Made by a program: the position numbers and the translations under genes | Assembly (NCBI RefSeq): GCF_001580365.1 | Contig: NZ_CP014480.1 | Span: forward strand, 2,109,008-2,173,007 | Direction: 5' to 3' | Source: Kocuria turfanensis | GTDB taxonomy: Bacteria > Actinomycetota > Actinomycetes > Actinomycetales > Micrococcaceae | DNA length: 64,000 bases | The notes under the pieces: generated by a model | Told to the model about the DNA's origin: nothing | Databases searched by the model: none | What the model saw: only the letters and a program-made list of their open reading frames with translations | In this document: piece after piece, positions 1 through 64,000 of the stretch | Layout of the letters: each line of letters starts with the position of its first letter | Numbering within the stretch: position 1 is the first letter of the stretch

Positions 1-71
1 CGGTGCGCCCTCGGTACAGGCCGGGGCACGCCCGGCCTATTCCCGGTCCGGCCGGCACCTCCACCACATTA

Positions 72-106
72 TTGCAGTTGTGCAAAGAGTGCATAAGTGC
101 AAAAAT
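72..106 (+). promoter_or_regulatory. Putative TetR operator/promoter with four TGCA repeats
   Basis: Four TGCA tetramers start at 73, 81, 90 and 98, spaced 8, 9 and 8 bases, so the array is symmetric about position 87. Three are preceded by G (GTGCA at 80, 89 and 97). TTGCAG (72-77) could serve as -35 and TAAGTG (94-99) as a weak -10, which would place transcription start at or next to the ATG at 107. The site lies directly before a tetR gene, so autorepression is the simplest reading. The operator role is inferred. Confidence 0.5.
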
Positions 107-739
107 ATGAACGTGAACGACACCGCCTCTCCCTCGCTGCGCGCCCGCAAGAAGGCCGAGACCTGGTCCGCCATCCACGAGGCGGCCGCCGGCCTCGCGC
201 TCGAGCACGGGGTGGAGGGCGCCACGGTCGAGGCCATCGCCGCCGCGGCCGGCGTCTCCCCGCGCACCTTCTTCAACTACTTCCCCGCCAAGGAGGACGC
301 GGTCCTGGGCATGCGCGCCCCTGAACTGGACCCGCAGCTGCTGGAGGGCTTCTCCCTCGAGCACGACCTGCTGGGCCAGGTCTCGCGCCTGCTGCTGGCC
401 GTGACCCGCAGCGCCTACGCCGGCCGGGACGCGGAGCGGCGCCGGAGGCTGCTGCAGGACCACCCCGGCCTGGGCCGCCGCCGGCACGAGCTGACCCTCG
501 AGGCCGAGGACCTGGTGCGCCGCACGCTCGCCGAGCTGCTGGCCCGCGACCCGCACTGGTCGGCCGGGATCGGGGAGCACCCCGTGGACGACGTCGCCCG
601 GATGCTCGTGATCCTCGGCGGCGTCCCGCTGCGCTTCGCCATCACCGCCGAGAGCTACTCCCCCGCCCACGGCCTGCCGGCCGAGGACCACGACTCGGCG
701 CTCACTCTCTTCCACCGCCTCCAGGAGAAGCTCTCATGA
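107..739 (+). CDS. TetR family transcriptional regulator
   Basis: A 210-residue TetR-type repressor. The N-terminal DNA-binding domain covers about residues 12-60 and contains the typical helix-turn-helix (GVEGATVEAIAAAAGVSPRT) followed by FFNYFPAKEDAV. The C-terminal ligand-binding part is not assignable to a ligand. The start at 107 is preferred over an in-frame start at 80 because the domain needs no extra N-terminus. No Shine-Dalgarno is visible, so a leaderless mRNA is possible. Its stop overlaps the ATG of the downstream efflux gene (ATGA), so the two are translationally coupled. It most likely represses this operon in response to an exported compound. Confidence 0.85.
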   Translation: MNVNDTASPSLRARKKAETWSAIHEAAAGLALEHGVEGATVEAIAAAAGVSPRTFFNYFPAKEDAVLGMRAPELDPQLLEGFSLEHDLLGQVSRLLLAVTRSAYAGRDAERRRRLLQDHPGLGRRRHELTLEAEDLVRRTLAELLARDPHWSAGIGEHPVDDVARMLVILGGVPLRFAITAESYSPAHGLPAEDHDSALTLFHRLQEKLS

Positions 740-2454
740 CCCGCACTCCCGCCCACCGGGCCGAACCGGCCCGCGGCGCCCAGCACCTCGGGCTGCTCTT
801 CGTGGGCCTGATGCTCTCGATGCTGCTGGCCGCGCTGAACCAGACCGTGCTCAGCACGGCGCTGCCCACGATCGTGGGCGAGCTCAACGGGGTGAACGAG
901 ATGCTGTGGGTGATCACCGCCTACATCCTGGCCTCGACGATCATGATGCCGGTCTACGGCAAGCTCGGCGACCTGATGGGCCGCAGGCCCCTGCTGCTCG
1001 GCGCGATCCTGGTCTTCATGGCCGGGTCCGTGGTCGGGGCGCTCGCCGGGACCATCGAGGTCCTCATCGCGGCCCGCGCGATCCAGGGCCTGGGCGGCGG
1101 CGGGCTGATCATCCTCTCCCAGGCCGCCATCGCCGACGTGGTCCCCGCCCGGGACCGCGGGAAGTACATGGGCGTCATGGGCGGGGTGTTCGCCGTGTCC
1201 TCGGTGGCCGGTCCGCTGCTGGGCGGCTGGTTCACCGAGGGCCCCGGCTGGCGCTGGGCCTTCTGGATCAACGTCCCGCTCGGACTGCTCGCCCTGGCCG
1301 GCGCCGTGCTGTTCCTCAAGCTGCCCCGGCATGCCGGCCGGCCGCGCCTGGACATCGGCGGGATGGTGCTGCTGGCCGTGGCCACGACCTGCCTGGTCCT
1401 GTTCGCCACCTGGGGCGGCGGCAAGTACGCCTGGACCGACCCCGTGATCCTCGGCCTGATCGCCGGCACGCTCGCGGCCGGGGCCGCGTTCGTGGCCGTG
1501 GAGCGGCGCACCGCCGAGCCGATCATCCCGATGCACCTGTTCGGCGAGCGCAACTTCGTGCTCACCACCGTCGCCGGGCTGCTCACCGGCGTGGGGATGT
1601 TCGGCGCCATCGGCTACCTGCCGACCTACCTGCAGATGGTCTTCGGCGTGGACGCCACCGCCTCCGGGCTGCTGATGGTCCCGATGATGGGCACCCTGCT
1701 CGTCACCTCGGTCCTCGCCGGGCGGGCGGTGAGCCGCACCGGGCGCTACAAGTGGCTGCCGGTGGTCGGCAGCGTGGTCGTGGCCGTGGCCATGGGCCTG
1801 CTCTCCACCCTGACCCCCGAGCAGGGGGTGTGGCACGTGTGCCTCTACATCGCAGTCCTGGGCCTGGGGCTGGGCCTGTCCATGCAGGTGCTGGTGCTCA
1901 TCGTGCAGAACACCTTCCCGCTGCGGCAGGTCGGCACGGCCACCGCGGCGAACAACTTCTTCCGCCAGATCGGCGCGACCCTCGGCTCCGGCGTGGTCGG
2001 CAGCGTCTTCGCGGGCCGGCTGGCCGACCAGCTGACCGAGCGCCTTCCGGCCGCCGCGCTGGAGGGCGGCGCGGGCGGGGCGAACTCGCTCACCCCCGCC
2101 CTGGTCGCCTCCCTGCCGGAGGCGCTGCGGGATCCGATCGTGGCCTCCTACAACGACGCCCTGACCCCCATCTACCTGTGGATCGTGCCCCTGGGCCTGC
2201 TGGCGGCCGCCCTGCTGTGCTTCGTCGCCGAGAAGCCGCTGGCCACCTCGATCGAGCACGACGTGGAGCCCGAGGCGCTCGCCGAGGGCAGCCTCGTGGT
2301 CGCCGCCGACCGGCCGTCCGACCGGCGAGCCGCCGGTGACGGGACCCGGGTGACCGGCGGGACCCGGGACGACGACGGCGCCCGGACCGGCGGCGGACGT
2401 GACGAGCGGCGCCCGGACCCGGTCGCCTTCGAGACGGCCGGCCCGGCACGGTAG
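736..2454 (+). CDS. MFS multidrug efflux transporter, DHA2 (EmrB/QacA) family
   Basis: A 572-residue integral membrane protein with about 14 hydrophobic segments, as in DHA2 drug:proton antiporters. The N-terminus shows the family pattern LNQTVLSTALPTIVGEL and motif A, GKLGDLMGRRP (about residues 75-85). The GGGGLIILSQAAIADVVPARDRG stretch matches the family's motif B/loop region. The last 70 residues are hydrophilic and Gly/Asp/Arg rich, a cytoplasmic tail of no known role. It is coupled to the upstream tetR by a 4-base overlap. The substrate cannot be predicted. Confidence 0.87.
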   Translation: MTRTPAHRAEPARGAQHLGLLFVGLMLSMLLAALNQTVLSTALPTIVGELNGVNEMLWVITAYILASTIMMPVYGKLGDLMGRRPLLLGAILVFMAGSVVGALAGTIEVLIAARAIQGLGGGGLIILSQAAIADVVPARDRGKYMGVMGGVFAVSSVAGPLLGGWFTEGPGWRWAFWINVPLGLLALAGAVLFLKLPRHAGRPRLDIGGMVLLAVATTCLVLFATWGGGKYAWTDPVILGLIAGTLAAGAAFVAVERRTAEPIIPMHLFGERNFVLTTVAGLLTGVGMFGAIGYLPTYLQMVFGVDATASGLLMVPMMGTLLVTSVLAGRAVSRTGRYKWLPVVGSVVVAVAMGLLSTLTPEQGVWHVCLYIAVLGLGLGLSMQVLVLIVQNTFPLRQVGTATAANNFFRQIGATLGSGVVGSVFAGRLADQLTERLPAAALEGGAGGANSLTPALVASLPEALRDPIVASYNDALTPIYLWIVPLGLLAAALLCFVAEKPLATSIEHDVEPEALAEGSLVVAADRPSDRRAAGDGTRVTGGTRDDDGARTGGGRDERRPDPVAFETAGPAR

Positions 2455-2704
2455 TCACGGCACGCCGGGCTCCGACCGGCAGTGCCCGCGCGGCGGTGCC
2501 GGATCGGAGGCCACCCCTCGGCACGATCGCCGGCGTGCGACACCCCACGTGCGGCTCACCCAGGGTGAGAAGCCGCCGCACGGCGAACTGCCGCAGGGGT
2601 CGCCGGGACGGCCATTGCTCCGTAGGCTGATGATCGCGTCCGGGTTCGCGGGCGCGGGGCCGGCCCGGAGGCGGCCGCCCGTGGACGAGGACGAGGAGCG
2701 CGGC

Positions 2705-3034
2705 ATGAGCGACAGCGACGACACCGTCGGCCAGGACTTCGACGAGGCCGTGAACATGACGGCCAAGCAGCTCTCGGACTGGCTGGAGACCGATGAGTCG
2801 CAGTCGGTGGGCCAGGACGACGGCGGCGAGTCGGTGGGGCACCGCTCCGGGCGGCGCATCGTGGAGATCCTGCAGAAGAAGAAGGGGGAGCGCACCGACT
2901 CCGACCGGGAGCACATGCACAAGGTCGTCGGCTACGTCCACCGCCACCTGGCCCAGCGGCCCGACGGGGACGTCACCGAGACCCGGTGGCGCTACTCCCT
3001 GATGAACTGGGGCCACGACCCGCTCAAGGACTGA
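2705..3034 (+). CDS. DUF3140 family protein
   Basis: A 109-residue acidic soluble protein. The middle (MTAKQLSDWLETDESQSVG) and end (HKVVGYVHRHLAQRP, then TRWRYSLMNWGHDP) are characteristic of the DUF3140 family, found in actinobacteria, proteobacteria and fungi. The start at 2705 has GAGGAG ten bases upstream. A possible -10 (TAGGCT, 2623-2628) lies in the 250-bp gap after the efflux gene. Nothing else was recognised in that gap. It is followed 59 bp later by a DUF2945 gene; the two families often occur together. No biochemical function is known to me. Confidence 0.8.
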   Translation: MSDSDDTVGQDFDEAVNMTAKQLSDWLETDESQSVGQDDGGESVGHRSGRRIVEILQKKKGERTDSDREHMHKVVGYVHRHLAQRPDGDVTETRWRYSLMNWGHDPLKD

Positions 3035-3093
3035 GCCGCGCCGGACGCACCCGGCACCACACCCGGTGAGGCACGACGAGGAGAGGAACACGC

Positions 3094-3297
3094 ATGAGCC
3101 TGACGAAGGGCACGAAGGTCACCTGGAACACCCCGCAGGGCACGACCGAGGGCACCGTGGTCGAGAAGAAGACGGAGGACTTCGAGCTGGACGGACACAC
3201 GTTCCGGGCGAGCTCGGACGACCCCCGCTACATCGTGGAGTCCGAGAGCTCCGGCGCCCGCGCGGCGCACAAGCCCGACGCCCTGACCGAGGCATAG
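3094..3297 (+). CDS. DUF2945 (HVA1/TUDOR-like) family protein
   Basis: A 67-residue protein whose whole length fits the DUF2945 family, also called hypervirulence-associated TUDOR domain: KGTKVTWNTPQGTTEGTVVEKKT, then a short beta-rich part and YIVESESSGARAAHKPDAL at the end. A strong ribosome site (AGGAGAGGAA) precedes the ATG. It probably shares a transcript with the DUF3140 gene. The fold suggests a small SH3-like barrel. The ligand is unknown. Confidence 0.82.
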   Translation: MSLTKGTKVTWNTPQGTTEGTVVEKKTEDFELDGHTFRASSDDPRYIVESESSGARAAHKPDALTEA

Positions 3298-3301
3298 CAC
3301 A

Positions 3302-3340
3302 AGGCGCAGCACCGAGGCGCAGCACCGAGGCGCAGCACCG
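3302..3340. repeat. Three tandem 13-bp repeats (AGGCGCAGCACCG)
   Basis: Three perfect head-to-tail copies lie 5 bp after the DUF2945 stop codon and before the convergent gene on the minus strand. They are too short to fold as a good terminator. Probably slippage-generated. Confidence 0.85.
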
Positions 3341-3383
3341 GGTCGTAGGTCCGCAGCGCGGGCTGGGGGCGGCCGCGGCCGGA

Positions 3384-4178
3384 TCAGCCGGCCGCGGCGA
3401 GCACGCCGACGCCCCAGCGGCCGCACCGGCCGCCTCCCGGCGCGGAGGCGGGCACGGGTGCCGGAGCCGGCCGCACGGAGGTGCCGGCGGATCCCGCCCG
3501 GCCGCCGGGGACCGCGGCGGCCGGCGCAGCGTCCGCGGCGGCCACGCCGTGGGCGTCCGCCACCGGCGCCGTGCGCGCAGCGCCCACTCCCTGAGGGGAC
3601 TCGAGGGCGAGCGCAGCCACCAGGTCCTGCTCCGACAGCGACGCCTCGCGGGCCAGGCCGGCCAGGGGCACCCCGTGCCGGGTCGCCAGCTGCAGTTCGG
3701 TGCGGAGATCACCGAGGGCCCGGTCGAGCCGCCGCCGTTCGGCCCGCACCGCCGCGCCGAACGCCCGGAGGACGGCAGCGGGACCGTCCGCACCGTCGAG
3801 GTCGAGCGTGCGGAACCCCGCCAGCTGCTGGTCCAGGAACCACTCGGCGGCCTCGACCCGGCCGGCCGCGGCGAGCACTCGCCGGATGAAGAACGGCCCG
3901 AACAGCACGGCGTCGTCGTCGGGCACGATGCGCTCCTCGGCGCCGGAGGACACCGGCACCTCCTGCAGGGCGCCGCAGGCGCAGGCGTGCAGCCGGTGGC
4001 CGGCGAGGGCGGCCCGGGCCACGGCGGAATTGACGCGGTCGTCCACGTCCGCGAAGTCGAGGAGGCGCACCGGCATGGGCGCGCCGCAGTGGACCGGGGC
4101 CACGGGCATGGCACCATCACGGCTCGGCGCGGAGCCGGGCGGCTCGGCCGCGGGGCGGTGCTGCGCGTGCTGGTCCAT
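3384..4178 (-). CDS. Unknown protein with CHC/zinc-ribbon-like segment
   Basis: A 264-residue protein of unrecognised family. Near the N-terminus HCGAPMPVRLLDF is followed about 30 residues later by HACACGALQEVP, giving paired Cys/His ligands that could hold a metal. The middle is helical and Arg/Leu-rich, and a segment (RHGVPLAGLAREASLSEQDLVAAL) looks like a helix-turn-helix. The last 70 residues are Ala/Pro/Gly-rich and low in complexity. The chosen ATG at 4178 has GAGGA ten bases upstream; in-frame ATGs at 4253 and 4241 are alternatives. It is divergent from a marR gene across a short AT-rich operator region, so it may be that regulator's target. A regulatory or metal-binding role is only a guess. 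Confidence 0.55.
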   Translation of the reverse strand: MDQHAQHRPAAEPPGSAPSRDGAMPVAPVHCGAPMPVRLLDFADVDDRVNSAVARAALAGHRLHACACGALQEVPVSSGAEERIVPDDDAVLFGPFFIRRVLAAAGRVEAAEWFLDQQLAGFRTLDLDGADGPAAVLRAFGAAVRAERRRLDRALGDLRTELQLATRHGVPLAGLAREASLSEQDLVAALALESPQGVGAARTAPVADAHGVAAADAAPAAAVPGGRAGSAGTSVRPAPAPVPASAPGGGRCGRWGVGVLAAAG

Positions 4179-4261
4179 CGCTCGCCCGTCCTCACGTCGA
4201 CTGCGGGATGCTGCGCCCGATTCCCGGCAGGAAGGGGACATCTCCCATCCCATCGCAGAAT

Positions 4262-4317
4262 CATTAGATTGTCTAGTTACCAATTGGAGTAAATTCTTGT
4301 TGCTCTACACTGTCGGC
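4262..4317 (+). promoter_or_regulatory. marR promoter and palindromic operator candidates
   Basis: An AT-rich pocket in GC-rich surroundings. TTGGAG (4284-4289) and TACACT (4306-4311), 16 bases apart, form a reasonable sigma-70-type promoter whose start point falls on the ATG at 4318, implying a leaderless mRNA. Two palindromes, TAGATTGTCTA (4265-4275) and CCAATTGG (4280-4287), overlap or precede the -35, as expected for autoregulation by a MarR dimer. Confidence 0.55.
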
Positions 4318-4860
4318 ATGCGCGCACACCGACCCACCTCTTCCGGCTACTGGTACGGCACCGACGACGCCGCCGGGCCCGGACCGGTGCAGGTGCTCGA
4401 GGCCCTGCGCGCCTACCGCGCCGCCGAGACCGCCATGCGCCGGCGCACCAAGGACTCCATGGGCATGGGCGAGAAGGACGTCCTCGCCCTGCGCTACCTG
4501 CTCGAGGCCCACCGGGCCGGCACCCCGATGAGCCCCCGCGACCTCGCCGCCCGGCTGGGCATCTCCTCGGCCTCCACCACCACCCTGCTGGACCGGCTCA
4601 CCCGCACCGGCCACGTCGCCCGCCGCCCGCACCCCACCGACCGGCGCGCCCTGGTCATCGTGGCCACCGCCGAGGCCGACTGCGAGGTGCGCACCACCCT
4701 GGGCAGGATGCACGAGCGGATGCTGGCCACCGCCCGGGCCCTGGACCCGGACCAGGCCGCCACCGTCACCGCCTTCCTGCACGCCATGGCCGACGCCGTG
4801 GACGCCGCCGAGGACGTGGGCGACGACTCCTGCCGGCCCGAGCCCCCGCAGCGCGCCTGA
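4318..4860 (+). CDS. MarR family transcriptional regulator
   Basis: A 180-residue winged-helix regulator. The helix-turn-helix and wing are clear: MSPRDLAARLGISSASTTTLLDRLTRTGHVARRPHPTDRRALVI (about residues 60-105), including the conserved DRR of the MarR wing. Helices for dimerisation flank it. There is no Shine-Dalgarno before the ATG, and the promoter spacing predicts a leaderless transcript. The likely targets are itself and the divergent unknown gene. The inducer is unknown. Confidence 0.85.
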   Translation: MRAHRPTSSGYWYGTDDAAGPGPVQVLEALRAYRAAETAMRRRTKDSMGMGEKDVLALRYLLEAHRAGTPMSPRDLAARLGISSASTTTLLDRLTRTGHVARRPHPTDRRALVIVATAEADCEVRTTLGRMHERMLATARALDPDQAATVTAFLHAMADAVDAAEDVGDDSCRPEPPQRA

Positions 4861-4942
4861 CGGACCCGAGCCTCCTGCAGCCCGTCCGGCGTCGTCTGTC
4901 GGCACCGTCCGTCATCCCGGTGAAACACGGGCTTGGCACCAT

Positions 4943-4987
4943 CGGGATCGCACCGGTCTCACCCGAGACCGGTCCAGCGCGATCCCG
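4943..4987 (+). promoter_or_regulatory. Long hairpin in the leader of the CbiM-like gene
   Basis: CGGGATCGC (4943-4951) pairs with GCGATCCCG (4979-4987), and directly inside it ACCGGTCTC (4952-4960) pairs with GAGACCGGT (4965-4973). The apical loop is ACCC and there is one 5-base bulge (CCAGC). This gives 18 base pairs ending 15 bases before the ATG at 5003, close enough to affect ribosome access. No known cobalamin, NiCo or other metal riboswitch consensus was recognised. Confidence 0.6.
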
Positions 4988-5002
4988 AAGGGCGGTTCCC
5001 CG

Positions 5003-5947
5003 ATGCACGTTCCGGACCATTTCCTCGACCCGGTGGTCAGCACCACCACGGCCGCCGTGGCGCTCACCGGGGTGGCCGTGGCCGCCTGGCAGGTGCGCCA
5101 ACACGCGTCCGCCCACCGGCTGGGCTTCGCCGCGGCGGTGACGGGCTTCGTCTTCGCCGCCCAGATGGTCAACTACTCCGTGCTGCCCGGCACCAGCGGC
5201 CACTTCCTGGGTGCCGCCCTGGCCGCGGCGCTGCTGGGCCCGTGGCTCGGCATGCTGTCGATGACCGTGGTGCTGGCCGTCCAGGCGCTCGTCTTCGCCG
5301 ACGGCGGGCTCACCGCCCTGGGCACCAACGTGACGCTGATGGCCGTGACCGGGGTGGCCGTGGCCTGGGCCGCGGGCACGGTCCTGACCCGCGTGCTCGG
5401 CCGGTCCGCGCCGCGCACGGCGGCCGGGCTCGGCGCCGCTCTGTCCGTGCCGGCGGCCGCCCTGGTCTTCTCCGGCCTGTACGCCGTGGGCGGCACCGTG
5501 CCCGTGGAGACCGGCGGACTGGCCGCCTCCATGCTGGGGGTGCACGCCCTGATCGGGGTCGGGGAGGCCGTGATCACCGTGGCCGTCCTCTCCCTGGTCC
5601 TGGCCCTGGCCCCCGGGCTGGCCGCCGTGGACGCCCGTCCGCTCGCCCCGGCCCGCGCCCGCCGTGGGGCGCTGGGCGTGACCGGCGCCGGACTGCTGTG
5701 CGCCGCCGGGCTCTCCGCGGTGGCCTCCTCCGCTCCGGACGGGCTGGAGTCCGTGGCCCTGGCCTACTCGTTCGCGGAGGCCGCGGGCCCGCACGCCCTC
5801 GCCGGCGCCGTCCTCGCCGGCTACGGGGAGAGCGCCGGTCTGCCGGTGGTCCTGGCCGGGATGGTCGGGCTGGTGCTGACGGGGCTGCTGGCCGCCGGTG
5901 CGGTGGGCGCGCTCACCGCCGGACGTCCCGCAGCCGCACGGCGCTGA
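5003..5947 (+). CDS. CbiM/NikM-type ECF transporter S component with PDGLE (CbiN-like) domain
   Basis: A 314-residue membrane protein. The N-terminus MHVPDHFLDP matches the CbiM/NikM start, where Met1 and His2 bind Co(II)/Ni(II). GHFLGAALAAALLGPW (about 66-81) and LAVQALVFADGGLTALGTNV (about 91-110) are further family signatures. A second part carries PDGLE at residues 245-249 between hydrophobic segments, the hallmark of the CbiN/NikN-like domain, so this is a CbiM-CbiN type fusion. It should recognise cobalt or nickel. No CbiQ or CbiO gene is nearby, so energy-coupling partners must be elsewhere or absent. The N-terminal residue identity fixes the start. Confidence 0.83.
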   Translation: MHVPDHFLDPVVSTTTAAVALTGVAVAAWQVRQHASAHRLGFAAAVTGFVFAAQMVNYSVLPGTSGHFLGAALAAALLGPWLGMLSMTVVLAVQALVFADGGLTALGTNVTLMAVTGVAVAWAAGTVLTRVLGRSAPRTAAGLGAALSVPAAALVFSGLYAVGGTVPVETGGLAASMLGVHALIGVGEAVITVAVLSLVLALAPGLAAVDARPLAPARARRGALGVTGAGLLCAAGLSAVASSAPDGLESVALAYSFAEAAGPHALAGAVLAGYGESAGLPVVLAGMVGLVLTGLLAAGAVGALTAGRPAAARR

Positions 5948-6213
5948 CCCACGGCTCCACACGGGCCCGGCCGCCGATGATCCAGGCGGGCGGGCCCCCG
6001 GCGTGCGTGCCGACGGCATGCGTGTCCACGACGCGCGGGCACTTGCCCGTCCGGACGGATCCTGACACGGTCGACCGAGGGTGCCGGCCACCGCGCAGCA
6101 CCGCTGCACGGACAAGCCGCACGGCAGGACCGGACAGCAGAACCGCACAGAACAACCACCCAGCAGAACTGCACGGCACGACACCTGGAACCACTGCACC
6201 GAAGGAGCACCCC

Positions 6214-7236
6214 ATGCGCGGAGTCATCATGCACGCCCCCGGCGACGTCCGGGTCGAGGACCGCGAGGTCCCGGCGATCCTCGAGCCCACCGACGCGGTC
6301 CTGAAGGTCGCCGCCGCCTGCGTCTGCGGCTCCGACCTGTGGCCCTACCGCGGGGTCGAGGACGTCGACGGCCCCTCCCCGATGGGCCACGAGTACGTCG
6401 GCGTCGTGGACCAGGTCGGCGACGAGGTGCGCGACGTGCAGGTCGGCGACTTCGTCGTCGGGTCCTTCTTCGCCTCCGACAACACCTGCGAGATCTGCCG
6501 GGCCGGCTACCAGACCCACTGCGTGCACCGGCAGCCCGGGGCGGCCACCGGCGCCCAGTCCCAGTACGTGCGCGTGCCGCTGGCCGACGGCACCCTCGTG
6601 GCCACCCCCGGGCAGCCCGATCCGGAGCTGATCCCCTCGCTGCTGGCGGCCTCCGACGTGCTCGGCACGGGATGGTTCGGCGCCGTGGCCGCCGAGGTGG
6701 GGCCGGGCAAGACCGTCGCCGTCGTCGGCGACGGGGCCGTCGGGCTGCTCGGCGTGCTGGCCGCCCAGCAGCTGGGTGCGGAGCGGATCATCGCGATGTC
6801 CCGCCACGCCGACCGCCAGGCCCTGGCCCGCGAGTTCGGGGCCACGGACATCGTGGAGGAGCGCGGCGACGAGGGCGTGGCCCGGATCAAGGAGCTGACC
6901 GGCGGGCTGGGCGCCCACAGCACGATCGAGGCCGTGGGCACCCAGGAGTCGATGATGCAGGCCATCCGCGCCACCCGTGCCGGCGGCCACGTCGGCTACG
7001 TCGGGGTGGCCCACGACGTGGCGCTGCCCGGGGAGGAGCTGTTCTTCTCGGGGGTGCACCTGCACGGCGGCCCGGCCCCGGTGCGCCGGTTCCTCCCGGA
7101 GCTGATCCAGCTCATCTGGGACCGGAAGATCGACCCCGGGAAGGTCTTCGACCTCACCCTGCCGCTGGAGCAGGCCGCCGAGGGCTACCAGGCGATGGAC
7201 GAGCGCCGCGCCATCAAGGCCCTGCTCATCCCCTGA
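6214..7236 (+). CDS. Zinc-dependent alcohol dehydrogenase (MDR family)
   Basis: A 340-residue medium-chain dehydrogenase. The catalytic zinc site is seen in CGSDLW and GHEY. The structural zinc lobe is DNTCEICRAGYQTHC, with Asp where most relatives have the first Cys. The nucleotide-binding turn is VVGDGAVGLLGVLAA. The start has GAAGGAG seven bases upstream. The 266 bp between it and the CbiM-like gene contain no recognised gene or clear terminator, only short imperfect CAGAAC/GCAC repeats. It oxidises an unidentified alcohol or reduces an aldehyde with NAD(P). Confidence 0.85.
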   Translation: MRGVIMHAPGDVRVEDREVPAILEPTDAVLKVAAACVCGSDLWPYRGVEDVDGPSPMGHEYVGVVDQVGDEVRDVQVGDFVVGSFFASDNTCEICRAGYQTHCVHRQPGAATGAQSQYVRVPLADGTLVATPGQPDPELIPSLLAASDVLGTGWFGAVAAEVGPGKTVAVVGDGAVGLLGVLAAQQLGAERIIAMSRHADRQALAREFGATDIVEERGDEGVARIKELTGGLGAHSTIEAVGTQESMMQAIRATRAGGHVGYVGVAHDVALPGEELFFSGVHLHGGPAPVRRFLPELIQLIWDRKIDPGKVFDLTLPLEQAAEGYQAMDERRAIKALLIP

Positions 7237-7320
7237 GCCGCCGGTGCCCGTCCGCCCCGCCGCCCGGGTCACCGGCCGCGGGCGGCGAGGCGGTCCGGCC
7301 CGTCCCGGGGCGGTCGCGGG

Positions 7321-7812
7321 TCAGGCCCAGTAGCCCTCGTGCACCCGGGCGGCCTCCTCCTCGAGCAGCGGGCCGAGCACGGCGATCTCCCGCTGCCCGT
7401 GGCGCAGCACCTCCCGGCAGGGCAGGTCCAGGGTGGGGTTCTGCTCGTGCGCGCCGGTGAGCGCCAGCAGCGAGGACTCCGCGAGGCCGTAGACGATGCG
7501 GCCCACCCCGGTCCAGTACGCGGCGCCGGTGTACATGGCGCAGGGCTCCGCGCTGGTGAACAGCGTGGCCCGGCGCATCTGCTCGGGCCCGATCGCCCGG
7601 ACCGCCGCGGCGACGGCGCGCAGTTCGGCGTGCTGGGTCGGGTCCCCGTCCGGGGGCAGCGCGTTGTTCCACGCCTCCGCCACGATCTCGCCGTACTCGT
7701 CGGCGACCAGGGCCCCGAACGGGTGGTTGCCGGCCTCCCGCGCCGCGGCGGCGAGCTCCACGGAGCGGCGCAGCAGGGCCGTCTCGGCGTCGGTGAGCGG
7801 GTTCTCGGTCAT
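7321..7812 (-). CDS. Nucleoside/cytidine deaminase-like protein with altered zinc motif
   Basis: A 163-residue protein of the CDA/guanine-deaminase-like fold. His61-Ala-Glu63 gives the first zinc ligand and proton shuttle. The second motif reads SAEPCAMYTGA, where family members have PCxxC; Tyr94 replaces the second Cys ligand (codon TAC). Downstream AAYWTGVGRIVYG is typical of nucleoside deaminases. The start has a strong AGGAGG site, and a -10 (TACGGT, 7856-7851) lies further upstream. Without the second Cys the metal site may be weakened, so activity is uncertain. It could act on guanine, cytosine or a modified nucleoside. Confidence 0.78.
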   Translation of the reverse strand: MTENPLTDAETALLRRSVELAAAAREAGNHPFGALVADEYGEIVAEAWNNALPPDGDPTQHAELRAVAAAVRAIGPEQMRRATLFTSAEPCAMYTGAAYWTGVGRIVYGLAESSLLALTGAHEQNPTLDLPCREVLRHGQREIAVLGPLLEEEAARVHEGYWA

Positions 7813-7892
7813 GGGTCCAGCCTCCTGCGGGTCGGCGTCGTCGTCCGCTCACCGTAGCGGCGCCGTGCGGACGGGGACAGGCCCCGCGGGAG

Positions 7893-8750
7893 CTACTGCA
7901 TGACGAAGCGGCCGAGGTGCGCCTGACGGGCGGTGCCGATGATGCCGGCCGCGTTGCGCAGCTGCGCGGGCACGATCCGGGCGCGCAGCCGCAGCTGGGG
8001 CAGGAACTGCTCGTGCCGCTCGCTGATGCCCCCGCCCAGCACGATCAGGTCCGGGGAGACGAGGGTCTCCAGGTGGGCGAGGTAGCGCTGGAGCCGGTCC
8101 GTGTACGTCGGCCAGTCCAGGCCCTCCGCCACGCGGGCGGAGGCGCCGGCCCAGCCGTCGACGTCCCGGCCGTCCAGGTCCACGTGCCCCAGCTCGGTGT
8201 TGGGCAGCAGCTGCCCGTCGTGGAACAGCGCCGAGCCGATGCCGGTGCCCAGGGTGATCATCAGGACGGTGCCGCCCACTCCGCGGGCGGCCCCGAAGCG
8301 GGCCTCGGCCAGCCCGGCGGCGTCGGCGTCGTTGAGCACGGCGACGTCGCGGCCCAGTCCGGCGCTGAGCAGGCGGCCGGCGTGCAGGCCGAGCCAGGAG
8401 TCGTCCAGGTGCACGGCCGAGCGGGTGATGCCGCGGTCGATGATGCCCGGCACGCCCACGCCCACGGGACTGCGCGGATCCACGGCGCCGGGCCCGGTGC
8501 TCAGCTCCGCCAGCGCCGCCCCCAGGGCGGAGACCACGGCGTCCGGCGTGGCCGGGGACGGTGTGAGGATCCGCCGCAGCGGGCCGGTCACCACACCGCG
8601 CACCGGGTCGACGACGGCGTACTTGATGGCCGTGCCGCCGATGTCCACCCCGATGCGGCGGACGTCGCCACCGGCCGCGTCGTCGACGGGCGTGCCCTCG
8701 ACGGGCGGGAGGGCGGAGATCGTCCGTGCGGACGACGAGGTGGAGGTCAT
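7893..8750 (-). CDS. ppgK: Polyphosphate glucokinase (ROK family)
   Basis: A 285-residue sugar kinase. The N-terminal phosphate loop GVDIGGTAIKYAVVD (about residues 33-47), LNDADAAGLAEARFG, the second loop TLGTGIGSALFHDG and NTELGH are all present. LDDSWLG and the short length are typical of actinobacterial enzymes that phosphorylate glucose with inorganic polyphosphate (and usually ATP). About 30 N-terminal residues precede the fold, so a shorter start is possible. AGGA lies eight bases before the ATG. It is divergent from the AAHS-type transporter. It makes glucose 6-phosphate in the cytoplasm. Confidence 0.85.
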   Translation of the reverse strand: MTSTSSSARTISALPPVEGTPVDDAAGGDVRRIGVDIGGTAIKYAVVDPVRGVVTGPLRRILTPSPATPDAVVSALGAALAELSTGPGAVDPRSPVGVGVPGIIDRGITRSAVHLDDSWLGLHAGRLLSAGLGRDVAVLNDADAAGLAEARFGAARGVGGTVLMITLGTGIGSALFHDGQLLPNTELGHVDLDGRDVDGWAGASARVAEGLDWPTYTDRLQRYLAHLETLVSPDLIVLGGGISERHEQFLPQLRLRARIVPAQLRNAAGIIGTARQAHLGRFVMQ

Positions 8751-8856
8751 GTCACGGTCCTGGTCAGGGGTCGGTGCAGCGCGCCCGCGATAGCGCGACG
8801 CTTGAACGAGAATACAACTGCGTCATGACAACAACGGTCTCGCGGAGATCGTTCCC

Positions 8857-8879
8857 TAGAATCGAGTGGTCCGGACCAC
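8857..8879 (+). promoter_or_regulatory. -10 element and 14-bp perfect palindrome before MFS gene
   Basis: TAGAAT (8857-8862) is a good -10 for the plus-strand gene at 8937. Directly downstream, GTGGTCCGGACCAC (8866-8879) is a perfect palindrome covering the predicted start point. This is a typical position and GGTC-GACC form for a dimeric repressor such as a GntR or IclR protein. No such regulator gene is adjacent. Confidence 0.5.
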
Positions 8880-8936
8880 CGGCCCCGTCCCCGCAGCCGC
8901 CGGGCCGGTGCGCCCCCTCGCCGAAGGGCCTCCCGC

Positions 8937-10286
8937 ATGACCGCATCCGCCCCTGTCCCCTGGCCCGTGCCGCAGCGCAGCACCCGCCGCGTGCTGCTCG
9001 CCTGCTGGCTGGCCATCCTGGCGGAGGGCTACGACGTCGGCGTGCTCGGCGCCGTGCTGCCAGCCCTGGCGGAGTACCGCGCCTGGGACCTCACCCCGCT
9101 GGAGCTCGGCGGCCTGGGCTCGTATGCCTTGATCGGCATGCTCATCGGGGCGATGGTCATCGGGACGCTGTCCGACCGGGTGGGACGCCGGAGGATGCTG
9201 CTGGCCTCGGTCGCGATCTTCACCACGATGCAGCTGGGCGCCGCCCTCGCCCCGAGCCCGGAGCTGTTCGGGCTCTTCCGGCTGCTCGGCGGGCTGGGCA
9301 TGGGCGGGATCATCCCGGTGGCGGCGGCCCTGACCATCGAGTACTCCGCCCCGGGCCGGCGCTCCTTCAACTACGGGCTGATGTACTCGGGCTACTCCCT
9401 GGGCATCCTGGCCGCGGCGCTGGTGGCGCTGCTGCTGCTGCCCACGCTGGGCTGGCGGTGGGTCGTGGGCGCCGGGTTCGTGCCGGTGCTCCTGCTGCCG
9501 GTGCTGGCCCGGCTCGTGCCCGAGTCCCTCGAGTACCTGGTGGGCAAGGGCCGGGAGGAGGACGCCGCCCGGGTGGCCGCCCGGCTGGGCGTCGAGCCGT
9601 TCGTGCCCGGTGACTGGGCCCCGGCCGAGGCGCCGCGGTCCGCGGGGTGGCGGCAGTCCCTCGCGGCGATGTTCTCGCGCGACTGGCTGCGGCCCACCGT
9701 CTTCTTCTGGATCTCGCTGTTCTGCGGCATGGTCCTGGTCTACGGGCTCAACACCTGGCTGCCCTCGATCATGCGCTCGGCCGGCTACGCCCTGGGCCCG
9801 GCCCTGATGTTCCTGGTGGTCTTCAGCCTCGCCTCGGCCGCCGGCGGCATCGCCCTGGGCCGGGCGGCCGACGCCTACGGCAAGAAGCTGATCCTGATGA
9901 CCTTCTACCTGCTGGGCGGGGCGGGGATCCTGCTGCTGATGTTCCCCAACCACATCGTGGTCAACTACGTCTTCGTCGCCCTGGCCGGGATCGGCTCCAT
10001 CTCCACCTCGCTGGTGCTCACCGGCTGGGTGGCCGACTACTACCCCTCCTACGCCCGGGCCACGGCCACCGGCTGGGCGCTGTCCTTCGCCCGGATCGGG
10101 GCGATCTCCGGCCCGCTCATCGGCGGCTGGATCGGCGCCATGGCGCTGCCCTTCCAGTGGAACTTCGTCGTCTTCGCCGCCGTGGCCCTGGTGGCCGCCG
10201 GGGCCGTGGCGCTGATCCCGCGCTCTCCGGGCGCGGGGCGTCCGGGCGCGCCGGCCGACGACGTGCTCGGGGCCTCCGTCCGGTGA
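8937..10286 (+). CDS. MFS transporter, aromatic acid:H+ symporter (AAHS)-like
   Basis: A 449-residue carrier with 12 hydrophobic segments. The start region LLACWLAILAEGYDVGVLGAVLPAL has the acidic residue of the AAHS family in helix 1, and motif A is GTLSDRVGRRRML. The second-half GRAADAYGKKLILM is the repeated motif A. Relatives such as PcaK, BenK and MhpT import aromatic acids with protons. No aromatic degradation gene is close, so the substrate is open. A promoter with a palindrome precedes it, and a TauE-like gene follows after 13 bp. Confidence 0.8.
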   Translation: MTASAPVPWPVPQRSTRRVLLACWLAILAEGYDVGVLGAVLPALAEYRAWDLTPLELGGLGSYALIGMLIGAMVIGTLSDRVGRRRMLLASVAIFTTMQLGAALAPSPELFGLFRLLGGLGMGGIIPVAAALTIEYSAPGRRSFNYGLMYSGYSLGILAAALVALLLLPTLGWRWVVGAGFVPVLLLPVLARLVPESLEYLVGKGREEDAARVAARLGVEPFVPGDWAPAEAPRSAGWRQSLAAMFSRDWLRPTVFFWISLFCGMVLVYGLNTWLPSIMRSAGYALGPALMFLVVFSLASAAGGIALGRAADAYGKKLILMTFYLLGGAGILLLMFPNHIVVNYVFVALAGIGSISTSLVLTGWVADYYPSYARATATGWALSFARIGAISGPLIGGWIGAMALPFQWNFVVFAAVALVAAGAVALIPRSPGAGRPGAPADDVLGASVR

Positions 10287-10299
10287 CCGGGGGCGATCG

Positions 10300-11013
10300 G
10301 TGACCGGGCTGGAGCTCGCGCTCGCCGCCCTCGTGGTGTTCCTGGCGTCCTGCCTCCAGGGCACGATCGGCTTCGGCCTCGGCATGCTCGCCGCCCCGGT
10401 GATCAGCCTGCTGGACCCCAGCCTGCTGCCCGGGTCCATCGTGCTGCTCGCGGCGGGGCTCACCGTCTTCGGCGTGCTGCGGGACCGCACCGCCGTGGAC
10501 TTCCGGGGCACCGGATGGGCACTGCTCGGGATGGTGCCGGGCACGGTGGCGGGCGCCCTGCTGGTGTCGGCCCTGCCCCCGCAGGCCCTGGCCCTCGCGG
10601 TGGCGGGCACGGTCCTGCTGGCCGTGCTGCTCAGCGTCTGCGGCTGGCAGCCCCGGCCGCGCCCGGCCGCGGTCGCCGCCGCGGGGGCCGCCTCCGGGCT
10701 CATGGGCACGGCCACCGCCATCGGCGGCCCGCCCATGGCGCTGGTCTGGCAGGGCTTCTCCCCGGCCCGGGTCCGCGGCACCATGAGCGCCTTCTTCCTG
10801 GTCGGTGCCCTGGTGTCCCTCACGGCGCTGACCGCGGTGGGCTCCATCGACCGGGAGGTCCTCCTGTTCGCCGCCACGCTGCTCCCGGCCGTGCTGCTCG
10901 GCTTCGTCACCTCGAGCGTGGTGAACGGGCGCCTGAACAAGGCCCTCGTGCGCCGGGTGGGGCTGGCGGCCTCCACGGCCGGTGCGGTGCTCGTCCTGGT
11001 GCAGGCCCTCTGA
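10300..11013 (+). CDS. TSUP family (TauE/SafE) membrane exporter
   Basis: A 237-residue membrane protein with about eight hydrophobic helices and the TSUP pattern SCLQGTIGFGLGMLAAPVISLLDPSLLPG near the N-terminus. It repeats weakly in the second half (ASGLMGTATAIGGPPMALVWQ). The start is GTG at 10300, 13 bp after the MFS stop, so the two form an operon. TSUP proteins move sulfite, sulfoacetate or small organic anions. With the AAHS-like partner, a shared organic-acid role is plausible but unproved. Confidence 0.8.
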   Translation: MTGLELALAALVVFLASCLQGTIGFGLGMLAAPVISLLDPSLLPGSIVLLAAGLTVFGVLRDRTAVDFRGTGWALLGMVPGTVAGALLVSALPPQALALAVAGTVLLAVLLSVCGWQPRPRPAAVAAAGAASGLMGTATAIGGPPMALVWQGFSPARVRGTMSAFFLVGALVSLTALTAVGSIDREVLLFAATLLPAVLLGFVTSSVVNGRLNKALVRRVGLAASTAGAVLVLVQAL

Positions 11014-11036
11014 GCGGCGCCGCCGGGAGCGGCGGC

Positions 11037-11546
11037 TCAGGGCTCCACGGACCCCTGGACGTGCTCGAACACCAGGCTGGTCTGGGTGGCGGCCACCGCC
11101 TGGTTGGAGGACAGGTGCTCCAGGACGAACTGGCGGATGTGGTCGGTGTCCCGGGCGGTGACGTGGATGAGGAAGTCGTCCGTGCCGGCCAGGAAGAAGA
11201 ACTGGGAGACCTCCGGCACCGACCTGAGCCCCTCCCCGAACGCCGACATGAGGTGCCGGGCGCCGGGGCGCAGGCGCACGCTGATCAGCGCCTCGATGCT
11301 CCGACCGATCGCCCGCGGCTCCACCTCCACGGTGAACCGGCGGATCACCCCGGTGCGCTGCAGGTTCTTCATCCGGGCCAGACAGGTGGACGGGGCGACC
11401 CCGAGCGCCTCGCTGAGCGCCTGGTTGGTCATCCGGGCGTTCTCCCGCAGCAGCGCCAGCAGCCGCCGGTCCAGCTCGTCCAGCTCGGGGGCCGGACGCA
11501 GATCCTGCGGTGAACGCCGCGTGTCGCGGGTCACATGCTCCATCAT
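11037..11546 (-). CDS. Lrp/AsnC family regulator
   Basis: A 169-residue Lrp-type regulator. The N-terminal winged helix [39 protein letters not shown] is followed by the RAM ligand domain with [13 protein letters not shown]. It is divergent from alanine dehydrogenase, the classic AldR arrangement in actinobacteria, where the regulator responds to alanine or other amino acids. GGAGGA abuts the first ATG; the second ATG, three bases downstream, may be the true start. Confidence 0.87.
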
Positions 11547-11606
11547 TCCTCCAGTTCTGCGCCGATTGCCGAAGGATCGTCGAAAAAGCCCACGGACACA
11601 GCCGAA

Positions 11607-11638
11607 AACCGTAGTTTGTTGTCACCCAGTCTACGGTT
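11607..11638. promoter_or_regulatory. Inverted repeat in lrp-ald intergenic region
   Basis: AACCGTAG (11607-11614) and CTACGGTT (11631-11638) form a perfect 8-bp inverted repeat with a 16-base spacer containing TTGTTGTCA. It lies 20 bp before the ald start. This is a candidate binding site for the adjacent Lrp/AldR-type regulator; the spacing puts both arms on one helix face. Confidence 0.5.
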
Positions 11639-11658
11639 CCTGCGGAAGAAGGCCCCCG

Positions 11659-12780
11659 ATGATCGTCTCCGTCCCCCGCGAAGTGAAGAACAACGAGCAC
11701 CGCGTGGCGATCACCGCCTCCGGGGTCCACGAACTGGTCGCCCACGGCCACCGCGTCCTCGTGGAGACCGGCGCCGGCACCGGCTCGGGGATCCCCGACG
11801 CGGACTACACCGCGGCCGGGGCCGAGCTCGTGGCCGACGCCGACGAGCTGTGGGCCCGCGCCGACCTGGTGCTGAAGGTCAAGGAGCCCGTGGCCTCCGA
11901 GTACCACCGGTTCCGGCAGGGCCTGGTGCTGTTCACCTACCTGCACCTGGCCGCCGAGCCCGAGCTCACCGCGGCGCTGCTGGAGTCCGGGGTCACCGCC
12001 ATCGCCTACGAGACCGTCCAGACCGCCGACCGGCGGCTGCCCCTGCTGGCCCCGATGAGCGAGGTCGCCGGACGGCTGTCCGTGCAGGCCGGGGCCGCCG
12101 CCCTGACCGCTCCGGCCGGGGGCAAGGGCGTGCTGCTGGGCGGGGTGCCCGGCGTGCGCCCGGCCAAGGTCACCGTGATCGGCGCCGGAGTGGCCGGCAC
12201 CAACGCCGCGGCGATGGCCGTGGGCCTGGGCGCGGAGGTCACCGTCCTGGACGTGAACGTGGACCGCCTGCGCGAGCTCGACGACCGGTACGCCGGGCGG
12301 CTGCGCACGCTCGCCTCCAACAGGCTCGAGATCGAGCGGTCGGTGACCGAGGCGGACCTCGTCATCGGCTCCGTGCTGATCCCCGGCGCCAAGGCCCCGA
12401 AGCTGGTCACCAACGCCATGGTCGCGGCCATGAAGCCGGGCAGCGTGCTGGTGGACATCGCCGTGGACCAGGGCGGGTGCTTCGAGGACAGCCGGCCGAC
12501 CACCCACCAGGACCCGGTCTTCCGGGTGCACGACACCATCTTCTACTGCGTGGCGAACATGCCCGGCGCGGTGCCGAACACCTCGACCTACGCGCTGACC
12601 AACGTCACGCTGCGCTACGCCGTGGCCCTGGCCGACCAGGGCGTCACCGCGGCGCTGGCCACCGATCCGGCCCTGGCCGCCGGGCTGAACACCATGGCCG
12701 GCCACGTCACCCACCGCTCGGTGAGCGAGGCGCACGGCCTGGAGTTCACCGACCGCGCGGACCTCGTGCCCGCGGCCTGA
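11659..12780 (+). CDS. ald: Alanine dehydrogenase
   Basis: A 373-residue NAD-dependent L-alanine dehydrogenase, the normal length for the family. Signatures are [16 protein letters not shown] at the N-terminus, LVLKVKEP with the substrate-contacting Lys, LFTYLHLA with the catalytic His, PMSEVAGR, and the Rossmann turn [12 protein letters not shown] near residue 175. It interconverts L-alanine with pyruvate and ammonia, linking nitrogen and carbon use. GAAGAAGG lies before the ATG. Its expression is likely controlled by the divergent Lrp-type gene. Confidence 0.93.
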
Positions 12781-12850
12781 CCGGGGCGCGGCCCGCACCG
12801 GCCCTAGGATGGGCGGACCCCACCCGAGCGCTGCACCGGCGAGGAGCCCC

Positions 12851-13951
12851 ATGGACCGCATCCCCGAAACCGTCGACACCCCGGACGTCCTGATCGACCG
12901 GGACGTGCTCGGCCGCAACATCGAGCGGATGGCCGCGGCCGTGCGCGCAAAAGGGATGGCCCTGCGTCCGCACGCCAAGACGCACAAGGTCCCGCAGATC
13001 GCGGCGCTGCAGCTGGCCGCGGGCGCGGTGGGCCTGACGGTGGCCACGATCGGGGAGGCCGAGGTCTTCGCCGCGCACGGGGCGCAGGACCTGTTCCTCG
13101 CCTATCCCCTGTGGGTGGGGCCGCGGCAGGCGGAACGCCTGCGCCGGCTGAGCGCCACGGCGCGGATCAGCGCCGGCGTGGACTCCTCGGAGGCCGCCGC
13201 GGCCATGGGCGAGCGGCTCGGGGACGCGGCCGGGGACGTCGCCGTGCTCGTGGAGATCGACAGCGGCCACCACCGCAGCGGGGTCCACCCGGACGCCGCT
13301 GCGGACGTGGCCCGAGCCGCGGTGCGGGCCGGGCTGCGCGTGGAGGGAGTGTTCACCTTCCCGGGCCACAGCTACGCCCCGGGCATGCCGGCCGAGGCCG
13401 CCGCCCAGGAGCAGCAGGCCCTGGAGCGGGCCTCCCAGGAGTTGCGGGACGCCGGGATCGAGGTGCTGCGCCGCAGCGGCGGCTCCACGCCCTCGGCGCT
13501 GCTGACCGACAGCTCCGCCGCGACCGAGGTGCGCCCGGGCGTCTACGTCTTCGGCGACGCCCAGCAGCTGGAGCTGGGCCGGTGCGCGTGGGAGGACGTG
13601 GCCCTCACCGTGGCCTCCACCGTGGTCAGCCGGCACGAGGGCGGCCCCGGGGTGCCGCGGCGGATCGTGCTCGACGCCGGCAGCAAGGTCCTCGGCACCG
13701 ATCGTCCCGCCTGGGCCACCGGCCACGGGCGGCTGCTCGACCACCCGGAGGCGCGGATCACCGCGCTGTCCGAGCACCACGCCACGGTCGTGTGGCCGGA
13801 GGACCGCCCGCTGCCCGTCCTCGGGGCCCGGCTGCGAGTGGTCCCCAACCACGTGTGCATCACGATGAACCTCGTCGACGACGTGGCCGTGGTGCGGGAC
13901 GGGATGCTGCTGGAGCGCTGGACCGTGGCCGCGCGCGGCCGCAACTCCTGA
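12851..13951 (+). CDS. PLP-dependent D-threonine aldolase / D-serine dehydratase-like enzyme
   Basis: A 366-residue protein of the alanine racemase N-terminal fold. RPHAKTHK (about residues 37-44) holds the PLP-binding Lys. The C-terminal metal site is seen in [11 protein letters not shown] (His-x-Cys), which distinguishes D-threonine aldolase/D-serine dehydratase enzymes from racemases. GGSTPSAL is another family motif. The start has GAGGAG, with -10 TAGGAT at 12805-12810. It follows ald by 70 bp, suggesting amino-acid catabolism, but it has its own promoter. Aldolase versus dehydratase activity cannot be decided. Confidence 0.82.
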
Positions 13952-14039
13952 GCGGCCCGCCCCGCGGCCGGCGCCGGCCGCACGGCCGCGCCGGCCCACA
14001 CGGCCCGCGCCGGCCGCACGGCGCCGCGGGGCCGCCGGC

Positions 14040-15587
14040 TCAGCTCGGCGGCGGCGGAGGCGCGGGGGCGCCCTTCGGCGGGGCGATCTTGGGGTGCGCG
14101 AGGGTGGGACCGGAGGCGGCCACCGCCGCGGTCTCCCGCTCGCCGCTCGCGCCCGGCCAGGCCCGGCCCGGAGACGGGTCCCACCCGGCGTCGACCACCC
14201 GGCGCTGCACCAGGACGGCCAGCCCCAGCACCGCGAGGCCGATCAGCAGGATCACCACGATGCCCCCGACGGACCCGATCTTGGCCGCGGAACCGACCGC
14301 GATCCCGAACCAGCCGAAGTCGGCGTCGCCGAAGGTGGTGTTCTCGGAGCCGAAGGTGCCCAGGACGGAGAGCAGGAACGCGGGCAGGAACGTGATGAGC
14401 AGGCCGTTGGCGAAGCCGCCGGCGAGCGCCCCGCGGCGTCCGCCGGTCGCGTTGCCGTAGACGCCGGCGGCGCCGCCGGTGAAGAAGTGCGGGACGAGGC
14501 CCGGGAGGATCAGGGCGATGCCGATGGCCGGGTTGAGCCACACCGAGAGCACGAACAGCCCGATGAGGCCTCCCACGAAGCTGGAGATGAAGCCCAGGAG
14601 CACGGCGTTCTGCGCGTAGGGGAAGACGATCGGCGCGTCCAGGGCCGGGATCGCCCCGGGGACGACCTTGGCTGCGATGCCCTGGAACGCCGGGACCAGC
14701 TCGCCCAGGATGGTGCGCACGCCGAAGAGGATCACGGCCACCGCCACGCCGAACTGCAGCCCCTGGGTGATCGACATCATGATGTAGTTGCCCACGCCGG
14801 TGGCGCCACCCTCGAACGCGGTGAACGCCTCCTCGGACCCCGCCCGGACCAGGAAGAGCACGGCGAGGACCACGTACATCATGGCCATGGACAGCGCGGT
14901 GGCCACCATGGAGTCGCGGAGGAAGCGCAGTCCCTCCGGCAGCTTCGCGTCCTCGGTGGACCGGCTCTTCTTGCCCACCACCTGTCCCACCGCCCCGGCG
15001 GCGATGTACCCGGCGGTGCCGAAGTGCCCCATGGCCACGCTGTCGTCGCCGGTGATCCGGCGGGTCCACGGGTGGACCAGGGCCGGCAGGGACACCATGA
15101 GGATGCCCAGGAGCAGGGCTCCCAGGGACACGGTCACCCAGCCGTCGTAGCCGGCGGTGGCCAGGATGATGGTCAGCATCGTGGCCATGAACAGGACGTG
15201 GTGCCCGGTCAGGAAGACGTAGCGCAGCGGGGTGAACCGGGCGAGCACGAGGCTGACGGCGAAGCCGAGGATCATCAGCCACGCCACCTGCGCCCCGTAC
15301 TGGGCCTGGGCGATGCCGGCGATGGCCTCGTTGGTGGGGATGACGCCCTGGGCACCGGTGGCGCCCAGGATCATGGCGCCCAGGGGCTCCAGGGAGGCGA
15401 CGACGAGGGTGGCGCCGGCGCCGATGAGCAGGAAGCCGAGGGTCGCCTTGATGGCGCCGCCGATGACCTGCCCGGTGCTCTTGCGCAGGGCCACCAGGCC
15501 GACCGCGGTGATGATGCCGATGAGGAAGGCGGGGACGGCCAGGATCTCGCTGACCAGGAATTCGGGGATGCTGACGAGCCAGTTCAT
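14040..15587 (-). CDS. ulaA: PTS ascorbate-type EIIC component (UlaA/SgaT family)
   Basis: A 515-residue membrane permease with about 11 hydrophobic segments. LARFTPLRYVFLTGHHVLFMATML, the GHFGTAGYIAAG loop and YAQNAVLLGFISSFVGG match the UlaA/SgaT family of EIIC proteins. The last 55 residues are hydrophilic and end in a polyproline-like tail. It lies 13 bp downstream of the fused EIIA-EIIB gene on the same strand. It would bring ascorbate or a similar sugar acid in as the phosphate ester. No ulaD/E/F/G catabolic gene is in the window. Confidence 0.85.
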   Translation of the reverse strand: MNWLVSIPEFLVSEILAVPAFLIGIITAVGLVALRKSTGQVIGGAIKATLGFLLIGAGATLVVASLEPLGAMILGATGAQGVIPTNEAIAGIAQAQYGAQVAWLMILGFAVSLVLARFTPLRYVFLTGHHVLFMATMLTIILATAGYDGWVTVSLGALLLGILMVSLPALVHPWTRRITGDDSVAMGHFGTAGYIAAGAVGQVVGKKSRSTEDAKLPEGLRFLRDSMVATALSMAMMYVVLAVLFLVRAGSEEAFTAFEGGATGVGNYIMMSITQGLQFGVAVAVILFGVRTILGELVPAFQGIAAKVVPGAIPALDAPIVFPYAQNAVLLGFISSFVGGLIGLFVLSVWLNPAIGIALILPGLVPHFFTGGAAGVYGNATGGRRGALAGGFANGLLITFLPAFLLSVLGTFGSENTTFGDADFGWFGIAVGSAAKIGSVGGIVVILLIGLAVLGLAVLVQRRVVDAGWDPSPGRAWPGASGERETAAVAASGPTLAHPKIAPPKGAPAPPPPPS

Positions 15588-15600
15588 TGCGGGCCTGCTT

Positions 15601-16485
15601 TCAGACGTCGTAGAGGTCGCGCATGGCGGCGTCGAGCTCGGTGGTGCTGGTGAAGTTCTGGATCACCTTCACGGGCACGCCCACGTCCCCCAGGGCGCGG
15701 GCGATCTCCCCGGAGGTGAGGATGACGTCGGCCTCCTTGGCCTTGCCGCGGGCGGAGATCGTGTCGGTGGCCTCGACCGTGAGGTAGGGGCTCCAGCCCC
15801 AGCGGTCGAGCACCTGCTCCAGGGTGTTCTTCAGGAACAGGCTCGTGCCGAGCCCGTTGCCGCAGACGGTGAGGATCTTGTTGCGGCTCTCCGTGGCCGC
15901 CCCGGCCGCCGGCTCGGTGGCCGCCTCCGTCACCGCGGGCGCCGGCTCGGCCGGTGCGGCCGGAGCCGCCACCGCCGCCGCCGACGAGGACGCCGATCCG
16001 GTCGCCGCGGGCGCCGCTCCGGAACCCGACGCCGGGGCGTCCTCCGTGAGCAGCGCGAGCACCTCCTCGGGCGTCTCTGCCCGGTCCAGGGCCGTCCGCG
16101 TCGTCGGCGAGGCGAGGAGGGTGGCCAGCTTCCGCATGGCCTGCAGGTGCTCCTTCTGGTCCTTCGCCGAGAGGGCGACGACCAGGGTCACGGGGTCGTT
16201 GGACGCGTGCCCGAACTCGACCGGGTGGGCCAGCCGGACCCAGGACATCGCCGTGCGGTGCACGGCCTCCGAGGGCCGGGCGTGGGCGAAGGCGAACCCG
16301 GGGGCGACGACGATGTACGGGCCGTTCTCCTCGACGCTGGCGATCATGGCCCGGGTGTACTCGCCGCTGATCGCCCCCTGGCGCTCGAGGAGCCCGCCGG
16401 CGCACCGGATGGCGGCACGCCAGTCGTCCACCGATTCGTCCAGGCAGATGGATTCGAGCTCCAGCAGATGACCGATGTTCGACAT
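15601..16485 (-). CDS. Fused PTS EIIA-EIIB (UlaC-UlaB type)
   Basis: A 294-residue two-domain protein. Residues 1-148 are an EIIA of the mannitol/ascorbate type with the phosphorylated His68 in FAFAHARP. Residues 149-200 are an Ala/Pro/Glu linker of very low complexity. Residues 201-294 are an EIIB of the lactose/ascorbate type with the active Cys208 in VCGNGLGTS. It passes phosphate from HPr to the substrate carried by the EIIC next door. In enteric bacteria these are separate proteins. No Shine-Dalgarno is visible before the ATG. Confidence 0.87.
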   Translation of the reverse strand: MSNIGHLLELESICLDESVDDWRAAIRCAGGLLERQGAISGEYTRAMIASVEENGPYIVVAPGFAFAHARPSEAVHRTAMSWVRLAHPVEFGHASNDPVTLVVALSAKDQKEHLQAMRKLATLLASPTTRTALDRAETPEEVLALLTEDAPASGSGAAPAATGSASSSAAAVAAPAAPAEPAPAVTEAATEPAAGAATESRNKILTVCGNGLGTSLFLKNTLEQVLDRWGWSPYLTVEATDTISARGKAKEADVILTSGEIARALGDVGVPVKVIQNFTSTTELDAAMRDLYDV

Positions 16486-16636
16486 ATTTGACAGCGTGCC
16501 CGCGAACGATTAAAAGACTTTCAGATCGCACAAGTCGGGGCGGTGCGCCCGGCGGCGAGCACCGAGCAGGCCGCGGATCCGCGCGTCCCGGGGCCGGGCC
16601 GATCCGGGGGACTCCTCGGCGCCGCCCGGCCCGCCG

Positions 16637-17578
16637 CTACGGCGCGGTCCGCTCCCGCAGATGGTCCGCGACGAGGTCGATGGCCTCCGCGCTGGCCGGG
16701 AGGATGTTGACCAGGGAGAAGAAGGCGTGCATCTGGCCGGGCCAGCGGTGGTGCACCACGCTCACGCCCTCCGCGGCGAGCCTCCGGGCGTAGGCCTCGC
16801 CCTCGTCGCGGAGCACGTCGTGCTCCGCGGTGATGACCAGGGCCGGCGGCAGGCCGCCCAGGGACCCGGCGCGCAGCGGTGAGGCCTCAGGGTGTCCGCG
16901 AGCGCCCTCCTCGGGGACGTAGTGCTCCCAGAACCAGCGCATGGAGTCGGCGGGGAGGAAGGCCTGGTTCTCCGGCTCCCGGTAGGAGGGCCGGGTCAGG
17001 TCCGCGTCGGTGACGGGGTACACGAGGACCTGCCCGGCCAGCTCGGGGCCGCGGCGGTCGCGGGCCCGGTGGGTGAGCACCGCCGCCAGGTTGCCGCCGG
17101 CGCTGTCCCCGGCCACGAACAACGGCACCGGGCCGCCGGCGATCGCTTCCCGCTGCTCCGCGGCCCACTGCAGGGCCGTCCAGCTGTCCTCCACCGGGGT
17201 GGGGAACGGGTACTCCGGGGCCTTGCGGTACTCCACCAGCACGACGGCCGCACCGGACCGTGCGGCGAGCAGCCGCCCCAGCGTGTCGTACCCGTCGATG
17301 TCCCCGAGGACCCAGCCACCGCCGTGCAGGTGGACCAGCACCGCGGCCGGGGTCGCGTCAGGAACGAGGACGCGCACGCGGAAGGCGCCGCCGTCGTGGC
17401 CGTCCAGAACGTGCTCCTCGACCCGGTGCATGTCCGGGCCGGGTCCGTAGCGCGCTCGCCGGTCGGCACCGGTGGCGCGGGCCTGGGCCGGGGTCATCTC
17501 CCACATCGGCGGGGAGCCCGGCGGGATGGAGTCGGCCAGCTCCTGCAGGAAGATCGCGCTGGCGCGGTCGAGTGCCAT
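16637..17578 (-). CDS. Alpha/beta hydrolase, HSL-type esterase/lipase
   Basis: A 313-residue cytoplasmic esterase of the hormone-sensitive lipase family (alpha/beta hydrolase fold 3). The oxyanion-hole motif HGGGW (about residue 88) and the nucleophile elbow GDSAGG are clear. The acid and His are expected in EHDVLRDEG and GQMHAF. The ATG at 17578 has AAGGAG upstream, and the cap helix region fits this start. It hydrolyses carboxyl esters of unknown identity. The gene 41 bp upstream is an unknown protein in the same direction. Confidence 0.87.
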   Translation of the reverse strand: MALDRASAIFLQELADSIPPGSPPMWEMTPAQARATGADRRARYGPGPDMHRVEEHVLDGHDGGAFRVRVLVPDATPAAVLVHLHGGGWVLGDIDGYDTLGRLLAARSGAAVVLVEYRKAPEYPFPTPVEDSWTALQWAAEQREAIAGGPVPLFVAGDSAGGNLAAVLTHRARDRRGPELAGQVLVYPVTDADLTRPSYREPENQAFLPADSMRWFWEHYVPEEGARGHPEASPLRAGSLGGLPPALVITAEHDVLRDEGEAYARRLAAEGVSVVHHRWPGQMHAFFSLVNILPASAEAIDLVADHLRERTAP

Positions 17579-17619
17579 GGCGGGTGCTCCTTGTCCCGGG
17601 GTCGCTCGGAGGGCGGCGC

Positions 17620-18159
17620 TCAGTCGAGCTCGACGACGGTGACCGGCAGCGGCAGGGACTCCGCGTCGAAGGGGATCTGCTCGGAGAACGGGTTGCCGTC
17701 CTCGTCGCGGCCCACGCACAGGGCGAGCACCGTCGCCGGGTCGGGCCCGACCATCAGCGTCCAGTGCTGGCCGTTCGCGTCCACGGCGTGCGCCTGGTGG
17801 TCCAGGTCCACCCCGCCCTCCAGGTCGGCGAAGCGGACCCGGTAGTCCTCCAGCTCCTCGGGGGTCTGCAGCACCCCGGCGGAGACCACCGCCTCCTCGT
17901 CGCCGGTGACGGCCGGGGCCACCGGATAGGCGATGCGGAACGGCGGCTCGAGCACCTCCAGCAGCTCCCGGGCGGGGCTGGCGTCGTCGCCGCGCAGCCA
18001 GAGCCGGCCGGTCCCGTCGGCGAAACCGGCGTACTCCTCGTCGTTGGGGTAGAAGCACAGGAAGCCCGAGCCGGGGATCCGCGCGGCCAGCCCGGCGAGG
18101 TCCTCGGCGCGGTCCACGGCGAGGAATCGGGTGAGGGGCTCCAGCGGCAGGGGTTCCAC
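17620..18159 (-). CDS. Hypothetical protein
   Basis: A 179-residue acidic, soluble protein that I do not recognise. It is rich in Leu, Glu, Asp and Pro, with no signal peptide or membrane segment. Features include FLCFYPNDEEYAGF and QHWTLMVGPDPATVLALCVGRDEDG, giving the impression of a mixed alpha/beta domain. The start is GTG with AAGGAG upstream; a candidate -10 (TAGCGT, 18232-18227) precedes it. It is likely co-transcribed with the downstream esterase. Confidence 0.65.
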   Translation of the reverse strand: MEPLPLEPLTRFLAVDRAEDLAGLAARIPGSGFLCFYPNDEEYAGFADGTGRLWLRGDDASPARELLEVLEPPFRIAYPVAPAVTGDEEAVVSAGVLQTPEELEDYRVRFADLEGGVDLDHQAHAVDANGQHWTLMVGPDPATVLALCVGRDEDGNPFSEQIPFDAESLPLPVTVVELD

Positions 18160-18281
18160 GGGCGTTGTCTCCTTGGCGTTCGGCGGGCGGCGGGACGACC
18201 GTGTGCTGGCCGATCCCGGACGCCCTACGCTACGCCGCCGGGGACCGGTCGTGGACCGGACCCGCGCGGACCGCCGCCGCC

Positions 18282-19295
18282 CTACGCGCAGTCCAGCGCG
18301 GTGCGCAGCGCCTCGAGGTTGTCCCGCATGACCTGCTGGTAGTCGGCGTTCTCGTCGGCCTGGGCCTCCACCGGGTCCAGCACGGCGGTCTCCACGCCGT
18401 GCTCGGCCGCCAGGGTCTCGGCGACCTTGGGGTTGACCAGGGACTCGGAGAACACCGTGGTGACGCCCTCGGCCTCGACGATCTTGCCGATCTCGGCCAG
18501 CCGGGCCGGGGAGGGCTCGGTCTCGGGGTCGAGCCCGGCGATGCCCACCTGCTCGAGGCCGTACTTGTCCGCCAGGTACCCGTAGGCCTCGTGGGCGACC
18601 ACGATGGTGTTCCGCTCGCAGGTGGCCAGCCCCTCGGTGAACTCCTCGTCCAGGGCGGTCAGCTCGGTGGTCAGCTGCTCGGCGTTGGACTCGTAGGTGG
18701 CGGCGTTGGCCGGGTCGACCTCGGCCAGCTCGTGGGAGACCTCCGTGGCGACCGCGGCGAGCCGCTCGGGGTCCAGCCAGAAGTGCGGGTCCTCCCCGCC
18801 GTGGTCGTGGCCGTCGCCTCCGGCGGGCTCCCCCTCGGCGTGCCCCTCCTCGGTGTGGGCCTCCGCGCTGTGGGACTCCTCCGCGGCCCCGTGCTCCTCC
18901 GCCGAATGGGCCGCCTCACCCTCCACCCCGGCGTGCACCGCGTCGAGGGCGTGCTCGGGGGCCGTCTGGGCCACGGCGTCGTCGACCGCCGGCTGGAACC
19001 CGGAGAGGTACACGACCGCGTCCGCGGTGCGCAGCTTGTCGACGGCGGCCGGGGACAGCTCCAGGTCGTGCGGCTCGGCCCCGGCCGGAGTGAGCGACTC
19101 CACCGCCACGAGGTCCCCGCCGACGCGCTCGGTGACGTACTGCAGCGGGTAGAAGGACGCCTGCACGGTCAGCGCCTCCCCCGACCTGCCGTCGGCGGTG
19201 GCCGCGGACGGGTCGGTGGAGTCGGAGGCACAGGAGGACAGGGCGAGGGCGGCGGCCAGGGAGAGTGGAACAACGAGAGCGCGAGACGGGATCAT
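18282..19295 (-). CDS. znuA: Zinc ABC transporter substrate-binding lipoprotein
   Basis: A 337-residue cluster A-I metal-binding lipoprotein. The signal sequence ends in a lipobox with Cys22. The first metal His is in AEPHDLELS (His76). A His/Glu/Asp-rich loop spans about residues 121-171, typical of zinc rather than manganese binders, then PHFWLDPE and VAHEAYGYLA complete the site. It captures Zn(II) outside the membrane for ZnuBC. It has its own promoter with two Zur boxes and is probably translated from a leaderless mRNA. Confidence 0.92.
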   Translation of the reverse strand: MIPSRALVVPLSLAAALALSSCASDSTDPSAATADGRSGEALTVQASFYPLQYVTERVGGDLVAVESLTPAGAEPHDLELSPAAVDKLRTADAVVYLSGFQPAVDDAVAQTAPEHALDAVHAGVEGEAAHSAEEHGAAEESHSAEAHTEEGHAEGEPAGGDGHDHGGEDPHFWLDPERLAAVATEVSHELAEVDPANAATYESNAEQLTTELTALDEEFTEGLATCERNTIVVAHEAYGYLADKYGLEQVGIAGLDPETEPSPARLAEIGKIVEAEGVTTVFSESLVNPKVAETLAAEHGVETAVLDPVEAQADENADYQQVMRDNLEALRTALDCA

Positions 19296-19332
19296 GAGAA
19301 CGATTCTCGTGAAAAGTGAGAACCGTTGTCAA
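19295..19332 (-). promoter_or_regulatory. znuA promoter with two Zur-type boxes
   Basis: Read on the minus strand, TTGACA (19332-19327) and GAGAAT (19308-19303), 18 bases apart, form the promoter, with a predicted start beside the ATG at 19295. Two 15-bp boxes, TGAGAACGATTCTCG (19295-19309) and TGAGAACCGTTGTCA (19317-19331), lie over the -10 and -35 respectively, centres 22 bp apart. Both fit a TGA-n9-TCA-like Zur motif shared with three other sites in the window. Confidence 0.75.
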
Positions 19333-19354
19333 TCCACCGCCGTTGCGGCAGAGC

Positions 19355-19747
19355 TCAGGAGCCGGCCTGCCGGCAGGAGCCGCAGATCCCGTGGAGCTCG
19401 ATCGCGTGCCCGACGTCGGTGAAGCCGTGCCGGCGGGCGGCCTGGGCGGCCCACCGCTCCACCGCCGTCTCGGCCACCTCCACGGTGTGCCCGCAGCGGC
19501 GGCACACCAGGTGGTGGTGGTGCTCCGCGCGGGCGCACCGGCGGTACCGCATCTCTCCGCCCGGGGCGGCGAGGGCGTCCACCTCCCCGGCCTCGGCCAG
19601 GGCACTGAGGTTGCGGTAGACGGTGGCGAGGGAGACCGGCTCCCCCTGCTCCGCCAGCATGGCGTGCAGCTGCTGGGCGGAGCGGAACTCGGGGGTGCGG
19701 TCGAGCAGCTCGGTCAGGGCGGAGCGCTGCCGGGTGGTCCGGGTCAT
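19355..19747 (-). CDS. zur: Zinc uptake regulator Zur (Fur family)
   Basis: A 130-residue Fur-family repressor. The winged helix includes SAQQLHAMLAEQGEPVSLATVYRNLSALAEAGEVD. The metal part has the His-rich AEHHHHLVC and the CxxC pairs CRRCG and CGSC of the structural zinc site. I prefer the ATG at 19747, seven bases after GAGGAG, over the one at 19753 that overlaps the znuB stop. It is the last gene of znuC-znuB-zur and should bind the 15-bp boxes in this region when zinc is plentiful. Confidence 0.88.
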   Translation of the reverse strand: MTRTTRQRSALTELLDRTPEFRSAQQLHAMLAEQGEPVSLATVYRNLSALAEAGEVDALAAPGGEMRYRRCARAEHHHHLVCRRCGHTVEVAETAVERWAAQAARRHGFTDVGHAIELHGICGSCRQAGS

Positions 19748-19749
19748 GG

Positions 19750-20658
19750 TCATGCTCCTCGCAGCTGGAGGTCGTCCTCGACGTGGTGGGCGTCCTCCGT
19801 GCCGTGGGGCCGCACGCGCCCCAGCAGGGGGCGGACGAGCAGGGCGAGCACGTAGCAGCCGATGGCCAGCACCACGATCATGGCGCCCGGGGACAGGGGC
19901 TGGAAGTAGGTGATGGACAGGCCCGTCACGCACACCGCGGCCCCCACGGCCATGGCCGTGCCCATGGTGCCGGCGAAGGAGCGGGTGAGCAGCTGGGCGA
20001 CGGCGACCGGGACGATCATCACCGCGGAGACCAGCAGGACGCCGACCACGCGCATCGACACGGAGACGGTGAGGGCGGCCATGACGGCCACCAGGATGTT
20101 CAGGGCCCGGACGGGCAGCCCGGTGGCGAGGGCGAACTCCTCGTCGTGGCACAGGGAGAACAGGGCCGGGCGCAGGCCCAGCCCGACGCCGAGGACCACC
20201 GCGGCCAGCCCGGCGGTGAGCCAGACGTCCAGGGTGGTGACGGTGGCGATGGAGCCGAAGAGGTAGCCGGTGAGGTTCGCCGAGGTCCCGCCGGCCAGGC
20301 CGATCAGCAGCACCCCGCCGGCGATGCCGCCGTAGAACAGCAGGGCCAGGGCGACGTCGCCGCTGGTGCGCCCCCGGGTGCGCATGACCTCGATGAGCAC
20401 CGCGCCCACGACGGCCGCGACCACCGCTCCGGGCACGGCCAGGGCGTCGTGCGTGGTGAGCCCGGCCGCGGAGCCGGCCAGCCAGCCCATGGCCACTCCG
20501 GTGAGGGCCACGTGGCCGATGCCGTCCCCGAGCAGGGCCAGGCGCCGCTGGACGAGGTAGGTGCCGATCACCGGCGCGGAGACTCCCACGAGGACGGCGA
20601 TGAGCAGACCGCGCTGCATCAGGGGACTGGCGAGCATGGCGGTGAAGGTCTCGATCAT
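19750..20658 (-). CDS. znuB: Zinc ABC transporter permease
   Basis: A 302-residue membrane protein of the ABC-3 family with about eight or nine helices. It has the typical VLVGVSAPVIGTYLVQRRLALLGDGIGHVALTGVAMGW start and VVGVLLVSAVMIVPVAVAQLL later. The C-terminal 25 residues are hydrophilic and His/Asp-rich. It overlaps the znuC stop by four bases and abuts zur. It forms the channel for Zn(II) delivered by ZnuA. Confidence 0.92.
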   Translation of the reverse strand: MIETFTAMLASPLMQRGLLIAVLVGVSAPVIGTYLVQRRLALLGDGIGHVALTGVAMGWLAGSAAGLTTHDALAVPGAVVAAVVGAVLIEVMRTRGRTSGDVALALLFYGGIAGGVLLIGLAGGTSANLTGYLFGSIATVTTLDVWLTAGLAAVVLGVGLGLRPALFSLCHDEEFALATGLPVRALNILVAVMAALTVSVSMRVVGVLLVSAVMIVPVAVAQLLTRSFAGTMGTAMAVGAAVCVTGLSITYFQPLSPGAMIVVLAIGCYVLALLVRPLLGRVRPHGTEDAHHVEDDLQLRGA

Positions 20659-21479
20659 GGTCGCTGCGGCTTTCCGTGGAGATCGGGGGCGGAGGGAACG
20701 GCGGCGGGCTCGTCCCCGTGCGGGTGCAGGTGCTCGTGGTCGGGGGCGTCGTGCCCCGGGGCCGGCTGCGGGGGGCTGCCGTCGTGGACGATGTGCCCGT
20801 GGCGCAGCACCACGGCGCGGTCCAGCAGCGGGGCCAGCTCGCCGAGCTCGTGCAGCACGACGAGCAGCGTGGTGCCGTCAGCCTGCAGCTGCGCCAGGAT
20901 CCGGGCCATGGCCTCCTTGGAGACCTGGTCCACCCCGGACAGCGGCTCGTCCAGCAGCAGCAGCCGCGGGCGCCGCACCAGCGCCCGGGCGATCAGCACC
21001 CGCTGCTGCTGGCCGCCGGAGAAGATGGCCACGCTCTCGTGCGCCCGGTCGGCCAGGCCGACCTGGTCGAGCGCGTCGAGGCAGGCCCGCCGGGCGCCGG
21101 CGCCCGGGCGCAGCCGCCGGTGGCCCGTCAGCCCCGCGGCGACGACCTCGAGCGCCGTGGCGGGCACCCCGGCACCGACGCCGACGCGCTGGGGGACGTA
21201 GCCGATGCTCGACCACGGCACGGTCCGGCGTGCGGTGACGTCGGCGCCGAACAGCCGGGCCTCGCCGGACGCGACGGGCACGACGCCGAGCAGGGCCTTG
21301 AGGAGCGTCGACTTGCCCGAGCCGTTGCCGCCCATCAGGGCGACGGCCTCGCCGTCGGCCACGGACAGGTCCACCCCGCGCAGCACCGGCGTGGCGCCGA
21401 ACGCCACGGTGAGGCCCTCCGTGCGGATGGCCGGGCCGTTCCCCGGAGCCGGGGCCGCCGGCGTGGATCGCAGTTTCAT
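20655..21479 (-). CDS. znuC: Zinc ABC transporter ATP-binding protein
   Basis: A 274-residue ABC ATPase. Walker A is GGNGSGKST, the Q-loop lies in GYVPQR, the signature is FSGGQQQR and Walker B is LLLLDEPLSG, followed by the switch His in VVLHE. The C-terminal tail is His/Asp/Pro-rich (HDAPDHEHLHPHG), possibly a zinc-binding extension. The ATG at 21479 is chosen because the promoter predicts transcription starting there. It heads the znuC-znuB-zur operon under two Zur boxes. Confidence 0.9.
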   Translation of the reverse strand: MKLRSTPAAPAPGNGPAIRTEGLTVAFGATPVLRGVDLSVADGEAVALMGGNGSGKSTLLKALLGVVPVASGEARLFGADVTARRTVPWSSIGYVPQRVGVGAGVPATALEVVAAGLTGHRRLRPGAGARRACLDALDQVGLADRAHESVAIFSGGQQQRVLIARALVRRPRLLLLDEPLSGVDQVSKEAMARILAQLQADGTTLLVVLHELGELAPLLDRAVVLRHGHIVHDGSPPQPAPGHDAPDHEHLHPHGDEPAAVPSAPDLHGKPQRP

Positions 21480-21515
21480 GAGAGCCATTCTCAAGAAAAT
21501 GAGAACGATGGTCAA
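21479..21515 (-). promoter_or_regulatory. znuCB-zur promoter with two Zur-type boxes
   Basis: On the minus strand TTGACC (21515-21510) and GAGAAT (21492-21487) are 17 bases apart, and the predicted start falls on the ATG at 21479. Boxes TGAGAGCCATTCTCA (21479-21493) and TGAGAACGATGGTCA (21500-21514) cover the -10 and -35, centres 21 bp apart. The layout closely repeats that of the znuA promoter. Confidence 0.75.
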
Positions 21516-21545
21516 TTCGCCCACCATCCGAGGCTCCTGTCTGCT

Positions 21546-21560
21546 TGAGAATATTTCTTA
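21546..21560 (+). promoter_or_regulatory. Zur-type box before COG0523-like/rpmJ genes
   Basis: TGAGAATATTTCTTA is an imperfect 15-bp palindrome matching the other boxes at both ends. It lies 15 bp before the ATG at 21576 in the divergent region with znuC. Zur control of zinc-free ribosomal protein paralogues is a known theme, which supports the call. Confidence 0.65.
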
Positions 21561-21575
21561 TGTAAGGTGGCGGGC

Positions 21576-21848
21576 ATGCGCCTTGTCATGGTCAGTTCCC
21601 TGGACGCCCTCAGCCGCCGGCGGGCCTGCGCGTCCCTCGCGGAGGCCCTGCACCGCGCTGCCGCCACGGAGGCTGCCGGCGCGGACGTGGTGCCGGCCGG
21701 CCCCGCCACGGTGCTGGCCGCCACCGGCGCGGATCTGGACGCGGCCGAGCTGACCGGGCTGCTCGCCGCCTGCCAGCTCACGGAGGAGGAGCTGCGGTCC
21801 GGGATCACCGGGCTGAGCGACCCGTTCGGCATCAGCTCGCCGAACTGA
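21576..21848 (+). CDS. Short protein resembling the ends of COG0523 zinc metallochaperones
   Basis: A 90-residue protein. The start ([23 protein letters not shown]) resembles the first strand and helix of actinobacterial COG0523 (CobW-like) GTPases, and the end ([24 protein letters not shown]) resembles their C-terminus. The whole GTPase core with GxxGxGKT and CxCC is missing. It could be an internally deleted remnant or a small independent protein. AAGGTGG precedes the ATG. It sits behind a Zur box and 64 bp before rpmJ, the place where COG0523 genes are often found. The relationship is my inference. Confidence 0.6.
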
Positions 21849-21912
21849 CATCGAGGAGTCCGCACCGGACTCCCCAGCACTGACCACCAGCAACAACAAC
21901 CAGGAGGAACGA

Positions 21913-22035
21913 ATGAAAGTACGCAACTCGCTGCGCGCCCTGAAGAAGGTCCCCGGCGCCCAGGTGGTCCGCCGCCGCGGCCGCACCTTCGTGATCAACA
22001 AGAAGAACCCCCGGATGAAGGCCCGCCAGGGCTGA
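21913..22035 (+). CDS. rpmJ: 50S ribosomal protein L36, zinc-independent (C-) form
   Basis: A complete 40-residue L36, [20 protein letters not shown] and onward to [12 protein letters not shown]. It has no Cys, so it lacks the zinc ribbon of the standard L36. Such C- paralogues replace the zinc form under zinc shortage and spare zinc. AGGAGG precedes the ATG. The upstream Zur-type box and neighbouring znu genes fit zinc-starvation control. It ends at a strong terminator. Confidence 0.93.
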
Positions 22036-22048
22036 GCCCGGACGACGA

Positions 22049-22090
22049 CGAACGGCCGCTGCCGGACCCCGGTCCGGCAGCGGCCGTTCG
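22049..22090 (+). terminator. Perfect 20-bp hairpin after rpmJ
   Basis: The arms 22049-22068 and 22071-22090 are perfectly complementary over 20 bp, with CC at the centre, 13 bp after the rpmJ stop. No T-run follows, as is usual for very GC-rich actinobacterial terminators. Confidence 0.85.
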
Positions 22091-22181
22091 CGCATTCTCG
22101 AGATGGCGCCTGCTGCACCCTGCCCTCGGGCGAGGCCGGCCCCGGCCGCCCGGACGCCGGCACCGCCGGGCGAGCGCGGCA

Positions 22182-24173
22182 TCAGGTCTGCAGCTGCCTC
22201 GCCCGCTCGGCGGAGCCCGCCGACTCGGCGGAGCCCGCCGACTCGGCGGAGCCCGGGCCGGGACCGGACGCAGGAATCATGGCGAAATGCCCCGGCCCGG
22301 GACGGGAGGTCCGCCGCGCCCCCTCGGCGCTCGAGAGCGAGACAGCCAGGACCGAGGCCAGCACCAGGGCCCCCGCCGGGCCGAGCACGGTCCACGGGGC
22401 GCGCTCGACGTAGCCGATGCCCTCGGCCAGCAACAGGCCCCACTCCGGGGCCGGCGGCTGCTGGCCCAGGCCCAGGAAGCCGAGCGCGGCGATGGCCAGG
22501 GCGGTGCCGGGCAGGCGCAGGACGGCGTGCCGGGCCACCTCGGGCAGCAGGGCGGGCAGGACCGTGCCGGCCAGGATGCGAGCGCGGCCCGCGCCCAGCA
22601 GGGGCAGCACCCGCACGTAGGGGCGGGCCGAGATCTCGGCGACCAGGGCGGCGGTGTGGGCGGCCAGCGGCGCCCAGCTCACCAGGGTGACGGCCACGGC
22701 CGCCCCGGCCGCCGACGGCCCGGCCACCGCGACGACGAGGATGCCGGCGATGATGGGGGGCGCCGCGTTGGTGACCTCCACCGGGCCGGTGGACCACGCC
22801 CCGGCCATCCCGACGACCAGCCCGATGAGCAGGCACGCGGCGACCACGACCAGGGCCAGGCCCAGGGTGTCCAGCGCGCCGTGGCCCACCCGGGCCAGCA
22901 CGTCACGCCCGGCGGCGTCCGCCCCCAGCGGCAGCGCCCAGGAGGGCGCCTCCAGCCGGGTGTGGGCGGAGGTGTAGGGGTCCCGGAACAGCCCGGCCAC
23001 GACCAGGGCGAGCAGCGCCCCTCCGGAGACCGCCGGCACCACCCACCACGACCGGCGCCGACCCGGCGGCGGGCCGGGGACGGGCAGGTCCCCGGAGCGG
23101 GCGGCCGGGCCCAGCAGGGACCGGCGGACGAGGGCGGCCAGGGCCCCCAGGGCCGCCGCGAGCACGAGCAGCAGCAGGACCCCCGCCTGCAGGGTCGGGA
23201 TGTCCTGGGCCGCGGCGGCCCCCAGCAGGGACCGGCCCAGACCGGGGATCGCGAAGACCTCCTCGACGGCCACGGCACCGCCCGTGAGCCCGACGACGAC
23301 CAGCGCGATCTGCCCGATCACCCCAGGCAGGGCCCGGTGCAGGGCGGCGAGGGCGATCCGGGCCCGGGAGTGCCCGGCCACCGCCCAGGTGTGCACCCAG
23401 CGCTCGGTGAACGCCCCGGCGAGCGCGGTGGTGAGCAGCCGCCCGATCAGCCCGCCCGCGGGCAGCCCGAGGGCCAGGGCCGGCAGCACGACGTGCTGGG
23501 GGCCGCGCCACCCGTAGGGCGGCAGCCAGCCCCACCACACCGCCACGACGATCAGCAGGACGGCCGCCAGGAGGAACTCCGGCAGCGCGGTCAGCGCGGC
23601 GGCCGCGGCCCCGGCGCCGCGGGCGGGGCGCCCGGCCAGTCCGGCGCGGACGGTGGGGACGCAGGTCAGGGCGGCGACGAACAGGGCCACGGCCAGGGCC
23701 GCGCCCATCAGGGTGACGGACACTCCCAGGGCCTCCAGCACACCGGGCAGGACCGGTCGGCCGCTGATCCAGGAGGTGCCGAAGTCCCCGGTGAGGACTC
23801 CGGACGCCCAGTCGGCGAAGACCGCGACCGGGCCGCGGTCCAGACCCAGCTCGGTCCGGATCTGAGCCAGCACCTCGGGCGTGGCCTCCCGGTCGGCGTA
23901 GCGGGCGCGCAGGACCGTGTACTCCGGGCGGTTGCCCGACAGCCACGGCAGGGCGCCGATCAGCACGACGACGGCGGTGAAGGCCAGAGCCCGCGAGATC
24001 AGGGCCGCCGCCCCCGCCCGGCCCAGCGCACGGGCCCTCGCCCGGCCCGCCACCGGGGCGACCGCGGAACCCGCCCCGTGGCCCACCGTGACGCCTGCCG
24101 CCTCGCCCGTCACAGCACCCATCACTGGGACGGCCGCCGGGTCCGTCATCTGGCCCGCTGTCCGGCTCGTCAC
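22182..24173 (-). CDS. Fused Dpp/Opp-type ABC permease (DppB-DppC in one chain)
   Basis: A 663-residue protein joining two normally separate permeases. The first half (about residues 55-345) is DppB/OppB-like, with TELGLDRGPVAVFADWASGVLTGDFGTSW and the coupling helix around LPGVIGQIALVVVGLTGGAVAVEEVF. The second half (about 365-630) is DppC-like, with LPLGADAAGRDVLARVGHGA and FLGLGQQPPAPEWGLLL. The C-terminus carries SAESAG repeats from an 18-bp DNA repeat. It overlaps the binding-protein gene by four bases. A Zur-like box at the operon start suggests import of a metal-bound ligand. Confidence 0.83.
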   Translation of the reverse strand: MTSRTAGQMTDPAAVPVMGAVTGEAAGVTVGHGAGSAVAPVAGRARARALGRAGAAALISRALAFTAVVVLIGALPWLSGNRPEYTVLRARYADREATPEVLAQIRTELGLDRGPVAVFADWASGVLTGDFGTSWISGRPVLPGVLEALGVSVTLMGAALAVALFVAALTCVPTVRAGLAGRPARGAGAAAAALTALPEFLLAAVLLIVVAVWWGWLPPYGWRGPQHVVLPALALGLPAGGLIGRLLTTALAGAFTERWVHTWAVAGHSRARIALAALHRALPGVIGQIALVVVGLTGGAVAVEEVFAIPGLGRSLLGAAAAQDIPTLQAGVLLLLVLAAALGALAALVRRSLLGPAARSGDLPVPGPPPGRRRSWWVVPAVSGGALLALVVAGLFRDPYTSAHTRLEAPSWALPLGADAAGRDVLARVGHGALDTLGLALVVVAACLLIGLVVGMAGAWSTGPVEVTNAAPPIIAGILVVAVAGPSAAGAAVAVTLVSWAPLAAHTAALVAEISARPYVRVLPLLGAGRARILAGTVLPALLPEVARHAVLRLPGTALAIAALGFLGLGQQPPAPEWGLLLAEGIGYVERAPWTVLGPAGALVLASVLAVSLSSAEGARRTSRPGPGHFAMIPASGPGPGSAESAGSAESAGSAERARQLQT
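22206..22255. repeat. 18-bp tandem repeat in permease C-terminus
   Basis: Two and three-quarter copies of CTCGGCGGAGCCCGCCGA start at 22206, 22224 and 22242, encoding SAESAG units at the tail of the fused permease. Likely expandable in frame. Confidence 0.85.
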
Positions 24174-25738
24174 CTGTTCCCTCGCTCGGCGACGGTGGTC
24201 TCGGCGGTGATCAGCTCGCGCTCGCGCGGGTCGCGGGCCGCGCCCTCCACGTCGTCCTGCTCGCCCTGGATCACGCGCTCGTGGAGCATCGGGATCGCGG
24301 CGTCCTCGGCGAGGACCGCGGCCTCCGCCTCCATGATCGCCGTCCGGCGCTCCTCGCCGGGGGCAGCCTTCTCCGCCTTGTCCAGGGCGGCGTCGACGGC
24401 CTCGGAGCAGAACTGGGAGATGTTGAAGGAACCCTCGCAGCCGAAGTCGCTGACCATGTAGGCCACCGGGTCCCCGGAGTCCAGCACGGTGGCCCGGGAG
24501 AGGATGAAGGCGTCGAACGTGCCCTCGAGGGCGTCGGCCTCGATGTACTGGTACTCCCGGACGTCGAGCTCCACCTCGAAGCCCGCCTGCTCCAGCTGCT
24601 GCTGGAGCTGCACGGCGACCTCGGGCAGCTCGGCGCGGTCGGTGAAGGTGCCGATGGTGATCTTCTGCCCGGCCGGGTCCCCGGCCTCGGCGCGGTCGGC
24701 GAGCAGCTCGCGGTAGGCGTCGGTGTCGCGGCCCTCCGCCGCGTAGGGGATGGCGGGTCCGAGCAGGCCGGCGGCCACGTCGGCCCGGCCCTCGTAGACC
24801 CCGTCCACGACGCTCTGCGGGTCGAGGGCCTCCCGGGCGGCCGCCCGCAGGGCGGGGTCGGTGAACGGGCCGTCCTCGGTGTTGAGGTAGAGCGTGTTGG
24901 TGCGCGGCATCGGCACCTCCTCCAGGAGGTCCTCCTCCACCTGCGCGGCCTGGCCCACCGGCACGGCCTCGACGACGTCGGCCTCCCCGGTGCGCAGCGC
25001 GGCGGCCCGGGCGGTGCCGTCGGGCACGAAGGACACGTCGATGCCGGCGGCGGCCGCGGCGCCGTCCCAGTGGTCCTCGTAGCGCTCCAGCGTGGCGCCG
25101 GAGGTGCCGTCGACGGCGGTGAGCTCGAAGGGCCCGGTGCCGTGGCCCACCGGGTCCACCGCAGTGCCCTCATAGGCGGCCGGGGCGAGGATGGACAGCT
25201 GCGGGCTGGACAGCCGCTGCGGGACCAGCGGGTCGGTCTCGGCGGTGGTGACCCGCACGGTGTCGCCCTCGGCCGCCACGGTCATCTCCACCCCGTCGAG
25301 GATGCGCGGGGCCGGCTCGGCTGTCACGGCCCGCTCCAGGGAGGCGGCGACGTTCTCGGCGGTGAGCTCCGTGCCGTCGTGGAAGGTGACCCCGTCCCGG
25401 ATCGTGAAGGACCAGGTGGTGTCGTCGACCTGCTCCCACTCGGTGGCCAGCATGGGCCGGGCGTCCCCGGCCTCGTCCAGCCGGACCAGGGTCTCGGCGG
25501 TCGACCAGCGGGAGAGCTTGAAGGCGTCGTCGCTGAGCGGGGACAGCCCCGAGCGCGGCGGCTGGAGCATGGCCAGCTCGACGCGGGCGTCGGACGAGCC
25601 ATCGGAGCCCTCGCCGGAGGCGGCGCCGGAGCCCTCGGCGAAACAGCCGGTGAGCAGCAGCAGGCTGACCGCGGCCAGCCCGAGGCCGGTGGCCCGCCGG
25701 GCGGGACGGTGGACGGGGACGGAGGAGCGAGGAGGCAT
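24170..25738 (-). CDS. ABC transporter substrate-binding lipoprotein (family 5, Dpp/Opp/Nik type)
   Basis: A 522-residue extracellular solute-binding protein. A signal sequence ends at lipobox LLTGC (Cys32). Family 5 signatures include ATEWEQVDDTTWSFTIRDGVTFHDGTELTAENVAASLERA and a late LNTEDGPFTDPALRAA. Relatives bind peptides, nickel or opine-like metallophores. The gene is in the same direction as the fused permease (4-bp overlap) and follows the two ATPase genes after 183 bp. The ligand is not decided by sequence; the zinc context favours a metal complex. Confidence 0.86.
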   Translation of the reverse strand: MPPRSSVPVHRPARRATGLGLAAVSLLLLTGCFAEGSGAASGEGSDGSSDARVELAMLQPPRSGLSPLSDDAFKLSRWSTAETLVRLDEAGDARPMLATEWEQVDDTTWSFTIRDGVTFHDGTELTAENVAASLERAVTAEPAPRILDGVEMTVAAEGDTVRVTTAETDPLVPQRLSSPQLSILAPAAYEGTAVDPVGHGTGPFELTAVDGTSGATLERYEDHWDGAAAAAGIDVSFVPDGTARAAALRTGEADVVEAVPVGQAAQVEEDLLEEVPMPRTNTLYLNTEDGPFTDPALRAAAREALDPQSVVDGVYEGRADVAAGLLGPAIPYAAEGRDTDAYRELLADRAEAGDPAGQKITIGTFTDRAELPEVAVQLQQQLEQAGFEVELDVREYQYIEADALEGTFDAFILSRATVLDSGDPVAYMVSDFGCEGSFNISQFCSEAVDAALDKAEKAAPGEERRTAIMEAEAAVLAEDAAIPMLHERVIQGEQDDVEGAARDPRERELITAETTVAERGNR

Positions 25739-25921
25739 CAGGGAGCCCTTTCGGTGTGGTGGACGACGGACGGTCGGATGGATCGGGGACGGCGGGGTGG
25801 TGCGGGGACGCCGGACCTCGGGGCCCGGCGAGCGGTCAGCACCCGCGGACGAGCGGCGGGGAGCAGGGCGAGCAAAACCGACGGGTGCCGCGAGGCGCCG
25901 GCGGGCGGCAGGGTGCGGGTC

Positions 25922-26695
25922 TCAGGCGGGCAGGCGCGGCACGGCGTCCACCAGTTGCCGGGTCGTCGGGTGGCGGGGGCTCTCGAGGAGCCGGTCGGCC
26001 GGGCCCTCCTCCACCACCTGCCCGTGGTCGAGCACCAGGGCGCGCTCGCACAGGGAACGGACCGCGGTGAGGTCGTGGGAGATGAACAGCAGCCCCAGAC
26101 CCCCGCGCACGTGCTGGTCCTGCAGCAGGTCCAGCACCTGGTTGCGCAGCGGCAGGTCGAGCCCGCTGACCGCCTCGTCGGCCAGGAGGATCCGGGGGCG
26201 GGTCACCAGGGCCCGGGCGATGGCCACGCGCTGGGCCTGCCCGCCGGAGAGCTCGTGGGCCCGCCGATCCAGGTGCTCGGTGCCGAGCCCCACCTGCTCC
26301 AGGGCGTCCCGGACCAGGCGCGAGTGGTCGCCCGGGACGCGGAAGCGCCGCAGCGGTTCCCGCAGCTGGCGCTCGACGCTGCGCCGCGGGTCCAGGCTGG
26401 AGGCCGGGTCCTGCGGGATGTACTGCACGGCCTGCCGGGCTCGCCGGATCTGCTGCCGGCCCGTCAGCGGCGCGCCGTTGAAGAGGACCTCGCCCCGGTC
26501 CGGGCGCTCCACGGCCAGGAGCAGGGACAGCAGCGTGGACTTGCCCGACCCGGAGGGGCCCACCACGCCCAGCGCCTCGCCCTCGCGCACCTCGAGCTCG
26601 ACCCCGCACACCGCGGTCACCTCCCCGGAGCGGGTCCGGTAGGTCCGGGTGAGTCCGGTGCCGCGCAGCGTCGTCGGCCCTGCCGGCCGGATCAC
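25922..26695 (-). CDS. ABC transporter ATP-binding protein (DppF/OppF-like)
   Basis: A 257-residue ATPase. Walker A is GPSGSGKST, the Q-loop is in YIPQDPASSLDPR, the signature is LSGGQAQR and Walker B ILLADEAVSGLD. The C-terminal GPADRLLESPRHPTTRQLV is typical of Opp/Dpp ATPases. The start is GTG at 26695, overlapping the stop of the upstream ATPase (GTGA). It powers the fused permease together with the DppD-like subunit. Confidence 0.87.
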   Translation of the reverse strand: MIRPAGPTTLRGTGLTRTYRTRSGEVTAVCGVELEVREGEALGVVGPSGSGKSTLLSLLLAVERPDRGEVLFNGAPLTGRQQIRRARQAVQYIPQDPASSLDPRRSVERQLREPLRRFRVPGDHSRLVRDALEQVGLGTEHLDRRAHELSGGQAQRVAIARALVTRPRILLADEAVSGLDLPLRNQVLDLLQDQHVRGGLGLLFISHDLTAVRSLCERALVLDHGQVVEEGPADRLLESPRHPTTRQLVDAVPRLPA

Positions 26696-27537
26696 GAGGC
26701 CGCGTCCAGCGGTGCGGCGACGGACTCGAGGCCGGTGCGGGCGTCCGGGCCCACCGGCGTCGCGGCGGGCCGGAGGCCGGCGCGGGCGGCCGCGACCAGG
26801 GCCACGGTGAACGCCGCCCGGGGCGACCGGAGCACCTGCTGCATCGGGCCGGCCTCGACGACCCGCCCCCGGTCGAGGACCACGACGTCGTCGCAGAGGT
26901 CGGCGGCGACCGCCAGGTCGTGGGTGATGAACAGCAGCGCGCTGCGCCCCGGGCCCGTGCAGCGGCGCAGGGCCTCGACGACCTGCCGCTGGCTGATCAT
27001 GTCCAGGGCCGTGGTCGGCTCGTCGGCCACCAGCAGGTCCGGTGACGCGGCCATGGCCAGGGCCAGGCACACGCGTTGTCGCTGCCCGCCCGAGAGCTGG
27101 GAGGGGTGGGCGCGCAGGATCCGTTCCGGGTCCTCGAAGCCGACCTCGCGCAGCAGCTCCGCCATGACCTGGCCGGCCTCCGCCGCGCCGGTCCGGCGGC
27201 GGCGGGCCACGGCGGGCAGCAGCTGCCGGTCCAGCCGCACGACGGGGTTCAGCGCGGCCTGGGAGTCCTGGAAGACCGCCGCCATGCCCGGGCGCCGCCC
27301 CGGTGCCTGGCGCCAGGGCAGCTCACAACCGTCGACCCGCAGGGTGCCCTGCACGCGGAACTGAGGCCCCAGCAGCCCCAGCAGCGCCAGCACCGTGAGG
27401 GACTTGCCTGAGCCCGAGGCCCCGAGCAGGGCCACCCGCTGCCCGGGCTGCACCCGGAAGCCCACGTGGTGCAGCAACGACTGCCCGGCCACGGAGACCC
27501 CGAGGTCCCGCAGGTCCGTACCGGTCCCGTCACTCAT
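26692..27537 (-). CDS. ABC transporter ATP-binding protein (DppD/OppD-like)
   Basis: A 281-residue ATPase with Walker A GASGSGKSL, signature LSGGQRQR and Walker B LLVADEPTTALD, followed by FITHDLAVAADLCDDVVVLDRGRVVEAGP. The ATG at 27537 has GGGGGAAG upstream. It is the first gene of the ABC operon, and a Zur-like 15-bp box lies 44 bp before it. The usual C-terminal Cys/His cluster of iron-sulfur Opp ATPases is absent. Confidence 0.87.
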   Translation of the reverse strand: MSDGTGTDLRDLGVSVAGQSLLHHVGFRVQPGQRVALLGASGSGKSLTVLALLGLLGPQFRVQGTLRVDGCELPWRQAPGRRPGMAAVFQDSQAALNPVVRLDRQLLPAVARRRRTGAAEAGQVMAELLREVGFEDPERILRAHPSQLSGGQRQRVCLALAMAASPDLLVADEPTTALDMISQRQVVEALRRCTGPGRSALLFITHDLAVAADLCDDVVVLDRGRVVEAGPMQQVLRSPRAAFTVALVAAARAGLRPAATPVGPDARTGLESVAAPLDAAS

Positions 27538-27580
27538 GCTTCCCCCTTGCCAACAGCGCTTCTTCACGATCTGATGGTAA

Positions 27581-27595
27581 TGAGTTTCATTCTCA
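27581..27595. promoter_or_regulatory. Zur-type box between ABC operon and ferredoxin-like gene
   Basis: TGAGTTTCATTCTCA matches the znu boxes at TGAG and CATTCTCA. It lies in an AT-rich pocket in the divergent region, 44 bp from the dppD-like start and 75 bp from the start at 27671, so it could control both directions. Confidence 0.6.
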
Positions 27596-27670
27596 GCAAC
27601 TAATCCGACACGGGCGGGCCATCGGATCCATCGGCCTGCGACGTCGCCCATCCACCCGGGAGGCACCCCC

Positions 27671-28096
27671 ATGAGCCGCAAGAGCACCACGAGCGAGACC
27701 ACCACCGATGCCGGCGGCCCGCTGGTGGCCGTGTGCCAGGGTCACCGGTGTGCCGGCCTGCGCCGGCTGACCGGGACGGCCGATCAGGTGGAGCATCTCC
27801 AGGAGGTGGTGAAGGGCACGGCAGGAGCCGTGCTGATCTCGTCGCCGTGCATGGGGCGGTGCGAGATGGCCTCGCTGGTCGCCGTCGCCCGACGGGACGG
27901 ACCCAGCGGGCAGGTCGGCCCCACCGTGTGGCTGAGCGGGCTCGAGGACGCGGACCGCGCGGAGGCGCTGAACCGCTGGGTGGCCTCGGGCGGCCCCCAG
28001 CGGATCCACCAGCCCGAGCACGGCGCCCCCCGGTGCCTGCGGGACGCCGTGAGCGGTTTCGGACCGCCTCCCGCCGTCGCGCGTCGCGCCCACTGA
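27671..28096 (+). CDS. (2Fe-2S) ferredoxin-like small protein
   Basis: A 141-residue protein with a thioredoxin-like ferredoxin pattern: Cys22 and Cys27 in CQGHRC, and Cys60 and Cys64 in SPCMGRC. The four Cys could bind a 2Fe-2S cluster or zinc. The C-terminal part is Pro/Arg-rich. GGGAGG precedes the ATG. It is divergent from the peptide/metal ABC operon and shares the Zur-like box, so it may belong to the zinc-starvation response. Its reaction is unknown. Confidence 0.72.
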   Translation: MSRKSTTSETTTDAGGPLVAVCQGHRCAGLRRLTGTADQVEHLQEVVKGTAGAVLISSPCMGRCEMASLVAVARRDGPSGQVGPTVWLSGLEDADRAEALNRWVASGGPQRIHQPEHGAPRCLRDAVSGFGPPPAVARRAH

Positions 28097-28146
28097 CCCG
28101 GCCCGGCCGGGAGGCGGTCACCGATGCCCGGCGAGCCCCCCGGAGG

Positions 28147-29028
28147 TCAGGCTGCCGCTGCTGCGTGCAGGTAGGAGTCGATCGCCTGCCCTGCCGTCCG
28201 GAACCAGGGCCTGGCGTCGTCGTAGCCGGACCAGCCGTCCGTCAGCACGGCCACCACGTACTCCTTGCCGTTCAGCCGGACGAGCCCGGCGTCGTGCGAG
28301 ACCTGGATCAGCAGGCCGGTCTTGTGTGCGAACTCCACGTCCGGGGACAGTCCCGTGGACAGGGCGTAGTCCAGTTCCTGGGCCGCGAGGAAGCCGAGCA
28401 GCAGGGTGGTCGACGGCCCGGAGAGCAGCTCGCCTCCCCGAAGCCGGTCGAGGAGGTCGGCGACGTCGTTCGGGGTGGTGGTCATGGCCACGGTCCCCGC
28501 CTCCCCGGTGTCCGGGTCGTAGGTCGTGGATTCGAAGCCCTGCCCCTGCGCGAACGCCTGGACCTCGTGCCACCCCAGCCAGCGCCCGAGGGCCGCGCCG
28601 GAGACGTTGTCCGACCAGGTGACCATCCGCTCCACGGCCTCCCGGACGGTGAAGGCGGTGCCCGGCACGGTGTCCGTCAGGGCGATCTGGCCCCGGTCCA
28701 CCCGGTCGAAGACCGCATGGGCCAGGAAGAGCTTGTACAGGCTGGCGCTGGTGAAGGAGCGGTCCGGGTTGCGGGCCACCACCTCCGCACCGGTCGGATC
28801 CAGGAGCACGAGCCCCAGCTCCCCCGGCACCTGGGCGGCCAGCGCGTCCAGATCGGCCTGGAGGCGGGTGACCGCCGGATCGCTGGTCTCGACGGCGAAG
28901 GCCGGCGCCGCGGCGGCCGCGCCAGCACCGCCCACTGCGAGAAGCAGCGCCGTGAGGGCCGCCACGAGGCGCCTCCGGCGTGCAGGCCACGGGCTGCGGC
29001 GCGTGAATGATCGAGTTCCTGAGTACAT
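28147..29028 (-). CDS. Secreted class A beta-lactamase-like serine hydrolase
   Basis: A 293-residue exported protein with an N-terminal signal (Arg-rich start, then an Ala/Leu core to about residue 45). The class A penicillin-interacting motifs are present: Ser96-Leu-Tyr-Lys99, Ser139-Asp-Asn141 and Lys236-Thr-Gly. A typical omega-loop ExxLN with the deacylating Glu is not obvious; ELDYAL is nearest. It may be a weak lactamase or a cell-wall-related relative (beta-lactamase2 family). GGAG is 10 bases before the ATG. Confidence 0.8.
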   Translation of the reverse strand: MYSGTRSFTRRSPWPARRRRLVAALTALLLAVGGAGAAAAAPAFAVETSDPAVTRLQADLDALAAQVPGELGLVLLDPTGAEVVARNPDRSFTSASLYKLFLAHAVFDRVDRGQIALTDTVPGTAFTVREAVERMVTWSDNVSGAALGRWLGWHEVQAFAQGQGFESTTYDPDTGEAGTVAMTTTPNDVADLLDRLRGGELLSGPSTTLLLGFLAAQELDYALSTGLSPDVEFAHKTGLLIQVSHDAGLVRLNGKEYVVAVLTDGWSGYDDARPWFRTAGQAIDSYLHAAAAA

Positions 29029-29213
29029 GGTGCGTCTCCGTTCCCCCACGGACGAGGCGCGGCCGGGGCGGTCCCGGCGACAAGGGCCATTCTGTTCCCC
29101 AGGCTGGTCCCCCGCCACCCTCGTCGGGGCTCGTCCGTCCAGCACGGTGGATCCGGCACCCCTGGCCGCGGCCTGGAGCAGGGGCCGCGCGGCCCGGCAC
29201 GTGGGCGGCGGGC

Positions 29214-29852
29214 TCAGCGGTAGAGCCGCACCTGGAACCGGGGCATCAGCACCTGGACCAGCGGGCCGATGGCCAGCGCGTAGAGCACCGTGGCCAGGCC
29301 CACGGTGCCGCCGAGCAGCCACCCGGCGACCACCACGATCACCTCGATCGAGGTGCGCACGATCAGCACCGATCCTCCGGTGCGCCGCACCAGGCCGGTC
29401 ATCAGCCCGTCCCGCGGGCCGGGGCCCAGGTGCACGCCGATGTAGGCGGCGGTCGCCACGGCGTTGAGGAGCACACCGGCGAGCACGAACAGCACCCGCA
29501 GCGGCAGCGACTCGACCGGCGGCAGCACCGCCAGGGTCGCGTCGAGCACCAGCCCGACCACCACCGCGTTGCTGAGGGTGCCGATCCCCGGGCGCTCGCG
29601 CAGCGGGATCCACACGAGGAGCAGCAGCAGGCTCACCGCGATGACGACCGTGCCCATGCTCACCCCGAGCTGCCGGGAGAGCCCCTGGTGCAGCACGTCC
29701 CACGGAATGACGCCGAGCTCCGCCCGCACGAACAGCGCCATGGTGATGCCGTAGAGGACCAGGCCGGCGTAGAGCTGCACGAGCCGGCGGGGCAGCCGCC
29801 GCGACTCCGGACGGTCGGTCGAAGGGGTCAGGGCACGCGGACGCCGGCTCAT
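29214..29852 (-). CDS. YczE/YitT-like integral membrane protein
   Basis: A 212-residue membrane protein with about five or six helices. The pattern YGITMALFVRAELGVIPWDVLHQGLSRQLGVSMGTV and HLGPGPRDGLMTGL is that of the YczE family. The start at 29852 has GAGGA eight bases upstream; another ATG is 9 bases earlier. Its transported molecule is unknown. Confidence 0.78.
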   Translation of the reverse strand: MSRRPRALTPSTDRPESRRLPRRLVQLYAGLVLYGITMALFVRAELGVIPWDVLHQGLSRQLGVSMGTVVIAVSLLLLLVWIPLRERPGIGTLSNAVVVGLVLDATLAVLPPVESLPLRVLFVLAGVLLNAVATAAYIGVHLGPGPRDGLMTGLVRRTGGSVLIVRTSIEVIVVVAGWLLGGTVGLATVLYALAIGPLVQVLMPRFQVRLYR

Positions 29853-29921
29853 GCGGTTCATCCTCGCACCTGCGAAGTGTTCCGGGCGGCCGCGTCCTTT
29901 TCCAGGGCGAGCGGGCGGGGG

Positions 29922-31211
29922 CTACGGTGCGACGAAGTCCCCCGCCACCACGCGGCCCGTGAGCTCGGTGAGCAGGTCCAGGCCGGCGAGCATGTCCGCG
30001 TCCCGGGTCAGCTCCCTCTCGTTGTGGGTGATCCCCTCCACGCTCGGGACGAACAGCATGATGGTGGGGACGAGATCCTTCAGGTTGGTCGAGTCGTGCC
30101 CTGCGAGGGTGCGCACGATGCCGTGGCTCAGCCCCAGTGCGTCGGCGCTGGCTGCGGCGAGCGCCATGCCCGCCTCGTCGTAGGCCTTGGACGCCCAGGT
30201 GTGCTCGGCGCCGCGCTCGACTCTCACGTTGGCGCTGCGTTCGATCTCGCCGATCCGGCGGTGCAGCTCCGCATCGGCCGCGGCGAGCACGTCCGGATCC
30301 GTGCTGCGCACGTCGACCAGCAGGTTGACCCGGCTGGCGACCACGACGGGCGAGTTCGGGAACACGGTGAACTCGCCGCAGGACGTGATGACCATGTGCT
30401 CGTCGTCCGTGAACCGGTCCGCGACCTCGCGCGCCGCGACGACCAGCGCGGAGGCGCCGAGCAGCGCGTCGGCGCGGTCCGCGATCAGGGTGGCCCCGGT
30501 GTGGGCCTGCTCCCCGTGGACCACGAACTCGTACTTGTTGGCGCCCCACGTGGATTCGACCAGCCCGATCGCCAGACCGTCGTTCTCCAGGGACCGGCCT
30601 TGTTCGATGTGGATCTCCAGGTACGCGGCGATGTCGAGGGTGAAGTCACCGTGGGTGCCGATGGCCCGGAGTGCTTCGCGAACGCTGACTCCGTGCGGGT
30701 CGGTCGTGGCCAGCGCCTGCTCGGCGGGGATCTTCCCGGTGAACACGGAGCTGCCCATCATGGAGGGCTTGAAGCGGCAGCCCTCCTCGTTGAACCAGTT
30801 GACGACGGCGATGTTGAACTTCGGCGCGGACGGCGCCTCCCCGCCGTTGCTGCCCCGGGCCTCGGCCGACAGCCGATCGCCGAGTCGGATGCCGGCGTGC
30901 GCGCCGGCGAGGACCCCGTAGGCGCCGTCGAAGCGGCCGGCCAGCGGCTGCGAGTCCAGGTGGGATCCGATCGCGATGTAGGGGGCACCCGGTACCAGCT
31001 CCAGCAGGGCGAACTGGTTGCCGATCTCGTCGTAGTGGACCTCGAAGCCGTGGCCCTCGACGAGTCCGCGGAACCAGCTGCGGGTCTGCCCGTCGGCCAC
31101 GGTCCCGGCCTGGCGGTCCACTCCTCCGCCGGCGGTGGCGCCGACGGTGCTCATGGAGCGGAAGTCGGCGAGAAAGGCCCGGTCGTAGGCGGAAGAAGTG
31201 GTGTCGTTCAT
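29922..31211 (-). CDS. M20 family amidase (N-carbamoyl-amino acid hydrolase / allantoate amidohydrolase type)
   Basis: A 429-residue di-metal hydrolase of the hydantoinase/carbamoylase branch of M20. GSHLDSQPLAGRFDGAYGV carries the first metal His/Asp, NEEGCRF the catalytic Glu pair, and EIHIEQG and GHDSTNL further ligands. These enzymes split N-carbamoyl amino acids or ureides, releasing ammonia. It is the last gene of a four-gene operon and overlaps the amidohydrolase stop by four bases. The divergent PucR protein hints at a ureide or purine-like nitrogen source. Confidence 0.84.
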   Translation of the reverse strand: MNDTTSSAYDRAFLADFRSMSTVGATAGGGVDRQAGTVADGQTRSWFRGLVEGHGFEVHYDEIGNQFALLELVPGAPYIAIGSHLDSQPLAGRFDGAYGVLAGAHAGIRLGDRLSAEARGSNGGEAPSAPKFNIAVVNWFNEEGCRFKPSMMGSSVFTGKIPAEQALATTDPHGVSVREALRAIGTHGDFTLDIAAYLEIHIEQGRSLENDGLAIGLVESTWGANKYEFVVHGEQAHTGATLIADRADALLGASALVVAAREVADRFTDDEHMVITSCGEFTVFPNSPVVVASRVNLLVDVRSTDPDVLAAADAELHRRIGEIERSANVRVERGAEHTWASKAYDEAGMALAAASADALGLSHGIVRTLAGHDSTNLKDLVPTIMLFVPSVEGITHNERELTRDADMLAGLDLLTELTGRVVAGDFVAP

Positions 31212-32923
31212 CGGGGGGCTCCGTTCGTGGCTGCCCCGGCGGCGGTCGTGACGGCGGGGAGGTCCAGGGCGTGGTGGGTGAAGTGGCCGCCGACGATCGT
31301 CGCCAGCACGTCCAGGGAGCCGATGTCCCCGGCGGTCAACGGCGATCCGGAGAGCACCGCGAAATCAGCCAGCTTGCCGGCGCGCAGGGTTCCCTTGTCC
31401 GTGGCGGTTCCGGTGGCGGCGGCGGCCCACGTGGTGTACGTGCGCAGCGCCTCCTCGGGGGTGAGGGCCTCGGCGGGCGCGCCGGATGCGGCCGTCCCGC
31501 CGAGGACGCGGCCCTTCTCGGTGCGCCGGTCCACCCACGACTGCATGCCGCGGCGCACGTTGTTGTCGGCGACCGGCAGGTCCGAGCTTCCGGCGAGGAC
31601 CGCGCCGGCGTCCACCAGCGAGCGGCCCCGGTAGAGCCAGCTCTCGCGGTCCGGCCCGACGAGCTCGGCCATCTGGTCCCCCAGCGGGCCGATGAACGCG
31701 GCCTGCGGGGTGACGGCGATCCCCGCCTGGGCGACCAGCGCCACCTGCTCGGGGCGGGCGATGCCGAAGTGCTCGATCCGGTTGGGCAGCGCGTTGCGCC
31801 CGTATTTGTCCTGGCATCCCACGATGATGTCGGTCGCGAGGTCGATTGCGGCGTCGCCGATGGCGTGCAGCGCCACCGGCCAGCCCGCCCGGTAGGCCGC
31901 GGCGACGCGCTCCCGGAAGCTCTCGGCGTCGTCGAGCAGGTAGCCGTGCTGGTGCGGATGTCCGCAGTAGTCCTCCGTCACCGCGGCGGTCGCGCCGAGC
32001 AACGAGCCGTCCAGGAACACCTTGACCGGGCCGAGGGACACCCAGTCGTCGCCGAAGCCCGCCGGCAGTCCGAGGTCCAGGCCCAGGCCGGGGCCCTCGC
32101 CGTGCATGTCGGCGTCGGGCGCGCCCAGTGGCCGCAGCACGTCGAGCGTCGGCATCAGCTGCGCACGGGCGTGCAGCCGCCCGGCCCGCCGTGCGGCCTG
32201 GTACGCCTGCAGCTCCACGGGGCTGTGCCCGATCCAGCCGCCGCCGATTCCGGCCTCGGTGAAGCTCGTGATGCCCTGGGCCGCGTACCGCGCGGTGGCC
32301 TCGTCGAGCGCCTGGACGATCTGTTCCACGGAATAGGGCAGCAGGAGACTCTGGACCAGGGACTGGGCGGACTCCTCGACGACACCGGTCGGCCTGCCGT
32401 CGGGTCCTCGCAGCACGGCCCCGCCCACCGGGTCCTCGAAGTCGGGGGCCAGCGCGCCGACGAGCCGGAGCGTCGCCGTGTTGGTGATGGACAGGTGCCC
32501 GGAGACGTGGCGCAGGTAGAGCGGGCGGTCCCCCGTGATCGCGTCGAGGCGCTCGATGTCGGGAAGGAGCCCGCCGTGGTGCTTGTGGTTGTAGCCGGTG
32601 CCGTTGATCCACGCCTCCGGCTGGTCCGCGAGTCGTTCGACTTCCGCCTCCAGCAGGGCGTAGATCTCCTCGAGTCCGCGGGCCGGTTCCAGGTCCACGG
32701 CGGACAGGCCCAGTCCCCACCACGTGGTGTGGCAGTGGGCGTCGATGAAGCCGGGCACGACGGCGGCCCCGCCGAGCGGGACGGTGAGTTCGGCCGTGCA
32801 GCCGTCCAGTTCCTCGTCGAATCCCACGATCCGGCCGTGCAGCACGCCGACGCGTCGGGCGCGGGGGCGGGCCTCCTCGAGGGTGATGATGTCGGCGTCG
32901 TCCAGGATGAGGTCGAGTTTCAT
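31208..32923 (-). CDS. Amidohydrolase (amidohydrolase_3, YtcJ-like)
   Basis: A 571-residue metal-dependent hydrolase. The N-terminal GFIDAHCH motif binds the metals. PVALHAIGDAAID, NRIEHFGIARPEQ and AGSSDLPV are conserved later. YtcJ-like proteins cleave N-substituted formamides or related amides. Its ATG shares a base with the stop of the upstream ThDP gene (TGATG), and its end overlaps the M20 gene, so the three are tightly coupled. Confidence 0.84.
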   Translation of the reverse strand: MKLDLILDDADIITLEEARPRARRVGVLHGRIVGFDEELDGCTAELTVPLGGAAVVPGFIDAHCHTTWWGLGLSAVDLEPARGLEEIYALLEAEVERLADQPEAWINGTGYNHKHHGGLLPDIERLDAITGDRPLYLRHVSGHLSITNTATLRLVGALAPDFEDPVGGAVLRGPDGRPTGVVEESAQSLVQSLLLPYSVEQIVQALDEATARYAAQGITSFTEAGIGGGWIGHSPVELQAYQAARRAGRLHARAQLMPTLDVLRPLGAPDADMHGEGPGLGLDLGLPAGFGDDWVSLGPVKVFLDGSLLGATAAVTEDYCGHPHQHGYLLDDAESFRERVAAAYRAGWPVALHAIGDAAIDLATDIIVGCQDKYGRNALPNRIEHFGIARPEQVALVAQAGIAVTPQAAFIGPLGDQMAELVGPDRESWLYRGRSLVDAGAVLAGSSDLPVADNNVRRGMQSWVDRRTEKGRVLGGTAASGAPAEALTPEEALRTYTTWAAAATGTATDKGTLRAGKLADFAVLSGSPLTAGDIGSLDVLATIVGGHFTHHALDLPAVTTAAGAATNGAPR

Positions 32924-34563
32924 CAGGCGGTCTTCCTTCCGGAGCCGTTCGCGGACGACGGCGGCATGGTGGCCGGATCGGCCCTCAGGTGCAGCAGCGC
33001 GGGCAGGTCGCTGGCCAGGGCCCGGTCCAGCGCCGGGCCGAAGTCCTCGGTGGTCTGCACGTACTCGCCGAATCCGCCGTAGGCACGCATGCCCGCGGCG
33101 AAGTCGGGATTGTCCACGGACGTGCCTGACGGCCGTCCCGGGTAGTGCGCGCGCTGGTGCTGCGCGATGGTGCCGTAGATCCCGTTGTCCACCACGATCA
33201 CCAGCGGGGTCCCGCCGTGCGCCCGGCAGACCGTCAGTTCCTGCCCGTTCATCAGGAAGTCGCCGTCGCCGCAGATCGCGACCACCTGGCGTTCGGGGAA
33301 CACCAGGGAGGCGGCCACGGCCGCCGGGACGGCCGCGCCCATCGCGCCGTTCCGGGGGCCCACGAGCGAGTTCGGGAGGTGGTGGCCGAGGAAGCGGTGG
33401 CCCCAGAGCGTGGCGTTGCCGGCCCCGTAGGTCACCACCCGTTCCTCGCCCAGCCGGGCGTCGAGGACGCCCATGGCGGTGGAGAGGTCGACGCCGTCGC
33501 AGTCCTCGGGTTCCGGATGCGCGAACCGCCGCTGGTCGGCGGCGAGCGTGTCCATCCAGTCCCGGGAGCGTGTTCCCCGGGCGCTCGAGGGATCCGGCAA
33601 CGCCGCCACCCAGGCGCGCGGGGTGGCCGCCACCTGCAGGTCGATGCGTCCGGCGTGGCCCCGCGCCTCGGCGTCGGGGACGACGACGATCGTCCTGGCC
33701 CCCAGCCCGTGGCGGTAGCCGTCCGTCAGGACGTCCGTCCGGCCGCAGCCCACGAAGATCAGCAGGTCGGCCTCGTCGAGCCGGGCCGCGAGCGTGTCCG
33801 CCCGGCCGTAGCCGAGCCAGCCCGCCCACGCGCCCGAGCTGTGGGGCACGGCGTCGTACGCCCGCCAGTCAGCGGCCACGGGGACGTGCGCGGCCTCGGC
33901 CCAGGCAGTGAGGTCGGCTCCGGTCGATCCCGTCCAGCCGTCGCCGCCGACGACGATCAGCGGTCTCGCGGCGGCCCGCACCGCGGCCGCCGCGTCGGCG
34001 GCCTCGTCCGCGGACACCCGGGAGGGGCCCGTTCGGCGCGGTGGCACCGGGGACGCGTCGGTGAGGCGGACCAGGACGTCCTCGGGGAGCCCGACGACCA
34101 CCGGACCGACGCGGCCTGTGGCGGCCGTGTGCATGGCCTCGGCCACCACCTCCGCGGCGCGGTGTTCGTCGTCGAGCACCATGACGCGCTTGGCGGTGCT
34201 GTCGAACCAGGCGGTGAGGTCGAACTCCTGGAAGGACTCGCGCCCGCGGTCCGCGACGGGGATCAGGCCGACGAACAGGACCAGCGCCGTGGCGTCCTGC
34301 CACGCGGTGTGGACGGCGATCATCGCGTTCGCGGCGCCGGGGCCGCGGGTGACCATCGCGACCCCCGGCACCCCGCCCAGGCGTCCTTCGGCGAGGGCCA
34401 TGAAGCCGGCCCCGCCCTCGTGGCGCGCCACCACGGTCTCGATCGGGGAGTCGTAGAGCCCGTCGAGGACGTCCAGGAAGCTCTCGCCGGGCACCGAGTA
34501 CACACGGCGGACGCCATGGGCCTCGAGCTGGCGGACGATCAGGTGGCCGGCTGACTGGGACAT
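32923..34563 (-). CDS. Thiamine diphosphate-dependent enzyme (acetolactate synthase / benzoylformate decarboxylase-like)
   Basis: A 546-residue ThDP enzyme. The N-terminal domain has YSVPGESFLDVLDGL and RHEGGAGFMA, with the catalytic Glu retained (unlike glyoxylate carboligase). The C-terminal cofactor motif is GDGDFLMNGQELTVCRAHGGTPLVIVVDNGIYG. It most likely decarboxylates a 2-oxo acid or joins two carbonyl units. GGAG precedes the ATG. In this operon it may process the acid released by the two amide hydrolases. Confidence 0.83.
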   Translation of the reverse strand: MSQSAGHLIVRQLEAHGVRRVYSVPGESFLDVLDGLYDSPIETVVARHEGGAGFMALAEGRLGGVPGVAMVTRGPGAANAMIAVHTAWQDATALVLFVGLIPVADRGRESFQEFDLTAWFDSTAKRVMVLDDEHRAAEVVAEAMHTAATGRVGPVVVGLPEDVLVRLTDASPVPPRRTGPSRVSADEAADAAAAVRAAARPLIVVGGDGWTGSTGADLTAWAEAAHVPVAADWRAYDAVPHSSGAWAGWLGYGRADTLAARLDEADLLIFVGCGRTDVLTDGYRHGLGARTIVVVPDAEARGHAGRIDLQVAATPRAWVAALPDPSSARGTRSRDWMDTLAADQRRFAHPEPEDCDGVDLSTAMGVLDARLGEERVVTYGAGNATLWGHRFLGHHLPNSLVGPRNGAMGAAVPAAVAASLVFPERQVVAICGDGDFLMNGQELTVCRAHGGTPLVIVVDNGIYGTIAQHQRAHYPGRPSGTSVDNPDFAAGMRAYGGFGEYVQTTEDFGPALDRALASDLPALLHLRADPATMPPSSANGSGRKTA

Positions 34564-34595
34564 CGTGCTCCTGGTTCGCTGGGCTTCGGGGGCGG

Positions 34596-35948
34596 CTAGT
34601 GCTTGTAGCCGGGCAGGTCCACGCTCATCCGCGGGGCAATGGCGCCTGCGACCGCCGTGAACAGCGACAGGAAGACCAGCATGGCGGCGGCGGGCCACCA
34701 GTGGTTGCCGGCCCCGGCGACGAACGCCGTGGCGAGCAGCGGAACGAAGCCGCTGACCATCCCGGCGGTGTTCTGCGCGAAGCCGACCCCGGTGTATCGG
34801 GTGCGGGCCGGGAACAGGCCGGTCAGCACGGTCCCGGAGGCCGCGTACGGGAAGGACAGCGTCGCCACGGCGAAGACCATGCCGGTCACCACCAGGACGT
34901 CGTTGCCCGATGCGATCATCAGGAACGCCGGGACGGCGGACAGGGCCGAGACGATGCCGCCGTAGATGATGACCTTGCTGGCGCCGAAGCGCTCGGCCAG
35001 GCGGCCGCCGGCGATCAGGACGGGGATCTCGACGACGGCGGCGACCATGCCTCCGAACAGCATCAGCGACGGGCTGTAGCCGAGGATGCTGACGCCGTAG
35101 TAGACGACGAACGCGGTGACGAGGTAGAAGCCTCCGACACCGAGCATCGCCGCGGCCATGCCGATGATGATGTGCTTCCAGTGGTGGCGGATCACCGCGC
35201 GGATCGGGGCCTTCTCCGTCTCACCGGACTCCATGAGCTCGGCGAAGACCGGGGACTCGTCCAGGCGGCTGCGGATCCACAGTGCGACCAGCAGCATCGG
35301 GAACGCGGCCAGGAACGGGATGCGCCATCCGAAGTCGTTGAAGTTCTCCTGCGAGAAGAACAGCGTCATCAGGAAGAAGCCGCCGGAGGACAGGATGGTG
35401 CCGATCGGCGAGCCGATCTGCGGCAGCGCCGCATAGCGGGCGCGTCGCGCGAGCGGGGCGTTCTCGACCACGATCGTCATGGCTCCGGACCACTCCCCGC
35501 CGACGAACAGACCCTGCGCCACGCGCAGCAGCACCAGCAGGATCGGGGCTGCGATGCCGATGGCCGCGTACGTCGGGAGCAGTCCGATGAGCCCCGTGAT
35601 GATGCCGATGCCCACGATGGTCACCATCAGGGTCTTGCGGCGGCCGATCCGGTCGCCCATGGCGCCGAAGAACATCCCGCCGAGCGGACGTGCCACCAGG
35701 CCGACGCCGAAGGTCGCGAAGGACGCGAGGGCGGCCGCCGTCGCGTTCTCGTTCGCGAAGTACTGGACGTTGAAGATCAGCGCTGCGGCAGCGCTGAAGA
35801 GGAAGAAGTCGTACCACTCCATGGCGGTGCCGACGAGGGCGCCCATGGCGACCTTGGTCGCCTCCTGGTCGGAGATCTGCCGTGTGGCCCCGGCCTCGAT
35901 GTTGCCTCTCGGGGTGAGACCTTCCTGCGTTTCCGTGGGGTTGTTCAT
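34596..35948 (-). CDS. MFS transporter, metabolite:H+ symporter (MHS) family
   Basis: A 450-residue carrier with 12 helices. AMEWYDFFLFSAAAALIF and GGMFFGAMGDRIGRRKTLM are MHS signatures (as in ProP and ShiA), and GLFVGGEWSGAMTIVVENAP fits helix 4-5. The start at 35948 has a strong GGAGG site; one at 35999 is possible. It is the first gene of the amidase operon and presumably imports its substrate. Confidence 0.85.
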   Translation of the reverse strand: MNNPTETQEGLTPRGNIEAGATRQISDQEATKVAMGALVGTAMEWYDFFLFSAAAALIFNVQYFANENATAAALASFATFGVGLVARPLGGMFFGAMGDRIGRRKTLMVTIVGIGIITGLIGLLPTYAAIGIAAPILLVLLRVAQGLFVGGEWSGAMTIVVENAPLARRARYAALPQIGSPIGTILSSGGFFLMTLFFSQENFNDFGWRIPFLAAFPMLLVALWIRSRLDESPVFAELMESGETEKAPIRAVIRHHWKHIIIGMAAAMLGVGGFYLVTAFVVYYGVSILGYSPSLMLFGGMVAAVVEIPVLIAGGRLAERFGASKVIIYGGIVSALSAVPAFLMIASGNDVLVVTGMVFAVATLSFPYAASGTVLTGLFPARTRYTGVGFAQNTAGMVSGFVPLLATAFVAGAGNHWWPAAAMLVFLSLFTAVAGAIAPRMSVDLPGYKH

Positions 35949-36113
35949 GGGTGCCTCCGCACTCGGTGCCGACTCGGGGGTGGTGACCACGGGGGTCATC
36001 AGGTCCCCGTTGTGGTGGTGCCATCCAGCATGACCCAGTGAGCAACGCCACCCATCGCTCGATCTAAGTGGATTTCCCGCCCGGAATTGTGCAACTGCCC
36101 ATAAAATGCCGCT

Positions 36114-37301
36114 GTGAGCACCAATCTTTCGTCATGGATTGCCGGAACCGAGGGGAGTCCCGGCGATGAGCGCTGGGATGCGCTCCTGGACCAGCTCGAC
36201 GTCGAACGCCTGAGCGACCTCTTCCTCGAGCGGCTGCTGCGCATCGAGGACTACGCGACCTCGGCCCTGCCGGTCAGTGAGATCCGGCGCACGGCGTCGA
36301 GGTCGTTCGATGCGCTGCTCCGGAGCCTGCGCCACGACGCCGACGCCCGTGCCATGGAGGAGGTCCGCCTGCGGCAGGCGATGGACGTGGGTGTGTCCAG
36401 GGCGCGGGCCGGCATCCCGATCGAGTCGCTGATGACGGCGATCCGGCTGGACTTCTCCATCCTCTGGGCCGAGCTGACGCGACTGGCGGCGGACGACGAC
36501 GCCGCGCTGCTCGTGCGGCACACCGAGACCGTCTGGCACGTCGTCGACTCCTATGCCAGCCAGACCCAGGCCACCTACGTGGCGGAACGACAGCGCATGC
36601 TCTCCGAGGCCTCGTCCATCCGACAGGGCTACGTGGCCGCCATCTTCGGCCAGGACCGGCCGGGCCCGGAGATGCTGGCCCACATCGCCGCGGAGATCGG
36701 CGTCCCCCAGGACGGTCCGCTCGGGGTCGCGGTCGCCCTCCGCGAGGACGCCCCCGCGCTGCGCGTCGCCGTCGCCCTGGCGGCTCGCGCGGGAGGACAC
36801 GTGCTGACGCACCCGGTGGCGGACGGGCTGATCGCGTTCTGGCCCGTCGACGGGGAGCACGGCTCCGCGGCCACGGAGACCACCGAGTGCCTGCGCGGGT
36901 CGCGGTGCGGGCTGGTGGAGCGGACGGCGGGGCTGGCCAGTCTCACGGTCGCGGCCCGCTTCGCCCGCGAGCTCGCGGCGGTGATGGAGGACGCGGACGT
37001 CGGCGCGCTGACGCTCGAACGGTCCTGGACCCGGATCGCCCGGAAGCGCCTGGCCGAGGCGGGGATGTCCGTGGCGTCCGACGTCGAGGAGGCGCTGGAC
37101 CGGTGTGGACGGGTGGAGCGCGAACGGTTGGTGGCCACCGTCACGACGTACCTGGCGACCGGGAGCGTCGCCGAGTCCACCCGGCGGCTGTTCTGCCACC
37201 GCAACACGCTGATGAACCGCCTCGGGAGGTTCACCGAGCTGACGGGGATCGACGTGACCGTCCCGAACCAGGCGGCGCGCCTCGTCGTCGCGTGGTCCTG
37301 A
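36114..37301 (+). CDS. PucR family transcriptional regulator
   Basis: A 395-residue regulator. The C-terminal helix-turn-helix (TYLATGSVAESTRRLFCHRN, then TLMNRLGRFTELTG) is the PucR/CdaR type, and the long N-terminal part looks like a helical sensor with a GGDEF-like central region. The start is GTG at 36114. TAAAAT (36102-36107) is a good -10 that puts transcription start on the GTG, so the mRNA may be leaderless. It is divergent from the MHS/amidase operon and probably its regulator. Confidence 0.86.
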   Translation: MSTNLSSWIAGTEGSPGDERWDALLDQLDVERLSDLFLERLLRIEDYATSALPVSEIRRTASRSFDALLRSLRHDADARAMEEVRLRQAMDVGVSRARAGIPIESLMTAIRLDFSILWAELTRLAADDDAALLVRHTETVWHVVDSYASQTQATYVAERQRMLSEASSIRQGYVAAIFGQDRPGPEMLAHIAAEIGVPQDGPLGVAVALREDAPALRVAVALAARAGGHVLTHPVADGLIAFWPVDGEHGSAATETTECLRGSRCGLVERTAGLASLTVAARFARELAAVMEDADVGALTLERSWTRIARKRLAEAGMSVASDVEEALDRCGRVERERLVATVTTYLATGSVAESTRRLFCHRNTLMNRLGRFTELTGIDVTVPNQAARLVVAWS

Positions 37302-37314
37302 CGGACCGTTCTGT

Positions 37315-37533
37315 TCAGGTCGAGAGGGTGTGCGGCTCCCCGATCAGCTGACGGGCGATGAAAGCGTAGCCGGGCAGGTCCCGTCCACCGGCCGCGCCGA
37401 AGCCCGTGATCGATACGTAGACGAGCCCCGGGTTCTCCGCGGACAACTCCGGGCAGCCCAGGCCCAGCCGGTCGAGACCGCCGGGCTTGCAGTTCTCCAC
37501 CAGGACGCCCTCCATCTGGCTCCGTCCTTCCAA
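37315..37533 (-). pseudogene. Fragment of CoA-transferase family III (CaiB/BaiF)
   Basis: A 72-codon piece in which VLVENCKPGGLDRLGLGCPE, LVYVSITGFGAAGGRDLPGY and AFIARQLIGEP clearly match the region around residues 80-145 of CaiB/BaiF CoA-transferases. The upstream and downstream parts are missing, and no start context is convincing. Probably a remnant of a deleted catabolic gene. Confidence 0.75.
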
Positions 37534-37581
37534 CGACGTTGACGCTGATCTCTCCGTCTTCGTGCCCCTGCAGCGCCCGCG

Positions 37582-38622
37582 TTAGGCTCCCGCCACCCGG
37601 ATCTGAATCTTCGTGTCGGTGGGCCGGCCCTCGGCGCCGCGCTCGAAGGCGGCCACGGCGTCGGCGAACGAATACGTGGCGCTGATCAGGACGCCCAGGT
37701 CCACCGCCGGGGACGCGGCGAGCTCGATGGCCCGCTGGTAGGAGTTCGCGTAGCGGAACACGGTCTCGATCCGCAGTTCCCGGGCCTGGGCGGCGGCGAC
37801 ATCCAGCGGCACCGGGTCCACCGGGATGCCGATCAGCACCACGGTCCCACCCGGCGCGGGGATCTCCCACAGGCCGCCGAAGACGTGCGGGCTGCCGCTG
37901 GCCTCGAAGACCACGTCCGCGCCCCAGCCGTCGGTGGCCTCGCGCACCACCTCGCCGAGGTCCTGGCGGGAGACGTCCACGGCGTGGATGGTCGGGTACG
38001 CCTCGATCTTGGCGAACTTCTCCGGCGCCACGTCCGAGATGTACACCCGGGACGCCCCGCTCGCGGCGGCGGCGATGGCCGTGAGCACCCCGATGGTGCC
38101 GGCGCCCACCACCACGACGACGTCGCCCGGCGCCAGGCCGGCCTTGGTCACCGCGTGCACCGCCACGGCGAAGGGTTCGATCAGAGCGCCCTCCTCCAGC
38201 GAGAGCTGCTCGGGCAGCCGATAGGTGAAGTCGGCGGGGTGGATGATCTCGGGCTGCAGGCAGCCGTCCACCGGGGGCGTGGCCCAGAACTGCACGTCCG
38301 GGTCCACGTTGTACATGCCCAGCCGCGCGGCGCGCGAGCGCGGGTTGGGGATGCCCGGCTCCATGCAGACCCGGTCCCCCACGGCCAGGTGGTCGACACC
38401 CTTCCCCACCTCCAGCACCGTGCCGGAGGCCTCGTGGCCGAGGACCATCGGAGCCTCGACGACGTAGGGCCCGATCCGCCCGTGCGTGAAGTAGTGGACG
38501 TCGCTGCCGCAGATGCCCACGGTGTGCACGCCGATGCGCACCTCACCGGGGCCCACCGGGCGCAGCCCCGGGACGGGCCGGACCTGAATCTCGTGCTGGC
38601 GTTCGAGGACGACGGCGTCCAT
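37582..38622 (-). CDS. Xylitol/polyol dehydrogenase (MDR family)
   Basis: A 346-residue dehydrogenase. Catalytic zinc residues are in [14 protein letters not shown] and the EPFAVAVHA motif of sorbitol/xylitol dehydrogenases. The structural-zinc Cys are absent, and the loop reads [15 protein letters not shown], then [18 protein letters not shown], as in bacterial xylitol dehydrogenases. [15 protein letters not shown] binds NAD. GGAG lies seven bases before the ATG at 38622; a start at 38697 would add a Thr-rich 25-residue leader. It should oxidise a polyol delivered by the permease upstream. Confidence 0.84.
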
Positions 38623-38711
38623 GGGGCTCTCCTGGGTGTTCGAGGTCTTCGGTGCGGTGGTCGCAGGGCTCGTGGTGGTGAGCGTCGTGGGGTTCATGGT
38701 CTCAGGTCCTT

Positions 38712-39992
38712 TCAGGCCGCGACGGCAAGGCGCTCGCGGCGCGGCAGCATCCGGCCGGTCTCGGTGGTGATGCCGGGCTGGGGTGGGTGGATGAAGAAGG
38801 TGGTGACGGTGCCGAGGAGCATCAGGGCGGCGAAGACCCAGCACACTCCGACCGGGCCGAGTACCGGCAGCAGCAGGGTGGCGATGCCGGGGCCGAGGAA
38901 CGTGGTCAGCCCGGAGGCGAGGTTGTGCGCGGAGATCGCCGCGCCGCGGTGCTCGGGGGCCAGGGCCGGGAAGATCGCGCCCATCGGGACGAACGCGGTG
39001 ACGGACAGGGCGAAGATCACCGCGGCCACGACCATCAGCGCGAAGCTGGGGCCGAACCACACCGGGACGTAGGCGAAGGCCAGGACCGCGAGGGCCATGC
39101 CGCCGAAGCCGAACCAGCGCATCTGCCGCATCCAGCCGTAGCGGTCCCCGAGCCGGCCCCACACGATGTTGGCGCCGATGGTGATGGTGTTCATGATCGC
39201 CCAGAGCATCATCCACTCGGGCAGGGAGAACCAGGCCGCCCCGCCGATCTCGCCGGTGGTCAGGTACAGCGGCATCATCATCGGAAAGGCGTAGAGGGTG
39301 AGGTTGCACAGCACCCGGATGACCACGGACAGGGCGATCTGCCGGTTCTCCACGAGGATGGTCACCCCGCGCAGCAGCTCGCGGGTGCGCTCCGCGCCGT
39401 GCAGCTTCTGCGAGAGGTCGGTCTCGGGCGGGGCGCCGGGGACGAGGAAGGCGCACATCAGGGTGCCGGCCGCCACGAAGGGCAGGGACGCCCACAGGGT
39501 GGCGTACTCGCCGATGACCGGGACCAGGAGGCTGGGCACGTAGGCGCCCATCACACCGATGCCCAGGGAGAAGGACGCCCAGAACCAGCCCATGGCCGAG
39601 GCCAGGCGGCTGGGGTGCACCGACTGCGCGATGAGCACCACGAAGGAGTACATGAACAGCGGGTAGGCGACCCCGCGCAGGCTGTAGATGAGGATCGTGC
39701 CGAGCACGCTCTCCAGCCCCACGGTGAGGAACAGGACGTGCAGCACCATCCAGAGGACGCCGCCGAGGACCATGAGTCTCTTGGCGCCGACGACCTCGGC
39801 GAGCACGCCGGTGGTCCACGCCGAGATGGCGACCACCAGGCCGTAGACGGTGAATACGAGCCCGGCCTGGGTGGGCGTGAAGCCGCTCTCGACGAGGAAG
39901 CGGGACAGGAAAGTGAGCTCAAAACCATCACCGGTCATGAAGACGGCGAGGGCGAGATAGCCGAAGAGCAGGCGGCGGGGCATGCCGAACAT
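38712..39992 (-). CDS. MFS polyol permease (RbtT/DalT/CsbX-like)
   Basis: A 426-residue carrier with 12 helices. FMTGDGFELTFLSRFLVESG near the N-terminus is characteristic of the ribitol/arabitol/alpha-ketoglutarate-type RbtT-DalT group. GAAWFSLPEWMMLWAIMNTIT and GANIVWGRLGDRYGWM are in the second half. The ATG at 39992 has GGAG upstream. It forms an operon with the polyol dehydrogenase and likely imports arabitol, ribitol or xylitol. Confidence 0.84.
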   Translation of the reverse strand: MFGMPRRLLFGYLALAVFMTGDGFELTFLSRFLVESGFTPTQAGLVFTVYGLVVAISAWTTGVLAEVVGAKRLMVLGGVLWMVLHVLFLTVGLESVLGTILIYSLRGVAYPLFMYSFVVLIAQSVHPSRLASAMGWFWASFSLGIGVMGAYVPSLLVPVIGEYATLWASLPFVAAGTLMCAFLVPGAPPETDLSQKLHGAERTRELLRGVTILVENRQIALSVVIRVLCNLTLYAFPMMMPLYLTTGEIGGAAWFSLPEWMMLWAIMNTITIGANIVWGRLGDRYGWMRQMRWFGFGGMALAVLAFAYVPVWFGPSFALMVVAAVIFALSVTAFVPMGAIFPALAPEHRGAAISAHNLASGLTTFLGPGIATLLLPVLGPVGVCWVFAALMLLGTVTTFFIHPPQPGITTETGRMLPRRERLAVAA

Positions 39993-40551
39993 GCGGGTAC
40001 TCCTTCGTGGACACCAAGTGAAAGGCACCTGGCGAGCAGAAGAGCGGGCAGCCGGTGCGCGATGTCCTCAACGCTACGAAGGTGTGACGCGGGCCACTAG
40101 CCGATTAATTCGACGTGGACTGATACTTCTGCGCAGTCTACGAGGCGGGTCCTCTCTACCCAAGTCGCGGTCACGACCGCTGGGCAGAACTAAAGTGCGC
40201 TTCCGCAACGAGACGTACGGCATTCCAAAATCACCGATGCTGCTCCGCACGACATCAGTCGGGTGCCACACATCTCGGCAACGCCACAAGTGTTTAGTAC
40301 ACCCGGGTCTATATGCGGTGGGCACACATAGGGTGCTCGACCACCGGAACCTCTGATCACCACCGAGGTTCCCATCGGCGAGGCGTATTGCGACTTGCCG
40401 AGCGAGGTGGGCATCCTCGTGATAAAGACAATCGTAAGCCAATGACAGCAGAGTCCTAGATGCCTCAAAAGTGGGGCTAAAGTGGCTTCAGGGGAGGCAG
40501 GCGGGCCCACAGCGCGACACGGCAACGGCATGAGATTCTTGGAAGGGTGGA
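39993..40551. other. Gene-free, lower-GC stretch at island boundary
   Basis: About 560 bp with no convincing gene. Base composition drops from about position 40080 onward, marking the left edge of the island. An inverted repeat GGAACCTC/GAGGTTCC (40346-40353 and 40365-40372) is present. No tRNA, integrase or direct-repeat end was seen. The small ORFs here have no recognisable similarity. Confidence 0.6.
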
Positions 40552-42600
40552 ATGAAGGCCCCGAGTGACAATCCCATCAATGAGAAAAATGAGGACCTAT
40601 TAAGTCGTGCGGACACTGCCGCACAGTTCGCGCGTCAAGTACTTAAGCATGACGCGAGTCAAGGTCTCGTTGTTGGCGTGTTGGGTCCATGGGGATCGGG
40701 AAAAACATCATTTCTGAATCTTGCCCGACCCCAACTGGAGAAAGCTGGCGCGGCACTTTTAGATTTCAATCCATGGATGTTTAGTGGGGCTGATCAGCTC
40801 GTCGACTCATTTTTTGTCGAGCTTGCCGCTCAACTCAAGCTGAAGGCGGGCCTTCCCGCCATAGGTAAGCTTGTAGAAGAGTACGGAGAGGTATTTTCCG
40901 GCCTGGGGTGGGTGCCTGTCGTAGGGACGTGGTTTGAGCGCAGCAAGGTAGCCACAACGCTTGTCGGGCGCCTCATGCAGTGGCGTGAAGAAGGTGTTGA
41001 GCAGCGTCAGGATCGACTTAGAAAGGCCCTGCTTGAGCTCGAAAAGCCGATCATCGTCTTTCTGGATGACATAGACCGGCTTTCCAGTGTAGAAATACGT
41101 GACGTATTCAAGCTCGTGCGATTGACGGCAAGCTTTCCCAATGTTACGTACATCGTTGCGTTTGACCGTACTCGCGTTGAGTATGCTTTGTCGGAAGAGA
41201 ACCTTCGAGGTCGGGACTATTTGGAAAAAATTCTCCAGTTGGCTGTCGATTTGCCAGCGGTTCCGCCGGAATTGTTGCGAAAACGTACGATTGCTGCACT
41301 GGATGAGCAACTGCCAGAGGCTGCCTGGATTGACAGTGCCGATAATAACAGGTGGCCAGATGTCTATATGGAGATTATTAGTCCACTAATTAAAAACATG
41401 CGGGACGTGAGGCGATATGTTGCGTCTATGGGTGGGGCTATGGAGACCCTGGCAGGCAAAGTGGCACTGTCAGATATTCTTGGTCTCGAAGCAATCCGCA
41501 TTTTCTTGCCAGATGTTTACTCTCATCTACACCTCTCTGCCCAGGCTCTTACCGCTCTTCCCTCGGATTGGCCGAAGGGGCAAGATTCGCCGGAGTATGT
41601 CGCTTATGTTGAGGAACTGATTAGAAGAGGTGGCGAACATGGGTCGGTCGTCGCTGCTGTTATCAAACAAATGTTTCCCGCCGCGCAACGCCACCTTGGA
41701 GGGTCGGCGTACGTACGCGGCTCGGAAAAGGAGTGGTTGCGAACGCGTCGTGTAGCCCACGAAGACATTTTGCGTCTTTACCTTGAAAAAGTTGCGGGTG
41801 CCTCGTTGACCGCCTTCGACCAAGCGCAGCGTGCGTGGGCAGTAATGGATGACTTACGGGGCATTAGCTCCGTCCTGAATGCAGTCGACCCGCAGCAATT
41901 GCCAGACGTTGTATCCCACCTAGAAGTTTATGAAGATGCGTTTGGCGATAATCATGTTGTTTCTGGGGTTGTTGCCCTCGCGAATCAATTTGAAAAATTG
42001 CCCGACCGGGATATAGGTGTTTTTGATATTCCGGACGAACTGATTGTTAGTCGTTTGATGTATCTAATTTTGCGTAAAGTTGAAGATGAGCAACGTCTTG
42101 CTGACATGGTCCGTGAAATTTTGGTTTATGTGCCGTCCTTGAACGGCCAACGGCACGTCTTAGACATTGTGGGGTACCGTGAAAACGCTGGGCATAGGTT
42201 AATTTCGCAGGACGCCGCGGCAAGTTTTGAACGAGCATGGCGGGCCGAAGTTCGTTCTCGTTCCGCCACTAACCTTTCGATGGAGCGCGAGTTGTTGCGT
42301 GTGGTCGTGGATGCTCAGAGGTCGAACTCCGATGAGCCGAACTGGCGACCTCCGGAGGACCCTGACTTGACCGTATCGATTTTGCAGTCGGCTGTGAGTC
42401 GAGCCCGGAGTCAAGAACTTGGAAAGCGTGCCATTCAATATGAAGACCGGCTTGCCTGGGATTCGTTAGTCAAAGCGTTTGGTTCACAGTTGGACTTGAT
42501 CTGGCACGTTGAATTGGCGCGGGAGGTAAGGGGGCAGCAGCATGCTGAGCTCTTTGAGCTCGTCGACAAGTACTTGGGGGGATGGAGAACTGCAGACTAG
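40552..42600 (+). CDS. KAP family P-loop NTPase
   Basis: A 682-residue NTPase. Walker A is GPWGSGKTS (residues 45-53), the DFNPWMFSG motif that follows is typical of the KAP family, and Walker B is IIVFLDDIDRL (about 167-177). DRTRVEYAL and IKNMRDVRRYV are further KAP features. There is no obvious membrane insert. KAP proteins occur in phage-defence contexts. GGAAGGGTGGA precedes the ATG. Codon use is rich in AT-ending codons, unlike neighbouring genes, so it was acquired. Its TAG stop is the target site of the IS element. Confidence 0.85.
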   Translation: MKAPSDNPINEKNEDLLSRADTAAQFARQVLKHDASQGLVVGVLGPWGSGKTSFLNLARPQLEKAGAALLDFNPWMFSGADQLVDSFFVELAAQLKLKAGLPAIGKLVEEYGEVFSGLGWVPVVGTWFERSKVATTLVGRLMQWREEGVEQRQDRLRKALLELEKPIIVFLDDIDRLSSVEIRDVFKLVRLTASFPNVTYIVAFDRTRVEYALSEENLRGRDYLEKILQLAVDLPAVPPELLRKRTIAALDEQLPEAAWIDSADNNRWPDVYMEIISPLIKNMRDVRRYVASMGGAMETLAGKVALSDILGLEAIRIFLPDVYSHLHLSAQALTALPSDWPKGQDSPEYVAYVEELIRRGGEHGSVVAAVIKQMFPAAQRHLGGSAYVRGSEKEWLRTRRVAHEDILRLYLEKVAGASLTAFDQAQRAWAVMDDLRGISSVLNAVDPQQLPDVVSHLEVYEDAFGDNHVVSGVVALANQFEKLPDRDIGVFDIPDELIVSRLMYLILRKVEDEQRLADMVREILVYVPSLNGQRHVLDIVGYRENAGHRLISQDAAASFERAWRAEVRSRSATNLSMERELLRVVVDAQRSNSDEPNWRPPEDPDLTVSILQSAVSRARSQELGKRAIQYEDRLAWDSLVKAFGSQLDLIWHVELAREVRGQQHAELFELVDKYLGGWRTAD

Positions 42601-43722
42601 TGGCCCGTCTGCGAACTGCTTGAACGCTTGTCGGGGTGGGATCATGGGTTATGGCAAACCATCCTGCGGCGCCGCTGCTATTGCGGGAAGGCGACCGGGA
42701 GAAGCCGCAGAGGCTGGTCCGGTCCACCTCGGTGCGCGCCGGGCTGGCCCAGCGGGCAAGGCTCGTGCTCCTAGCCGCCGACGGGGTCTCCAACACCGAG
42801 ATCGCTGAGAATGTCGGGGCCACCCGCACCACGGTCATCGCCTGGCGGGCCCGCGACGACGCGGCCGGCATCGAAGGGCTGGCCGATCACGACCGGTCCG
42901 GGAAGCCCCGGCGGATCGACCACGGCGCGATCGTGGCCGCCACCCTGCGGCCGCCGCCGAAAAAGCTCGGGGTCACGCACTGGTCCTCCCGGCTGCTGGC
43001 CGCCCGGCTCGGGATCGACCACAGCACCGTGGCCACGGCCTGGCACGAGTACGGGGTGGCGCCGTGGCGGGAGGGCACCTTCACGTTCTCCACCGATCCG
43101 GAACTGGTGGCCAAGGTCGTCGACGTCGCGGGGCCCTACCTGGCCCCTCCTTCAGAACGCGGTGGTGTTGTGCCTGGACGAGAAGTCGCAGATCCCGGCC
43201 CTGGAGCGCACCTCCCCGGGTCTGCTGATGCAGCCTGGGAAGCCGGCGGCGCGCACCCATGACTACCTCCGGCACGGAATCTCGACCTTGTTCGCTGCCC
43301 TGGAGATCGCCACCGGCCACGTCACCGCCGCGAGCAAGCCCCGGCACCGGCGCCAGGAGTTCCTGGCCTTCCTCCAACAGGTGGCACGGGCCTACCCGGA
43401 GAGGGAGCTGCACCTGGTGATGGACAACTACGCCGTGCACAAGACCCCCGAAGTGAGAGCCTGGCTGGCGGAGAACCCCAGGTTCCGGGTGCACTTCACA
43501 CCCACCTCGGCGTCGTGGCTTAACCTGGTCGAAGTCTGGTTCGGGATTATCGAGCGCCAGGCTCTGCACCGGGCCGATGTCGTCTCCGCGCCCGAGCTCA
43601 ACGCCAAGATCCGGGCCTTCGTCACCGACTGGAACGAGCGCTGTCACCCGTTCGTGTGGACCAAGACCCGCACCGAGATCCTCAAGAAAGCCAACCGACC
43701 AACCACTTCAAAGACGGGCCAC
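42600..43722 (+). mobile_element. IS630 family insertion sequence
   Basis: A 1123-bp element. The left end starts GTGGCCCGTCT (42600) and the right end is its complement AGACGGGCCAC (ending 43722); beyond these 11 bp the ends match partly (GAA-TG). TA dinucleotides flank it (42598-42599 and 43723-43724), the TA duplication expected for IS630. It is GC-rich, unlike the island genes around it. It encodes one transposase split by a frameshift. Confidence 0.9.
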
Positions 43723-43725
43723 TAG
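42651..43725 (+). pseudogene. IS630 transposase, frameshifted
   Basis: The N-terminal part (42651 to about 43150) has homeodomain-like helix-turn-helices (VRAGLAQRARLVLLAADGVSNTEIAENVGA). The C-terminal part, in the +1 frame, has the DDE residues in VVLCLDEKSQ, LVMDNYAVHK and SWLNLVEVWFGIIERQ. Reading across CCT-CCT-T-CAG near 43146-43155, skipping one T restores APPQNAVVLCLDEK. So either one base was inserted, or a programmed +1 shift at CCT-T makes the full protein. The stop TAG uses the target TA at the right border. Confidence 0.82.
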
Positions 43726-43803
43726 AAAGGAAACAGGCGCATTAGGTATGCATTATTCCCATCCGAACTGAAGGACGCCAGCCAAAATTATCAGTTATAC
43801 GCC

Positions 43804-44748
43804 CTAAGCGACTTCCCGGAAGCGAAGGTAAGCTTTTTCCAGCAGGACACTTGAAGGACGCTCTTTGCGCTGTTGGGGAAGGACCAAGAGCCGCTCTCCG
43901 TGACGCTCCTGCAAGCCATGCCGCAACATGGGTCCGTCAACTTCATTTAGAAGATCTGTTCGGATTTCCACGACATAATCCGGACGTATCCCCATGAATT
44001 TTCTATCATAGGCCGAGTGGTGAATCTTGCACAAAGATAACCCGTTGGTCACAGCGGCGATGCCGTCCTCGTGAGCGTCCGGCAAAATGTGAGCGGCATC
44101 CAACAATTCCACATGGTGGAGAGCACAAACGGCGCAGTGCTCGTCATAGGCCCTCATGACCATGGAACGGAACACTGGCTGGTGAAGTCGTTGACGAGCC
44201 ATGCGCGCGGCATAGCGCTTTTCCACCACGCTCAAAGAGGGCCCCTCAGAGAAGATCTGCCCATCCCTGGATAGACGGTCCATATCGGCGACTTCGACCA
44301 TGAACTGTTGTTCATCTGCTTCTTCGCCCACCAAGAAGACGGGGAAGACTGCCTGATAGACACCTTCCGCGACACCGTAGAACCAGATTAGAGGTAAACC
44401 CGCCTCCATGGCTGCTCGCAAGGCCCGATTGTCAGGGATGTCCGGCCCGCCATCTCGCCATTTATAGCGCATCAAGCCGTCGCTGCCTACGGCATCCTCG
44501 TAAGGCCGTTCCCTGCCCGGTTTCGTAAATTTCGTGGTGAATGAAAGCGCAGCACCAAAACTTGCAGGCTTCCAAATGCCCTTGTACCGGTTGCGGAGTG
44601 GAATTTTCGCACCATCATATTCAAATTCTTCAATATCGAGGTAGTACATTGGCTCTGCACCGTCGTTAGTGCGCATCGCCAACCACTCCATGGCCGCGTG
44701 GCGGAACTTCATCTCGTGCTCAAATGTCATGCGTGGAAAGGCAGCCAT
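43804..44748 (-). CDS. HNH endonuclease with N-terminal recognition-like domain
   Basis: A 314-residue putative restriction enzyme. The HNH part (about residues 195-255) has Cys205 and Cys208 in CAVC, His220 in DAAHILP, and NGLSLCKIHH with the Asn and His, a HNH_2-type nuclease. The N-terminal 190 residues (YKGIWKPASFGAALSF, DGLMRYKWRDGGPD, GLPLIWFYGVAEGVYQAVFP) form a separate domain often joined to HNH, possibly for modified DNA. The gene is lower in GC than the chromosome and convergent with the KAP/IS unit. It lacks a methylase partner, which fits a modification-dependent nuclease. Confidence 0.83.
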   Translation of the reverse strand: MAAFPRMTFEHEMKFRHAAMEWLAMRTNDGAEPMYYLDIEEFEYDGAKIPLRNRYKGIWKPASFGAALSFTTKFTKPGRERPYEDAVGSDGLMRYKWRDGGPDIPDNRALRAAMEAGLPLIWFYGVAEGVYQAVFPVFLVGEEADEQQFMVEVADMDRLSRDGQIFSEGPSLSVVEKRYAARMARQRLHQPVFRSMVMRAYDEHCAVCALHHVELLDAAHILPDAHEDGIAAVTNGLSLCKIHHSAYDRKFMGIRPDYVVEIRTDLLNEVDGPMLRHGLQERHGERLLVLPQQRKERPSSVLLEKAYLRFREVA

Positions 44749-44849
44749 AAACGGAGTCTAGGGCGCCCATTGGTCTTCAGCCCCGAAGGACGCGCACATC
44801 GTCATGCATGATGCTGCTTCGCTATGAGCATCTCGCTGCAGTGCTTTGT

Positions 44850-45965
44850 TCATGCGTCAGGGAACTCGATTACCTGCCGCACCGCCCGCCCCGCGTCCAG
44901 CTCGTCCATCGCCTCGTTGATCTGCTCGAGCCGGATGTGGGAGGTGATGAGCTTCTCCAGCGGCAGCGCGCCGTCACGCCACATCTGCTCGTACTTGGGG
45001 ATGTCCACCGCCGGCACGGCGGAGCCGAGGTAGCTGCCGATGATCTGGCGGGCCTCGGCGGTGATCTTCAACGGCTCGATCTGGGACATCGCACCGGGTG
45101 CCGGCAGGCCCACGGTGACGGTCACCCCGCCCACGGCGGTGGCGTTGAACGCGGTCTCGAACGCCCGCGGATGCCCGGCGGCCTCGATCACCACGCGGGG
45201 CTTGTCCTCCAGCGCCACGAGCTCGTCCGGGGTGAGCGCCTCGTCGGCGCCGAACTCCTTCGCCAGCTCCAGCTTCTCGGCCAGCGTGTCCACGGCGATC
45301 ACCCGGCGGCAGCCCACGGCCTTGGCCACCAGCACCGCGGCGAGCCCCACGCCGCCGAGGCCGACCACGGCCACTGCGTCGTCGGGGGTGGCCTGTGCCG
45401 CGTTGATCACGGCCCCTCCCCCGGTGAGCACCGCGCACCCCATGACGGCCGCGATGGGGGCCGGGACGTCCTCGCCCACGGGCACCACGGAGCGGCGGTC
45501 CACCACGGCGTGGGTGGCGAACCCGGAGACCCCCAGGTGGTGGTAGACGTTCCCGCGGGCCTGGGAGGTGAGGTGCTGGGAGCCCTCGATCAGGGTGCCG
45601 GAGGCGTTGGCCTTCGAGCCGACCGTGCACGGCAGCAGCCCCTCGGTCCGGCACGCGGCGCACTCGCCGCAGCGCGGCAGGAACGCCATCACCACGTGCT
45701 GGCCTTCCGAGAGGTCGGTGACCTCGGCGCCCACGTGCTCGACGACGCCGGCCGCCTCGTGCCCCAGCAGCATCGGCAGGGGCCGCGGCCGGTTGCCGTT
45801 GACCACGGAGAGGTCGGAGTGGCACACCCCGGCGGCGGTGATCCGCACGAGCAGCTCGGTGGGCCCGGGCTCGCCGAGCTCGAGCTCCTCGACGCGCAGC
45901 GGCTGCGACTCCGCGTACGGGGCCGAGGCCTCCATGGTCTCCAGGACGGCTCCACGAATCTTCAC
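44850..45965 (-). CDS. Zinc-dependent alcohol dehydrogenase
   Basis: A 371-residue MDR dehydrogenase. Catalytic zinc is bound by CHSD and GHEAAG. The structural zinc is held by the four Cys in CGECAACRTEGLLPC. VVGLGGVGLAAVL is the NAD loop. The length and extra loop (GSKANASGTLIEGS) resemble the class III/aryl-alcohol branch. It lies just right of the lower-GC island, with normal chromosomal composition. Substrate unknown. Confidence 0.87.
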   Translation of the reverse strand: MKIRGAVLETMEASAPYAESQPLRVEELELGEPGPTELLVRITAAGVCHSDLSVVNGNRPRPLPMLLGHEAAGVVEHVGAEVTDLSEGQHVVMAFLPRCGECAACRTEGLLPCTVGSKANASGTLIEGSQHLTSQARGNVYHHLGVSGFATHAVVDRRSVVPVGEDVPAPIAAVMGCAVLTGGGAVINAAQATPDDAVAVVGLGGVGLAAVLVAKAVGCRRVIAVDTLAEKLELAKEFGADEALTPDELVALEDKPRVVIEAAGHPRAFETAFNATAVGGVTVTVGLPAPGAMSQIEPLKITAEARQIIGSYLGSAVPAVDIPKYEQMWRDGALPLEKLITSHIRLEQINEAMDELDAGRAVRQVIEFPDA

Positions 45966-46178
45966 GACGACCTCCGGTCTCGGTGCTGGGCTGTGACGCC
46001 GTTCACCGTACCGCCCGGTCCGGGAGTTATCGAGGACGTGCGCCGGACCGTCCCGCCGCGGGATCGGCCCGCCCCGGTCCGTGCGGAGGAATCGGCAGTA
46101 TGCGTAGTATCGGTGTGCGGCACTTCAGGAGAACCCCCGTCGCCGCAGGGACCCCCGACCTGAGAAGGAAGACCCCCC

Positions 46179-46439
46179 ATGATCGGCTTCATCGTTGCCG
46201 GACTCGTCATCGGCGCCCTCGCCCGGCTCATCAAGCCCGGCAAGCAGCACCTCAGCCTGATCGCCACGCTGCTGCTGGGCCTGGCCGGCTCGGTGATCGG
46301 CGGCGTCATCGCCAGCGCGCTGGGCACCGGCGACATCTTCGAGCTCAACGTCCTGGGCTTCATCGTGGCCGTGATCGCCGCGGTGCTGCTGATCGGCGTG
46401 GCCGAGAGCCTGGCCGGGCGCAACCGGGCCGTGCGCTGA
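46179..46439 (+). CDS. GlsB/YeaQ/YmgE family small membrane protein
   Basis: An 86-residue protein with three hydrophobic helices and the family pattern GFIVAGLVIGALARLIKPGKQHLS, then GLAGSVIGGVIASALG. Members are stress-induced inner membrane proteins of unclear role. GAAGGAAG precedes the ATG. It is convergent with the next gene, stops 4 bp apart. Confidence 0.85.
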   Translation: MIGFIVAGLVIGALARLIKPGKQHLSLIATLLLGLAGSVIGGVIASALGTGDIFELNVLGFIVAVIAAVLLIGVAESLAGRNRAVR

Positions 46440-46443
46440 CCGC

Positions 46444-46821
46444 TCAGCCGAGCAGCACGGGCAGGAGCAGGCCGATCACCGTGAGCACGGCGCCGGTCCA
46501 GAACAGCCACCGCGTCATGCGGTAGGGGGCCGTGAGCGCCCATCGCCGCGGATCGCGGACGCGGTAGTACACCGTCACCTCGGCCCCAGGGGCGGGAACG
46601 GGCGCCGGCGGGTCCGGCCACGGCTCCTCGTGGATCTCGTAGCGGGTGGTGTGCCAGCGCAGGCAGGACTCCCCGTCCGTGAGCACGTGCAGGGCCTCCG
46701 TCTTGTGCCAGCCGAGGTAGAGGCACCGGATGAGCAGGGCCGCCACCACCAGCGCCACACCGGTGTTGGTGGCGGCGGCGCTGAGCACTTCGAGCAGAGC
46801 CGCTCCACGGAGTCCGGTCAC
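46444..46821 (-). CDS. DUF3592-like membrane protein
   Basis: A 125-residue protein with a hydrophobic helix at each end (about residues 18-35 and 104-124) and a soluble loop containing TTRYEIHEEPWPD and VTVYYRVRDPRRW. This layout fits DUF3592. The start is GTG at 46821. A TAGGCT element seven bases upstream would make a leaderless mRNA. Confidence 0.65.
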   Translation of the reverse strand: MTGLRGAALLEVLSAAATNTGVALVVAALLIRCLYLGWHKTEALHVLTDGESCLRWHTTRYEIHEEPWPDPPAPVPAPGAEVTVYYRVRDPRRWALTAPYRMTRWLFWTGAVLTVIGLLLPVLLG

Positions 46822-46911
46822 GGTTCCGAGCCTAGTGACCGACCGTGCGGGTCACCGTGCGACGCCCCCCGATTCCCAGGCATCTCCCGGCCGATGCGCC
46901 AGGTCGTGGCC

Positions 46912-47967
46912 TCAGGCACCCGCCGGCGGGGCGGCCCGGTAGGCCAGTCCGCGCCGGCGGGCGAGGACGATCAGGACCGCGGCGATGGCCGAGATGACCA
47001 GCATCGGCACCAGCATGAACGGGCCGCCGGCGCCGGCCGAGCGGTCGAGCCCCTCGCTCATCTGGCCCGCGGCGGTGGCCACCAGGAAGAGCATGACGTT
47101 GTTCGCCGCGTGCACCAGCGAGGCCGCCTCGAGCCCGCCCGTGGCCTGGCTCAGCAGCGACATCGCGATCCCGAAGACCAGGTAGTAGACGATCAGCCAC
47201 ACGTCGGTGGCGAAGTGCGCGATCGAGAACAGCACGGCGCTCACCCCGGTGCCGACCACCAGGGACGGGACGGCCCCGGAGACCCACGAGCCGGCCGCGC
47301 GCTGGATCACGCCGCGGAAGATGTACTCCTCGGAGGCCGCCTGCAGGGGCGTGGTCAGCAGGACGACCGCGAGGAAGGCCCACGCGGTCGCGTCCAGGGA
47401 GAGCGGGCCCGGCGCCTCGACGAGCGCCACCAGCCCCACGTAGGCCACGAACAGCGGCACGACCACCAGGGCGGCCCGCCCGCACCAGCCCCAGCGGAAG
47501 CGGCCCAGCACCGAGTGCAGGGTGCCGACCGGCTGCCGGTGCAGATACCGGTGGAGGACCAGTGCGACGACGGCCGAGAGCACCAGCGTGAGATTGCTGG
47601 CCAGCAGCAGCACCGGCGTCATGGTGATCTGCCCGCTCGCGAGGTCGTCCATCGTGGTGGAGCCCAGGACGAGGTCGATCCCCATGGCGCCGAAGGTCAG
47701 CACGATCGAGAACAGCAGCACCGCCGCGCAGAGCACCAGGATGCTGGTGAGTCCCTTCCACCAGCGGTTGCGGGGTGTGCGGTAGAACTCCGCGTAGGTG
47801 ACCGGCGCCGTCGTCGGGACGCCGAACGGCGGGACCGGGCCGCCGGGGCGCCCCGGGTACGGGGCCGCGGGCCACCCCACAGGGCCGGGAGGCCGGACGC
47901 CCGAGGGCGCGGGCGCAGGAGGGGCGGGCTGCCAGGGCGCCGGTCGCCGCGGAGGCTGCGAGGTCAT
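46912..47967 (-). CDS. CPBP family intramembrane metalloprotease
   Basis: A 351-residue protein with a Pro-rich cytoplasmic N-terminus (about 60 residues) and about eight helices. The CPBP/Abi motifs are complete: EExxxR in ASEEYIFRGVIQ, the FxxxH motif in FSIAHF, and HAANN near the end. Members process prenylated or membrane proteins, or give bacteriocin immunity. A TACGCT element sits six bases before the ATG, with GGAGG in between. Confidence 0.86.
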   Translation of the reverse strand: MTSQPPRRPAPWQPAPPAPAPSGVRPPGPVGWPAAPYPGRPGGPVPPFGVPTTAPVTYAEFYRTPRNRWWKGLTSILVLCAAVLLFSIVLTFGAMGIDLVLGSTTMDDLASGQITMTPVLLLASNLTLVLSAVVALVLHRYLHRQPVGTLHSVLGRFRWGWCGRAALVVVPLFVAYVGLVALVEAPGPLSLDATAWAFLAVVLLTTPLQAASEEYIFRGVIQRAAGSWVSGAVPSLVVGTGVSAVLFSIAHFATDVWLIVYYLVFGIAMSLLSQATGGLEAASLVHAANNVMLFLVATAAGQMSEGLDRSAGAGGPFMLVPMLVISAIAAVLIVLARRRGLAYRAAPPAGA

Positions 47968-48035
47968 GCCTCCAGCGTAGTTCTCGGCACCGACCCCAGG
48001 GTCCGGGGCCCGTGCCGGGCCGGTGTCGCGGACGG

Positions 48036-49889
48036 TCAGGCGGGACCGGCAGAGGGCGTGCCGCCGTCGGAGGGGGACGGCAGGTAGTGCTCCAGCGGGG
48101 AGAACTCCGGCTGCGAGGAGGCGTCGCCGACGGCGTGGGCGCCCACCGCGTTGGCGGCGCGCAGGGCCGTCTCGTGGTCGAGCCCGGCGGCGAGGGCCAG
48201 CACCAGCGCGGCGCAGAAGGCGTCACCGGCGCCGACCGTGCTGACCACGGCGACCTCGTGGGCGGGGGCCGAGGCGATCTGCCGCCCGTGCGCGTAGAGG
48301 GCCGAGCCCTGGGCGCCGTAGGTCACCGCGACCAGCTCGGCGTCGGCCAGCTCGGGGATCCGGGCGTACTCGGTCTCGTTCACGATGACGAGGTCGCACC
48401 GCTCCACGAGCTCGGCCGGGAGGGGCCGGGCCGGGGCGGCGTTCAGGGCGAAGAAGCCCGGGGTCCGGCGGGCGGTCTCGCACACGGTGTCGAGCTCGAT
48501 CTCCAGCTGGCAGAGCACGACGTCCTCCGGCGCGAAGCTCACGTCCTCGAGGGACACCTCGGCGTTGGCCCCGGCGCAGACGGTGATCTGGTTCTCCCCG
48601 TGGCGGTCCACCGTGATGAGGGCGGTGCCGGTCGGCGCCGGCACGCGGCGGACGCCGGTGGTGTCGACGCCGGCGGCCGCCAGGTGGCGGAGGAGGAGCC
48701 CGCCGTCCGGGTCGTCGCCGACGGCGCCGATCATCCGGGCGCGGCCGGCCAGCCGTGCGGCGGCCACGGCCTGGTTGGCGCCCTTGCCGCCCGGCTGCCG
48801 CTGCAGGTCCGCGCCGATGACGGTCTCCCCGGGCGCGGGCAGCCGCTCGCACACCGCCGTGAGGTCGACGTTGATGCTGCCCACCACGGTGAGCGCGGCC
48901 CTGGAGGGCTCCGCGGGCGCGGCCGGGGCGAGCCGGCGGAGGGTGTTCAGGAGGTGCGGCGCGAAGTCCTCGGCCAGCTCGAGCACCACGCGGCACCGGG
49001 CGCCGGCGGCCGCGGGGTAGCCGGTGAACCGCCCGCGCAGGTCGCAGATCGTCTGGCCGCGCCCGGGGCCGTCGGTCGTGTCGACCTGGACCGTCACCCG
49101 CGGCGCGAGGGCCGGTTCCACGGTGCCGGCCGCCAGGGCCGCGGCCAAGGGGTCGTGCAGGGCGGAGAGCGGGCGGCCGAAGACCCCGGTGTAGAACTCG
49201 GCGTAGCGCTCGAGCATCGCGGCCAGCGGGGGCAGCGCCGGATGGTCGACGGCGGCGAGCTGCTGCCGCTGATCCTCGTCCAGGCGGTGGTCCATGGTGA
49301 CGTCCAGCGGCACGAGGGTCACCTCCCAGGCGGCGGCGAGCACCTCGGCGGCCGCCTCCGGGTCGTGCAGGATGTTGGCCTCGGCGACCGGCGTGCGGTT
49401 GCCGGGGACCAGGGCGGCGCCGCCCATGACGGTGACGCCGGCGACCAGCCCGGGCAGGGCGGGGTCCTGCCGCAGGGCGCGGGCGAGATTGGTCAGCGGG
49501 CCGGTGGCCAGCACGTGCAGCTCGCCCGGGTGCTCGTGAGCCAGCCGGATGAGCATCGCGTCCGCCGCCTCGGTCACCGGCTCGGCCGCCGTCCGCGGCA
49601 GCTCCACGTCCCCGGTGCCGTTGCCGCCGTGCACCGCCGGGGCGCCCCCGCCGAACCGGTCGCGGAGGGGGTCACGGGCGCCGACCGCGACCGGGATGTC
49701 GGAGCGGTCCAGCAGCGCCAGCAGATCCACGGTGCTGCGCGCGGCGGTCCCAGCGTCGGTGTTGCCGCTGACGGTGCCGATGCCCCGCAGGTCGACCGAG
49801 GGGGTGGCCACCAGGTAGGCCAGGGCGACGGCGTCGTCGATGCCGGTGTCGCAGTCCATATAGAGGGGCCGGGCAGCCGGATCGGTCAT
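48036..49889 (-). CDS. Nucleoside hydrolase-ribokinase fusion
   Basis: A 617-residue bifunctional protein. Residues 1-320 are an inosine/uridine-preferring nucleoside hydrolase: MDCDTGIDDA (calcium-binding Asp cluster), VMGGA, EANILHDPEAA and the catalytic His of LHDPLAA. Residues 332-600 are a ribokinase: GSINVDLTAVCERLPAPGET, PGGKGANQAVAAARL and the catalytic GAGDAF. The linker is short and Ala/Pro-rich. It would cut a nucleoside to base and ribose and pass ribose on for phosphorylation. It is divergent from a NupC nucleoside carrier, giving an uptake-plus-use unit. Confidence 0.9.
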   Translation of the reverse strand: MTDPAARPLYMDCDTGIDDAVALAYLVATPSVDLRGIGTVSGNTDAGTAARSTVDLLALLDRSDIPVAVGARDPLRDRFGGGAPAVHGGNGTGDVELPRTAAEPVTEAADAMLIRLAHEHPGELHVLATGPLTNLARALRQDPALPGLVAGVTVMGGAALVPGNRTPVAEANILHDPEAAAEVLAAAWEVTLVPLDVTMDHRLDEDQRQQLAAVDHPALPPLAAMLERYAEFYTGVFGRPLSALHDPLAAALAAGTVEPALAPRVTVQVDTTDGPGRGQTICDLRGRFTGYPAAAGARCRVVLELAEDFAPHLLNTLRRLAPAAPAEPSRAALTVVGSINVDLTAVCERLPAPGETVIGADLQRQPGGKGANQAVAAARLAGRARMIGAVGDDPDGGLLLRHLAAAGVDTTGVRRVPAPTGTALITVDRHGENQITVCAGANAEVSLEDVSFAPEDVVLCQLEIELDTVCETARRTPGFFALNAAPARPLPAELVERCDLVIVNETEYARIPELADAELVAVTYGAQGSALYAHGRQIASAPAHEVAVVSTVGAGDAFCAALVLALAAGLDHETALRAANAVGAHAVGDASSQPEFSPLEHYLPSPSDGGTPSAGPA

Positions 49890-50046
49890 CGCTCTCACCC
49901 TTCGGATCGGTCGAGGACAGGGGGACCTCGCAGCGCTCCGGCTAGAGTACGCGGTACCACGCCGGCGGTGCCGCTCGCAGGAGGCAGTGCCCGCACCGAC
50001 GTCGTCGCCGGCACCCTGGGCACCCTCGACGGAAGGACAACCGGAC

Positions 50047-51645
50047 ATGCTCGACGTGCTGTGGGGCATCGGGGGCATGATCGCCCTCCTCGCCATCGCC
50101 GTCCTCTTCTCGGTGGACCGCCGCAGGATCCGCATCCGCACCGTGGCCCTGGCGCTGACCATCCAGGTGGTCTTCGGCGTGCTGGTGCTCTACGTCCCGG
50201 CCGGCCGCGCCGTGCTGGAGGCCCTCACCCTGGCGGTCCAGGCCGTGATCAACTCCTCCTCCGCGGGCATCGACTTCCTCTTCGGCCCGGTCCTGCCCGA
50301 GGAGGGGTCGGTCTTCGCCTTCCAGGTGCTGCCGGTCATCGTGTTCTTCGCGGCCCTGACGTCGGTGCTGTACTACCTGGGCGCCCTGCAGTGGGTCGTG
50401 AAGATCATCGGCGGCGGCCTGGCGAAGCTCCTCGGCACGACGACGCCGGAGTCGATGAACGCGGCCGCCAACATCTTCGTGGGGCAGACCGAGGCGCCGC
50501 TGGTCATCCGGCCCTACGTGGCCGGGATGACGCGCTCCGAGCTCTTCGCCGTCATGTGCGGCGGGCTGGCCACCGTGGCCGGCTCGGTGCTCGTGGGCTA
50601 CTCCCTGCTCGGAGCGCCGCTCGAGTACCTCATTGCCGCCTCGTTCATGGCGGCGCCGGCCGCCCTGCTCATGGCCAAGCTCCTCGTCCCCGCCGGGGCG
50701 CTGGAGGAGGCCCGGGACGAGGCGCCGGCGGGTGCTTCCGTGCGGACCTCCGACGATGCCGCCGGCCCGGCGGACTCCGGACACCACGCCGGTGCCCCGG
50801 CGCAGACCGGGTCGGCGAAGGAGGAGCGCCGCGGCGCCGCCCGGTGGCTCGCCCGCGGCTCCCGGCGCGGGGCGACGTCCTACGCGGCCGTCGAGTTCGC
50901 CCGCCGGGAGGACGCCCAGGGGGAGGACGCCCAGGCCGCGGCTCGCGGCGACGGCGTCGCCGCCCGGCCCGACGGTGCTGTCCGGTCGGACGATGCCGCC
51001 CAGTCCGGCGACGCCGCTCGGCCCGACGATGTTGCCCGGTCCGCCGACCCGGCAGGGGTGTCCGCCACGGACGCGGCCGACGGCGCGACGGGCGGCGCGA
51101 GGGGCGATGCGGCCGACGAGGACACGGAGCCGGCCAACGTCATCGACGCCGCCGCCCGCGGCGCGTCCGACGGGCTGAGCCTGGCCCTCAACGTCGGCGC
51201 GATGCTCATCGCCTTCATCTCCCTCATCGCGCTGATCAACATCATCCTCGGCGCGGTCGGCGGCCTGTTCGGGCTGGAGGCGATCACCCTCGAGCAGCTC
51301 TTCGGGTACGTCTTCGCGCCGGTGATGTTCGCCGTCGGAGTCCCCTGGGCCGAGGCGATCGACGCCGGCAGCTTCCTGGGGCAGAAGCTGGTGCTCAACG
51401 AGTTCGTCGCGTTCGCCGACTTCGCCCCGCAGATCGAGAACTACTCCCCCAAGACCCAGGCCATCGTGACCTTCGCCCTGACCGGGTTCGCGAACTTCGG
51501 CTCCCTGGCGATCCTGCTCGGCGGGCTCGGCGGCATCGCCCCGAGCCGGCGCCGGGACATCGCCCGGCTCGGCCTGCGGGCCGTGCTCGGCGGGACGCTG
51601 GCCAACCTCATGAGCGCCGCGATCGCGGGCATGCTCATCGGCTGA
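50047..51645 (+). CDS. nupC: Concentrative nucleoside transporter (NupC/CNT) with long inserted loop
   Basis: A 532-residue CNT carrier; the family norm is about 400. NIFVGQTEAPLVIRPYV (about 142-158) is the substrate-site signature, and ENYSPKTQAIVTFALTGFANFGS is the conserved C-terminal part. Residues about 222-360 are a hydrophilic Ala/Asp/Arg/Gly-rich insert of low complexity between transmembrane segments, absent from normal CNTs. GAAGGA precedes the ATG at 50047. A TAGAGT -10 is at 49943-49948. It imports nucleosides with H+ or Na+ for the divergent hydrolase-kinase. Confidence 0.87.
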   Translation: MLDVLWGIGGMIALLAIAVLFSVDRRRIRIRTVALALTIQVVFGVLVLYVPAGRAVLEALTLAVQAVINSSSAGIDFLFGPVLPEEGSVFAFQVLPVIVFFAALTSVLYYLGALQWVVKIIGGGLAKLLGTTTPESMNAAANIFVGQTEAPLVIRPYVAGMTRSELFAVMCGGLATVAGSVLVGYSLLGAPLEYLIAASFMAAPAALLMAKLLVPAGALEEARDEAPAGASVRTSDDAAGPADSGHHAGAPAQTGSAKEERRGAARWLARGSRRGATSYAAVEFARREDAQGEDAQAAARGDGVAARPDGAVRSDDAAQSGDAARPDDVARSADPAGVSATDAADGATGGARGDAADEDTEPANVIDAAARGASDGLSLALNVGAMLIAFISLIALINIILGAVGGLFGLEAITLEQLFGYVFAPVMFAVGVPWAEAIDAGSFLGQKLVLNEFVAFADFAPQIENYSPKTQAIVTFALTGFANFGSLAILLGGLGGIAPSRRRDIARLGLRAVLGGTLANLMSAAIAGMLIG

Positions 51646-51803
51646 CCGCGCCGGAGCGAGCACGGCCCGGCGGGACAGGCACGGCCGGTCGGCACCTGCG
51701 TGGCCCGTTCGCGCCGGGAGGGCTCGGCCGGCCGTGCTCGCCCGGACGGCCGGGCGGCATCCGGCGTCCGGTGCGCGGCCTCCGGCGTCCGGTGCGCGGC
51801 CTC

Positions 51804-52886
51804 CTACGCTTGGGCCGGGTCCTCACCGAAGACGTGGCCGCGCTGCTCGGCGTAGAACTCCGCCTCCGCGGGCTCGGGGCGGTCCTGGCCGTTGAGCAGC
51901 CGGTGCCACAGCGGGTAGTAGGCGGGCAGCTGGGACGCGGACGTGATCCGGTCCCGGGCCTCCTGCGGCAGCGTCAGCTCGGCGGCGTCGAGGTCCTCCT
52001 GCAGGTGCTCGAACCGCCGGGCGGCGATCACGGTCCCGTCGATGCCCGGGCGGCCCAGGATCCAGGAGATCACCACCTGGGGGATCGTCCAGCCCAGCTC
52101 CCGGGCGATCTCGTCGAAGAGCTCGATCAGGTCGTAGGCGCGGTCCCGGTCCACCACGTGGGGCTCGGGCCAGCCGGTGCCCTGGCGGGTGTCGGACGGG
52201 GTCTCGGCGCCGCGGCGGACCTTGCCGTTGAGCAGGCCCTCCCCCAGCGGGCTCCAGCCGAAGGTCGCGAGCCCGAGGTCGCGGGCCGCCGGGACGATCT
52301 CGTACTCGATCTCCCGGGCCTCCGGGGTGTAGTAGGCCTGGTGGGCCACCGGGCCCTCCAACCCGGCCAGCCGCGCCTCGTAGACCGTCTTGGCCAGCTG
52401 CCAGCCGTTGTAGTTGGACACCCCCCAGTAGCGGATCTTCCCGGCCCGGATCAGCTCGTTGGCGGTGGCGATGGTCTCGGTGATCGGGGTCTGCCCGTCC
52501 CACTGGTGCAGGTAGAGCAGGTCGAGGTGGTCGGTCCTCAGCCGCTTCAGGCTGTCCTCGACGGCCCGGGTCACGTGGATCCGGCTCGCGCCGCCGTCGT
52601 TGGGGCCGTCCCCGGTGGGGGTGCGGGCCTTGGAGGTGAGGACGACGTCGTCCCGCCTGCTGCCCAGCACCTCGCCCAGCACCCGCTCGGCGTCCCCGCC
52701 GGAGTACAGGTTGGCGGTGTCGATGAAGTTCACGCCGCGGTCCAGGGCCTCGTCGATCTGCCGGCGGGCCTCGTCCGGGCCCAGCCCCGCGATCTTCTCG
52801 AACCCTCCGCCGGAGCCGAAGGGGATGGTGCCCAGGGCCAGCCGGGAGACGTACAGGCCAGAACTGCCGAGTCGGGTGTATTCCAT
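51804..52886 (-). CDS. Aldo/keto reductase
   Basis: A 360-residue (beta/alpha)8 oxidoreductase. The catalytic set is visible: DTANLYSGG (Asp and Tyr), LTSKAR (Lys) and LYLHQWD (His). VSNYNGWQL is the usual Asn region. GGAGTCC precedes the ATG. It lies downstream of the aldolase and GntR genes in the same direction, so it may reduce an aldehyde in that pathway. Its substrate is unknown. Confidence 0.87.
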   Translation of the reverse strand: MEYTRLGSSGLYVSRLALGTIPFGSGGGFEKIAGLGPDEARRQIDEALDRGVNFIDTANLYSGGDAERVLGEVLGSRRDDVVLTSKARTPTGDGPNDGGASRIHVTRAVEDSLKRLRTDHLDLLYLHQWDGQTPITETIATANELIRAGKIRYWGVSNYNGWQLAKTVYEARLAGLEGPVAHQAYYTPEAREIEYEIVPAARDLGLATFGWSPLGEGLLNGKVRRGAETPSDTRQGTGWPEPHVVDRDRAYDLIELFDEIARELGWTIPQVVISWILGRPGIDGTVIAARRFEHLQEDLDAAELTLPQEARDRITSASQLPAYYPLWHRLLNGQDRPEPAEAEFYAEQRGHVFGEDPAQA

Positions 52887-52996
52887 GGAAGGACTCCTCT
52901 GCTCGTGGTGCGGTGGTGGTGCTTCCTGCGGGTGCTCCCGGGCGGCCGGCGGACCGGGCCCGCGGGGCACGGTATGCGGCAACGACGAACCGGGGC

Positions 52997-53857
52997 TCAG
53001 GAATTCCGGGAGCGCGCCTCGGCGGTGGTCAGCCGGTGGGCCAGCGTGGTGAACTCGCCCACCGCCTCGGTCCAGTCCTCCAGGAGCGCCCACAGGTTCA
53101 GGCCCTGGCACCGTCGCTGCTCGACCCGGTCCGCCAAGGAGGCGAAGACGGCCGAGCGCAGCTCGGTGTTGATGTTGATCTTGCCGATGCCCGCCAGCGG
53201 CGCGCGGACCAGCATGGTCTCGGGGATCCCGGAGGCGCCGTGCAGCACGAGCGGGGTCTGCTCGGCGGCCTCGCAGATCTGCTCCAGGCGGCTCCAGTGC
53301 AGCCGCGGGGTGCCCCGGTAGTGCCCGTGCACGTTGCCCACGGCCACCGCCAGCAGGTCCGCCCCGGACCCGTCCAGGAACCCGGGGACCTCGCCGGGGT
53401 CGGTCATGCCGCCGGCCTCGGAGGTCCCGGCCGTGTCCTCGTCCCCGGGCAGGCTGCCGAGCTCCGCCTCGACCACCACGCCCGGGCCCACGAGCTCCCG
53501 GGCCCGGGCGACGAACGCGGCGTTCGCGGCGGCGGGCAGGGCGGAGCCGTCGGCCAGGACGGCGTCGACGCCGGCCGCCGCCGCGTGCTCGATCAGGTCC
53601 AGGTCCACGGCGTGGTCGAGCTGCACGCACACGGGGTTGGCGGCGTCGTCGGCCAGCGCGCGCAGGGCGGTGATGAGGCGGCGTCCGCCGGCCCCGGCGG
53701 CGGCCTTGGGCGGGACCAGGAGGATCACCGGGCGCTCGGCCCGCTCGCTGGCCTCCACCACGGCCTGGGCGGTGGTGAAGTCGTAGGTGCTCAGCGCCGG
53801 CACGGCGGTGCGGGCGGCGAGGGCGGCGGTGACGACGTCGAGCAGGTTGGCGCGCAT
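52997..53857 (-). CDS. Class II fructose/tagatose-bisphosphate aldolase-like protein
   Basis: A 286-residue class II aldolase. VQLDHAVDLDLI holds the catalytic Asp and first zinc His, VEAELGSLPGDED the Glu, VAVGNVHGHY the second zinc His, and VLHGASGIP the third. It probably cleaves a ketose (bis)phosphate. The ATG at 53857 has GAAGGA eight bases upstream. It lies 25 bp after the GntR gene, in an operon with the aldo/keto reductase. Confidence 0.83.
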   Translation of the reverse strand: MRANLLDVVTAALAARTAVPALSTYDFTTAQAVVEASERAERPVILLVPPKAAAGAGGRRLITALRALADDAANPVCVQLDHAVDLDLIEHAAAAGVDAVLADGSALPAAANAAFVARARELVGPGVVVEAELGSLPGDEDTAGTSEAGGMTDPGEVPGFLDGSGADLLAVAVGNVHGHYRGTPRLHWSRLEQICEAAEQTPLVLHGASGIPETMLVRAPLAGIGKININTELRSAVFASLADRVEQRRCQGLNLWALLEDWTEAVGEFTTLAHRLTTAEARSRNS

Positions 53858-53882
53858 GGGCACAGTCCTTCGGGATATGCGG

Positions 53883-54602
53883 TCAGCGGTCGGCCGGGGA
53901 GGTGTCCCCGAGCACGTAGGTCTTCAGGTCGGCGAGCGTCTGCTGCATGTGCTCGTCCATGGCCTGCCGGGCCCGGGCGGGGTCGGCGGAGGCCAGCGCG
54001 GAGACGATCTTGCGGTGCTCGGCGATGGCGTGGGCCTGGATCTCCGGGACCCGGGAGGTCTGGGCCCGCCGCTCCGTGAGCACCCGGTGCAGCGGTTCGA
54101 ACAGCACCGCGATGAACACGTTGCCCGAGGCCTGCAGGATCCGCTCGTGGAAGCGCAGGTCGGCGGTCACGAAGGCCGCCACGTCCCGGGCGCGGTGGGC
54201 GTCCTCCATGGCGTCGGCGTCCCGGGCCATCCCGTCCAGCTCCTCGGCGGAGAGCCGCCCGGCGGCCAGCTCGCAGGCGCCGGTCTCCAGGAAGCGGCGC
54301 AGCTCGATCAGCTGCACGGCCGCCGCCGCGTCGTCCTGTCCCTCCGAGACCGCCCGGATCACGGCGTCGAGGGACGCCCACCGGGACACGGGGTTCACGA
54401 ACGTGCCGCGCCCGCGCTCCACGCGCAGGATGCGCTGGGCGCCCAGGGTCTTGATCGCCTCCCGCACCGTCATGCGGCTGACCTGGTGCTCCGCGCTGAG
54501 GTCGATCTCGCCGGGCACCACCGAGCCGGGCGGGAGGTCCCCCGCGATGATCCGCTCGAGGAGGGCGTCGGCGACCTGGTCGACCAGGGACGGGCGGGCC
54601 AT
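53883..54602 (-). CDS. GntR family regulator (FadR subfamily, FCD domain)
   Basis: A 239-residue regulator. The N-terminal winged helix (VDQVADALLERIIAGDLPPG, then EHQVSRMTVREAIKTLGAQRILRVERGRGTFV) is followed by an all-helical FCD ligand domain with the metal-binding Asp/His set (DLRFHERI, EHRKI). GAGGAG lies four bases before the ATG. It is divergent from a chimeric gene remnant across palindromic operators. It likely controls sugar-acid use and its own operon. Confidence 0.88.
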   Translation of the reverse strand: MARPSLVDQVADALLERIIAGDLPPGSVVPGEIDLSAEHQVSRMTVREAIKTLGAQRILRVERGRGTFVNPVSRWASLDAVIRAVSEGQDDAAAAVQLIELRRFLETGACELAAGRLSAEELDGMARDADAMEDAHRARDVAAFVTADLRFHERILQASGNVFIAVLFEPLHRVLTERRAQTSRVPEIQAHAIAEHRKIVSALASADPARARQAMDEHMQQTLADLKTYVLGDTSPADR

Positions 54603-54691
54603 GGTGCTCCTCCTCGGCGCGTTGGACGGCTGGCAGCGGCACCTGTGCATGCTCCCGGCTCTGGGACAAGAGCCTAGCAATCACGCCATGT

Positions 54692-54769
54692 CAGATGTCT
54701 GGTCTTCTGCCGGGGAGAGGCCGAGCGTTGACCGCGTGTCGCAGCTCACATAAGATGTCTGACATCTTA
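54692..54769. promoter_or_regulatory. GntR operator candidates
   Basis: TAAGATGTCTGACATCTTA (54751-54769) is a perfect palindrome with 9-bp arms and one central base, containing the TGTC-GACA core of FadR-type GntR sites. A weaker site, CAGATGTCTG (54692-54701), is next to the gntR start. They lie between the regulator and the divergent remnant. Confidence 0.7.
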
Positions 54770-54807
54770 CAGGCCGACCTACGGGCCCGGAACTCACCGA
54801 GGATCTC

Positions 54808-55128
54808 ATGACCACCACCACACTCGTCCGGCTGGGACTGGCCGCCGTCGCGGTCATCCTGGGACTGATCATCAAGGGCAGGGTGCATCCCTTCCTGGCC
54901 CTGATGGAGGACTGCGGCCCGCGGATGCTGCAGGGCGAGGCGGTCGAGGTCCGCTCCGCCCTGGACATCTTCGTCACGGACATGGGCCTGGTCACCGACG
55001 CGGCCCGGGCGGTCGCCCAGCCCGTGCCGCTGGCCGCCGCGGCCGAGCAGCTCTACGTGCGCGGCCGCCGCGAGGGCCACGGCCGGCACGACGACTCCTC
55101 GGTCTACGACATCCTCCGCCCCCGCTAG
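54808..55128 (+). pseudogene. Chimeric remnant: permease N-terminus joined to L-threonate/3-hydroxyacid dehydrogenase C-terminus
   Basis: An open frame of 106 codons made of two unrelated ends. Residues 1-32 (LVRLGLAAVAVILGLIIKGRVHPFLAL) resemble the first helix of a GntP-type sugar-acid permease. Residues 33-104 (DCGPRMLQGEAVEVRSALDIFVTDMGLV, then PVPLAAAAEQLYVRGRREGHGRHDDSSVYDIL) match the C-terminal domain of LtnD-type dehydrogenases. The best explanation is an in-frame deletion from within one gene to within another of a former GntR-controlled operon. The first-half match is short, so less certain. Confidence 0.65.
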
Positions 55129-55173
55129 CCCCGCCCCGGCCCCGGCCCCACCTCTGCTGCGGGCGCCCCCACC

Positions 55174-55247
55174 CCGCGACTGACCACGCGTCCCCCGACT
55201 GACCACGCGTTCCCGTGGCCAGTCGGGGGACGCGTGGTCGGTCGCGG
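55174..55247. repeat. Inverted/tandem 12-mer element (34-bp stem), copy 1
   Basis: CGACTGACCACG occurs at 55177 and 55196 (period 19), and its complement form CGTGGYCRGTCG at 55214 and 55233 (period 19). The two halves fold into a near-perfect 34-bp stem with a 6-base loop. It lies between the convergent chimeric ORF and lysR, so it can act as a two-way terminator. A second copy with the same architecture is at 60518-60604. Confidence 0.9.
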
Positions 55248-55307
55248 ACTTTCGGGCGGCTCTGTGGCCGGAGCTCGAGACCCGTCAGCCCTGGGAAGGC
55301 GGGCCGG

Positions 55308-56219
55308 TCAGGCCCGGGGGCTCGGGGCGGCGACGAGCTCCTCGCGCATCTCCGCCACCGCCGCGCGGACCGCGGCCATCACGGCCTGCACGGCCGGGCG
55401 GCGCAGCAGGTCCGACCGGGAGACCACCCAGTACTCCACCGGGAACCACAGCTCTTCCGGGAAGAGCCGCACCAGCTCCGGGACGCGCTCGGCGAGGTAG
55501 CAGGGCAGCAGCCCGATCCCGGCGCCGGCCCGGGTGAGCTCCACGTGCACCACCGAGGAGGTCGCGCCCACGCCCTGGCGCATCCGCGGGAACCGCCGGC
55601 GCGGGATGTCGAGCTCCGCGACGTCCTGCATGGAGTCCACGAAGTAGATCAGCGGGTGCTCCTGCACCTGCTCGGGCGTGCGCAGCGGCGGGTGGGCGGC
55701 GAGGTAGTCCCGCGAGGCGTAGACGCCCAGGGAGTAGTCGGCCAGGTGGGAGGCCTCCTTGCGGGAGACCTCCGGGCGCCCGACGACCACCTCCAGGTCG
55801 ATGCCCACCGGGTTCGTCTGCGCCCGCCGGGCGGCGTTGATCATCTCCAGCCGCACCCCGGGGTGCTCCTGGACGACGTGGCGCATGGCCGCGCCCATGA
55901 CCACGCCCCCGAACCCGTCCGGGGCCAGTGCCCGCACCACGCCGCTGATCGAGTTGCCGCGCCCGCCGGGCCCCAGGGGAAGGGCATCCATGGCGTGCTC
56001 GATCTCCTCGCCGGCGGCCACGAACTTCCGGCCCAGCTCGCTGGGCTCCCACATGTCCCCGGAGCGCACGAGCAGCCGGGCCCCCACGGCTCTCTCGAGC
56101 CCGGCCATCCGCCGCGACACGGTGGTGTGACTGAACCCGAGGTCCGCCGCGGCACCCGTGTAGGACCCGTGGCGGACCACGGCGAGCAGCAGCAGGAGGT
56201 CATCAGCGCCGTGCGACAA
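55308..56219 (-). CDS. LysR family transcriptional regulator
   Basis: A 303-residue LysR regulator. The N-terminal helix-turn-helix (LLLLLAVVRHGSYTGAAADLGFSHTTVSRRMAGLERAVG) is followed by an effector domain. I chose the TTG at 56219, which has GGAGAAG at proper distance, over a GTG at 56264 without a site. It is divergent from the MHS transporter and probably activates the transporter-mmsB-mmsA cluster. Confidence 0.85.
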   Translation of the reverse strand: MSHGADDLLLLLAVVRHGSYTGAAADLGFSHTTVSRRMAGLERAVGARLLVRSGDMWEPSELGRKFVAAGEEIEHAMDALPLGPGGRGNSISGVVRALAPDGFGGVVMGAAMRHVVQEHPGVRLEMINAARRAQTNPVGIDLEVVVGRPEVSRKEASHLADYSLGVYASRDYLAAHPPLRTPEQVQEHPLIYFVDSMQDVAELDIPRRRFPRMRQGVGATSSVVHVELTRAGAGIGLLPCYLAERVPELVRLFPEELWFPVEYWVVSRSDLLRRPAVQAVMAAVRAAVAEMREELVAAPSPRA

Positions 56220-56395
56220 GGGGCTTCTCCTCCGGGACGGAGCGCAGCACCGGTGACTGCGCACATCTGGGCGTCATGTGCATTTTTGCACAGGTGCCGC
56301 GAGCGCATGGTCATTGTGAAGCGCACCACAGATCCGCACACTGTAGGCAAACATTGTGACCACAGTCACCGTTCATCCAGCAGCAGGAGAATCCC

Positions 56396-57793
56396 ATGAG
56401 CACTGAGGACAGGGTCGCCGCCTCGGCGGACCCGAACGACTCGCCGGAGAACCGGGGCGGGCTGAAGAAGGTCGTGGCGGCCTCGATGGCCGGCACGGTC
56501 GTGGAGTGGTACGAGTTCTTCCTCTTCGCCACGGCCTCCACGCTGGTCTTCGGCCAGCTGTTCTTCGTGGACACCGGCAACCCGCTGGACGGCATCCTCA
56601 AGGCGTTCCTGATCTACGCGGTGGGCTTCGTCGCCCGCCCGCTGGGCGGCATCGTCTTCGGCCACTTCGGCGACAAGTACGGCCGCAAGCACCTGCTGCA
56701 GATCTCGATCGTCATGGTCGGCGCCGCCACGTTCCTGATGGGCTGCCTGCCCGGCTTCCAGCAGGTCGGCTACTGGGCCCCCGCCATGCTCGTGGTGCTG
56801 CGCTTCGTGCAGGGCTTCGCGGTGGGCGGCGAGTGGGGCGGCGCCGTGCTGCTCGTGGCCGAGCACTCCCCCAACAAGGAGCGCGGCTTCTGGTCCAGCT
56901 GGCCGCAGGCCGCCGTGCCGCTGGGCAACCTGCTGGCCACCGTCGTGCTGCTCACCCTCTCGTTCACCCTCTCCGAGGAGGCGTTCCTCTCCTGGGGCTG
57001 GCGCGTGGGCTTCTGGCTCTCGATCGTCATCGTGGCCATCGGCTACTACATCCGCACCCACGTCACCGACGCCGCGATCTTCAAGGAGGCCCAGCAGGAG
57101 GTCCGCGAGGAGAAGTCCGCGGCCTACGGCGTGGGCGAGGTCTTCCGCCGCTACCCCCGCGGCGTCTTCGGCGCCATGGGCCTGCGCTTCGCGGAGAACA
57201 TCCTCTACTACGTGGTGGTGACCTTCTCGATCACCTACCTGTCCACCCAGCGGGACGTGGACACCAGCCGGATCCTCCTGCTGCTGCTGATCGCCCACGT
57301 CATCCACGCGATCTGCGTGCCGCTCGTGGGCCGGGCCACCGACAAGGTGGGCCGGCGCCCGATGTACGCCGCCGGCGCCGCCCTGGGTGCCTTCTGGGCC
57401 TTCGTCGCGTTCCCGATGTTCGACACCGACAACAGCTTCATCATCCTCGCGGCCATCACCCTGGGCCTGATGATCCACGCGCTCATGTACGCCGGGCAGC
57501 CGGCCATCATGGCCGAGATGTTCCCCACCCGGATGCGCTACTCGGGCGTCTCCCTGGGCTACCAGGTGACCTCGATCGTGGCCGGCTCGCTGGCGCCGAT
57601 CATCGCGACCGCCCTGCTGCGCGAGTTCAACTCGTGGGTGCCGATCGCCATCTACATCGCCGCGGCCTGCCTCATCACCCTGATCGCCGTGGCGACGCTG
57701 CGCGAGACCAAGGGCATCTCCCTCCAGGACGTCGACGCCGAGGACCGGCGCCGGCTCTCCGAGGAGAAGGCCGCCCGGGACCGGACCTCCTGA
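56396..57793 (+). CDS. MFS transporter, MHS family (ShiA-like)
   Basis: A 465-residue carrier with 12 helices. TVVEWYEFFLFATASTLVFGQLFF and GGIVFGHFGDKYGRKHLL are MHS signatures, and GFAVGGEWGGAVLLVAEHSP follows. AGGAGA precedes the ATG. It ends at a strong terminator, so it is a separate transcript from mmsB. It likely imports a short organic acid used by the dehydrogenases downstream. Confidence 0.86.
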   Translation: MSTEDRVAASADPNDSPENRGGLKKVVAASMAGTVVEWYEFFLFATASTLVFGQLFFVDTGNPLDGILKAFLIYAVGFVARPLGGIVFGHFGDKYGRKHLLQISIVMVGAATFLMGCLPGFQQVGYWAPAMLVVLRFVQGFAVGGEWGGAVLLVAEHSPNKERGFWSSWPQAAVPLGNLLATVVLLTLSFTLSEEAFLSWGWRVGFWLSIVIVAIGYYIRTHVTDAAIFKEAQQEVREEKSAAYGVGEVFRRYPRGVFGAMGLRFAENILYYVVVTFSITYLSTQRDVDTSRILLLLLIAHVIHAICVPLVGRATDKVGRRPMYAAGAALGAFWAFVAFPMFDTDNSFIILAAITLGLMIHALMYAGQPAIMAEMFPTRMRYSGVSLGYQVTSIVAGSLAPIIATALLREFNSWVPIAIYIAAACLITLIAVATLRETKGISLQDVDAEDRRRLSEEKAARDRTS

Positions 57794-57815
57794 TTCCCGC
57801 CGTCCTGCCCCGCCC

Positions 57816-57857
57816 GCGCCCAGCGGCGGACCGGTTCCCCGGTCCGCCGCTGGGCGC
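57816..57857 (+). terminator. Perfect 19-bp hairpin after MHS gene
   Basis: Arms 57816-57834 and 57839-57857 pair over 19 bp with loop TTCC, 22 bp after the stop codon. No T-run follows. Confidence 0.88.
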
Positions 57858-57889
57858 ACTGTGCATGACCCCCGCTGCGGGGCGCCCCG

Positions 57890-57964
57890 CAGTTCACGAC
57901 CTCGCAGTTCACGACCTCGCAGTTCACGACCTCGCAGCTCACGACCTCGCAGTTCACGACCTCG
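57890..57964 (+). repeat. Five tandem 15-bp repeats in mmsB leader
   Basis: Five copies of CAGTTCACGACCTCG start at 57890, 57905, 57920, 57935 (one C for T) and 57950, and end 16 bp before the mmsB ATG. A 14-bp palindrome GCGGGGCGCCCCGC (57877-57890) borders them. A direct-repeat operator or replication slippage are both possible. Confidence 0.9.
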
Positions 57965-57980
57965 CTGAAGGGAACACACG

Positions 57981-58901
57981 ATGACCACCATCACCTGGAT
58001 CGGCCTCGGCCACATGGGCAACCCGATGTCCGCGAACCTCGTCCGGGCGGGCCACGAGGTCCGCGGCCACGACGTCAGCGCCGACGCCATGGCCGCCGCC
58101 CGGGACAAGGGCGTGCAGACGTTCGACAGCATGGAGGAGGCCCTCCAGGGGGCGGAGATCGTGTTCACGATGCTGCCCAAGGGCGAGCACGCCCGCGCGG
58201 TCTACCTCGGGAACACCGGCGTCATCGCGCTCGCGCCGAAGAACGCGCTGCTCGTGGACAGCTCCACGATCGACGTGGAGACCGCGCTGGAGCTGCACCG
58301 GGCCGCCCGGGAGGCCGGCTTCCGCTTCGTGGACGCGCCGGTCTCCGGCGGCATCAGCGGCGCCGCCGCCGGCACCCTGACGTTCATGGTCGGCGGGGAG
58401 GCCGACGACGTCGCGGCCGCCTCCGCCTGCATCGAGCCGATGGCGCGCAAGATCGTGGCCACAGGCGAGGCCGGCACCGGCCAGTCGGCCAAGATCGTCA
58501 ACAACATGATGCTGTTCATCTGCCTCGAGGCCTGCGCCGAGGGCTCCGTGCTCGCCGACCGGCTGGGCCTGGACCCGAAGGTGTTCTGGGACATCGCCTC
58601 GGTGTCCTCCGGCAACTCCTGGGCCCTGCAGACCTGGTACCCCGTGCCCGGCATCGTGGACTCCGCCGCGGCCAACAACAACTTCGAGGCCACCTTCAGC
58701 GCGACCCTCGCCGCCAAGGACGCCGGCCTGGCCCTGATGGCCGGCGAGCAGACCGGCGTGCGGCTGCCGGCCGCGGAGCTCGTGGCCGAGCGGCTGCAGC
58801 AGCTCATCGACGAGGGCTACGGGGACAAGGACTGCTCCCTCATCACCAAGTACGCCGCCCCGGACGGGAAGATCCCGGGCTGGGACCCGGAGAAGGCCTG
58901 A
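57981..58901 (+). CDS. mmsB: 3-hydroxyisobutyrate dehydrogenase-like beta-hydroxyacid dehydrogenase
   Basis: A 306-residue NAD-dependent dehydrogenase. WIGLGHMGNPMSANL is the N-terminal Rossmann motif, FVDAPVSGGISGAAAGTLTFMVGG the substrate motif, and the catalytic Lys is in GQSAKIVNNMM. It oxidises 3-hydroxyisobutyrate to methylmalonate semialdehyde in valine breakdown. The mmsA gene follows after 29 bp, which supports this assignment. GAAGGGAAC precedes the ATG. Confidence 0.9.
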   Translation: MTTITWIGLGHMGNPMSANLVRAGHEVRGHDVSADAMAAARDKGVQTFDSMEEALQGAEIVFTMLPKGEHARAVYLGNTGVIALAPKNALLVDSSTIDVETALELHRAAREAGFRFVDAPVSGGISGAAAGTLTFMVGGEADDVAAASACIEPMARKIVATGEAGTGQSAKIVNNMMLFICLEACAEGSVLADRLGLDPKVFWDIASVSSGNSWALQTWYPVPGIVDSAAANNNFEATFSATLAAKDAGLALMAGEQTGVRLPAAELVAERLQQLIDEGYGDKDCSLITKYAAPDGKIPGWDPEKA

Positions 58902-58930
58902 GCGGCGACCACACACCACAGGAGGACACC

Positions 58931-60490
58931 ATGCAGGACACCAAGCAGAGCGCCGAGGTGCGCGCGCAGCAGGACGCCGAGCAGGGCGCCCAGGACCCTC
59001 GGGGTGCCGGGGAGGTCATCGAGCACTTCATCGACGGGAGGCGTCACGGCGGCTCGGAGCGGACCGCGCCCGTCTACAACCCCGCGACCGGGCAGGTGGC
59101 CAAGCAGGTGCTGCTGGCCTCGGCCGAGGAGGTCGCCACCGCCGTGGAGGCCGCCGAGGCCGCCCTGCGCGGCTGGCGGGCGACCAGCCTGGCCAAGCGG
59201 ACCGCGATCATGTTCAAGGTCGAGAACATCATCCGGGAGCGCACCCCGGAGCTGGCCGAGATCGTCACCGCCGAGCACGGCAAGGTCCTCTCGGACGCGG
59301 CCGGGGAGATCGCCCGCGGGCTGGAGAACGTGCAGTTCTGCACCGGGCTGATGCACCACCTGAAGGGCGAGCACCTCGAGCAGGCCGCCACCGGCGTGGA
59401 CGTGCACCAGATCCGCCAGCCGGTGGGCGTGGTCGCGTGCATCACCCCGTTCAACTTCCCGGCCATGGTGCCGCTGTGGATGATCACCACCGCGATCGCC
59501 GCCGGGAACACCGTGGTCCTGAAGCCCTCGGAGCGGGACCCCTCCGCCTCCGTGTGGATCGCCGAGGCCTTCGCCGAGGCCGGCCTGCCCCCGGGCGTGC
59601 TCAACGTGGTGCACGGGGACAAGGTCGCCGTGGACGAGCTGCTCACCAACCCGCTCGTGAAGGCCGTGTCCTTCGTGGGCTCCACCCCGATCGCCCAGTA
59701 CATCTACGAGACCTCGGCCGCCCACGGCAAGCGCGTCCAGGCGCTGGGCGGGGCGAAGAACCACATGGTGGTCATGCCGGACGCCGACCTCGACGGCGCG
59801 GCCGATGCCGCCGTCTCGGCCGCCTACGGCTCCGCCGGGGAGCGCTGCATGGCCATCTCGGTGGTCGTGGCCGTGGGCGACACGGCGGACCCGCTGATCG
59901 AGAGGATCACCGAGCGGGTGGGGAAGCTGACCATCGGCCCGGGCACCGACCCCGCCTCGGAGATGGGCCCGCTCATCACGCCGCAGGCCCTGGAACGGGT
60001 CAACGGCTACGTGTCGGGGGCGGAGGCCGAGGGCGCGACCGTCGTCGTGGACGGCACGAAGCAGGAGTTCGAGGGCGACGGCTTCTTCACGGGCGTGTCG
60101 CTGATCGACCACGTGAAGCCGGGGATGAAGGTCTACGACGAGGAGATCTTCGGCCCGGTCCTGTCGGTCGTGCGGGTCGGCAGCTACGACGAGGCCGTGC
60201 GGCTGATCAACTCCAACCAGTTCGCCAACGGCACCGCCGTGTTCACCCGCGACGGCAAGACCGCCCGGGAGTACCAGTTCGACATCGAGGTGGGCATGGT
60301 GGGGATCAACGTCCCGATCCCGGTGCCGATCGGCGCGTTCTCCTTCGGCGGCTGGAAGAAGTCCCTGTTCGGCGACACCCACATGTACGGGCCGGAGTCG
60401 TTCAACTTCTACACCCGCCGCAAGCTGGTCACCACCCGCTGGCCGGAGCCCTCGGAGTCCCAGATCAACCTGGGCTTCCCCACCCACTGA
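58931..60490 (+). CDS. mmsA: CoA-acylating methylmalonate-semialdehyde dehydrogenase
   Basis: A 519-residue aldehyde dehydrogenase. CITPFNFPAMVPLWM binds NAD and is typical of MmsA/IolA, LGGAKNHMVVMPDADLD is a family signature, and the catalytic Cys is in SAGERCMA. It converts methylmalonate semialdehyde and CoA to propionyl-CoA. The first 25 residues are a hydrophilic extension. AGGAGGA-like sequence precedes the ATG. It forms an operon with mmsB; a 12-mer repeat hairpin follows its stop. Confidence 0.92.
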   Translation: MQDTKQSAEVRAQQDAEQGAQDPRGAGEVIEHFIDGRRHGGSERTAPVYNPATGQVAKQVLLASAEEVATAVEAAEAALRGWRATSLAKRTAIMFKVENIIRERTPELAEIVTAEHGKVLSDAAGEIARGLENVQFCTGLMHHLKGEHLEQAATGVDVHQIRQPVGVVACITPFNFPAMVPLWMITTAIAAGNTVVLKPSERDPSASVWIAEAFAEAGLPPGVLNVVHGDKVAVDELLTNPLVKAVSFVGSTPIAQYIYETSAAHGKRVQALGGAKNHMVVMPDADLDGAADAAVSAAYGSAGERCMAISVVVAVGDTADPLIERITERVGKLTIGPGTDPASEMGPLITPQALERVNGYVSGAEAEGATVVVDGTKQEFEGDGFFTGVSLIDHVKPGMKVYDEEIFGPVLSVVRVGSYDEAVRLINSNQFANGTAVFTRDGKTAREYQFDIEVGMVGINVPIPVPIGAFSFGGWKKSLFGDTHMYGPESFNFYTRRKLVTTRWPEPSESQINLGFPTH

Positions 60491-60517
60491 CGGGCGCCCC
60501 GCCGCACCCCCGCTCGC

Positions 60518-60604
60518 CGACTGACCACGTCCGCCCCGACTGACCACGACATCCCGTGGTCAGTCGGAGGCACCGTGGTCAGTCGGAGTGAGCGTGGTCA
60601 CTCG
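60518..60604. repeat. Inverted/tandem 12-mer element, copy 2
   Basis: CGACTGACCACG at 60518 and 60537, then after a 6-base loop its complement CGTGGTCAGTCG at 60555 and 60574, and CGTGGTCACTCG at 60593. Same-direction copies are 19 bases apart, as in copy 1 near 55.2 kb. It starts 28 bp after the mmsA stop and can fold into a long hairpin. Confidence 0.92.
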
Positions 60605-60627
60605 CGTGCGCCCGGCTGACCCGTGCC

Positions 60628-60707
60628 GAGAACAGCCCACGGCGGGAGCAGCCCGCGGCGGGAGCAGCCCGCGGCGGGAGCAGCCCGCGGCGGGAGCAGC
60701 CCGCGGC
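60628..60707. repeat. 16-bp tandem repeats
   Basis: Four perfect copies of GGGAGCAGCCCGCGGC (60644-60707) after one degenerate copy (60628-60643). With the 12-mer element they fill most of the 384-bp gap after mmsA. No gene is seen there. Confidence 0.85.
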
Positions 60708-60874
60708 GGGCGCAACAGCTGGTCGCGTGCGCCGGGCTCGGCCGGGGCCGGGGCCGGGGCCGGGAGCAGCTGGTCACGTGGGCCGGGCTCGGCCGGGGGC
60801 GGGAGCGGCGTCGTCGCCGGTCGGCGGCCTCGCTAGGCTGGAAGGGCCCCCGCACCCGTCCCGGAAGGACGCCC

Positions 60875-61057
60875 GTGAAGTCGATCGTCGCGAGCCTGCT
60901 CGTGCTGGCCCTGGTGCTCACCTCGGCCGGGGTGCTGCTGACCTCCCTGGACGCCCAGGAGTGGCTGCCCACGGTGGTGCTCGCCGCGCTGGCCTACCTC
61001 GGGACCTTCGCGCTGTACCGGCGGATGCGGGACCGCTACGCCAACCGGGAGGACTGA
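60875..61057 (+). CDS. Small two-helix membrane protein
   Basis: A 60-residue protein with two hydrophobic helices (about residues 4-24 and 33-47) and a basic end RRMRDRYANRED. The start is GTG at 60875 with GGAAGGA five bases upstream and a TAGGCT -10 at 60834-60839. The family is not recognised. The good initiation signals support it as a real gene. Confidence 0.65.
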   Translation: MKSIVASLLVLALVLTSAGVLLTSLDAQEWLPTVVLAALAYLGTFALYRRMRDRYANRED

Positions 61058-61069
61058 ACCCGGCGGGGC

Positions 61070-61513
61070 TCAGCGCTCCCGGCGGGCGCGGCGCCAGGCC
61101 CGCCACGCCCCGGTGGACCACAGCGCCCAGACGACCAGCAGCGGCTGGAACAGCAGGCGGACCGCCCGGGCCCGGTCGGTGTCCAGGCCGAAGGCGTCGG
61201 TGCGCGTGAGGTACTGCGAGACATTGCCGGGGAGGACGGCCACGAAGAACGCCGCCACGACCCAGCCGGCGGCCGCCCGGTGCCGCCGCAGCGCGAGCAG
61301 CGCGACCCCGAGCACGATCTCGACCACCCCGGAGATCAGCACCACGGCGTCCGCGGGCACCGGCAACCACGGGGGCACCTGGGCGGTGAACTCCTGCCGG
61401 GCGACCGTGAGGTGGCCGATGCCCGCGCCGAGCAGGACGAGAGCCAGGGCCACCCGGGCGAGCGTGCGCGCTACGGACGTGGCAGGGGCACCCGGCCGGG
61501 CGGAGGAGGCCAT
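61070..61513 (-). CDS. DoxX-like membrane protein
   Basis: A 147-residue protein with four hydrophobic helices. ARVALALVLLGAGIGHLTVARQEF, then QVPPWLPVPADAVVLISGVVEIVLGVALL fits the DoxX-like branch. The C-terminal end is strongly basic. It is convergent with the small membrane protein gene, stops 12 bp apart. Role unknown; DoxX proteins are linked to redox functions. Confidence 0.78.
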   Translation of the reverse strand: MASSARPGAPATSVARTLARVALALVLLGAGIGHLTVARQEFTAQVPPWLPVPADAVVLISGVVEIVLGVALLALRRHRAAAGWVVAAFFVAVLPGNVSQYLTRTDAFGLDTDRARAVRLLFQPLLVVWALWSTGAWRAWRRARRER

Positions 61514-61550
61514 GCCCGGAGGCTAGCAGGCGCCCGAGGCGCCCCGGCGG

Positions 61551-61831
61551 CCAAGCATCCCGAGCGACCAAGCGCCCCAGCAGCCAGGCACCCCGAGCGA
61601 CCAAGCGCCCAGCGGCCAGGCACCCCGAGCGACCAAGCGCCCAGCGGCCAGGCACCCCGAGCGACCAAGCGCCCAGCGGCCAGGCACCCCGAGCGACCAA
61701 GCGCCCAGCGGCCAGGCACCCCGAGCGACCAAGCGCAAAGCGGCCAGGCACCCCGAGCGACCACGCGGCCCAGCAGCCCAGCGGCCCAGCGGCCACGCGT
61801 TCCGGCGGCCACGCGTTCCGGCGGCCACGCA
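61551..61831. repeat. 32-bp minisatellite, seven copies
   Basis: Copies begin at 61551, 61584, 61616, 61648, 61680, 61712 and 61744, each with CCAGGCACCCCGAGCGACCA as core. The middle copies are identical; the first and last differ, and a degenerate tail of GGCCACGCGTTCC units runs to about 61831. It fills the 359-bp gap between the doxX start and the acetamidase stop. No spacers separate the units. Confidence 0.92.
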
Positions 61832-61872
61832 CCCCAGGGCCGCAGGGTGCGCTCGAGGCCGGCCAGGAGCGG

Positions 61873-63252
61873 TCAGGAGCGGTCGAAGTCGGCCTTGCGG
61901 ATCAGCCCGTGCACGCCTACCGTGCGGTCCACCACCTGGGAGATCGCGAAGTCGGCGGCGGCCGAGAGGTAGGCGTAGGCCACGGCCCGCTCCATGCCCC
62001 TGTCGTGCTCGAGGAAGTCGAGGGCGTTGAGCACGGCCCGGCGCATCGCCACGTCCAGGTCGGAGTTCTGCTCGCCGCCGCCCGCGCCGTCCGGGTCGGA
62101 GAGCCCGATGGGGATCCAGTGCTCGGCGGTCTCGGCGAACGGGTAGTGGTGGGCCACGGACGGGGCGTCCCCCTCCCCCGCGCGGCAGACGGTGAGCCGG
62201 AAGGTCCCGCGCAGCGAGCCCTCCATCGCGGTGAGCGCCACCTCGCCGTCGCCCATGGCCATGTGCGGATCGCCGACGTAGAACAGGGCGCCGTCGGTCT
62301 GCACGGGCAGGTAGAAGGTGGAGCCCACGCCGAGGTGGCGGATGTCGATGTTGCCGCCGCCGAGGGTGGGCGGGATCGAGTTCAGCAGGTCGTCGGTGAG
62401 TCCCGCGCCCCGCTGGTGGGCGACGCCCATCATGCCCATGAAGGGGCGCAGCGGGAAGCGCACCGCCCCGCCGGCCATGACGCCCTGGCCGTGCTCGACC
62501 GGGGTGAACGTGGAGACGTTGCCGTACTCCTCCGGGTTCCCGGTGGCCCGGCCGTCCGTGCCCACCGCCGGCAGGACGTCCTCCACGAGGAGGTCCGCCA
62601 CCGGGCCCCCGCGGGCGGGTCCCGGGAGCGCGCCCTTGCCGTGCCGGCTGGAGACCACCCCGTAGGGCACCCGCAGGTCCGCGCGCAGGGTCTCGATCTT
62701 CAGAACGTCACCGGGGCGGGCCTCCTCCACGAACACGGGTCCGGTGACCACGTGCGGGCCGTCGCGGTCGAAGTCCCGCTCGGTGCGGTCGTAGTCGCGG
62801 GCGATCTCCACCGCGTCGTCGAGCACCCGGGACCTCGGCACACCCTGCCCGGCGAAGAACTCCACGGGGTCCCGGCCCTGGTCCTCGAGGATCCCCTCGT
62901 GGGAGACGGCGTCGATGGTGACCGTCCGCCCCGAGCGCATGCGCAGCGCGGGCTCGGCGTCCACGGACGGCACGTAGCCCCACAGGACGCGGTCCACCTC
63001 GGAGGGCAGGTAGTGGTCGCCGGGGATCGGCCCCCGTCCCGGCTGGAGGATCGTGCCGCGGAAGCCGGGACGCCCGCCGCCCGACGAGGAGGACCGGCCA
63101 CCGGCGCCCGAGGCGGAGGCCACCGCGGCGCCGGCGCCGGTGGTGGTGACGGCACCGGCGGCGGCCACGCCGGCGGCCGCCCGGAAGAAGGTGCGCCGGC
63201 CGAGGCCGCGCTGGAGTTCGTCGGCGGCTCGTCGTGCGAGGTGCTCACGCAT
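61873..63252 (-). CDS. Exported acetamidase/formamidase family protein
   Basis: A 459-residue FmdA/AmdA amidase. An N-terminal Tat signal (RRTFFRAAAGVAAAGAV, about residues 19-35) and a Ser/Gly-rich stretch precede the catalytic domain. Family signatures are the early DAVSHEGILED, HVVTGPVFVEEARPGDVLKI, GGNIDIRHLGVGSTFYLPVQTDGALFYVGDPHMAMGDGEV. It hydrolyses short amides to ammonia and acid, apparently outside the membrane, which is unusual for the family. A second family member lies upstream on the same strand. Confidence 0.86.
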   Translation of the reverse strand: MREHLARRAADELQRGLGRRTFFRAAAGVAAAGAVTTTGAGAAVASASGAGGRSSSSGGGRPGFRGTILQPGRGPIPGDHYLPSEVDRVLWGYVPSVDAEPALRMRSGRTVTIDAVSHEGILEDQGRDPVEFFAGQGVPRSRVLDDAVEIARDYDRTERDFDRDGPHVVTGPVFVEEARPGDVLKIETLRADLRVPYGVVSSRHGKGALPGPARGGPVADLLVEDVLPAVGTDGRATGNPEEYGNVSTFTPVEHGQGVMAGGAVRFPLRPFMGMMGVAHQRGAGLTDDLLNSIPPTLGGGNIDIRHLGVGSTFYLPVQTDGALFYVGDPHMAMGDGEVALTAMEGSLRGTFRLTVCRAGEGDAPSVAHHYPFAETAEHWIPIGLSDPDGAGGGEQNSDLDVAMRRAVLNALDFLEHDRGMERAVAYAYLSAAADFAISQVVDRTVGVHGLIRKADFDRS

Positions 63253-63763
63253 GGGTGGTCTCCCGAGGTCGGATGCGGGTTCGTCGAATGACTACGACCC
63301 TAGGGAGACGGTGTTACGGGATCGGCGCCCCCGTGTTTCGGCACCGTGACGGCGCCGGCAGCTGCCGCCGGGCGGCGCTGGGACGCATCACTGCCGGGCG
63401 GATCGGCCGGACAGAGCGGCCGGACAGAGCGGCCGGGGCCCTGCCCGGCAGGGCGCGAACGAGGTCGTGCGGAAGTGGCGGCGCAGGAAGGGAGCCGCAG
63501 GAAGGGAGCCCCGGGAAGGGAGCCGCGGGCAGCAAGCCGCGGCGGGAGCGCGGCGCAGGGGGTTGGACAGGTCACCGGGCGCCCCGGCCGTGGTGCTCCG
63601 GCCGGCGGCGGGCAGTCCGACCTCGTCGTCGGAACCGCGCACGGACGCCCGCGTGACCTGCGTCACCCAGAGTAGGGGGTCGGAAGTGGTCGTGGTGAAT
63701 GCATGCGCAATATGACCATTGCAACTGCACACGCCGAGGGGATCGGCGCGTGTTCCGGCGGTC
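63253..63763. other. Gene-free 511 bp between the two amidase genes
   Basis: No gene is supported. It holds CGGCCGGACAGAG in two and a half copies (63404-63436) and a 14-bp repeat, AGGAAGGGAGCCGC-like, in three copies (63485-63526). An AT-richer patch (about 63690-63730) with ATATTGCGCATGCATT on the minus strand may hold a promoter for the downstream amidase. Confidence 0.6.
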
Positions 63764-64000
63764 TCAGGCGAAGTCGGCCTTGCGGATCCGGCCGTGCGCG
63801 CCGACCGTGCCGTCCCCCAGACGGGTGACGGCGAACTGGGCGGTGGCCGAGAGGTAGGCGTGGGCGATCGGCCGGTCCAGGCCGCGGTCCCGCTGCAGGA
63901 ACTCCACCCCGGCGCTCACCGCCCGGTGCATGGCCGTGGTCATGCAGAAGGACCGCTCGCCGTCCCCGGCTCCGACCTGACCCGCCGGCTCCTCGGGCGC
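63764..64000 (-). CDS. Acetamidase/formamidase family protein, C-terminal part (cut by window end)
   Basis: The last 78 codons are in the window. They include ERSFCMTTAMHRAVSAGVEF, LDRPIAHAYLSATAQFAVTR and GTVGAHGRIRKADFA before the stop. These align with the C-terminus of the neighbouring amidase (DFAISQVVDRTVGVHGLIRKADF), so the two are tandem paralogues with clear divergence. The start is beyond 64000. Confidence 0.85.
   Translation of the reverse strand, partial: APEEPAGQVGAGDGERSFCMTTAMHRAVSAGVEFLQRDRGLDRPIAHAYLSATAQFAVTRLGDGTVGAHGRIRKADFA

Follow-up and report, generated by a model that had tools for sequence, protein, structure and literature searches.

The window, meaning the whole 64,000-nucleotide stretch analyzed, contains znuA, a znuCB-zur operon, a short open reading frame (sORF90) followed by rpmJ2, and an operon for a Nik-type ABC importer that lies next to a divergent gene for a Cys-rich protein (Table 1). 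Six 15-bp boxes are found exactly where a preliminary description had located them, and its claim that all six occupy promoter positions is borne out. It had also called them matching, which holds for the motif class but not in the sense of equals, as the boxes, in coordinate order, depart from TGAGAACNATTCTCA (+ strand) by 1, 2, 1, 2, 3, and 3 mismatches.

Table 1. Genes and predicted Zur boxes of the locus (scores in bits are from the matrix described in the text)
Feature	Position	Strand	Evidence or remarks
znuA, metal ABC substrate-binding protein (zinc by context), 337 aa	18282..19295	-	PF01297 E 6.6e-80
Zur box 1, znuA proximal	19295..19309		22.2 bits; -10 GAGAAT (19308-19303, - strand) inside
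Zur box 2, znuA distal	19317..19331		23.8 bits; overlaps -35 TTGACA (19332-19327, - strand)
zur, Fur-family regulator, 132 aa	19355..19753	-	PF01475 E 1.4e-31; best solved relatives 3mwm (ScZur) and 2o03 (FurB)
znuB, ABC-3 permease	19750..20658	-	PF00950 E 1.3e-54
znuC, ABC ATPase	20655..21479	-	PF00005 E 3e-29
Zur box 3, znuC proximal	21479..21493		22.2 bits; -10 GAGAAT (21492-21487, - strand) inside
Zur box 4, znuC distal	21500..21514		19.2 bits; overlaps -35 TTGACC (21515-21510, - strand)
Zur box 5	21546..21560		19.6 bits; directly upstream of -10 TAAGGT (21563-21568), sORF90-rpmJ2 promoter
sORF90, 90-aa internally deleted COG0523/CobW_C-type remnant	21576..21848	+	Sequence comparison
rpmJ2, type B (Cys-free) ribosomal protein L36, 40 aa	21913..22035	+	NF002021 74.8 bits, cut-off 70
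Nik/Dpp-type permease, 663 aa, two permease units fused in one chain	22182..24173	-	PF00528, two stretches
NikA/SBP_bac_5 substrate-binding lipoprotein	24170..25738	-	PF00496 E 2.3e-66; best solved relative 3t66
Second ABC ATPase, NikE-like, GTG start	25922..26695	-	PF00005 E 1.6e-34; tblastn matches in relatives
First ABC ATPase, NikD-like	26692..27537	-	TIGR02770 E 1.3e-58, below cut-off
Zur box 6	27581..27595		17.6 bits; -10 TACCAT at 27579-27574, - strand
Cys-rich (2Fe-2S ferredoxin-like?) protein, 141 aa	27671..28096	+	Motif C-x4-C ... C-x3-C; no Pfam family

Matches of the TGAGAACNATTCTCA type number 11 on both strands of the window, every one at the six box places. In 100 shuffles that preserved the dinucleotides, 0.86 matches were obtained on average (sd 0.92), the largest number being 3, so that 11 was never reached. 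An independent matrix, trained on 24 sites of relatives and excluding any site of the own genome or of a Nik promoter, gave no window position of 9 bits or more other than these six. A chance origin of the boxes was rejected on the shuffle test and the matrix scan. Furthermore, 20 Mb of first-order Markov sequence contained 8 matches of at least 17 bits, which scales to 0.026 for 64 kb and 1.66 for the genome. Genome-wide, this score was reached by 7 of the 64 distinct strings listed, namely the six window boxes and a site at C1:2275629 (25.0 bits), the next one scoring 16.3 bits; the string scans tolerate 3 and 2 mismatches, and sites further from both patterns escape them. Weaker sites, of 12.8-14.8 bits, are located at C1:331622, C1:2678978, C2:156203, and C3:98749. 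The loose consensus TGANNATNATNNTCA is common in the genome, with 99 places at one mismatch versus 15 for the reversed control, which counts against its specificity, the scan being too unspecific.

As the preliminary description had proposed, the boxes fit the actinobacterial Zur motif, published for Streptomyces coelicolor as tGaNNatSatNNtCa (PMC5472717), and they form 15-bp palindromes of the 7-1-7 type at the core promoters of the predicted targets. Judged from sequence, they are very probably operators of Zur, the zinc-sensing repressor from the znuCB-zur operon. The product of this znu-linked gene matches the solved structures of S. coelicolor Zur (E 1e-40) and Mycobacterium tuberculosis FurB (3e-40) far better than that of Nur (2e-10), and Nur was rejected as the binder by this similarity alone; no NCBIfam model scores above its cut-off for the window Zur. 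A second Zur-like protein, encoded at C1:989664, shares 53% identity over 124 aa with the window Zur, as well as the stretch HHHHLVCRRCG, and might be the main binder or share the sites with its paralogue, for instance at different zinc levels. This is unlikely, given that it is the window zur that sits inside a boxed znuCB-zur operon, also in G160, G151, and G164, and that no box of at least 12 bits was found in a 13.5-kb region surrounding the second gene. The earlier proposal of one regulator is favored by the position of zur and by the boxes that every promoter class of the window carries in relatives, but it has to be qualified by the existence of the second protein.

At the two znu promoters, the last base of the proximal box is the A of the ATG, as in 12/12 promoters aligned, and the boxes of each pair are 22 bp (boxes 1 and 2) and 21 bp (boxes 3 and 4) apart. 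The layout TTGAC[AC], 17-18 bases, GAGAAT, 7 bases, and ATG recurs in 12/12 boxed znu promoters tested, and within the window it is complete only at znuA and znuC; the start codon of znuC was placed at 21479-21477 because of this conserved arrangement of box and ATG. Of the eight znu clusters of relatives that were scanned, that of G146 (L060) lacks a box before znuA; the 550 bases searched there contain nothing above -3.2 bits. No box of at least 12 bits accompanies the znuC matches of ~44% identity in four genomes of the same genus (L136-L139), which were taken as other metal importers. For ZnuA, every NCBIfam zinc and manganese model stays under its cut-off. As both the Znu and the Nik proteins remain below the metal-specific NCBIfam cut-offs, the designation "zinc" rests on the regulator and the context.

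Box 5 belongs to a different promoter class, that of COG0523, in which TANNNT lies 0-2 bases past the box, with another 6-8 bases between it and the ATG. This holds for 19/19 promoters of the class; TANNNT is present in 0.28% of the 9-mers of the window. Outside the own genome there are 17 COG0523 places, of which 14 were fetched and those of G038, G047, and G147 were left out. In G147 the match (E 5e-4) is to a frame of 234 aa that contains a stop, and it may not be genuine. The idea that box 5 drives an ATG-TAA start-stop was dropped, as these letters are accounted for by the -10 element and the ATG at 21576. The gene behind this promoter had been described as COG0523-like, which is right as to its origin, but what is left is an internally deleted remnant. 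Compared to a 372-aa relative, it retains the N-terminal 24 residues and some 50 at the C-terminal end, has no Pfam match, and is not a complete CobW-type protein with a CobW_C domain. A full-length CobW_C-type paralogue lies 145 kb away behind the seventh box, that of C1:2275629, and the regulon, proposed as local on account of the six window boxes, hence reaches beyond the window. The rpmJ2 gene encodes a Cys-free L36, and the second L36 of the genome, located elsewhere, is of the Cys type. The typical Zur targets are accordingly represented by znu and rpmJ2 in the window and by COG0523 in two forms, the remnant and its boxed full-length paralogue. The COG0523-type gene has shrunk to a stub while the predicted Zur promoter and rpmJ2 were kept.

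The Nik-type operon encodes the parts of an Opp/Nik-type (Cnt-like) importer: a NikA/Opp-type binding protein, two permease units, here fused, and two ATPases. Homologues of the fused permease, for which the Opp1B and Opp2C models stay under cut-off, were found in 15 of the 149 genomes of the family, one of them the own. Box 6 and its -10 element constitute a 22-bp block that is letter-identical in G160 while the flanks differ. Apart from the own locus there are 14 Nik loci, of which that of G079 was left out of the box count because its operon begins at a contig end. A box of at least 18 bits precedes nikD in 9 of the 13 relatives counted, which span four genera and contributed no such site to the matrix; two of the remaining loci have no site of at least 12 bits, and two reach 13.0 bits at best. 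A strict TANNNT is found behind the Nik box in only 4/14.

It could be argued that the znu boxes alone work and that boxes 5 and 6 are decayed leftovers, since these two are the least canonical (3 mismatches each, + strand), the ORF behind box 5 is a deleted remnant, and G160 lacks the box 5 module at the corresponding place. Such decay is very improbable, because box 5, its -10, spacing, and ATG keep the layout of all 19 promoters of their class and the rpmJ2 behind them is intact, and because box 6 with its -10 is invariant in G160 and boxes precede the same operon in most of the relatives.

In NCBIfam, the Nik proteins score best with models of nickel and oligopeptide transporters, always under the curated cut-off (for the NikA-type lipoprotein, 219.5 bits with NF045468, cut-off 600), and the best solved relative of that lipoprotein, 3t66, is annotated as nickel-binding; the operon might then import nickel or peptides, Zur control being incidental or limiting nickel entry. 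This is doubtful in view of the Zur-type boxes that precede the operon in four genera and of its neighbors, namely an MFS gene that separates nikE from nikA in 7 of the 13 relatives and, in G095, an SbnA-type and a FAD-dependent gene divergent from the Nik box, which look like a metallophore route. Moreover, CntABCDF of Staphylococcus aureus, a transporter of the NikA/Opp type that is elevated when zur is mutated, is described as carrying metal chelates (PMC5666155), although it works with cntKLM and cntE, none of which was recognized among the window ORFs scanned. Regulation and the neighbors in relatives point to uptake of zinc as a chelate as the most probable function.

The promoter anatomy of the boxes fits repression, and a switch of the following kind can be proposed. 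In zinc-replete cells, metal-loaded Zur dimers would occupy the two adjacent boxes, 21-22 bp apart, at the core promoters of znuA and znuCB-zur, covering the -35, the -10, and the first base of transcripts that are probably leaderless; the single boxes that immediately precede the -10 elements of the sORF90-rpmJ2 and nikD promoters would be occupied as well, and Zur on these boxes would block RNA polymerase. Upon zinc starvation, Zur would release the boxes, leading to production of the ZnuABC importer, of the Cys-free L36, which could replace the zinc-type L36, and of the second, NikA-type importer, whose permease is fused and whose substrate is most probably a zinc chelate. Zur binding, the response to zinc, the leaderless starts, and the transported chelate are each inferred.

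This zinc-starvation switch is well supported and mostly of a familiar kind, with a few unusual members; other actinobacteria are already known from the literature to place znu, COG0523, rpmJ, and a NikA-type importer under Zur. In Corynebacterium glutamicum, Zur targets are leaderless with a motif that overlaps the core promoter, and its regulon, together with the actinobacterial reconstruction in the same work, resembles the one proposed here in the core-promoter boxes, the leaderless znu transcripts, znu plus COG0523 and, in some other actinobacteria, ribosomal paralogues including RpmJ; the available text of that work was not found to describe a fused-permease Nik operon or its Cys-rich partner (PMC2823685). 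The S. coelicolor regulon shares the 15-bp 7-1-7 motif, znu, and ribosomal paralogues, but its metal chelate goes via the coelibactin cluster (PMC5472717). An actinobacterial counterpart in type is dip2162-2165 of C. diphtheriae, a NikA/OppA-type ABC importer regulated by zinc and Zur (PMC6711530); it has two separate permeases and one ATPase, lies beside sidAB, and is also iron regulated, in contrast to the window operon with one fused permease, two ATPases, and no synthesis gene recognized beside it. The analysis provides a testable zinc-starvation regulon for this genome and extends the predicted Zur targets of the family by a recurrent NikA-type importer with a fused permease.

The least familiar part of the gene set is the Cys-rich protein, whose gene may also be controlled by box 6, although no clear promoter for it was seen beside the box. 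Its residues C22, C27, C60, and C64 are invariant in 8/8 aligned sequences, the piecewise G119 copy and a weak G071 match having been left out, and their spacing departs from the classical one of thioredoxin-like 2Fe-2S ferredoxins. The model for the latter, PF01257, does not match the window protein and finds one of eight family members at E 0.1; the PDB profile search gave the 24-kD subunit of NADH:ubiquinone oxidoreductase at a weak E of 0.089, behind an unrelated match at 0.016, and single-sequence structure prediction was unusable (pLDDT 42.8). In S. coelicolor, SCO7676 has been called a ferredoxin (PMC3430247). Nine Cys-rich relatives with CR[GD]CCCG (L153-L161) have no box of at least 12 bits in the fetched 6-12 kb, and an ABC ATPase tblastn match is present in 4/9 of these stretches.

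The gene follows COG0523-rpmJ2 in five relatives. A tentative reading, somewhat less likely than not, is that in actinobacteria at large this undescribed family goes together with zinc-free ribosomal proteins controlled by Zur. Under zinc starvation it may have a role in the alternative ribosome or in the handling of iron or zinc, and in this lineage it would have come under the same box as a zinc-chelate importer. A similar combination of a CobW-type gene and zinc-free ribosomal proteins under Zur is known from mycobacteria, in the alternative ribosomal protein operon that includes the CobW-like MRF (PMC7174638); the ribosomal proteins there are L28/L33/S14/S18, whereas the window has L36 and a CobW-type gene reduced by deletion. 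The mycobacterial gene order is found in two genomes of another family, where a divergent member of the Cys-rich family directly follows the L28-L33-S14-S18 genes, next to S18, and points to its recurrence beside alternative ribosomal proteins.

The six 15-mers that a preliminary description had read as Zur boxes of one local regulon with four promoters are all found in the window sequence, at the positions collected in the table. A search of the window with TGAGAACNATTCTCA, allowing at most three mismatches, gave 11 matches on the two strands, all at the six box places, against 0.86 expected, and none of 100 shuffles reached 11. Because circularity was to be avoided, the scoring matrix was trained on relatives only, using 24 sites upstream of znuA, znuC or COG0523 genes. 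It recovered all six boxes and no further window position scoring at least 9 bits, whereas 20 Mb of random sequence with matching dinucleotide composition contained 8 sites of at least 17 bits. By letters, the boxes at 21546 and 27581 are the most distant from the consensus. In the 4.16 Mb genome holding the window, a looser consensus matched 99 places; among the 64 distinct strings listed by two tighter scans, only the six boxes and one more scored at least 17 bits. This seventh box precedes a CobW_C-domain gene outside the window, and therefore the regulon is not only local.

Sites and genes considered in this analysis
Feature	Position	Remarks
znuA boxes	window 19295; 19317	22.2; 23.8 bits
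znuCB-zur boxes	window 21479; 21500	22.2; 19.2 bits
90-aa ORF and rpmJ2 box	window 21546	19.6 bits
Nik operon box	window 27581	17.6 bits
90-aa ORF	window 21576..21848 (+)	
Cys-rich gene	window 27671..28096 (+)	divergent from Nik operon
Seventh Zur-type box	C1:2275629 = L051:9630-9644	25.0 bits; 145 kb from window cluster
Full-length CobW_C-type protein	L051:9659-10951	430 aa; start 29 bases after seventh box
Second Zur-like Fur-family protein	C1:989664-990014 = L097, L165:6165-6515	53% identity to window Zur over 124 aa
SbnA-type and FAD-NAD(P)-binding genes, G095	L131:14039-16674	divergent from boxed Nik operon
znu-zur cluster, G146	L060:7407-8309	no box before znuA
COG0523-type gene, G149	L135:9261-10481	matches piecewise; may be broken
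Box of unfused NikA-like operon, G153	L085:923-937	TGATTATCATTCTCA
Cys-rich gene, G119	L058:8238-8509	matches piecewise; may be broken

Pfam assigns znuA, znuB, znuC and a Fur-family regulator in the window, and the type B L36 is assigned by both Pfam and NCBIfam; the other L36 of the genome contains cysteines. The metal-specific NCBIfam models for the importer and the regulator all fall under their cut-offs, and therefore the zinc call rests on context and on the relatives of the regulator. Among solved structures the regulator is closest to S. coelicolor Zur (1e-40), then to M. tuberculosis FurB (3e-40), with Nur at 2e-10. Two more Fur-family proteins are encoded in the genome. One of them is Zur-like, with no box of at least 12 bits in the 13.5 kb fetched around its gene, and either this protein or the window Zur may act at the boxes.

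The architecture of the boxed znu promoters is constant: all 12 promoters that carry a box, the only ones counted (eight znuA and four znuC, window included), share TTGAC[AC], 17-18 bases, GAGAAT, 7 bases and ATG, a full layout which in the window occurs only at znuA and znuC. The -35 element lies inside the distal box and the -10 element inside the proximal one, whose final A is also the first base of the start codon. On a plain reading of this anatomy, bound Zur would block the polymerase and thus repress, and we infer leaderless starts in this genome; in C. glutamicum, znu transcripts have been shown to be leaderless, with the motifs lying over the core promoter (PMC2823685). Boxes accompany the znu clusters of seven of eight relatives; the exception, G146, has one at its COG0523 operon. 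COG0523-class promoters are also regular, with TANNNT 0-2 bases after the box and ATG 6-8 bases later in 19/19; TANNNT occurs in 0.28% of window 9-mers.

The gene described earlier as COG0523-like is a 90-aa ORF that matches no Pfam family. Compared with a 372-aa protein of the same-genus genome G153, it retains the N-terminal 24 residues and some 50 residues at the C-terminus, most of the middle being missing. It matches 16 other genomes among the 149 of the family, 15 of them in open frames of 360-464 aa and the sixteenth (G147) in a doubtful 234-aa frame, and the match lies in the C-terminal part of those partners that were translated. In the two full-length relatives scanned, CobW_C was matched and the GTPase N-domain was not. 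Among near relatives a gradation runs from an intact COG0523-rpmJ2-Cys-rich operon in G153, through the stub with rpmJ2 in the window, to G160, where the module is absent from the stretch separating the Nik operon from znuC; this is read as decay of a COG0523-type gene whose Zur promoter was retained for rpmJ2.

The Nik operon, ordered nikD-nikE-nikA-nikBC with its two permease units in one chain, recurs as a predicted target. The fused permease has homologues in 15 of the 149 family genomes, own included, and in 9 of 32 genera. A box of at least 18 bits lies upstream of nikD in 9 of 13 loci fetched with that side (four genera), two others reaching 13.0 bits and two having none of at least 12 bits, and these loci contributed no site to matrix training. 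The window box and its -10 form a 22-base block that is invariant in G160. Only 4/14 Nik boxes are followed by a strict TANNNT, and the Nik promoters are therefore less uniform. In 7 of 13 relatives, nikE and nikA are separated by an MFS gene (one Pfam-confirmed). In G153, a separate, unfused NikA-like operon is also boxed.

By analogy with CntABCDF, which takes up metal chelates (PMC5666155), and with the zinc- and Zur-regulated NikA/OppA-type dip2162-2165 (PMC6711530), the likeliest job of the Nik operon would be zinc-chelate uptake. The SbnA-type gene (342.6 bits against a cut-off of 349.95) and its FAD-dependent neighbor in G095 possibly constitute a metallophore route. In the window, none of the genes beside the Nik operon was recognised as a synthesis gene, and tblastn with the G095 pair was negative there.

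The Cys-rich gene has matches in 8 of the 149 genomes of the family, own included. It lies downstream of rpmJ2 on the same strand in five loci (L056, L057, L059, L060 and L085), adjoins the Nik operon in two (the window and L082), stands apart in L058 and is without rpmJ2 or box in L061. At the Nik box, no clear promoter for the Cys-rich gene was seen. C22, C27, C60 and C64 are invariant in 8/8 aligned proteins, a set to which two same-genus copies were added and from which G119 and G071 were left out. There are no more than hints of a thioredoxin-like ferredoxin, and a single-sequence structure model was useless. A wider profile search found the family in 13 of 396 phylum genomes, own included; in three of these, all from a single additional family, boxes of 13-16 bits and a COG0523-type gene are found close to a divergent member. 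In the two genomes read for gene order (G262 and G551), a divergent member directly follows the L28, L33, S14 and S18 genes. Relatives with CR[GD]CCCG occur in nine genomes outside the family (L153-L161), with no boxes of at least 12 bits nearby.

Taken together, a Zur regulon mostly of known kind is well supported. For actinobacteria, Zur regulons that include znu, COG0523 and ribosomal paralogues, RpmJ among them, have already been published (PMC2823685, PMC6103462). Among the matches listed in the open-licence literature, no title or abstract opening presents the fused-permease Nik operon or the Cys-rich family as Zur targets. The parts that deserve follow-up are the stub, the Nik operon as a recurrent target, and the Cys-rich companion. 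Separately, two long ORFs of the window, at 40552-42600 and 43804-44748, show third-position G+C values of 0.52 and 0.61, which are low for a window of 72% G+C, and are possibly acquired DNA.
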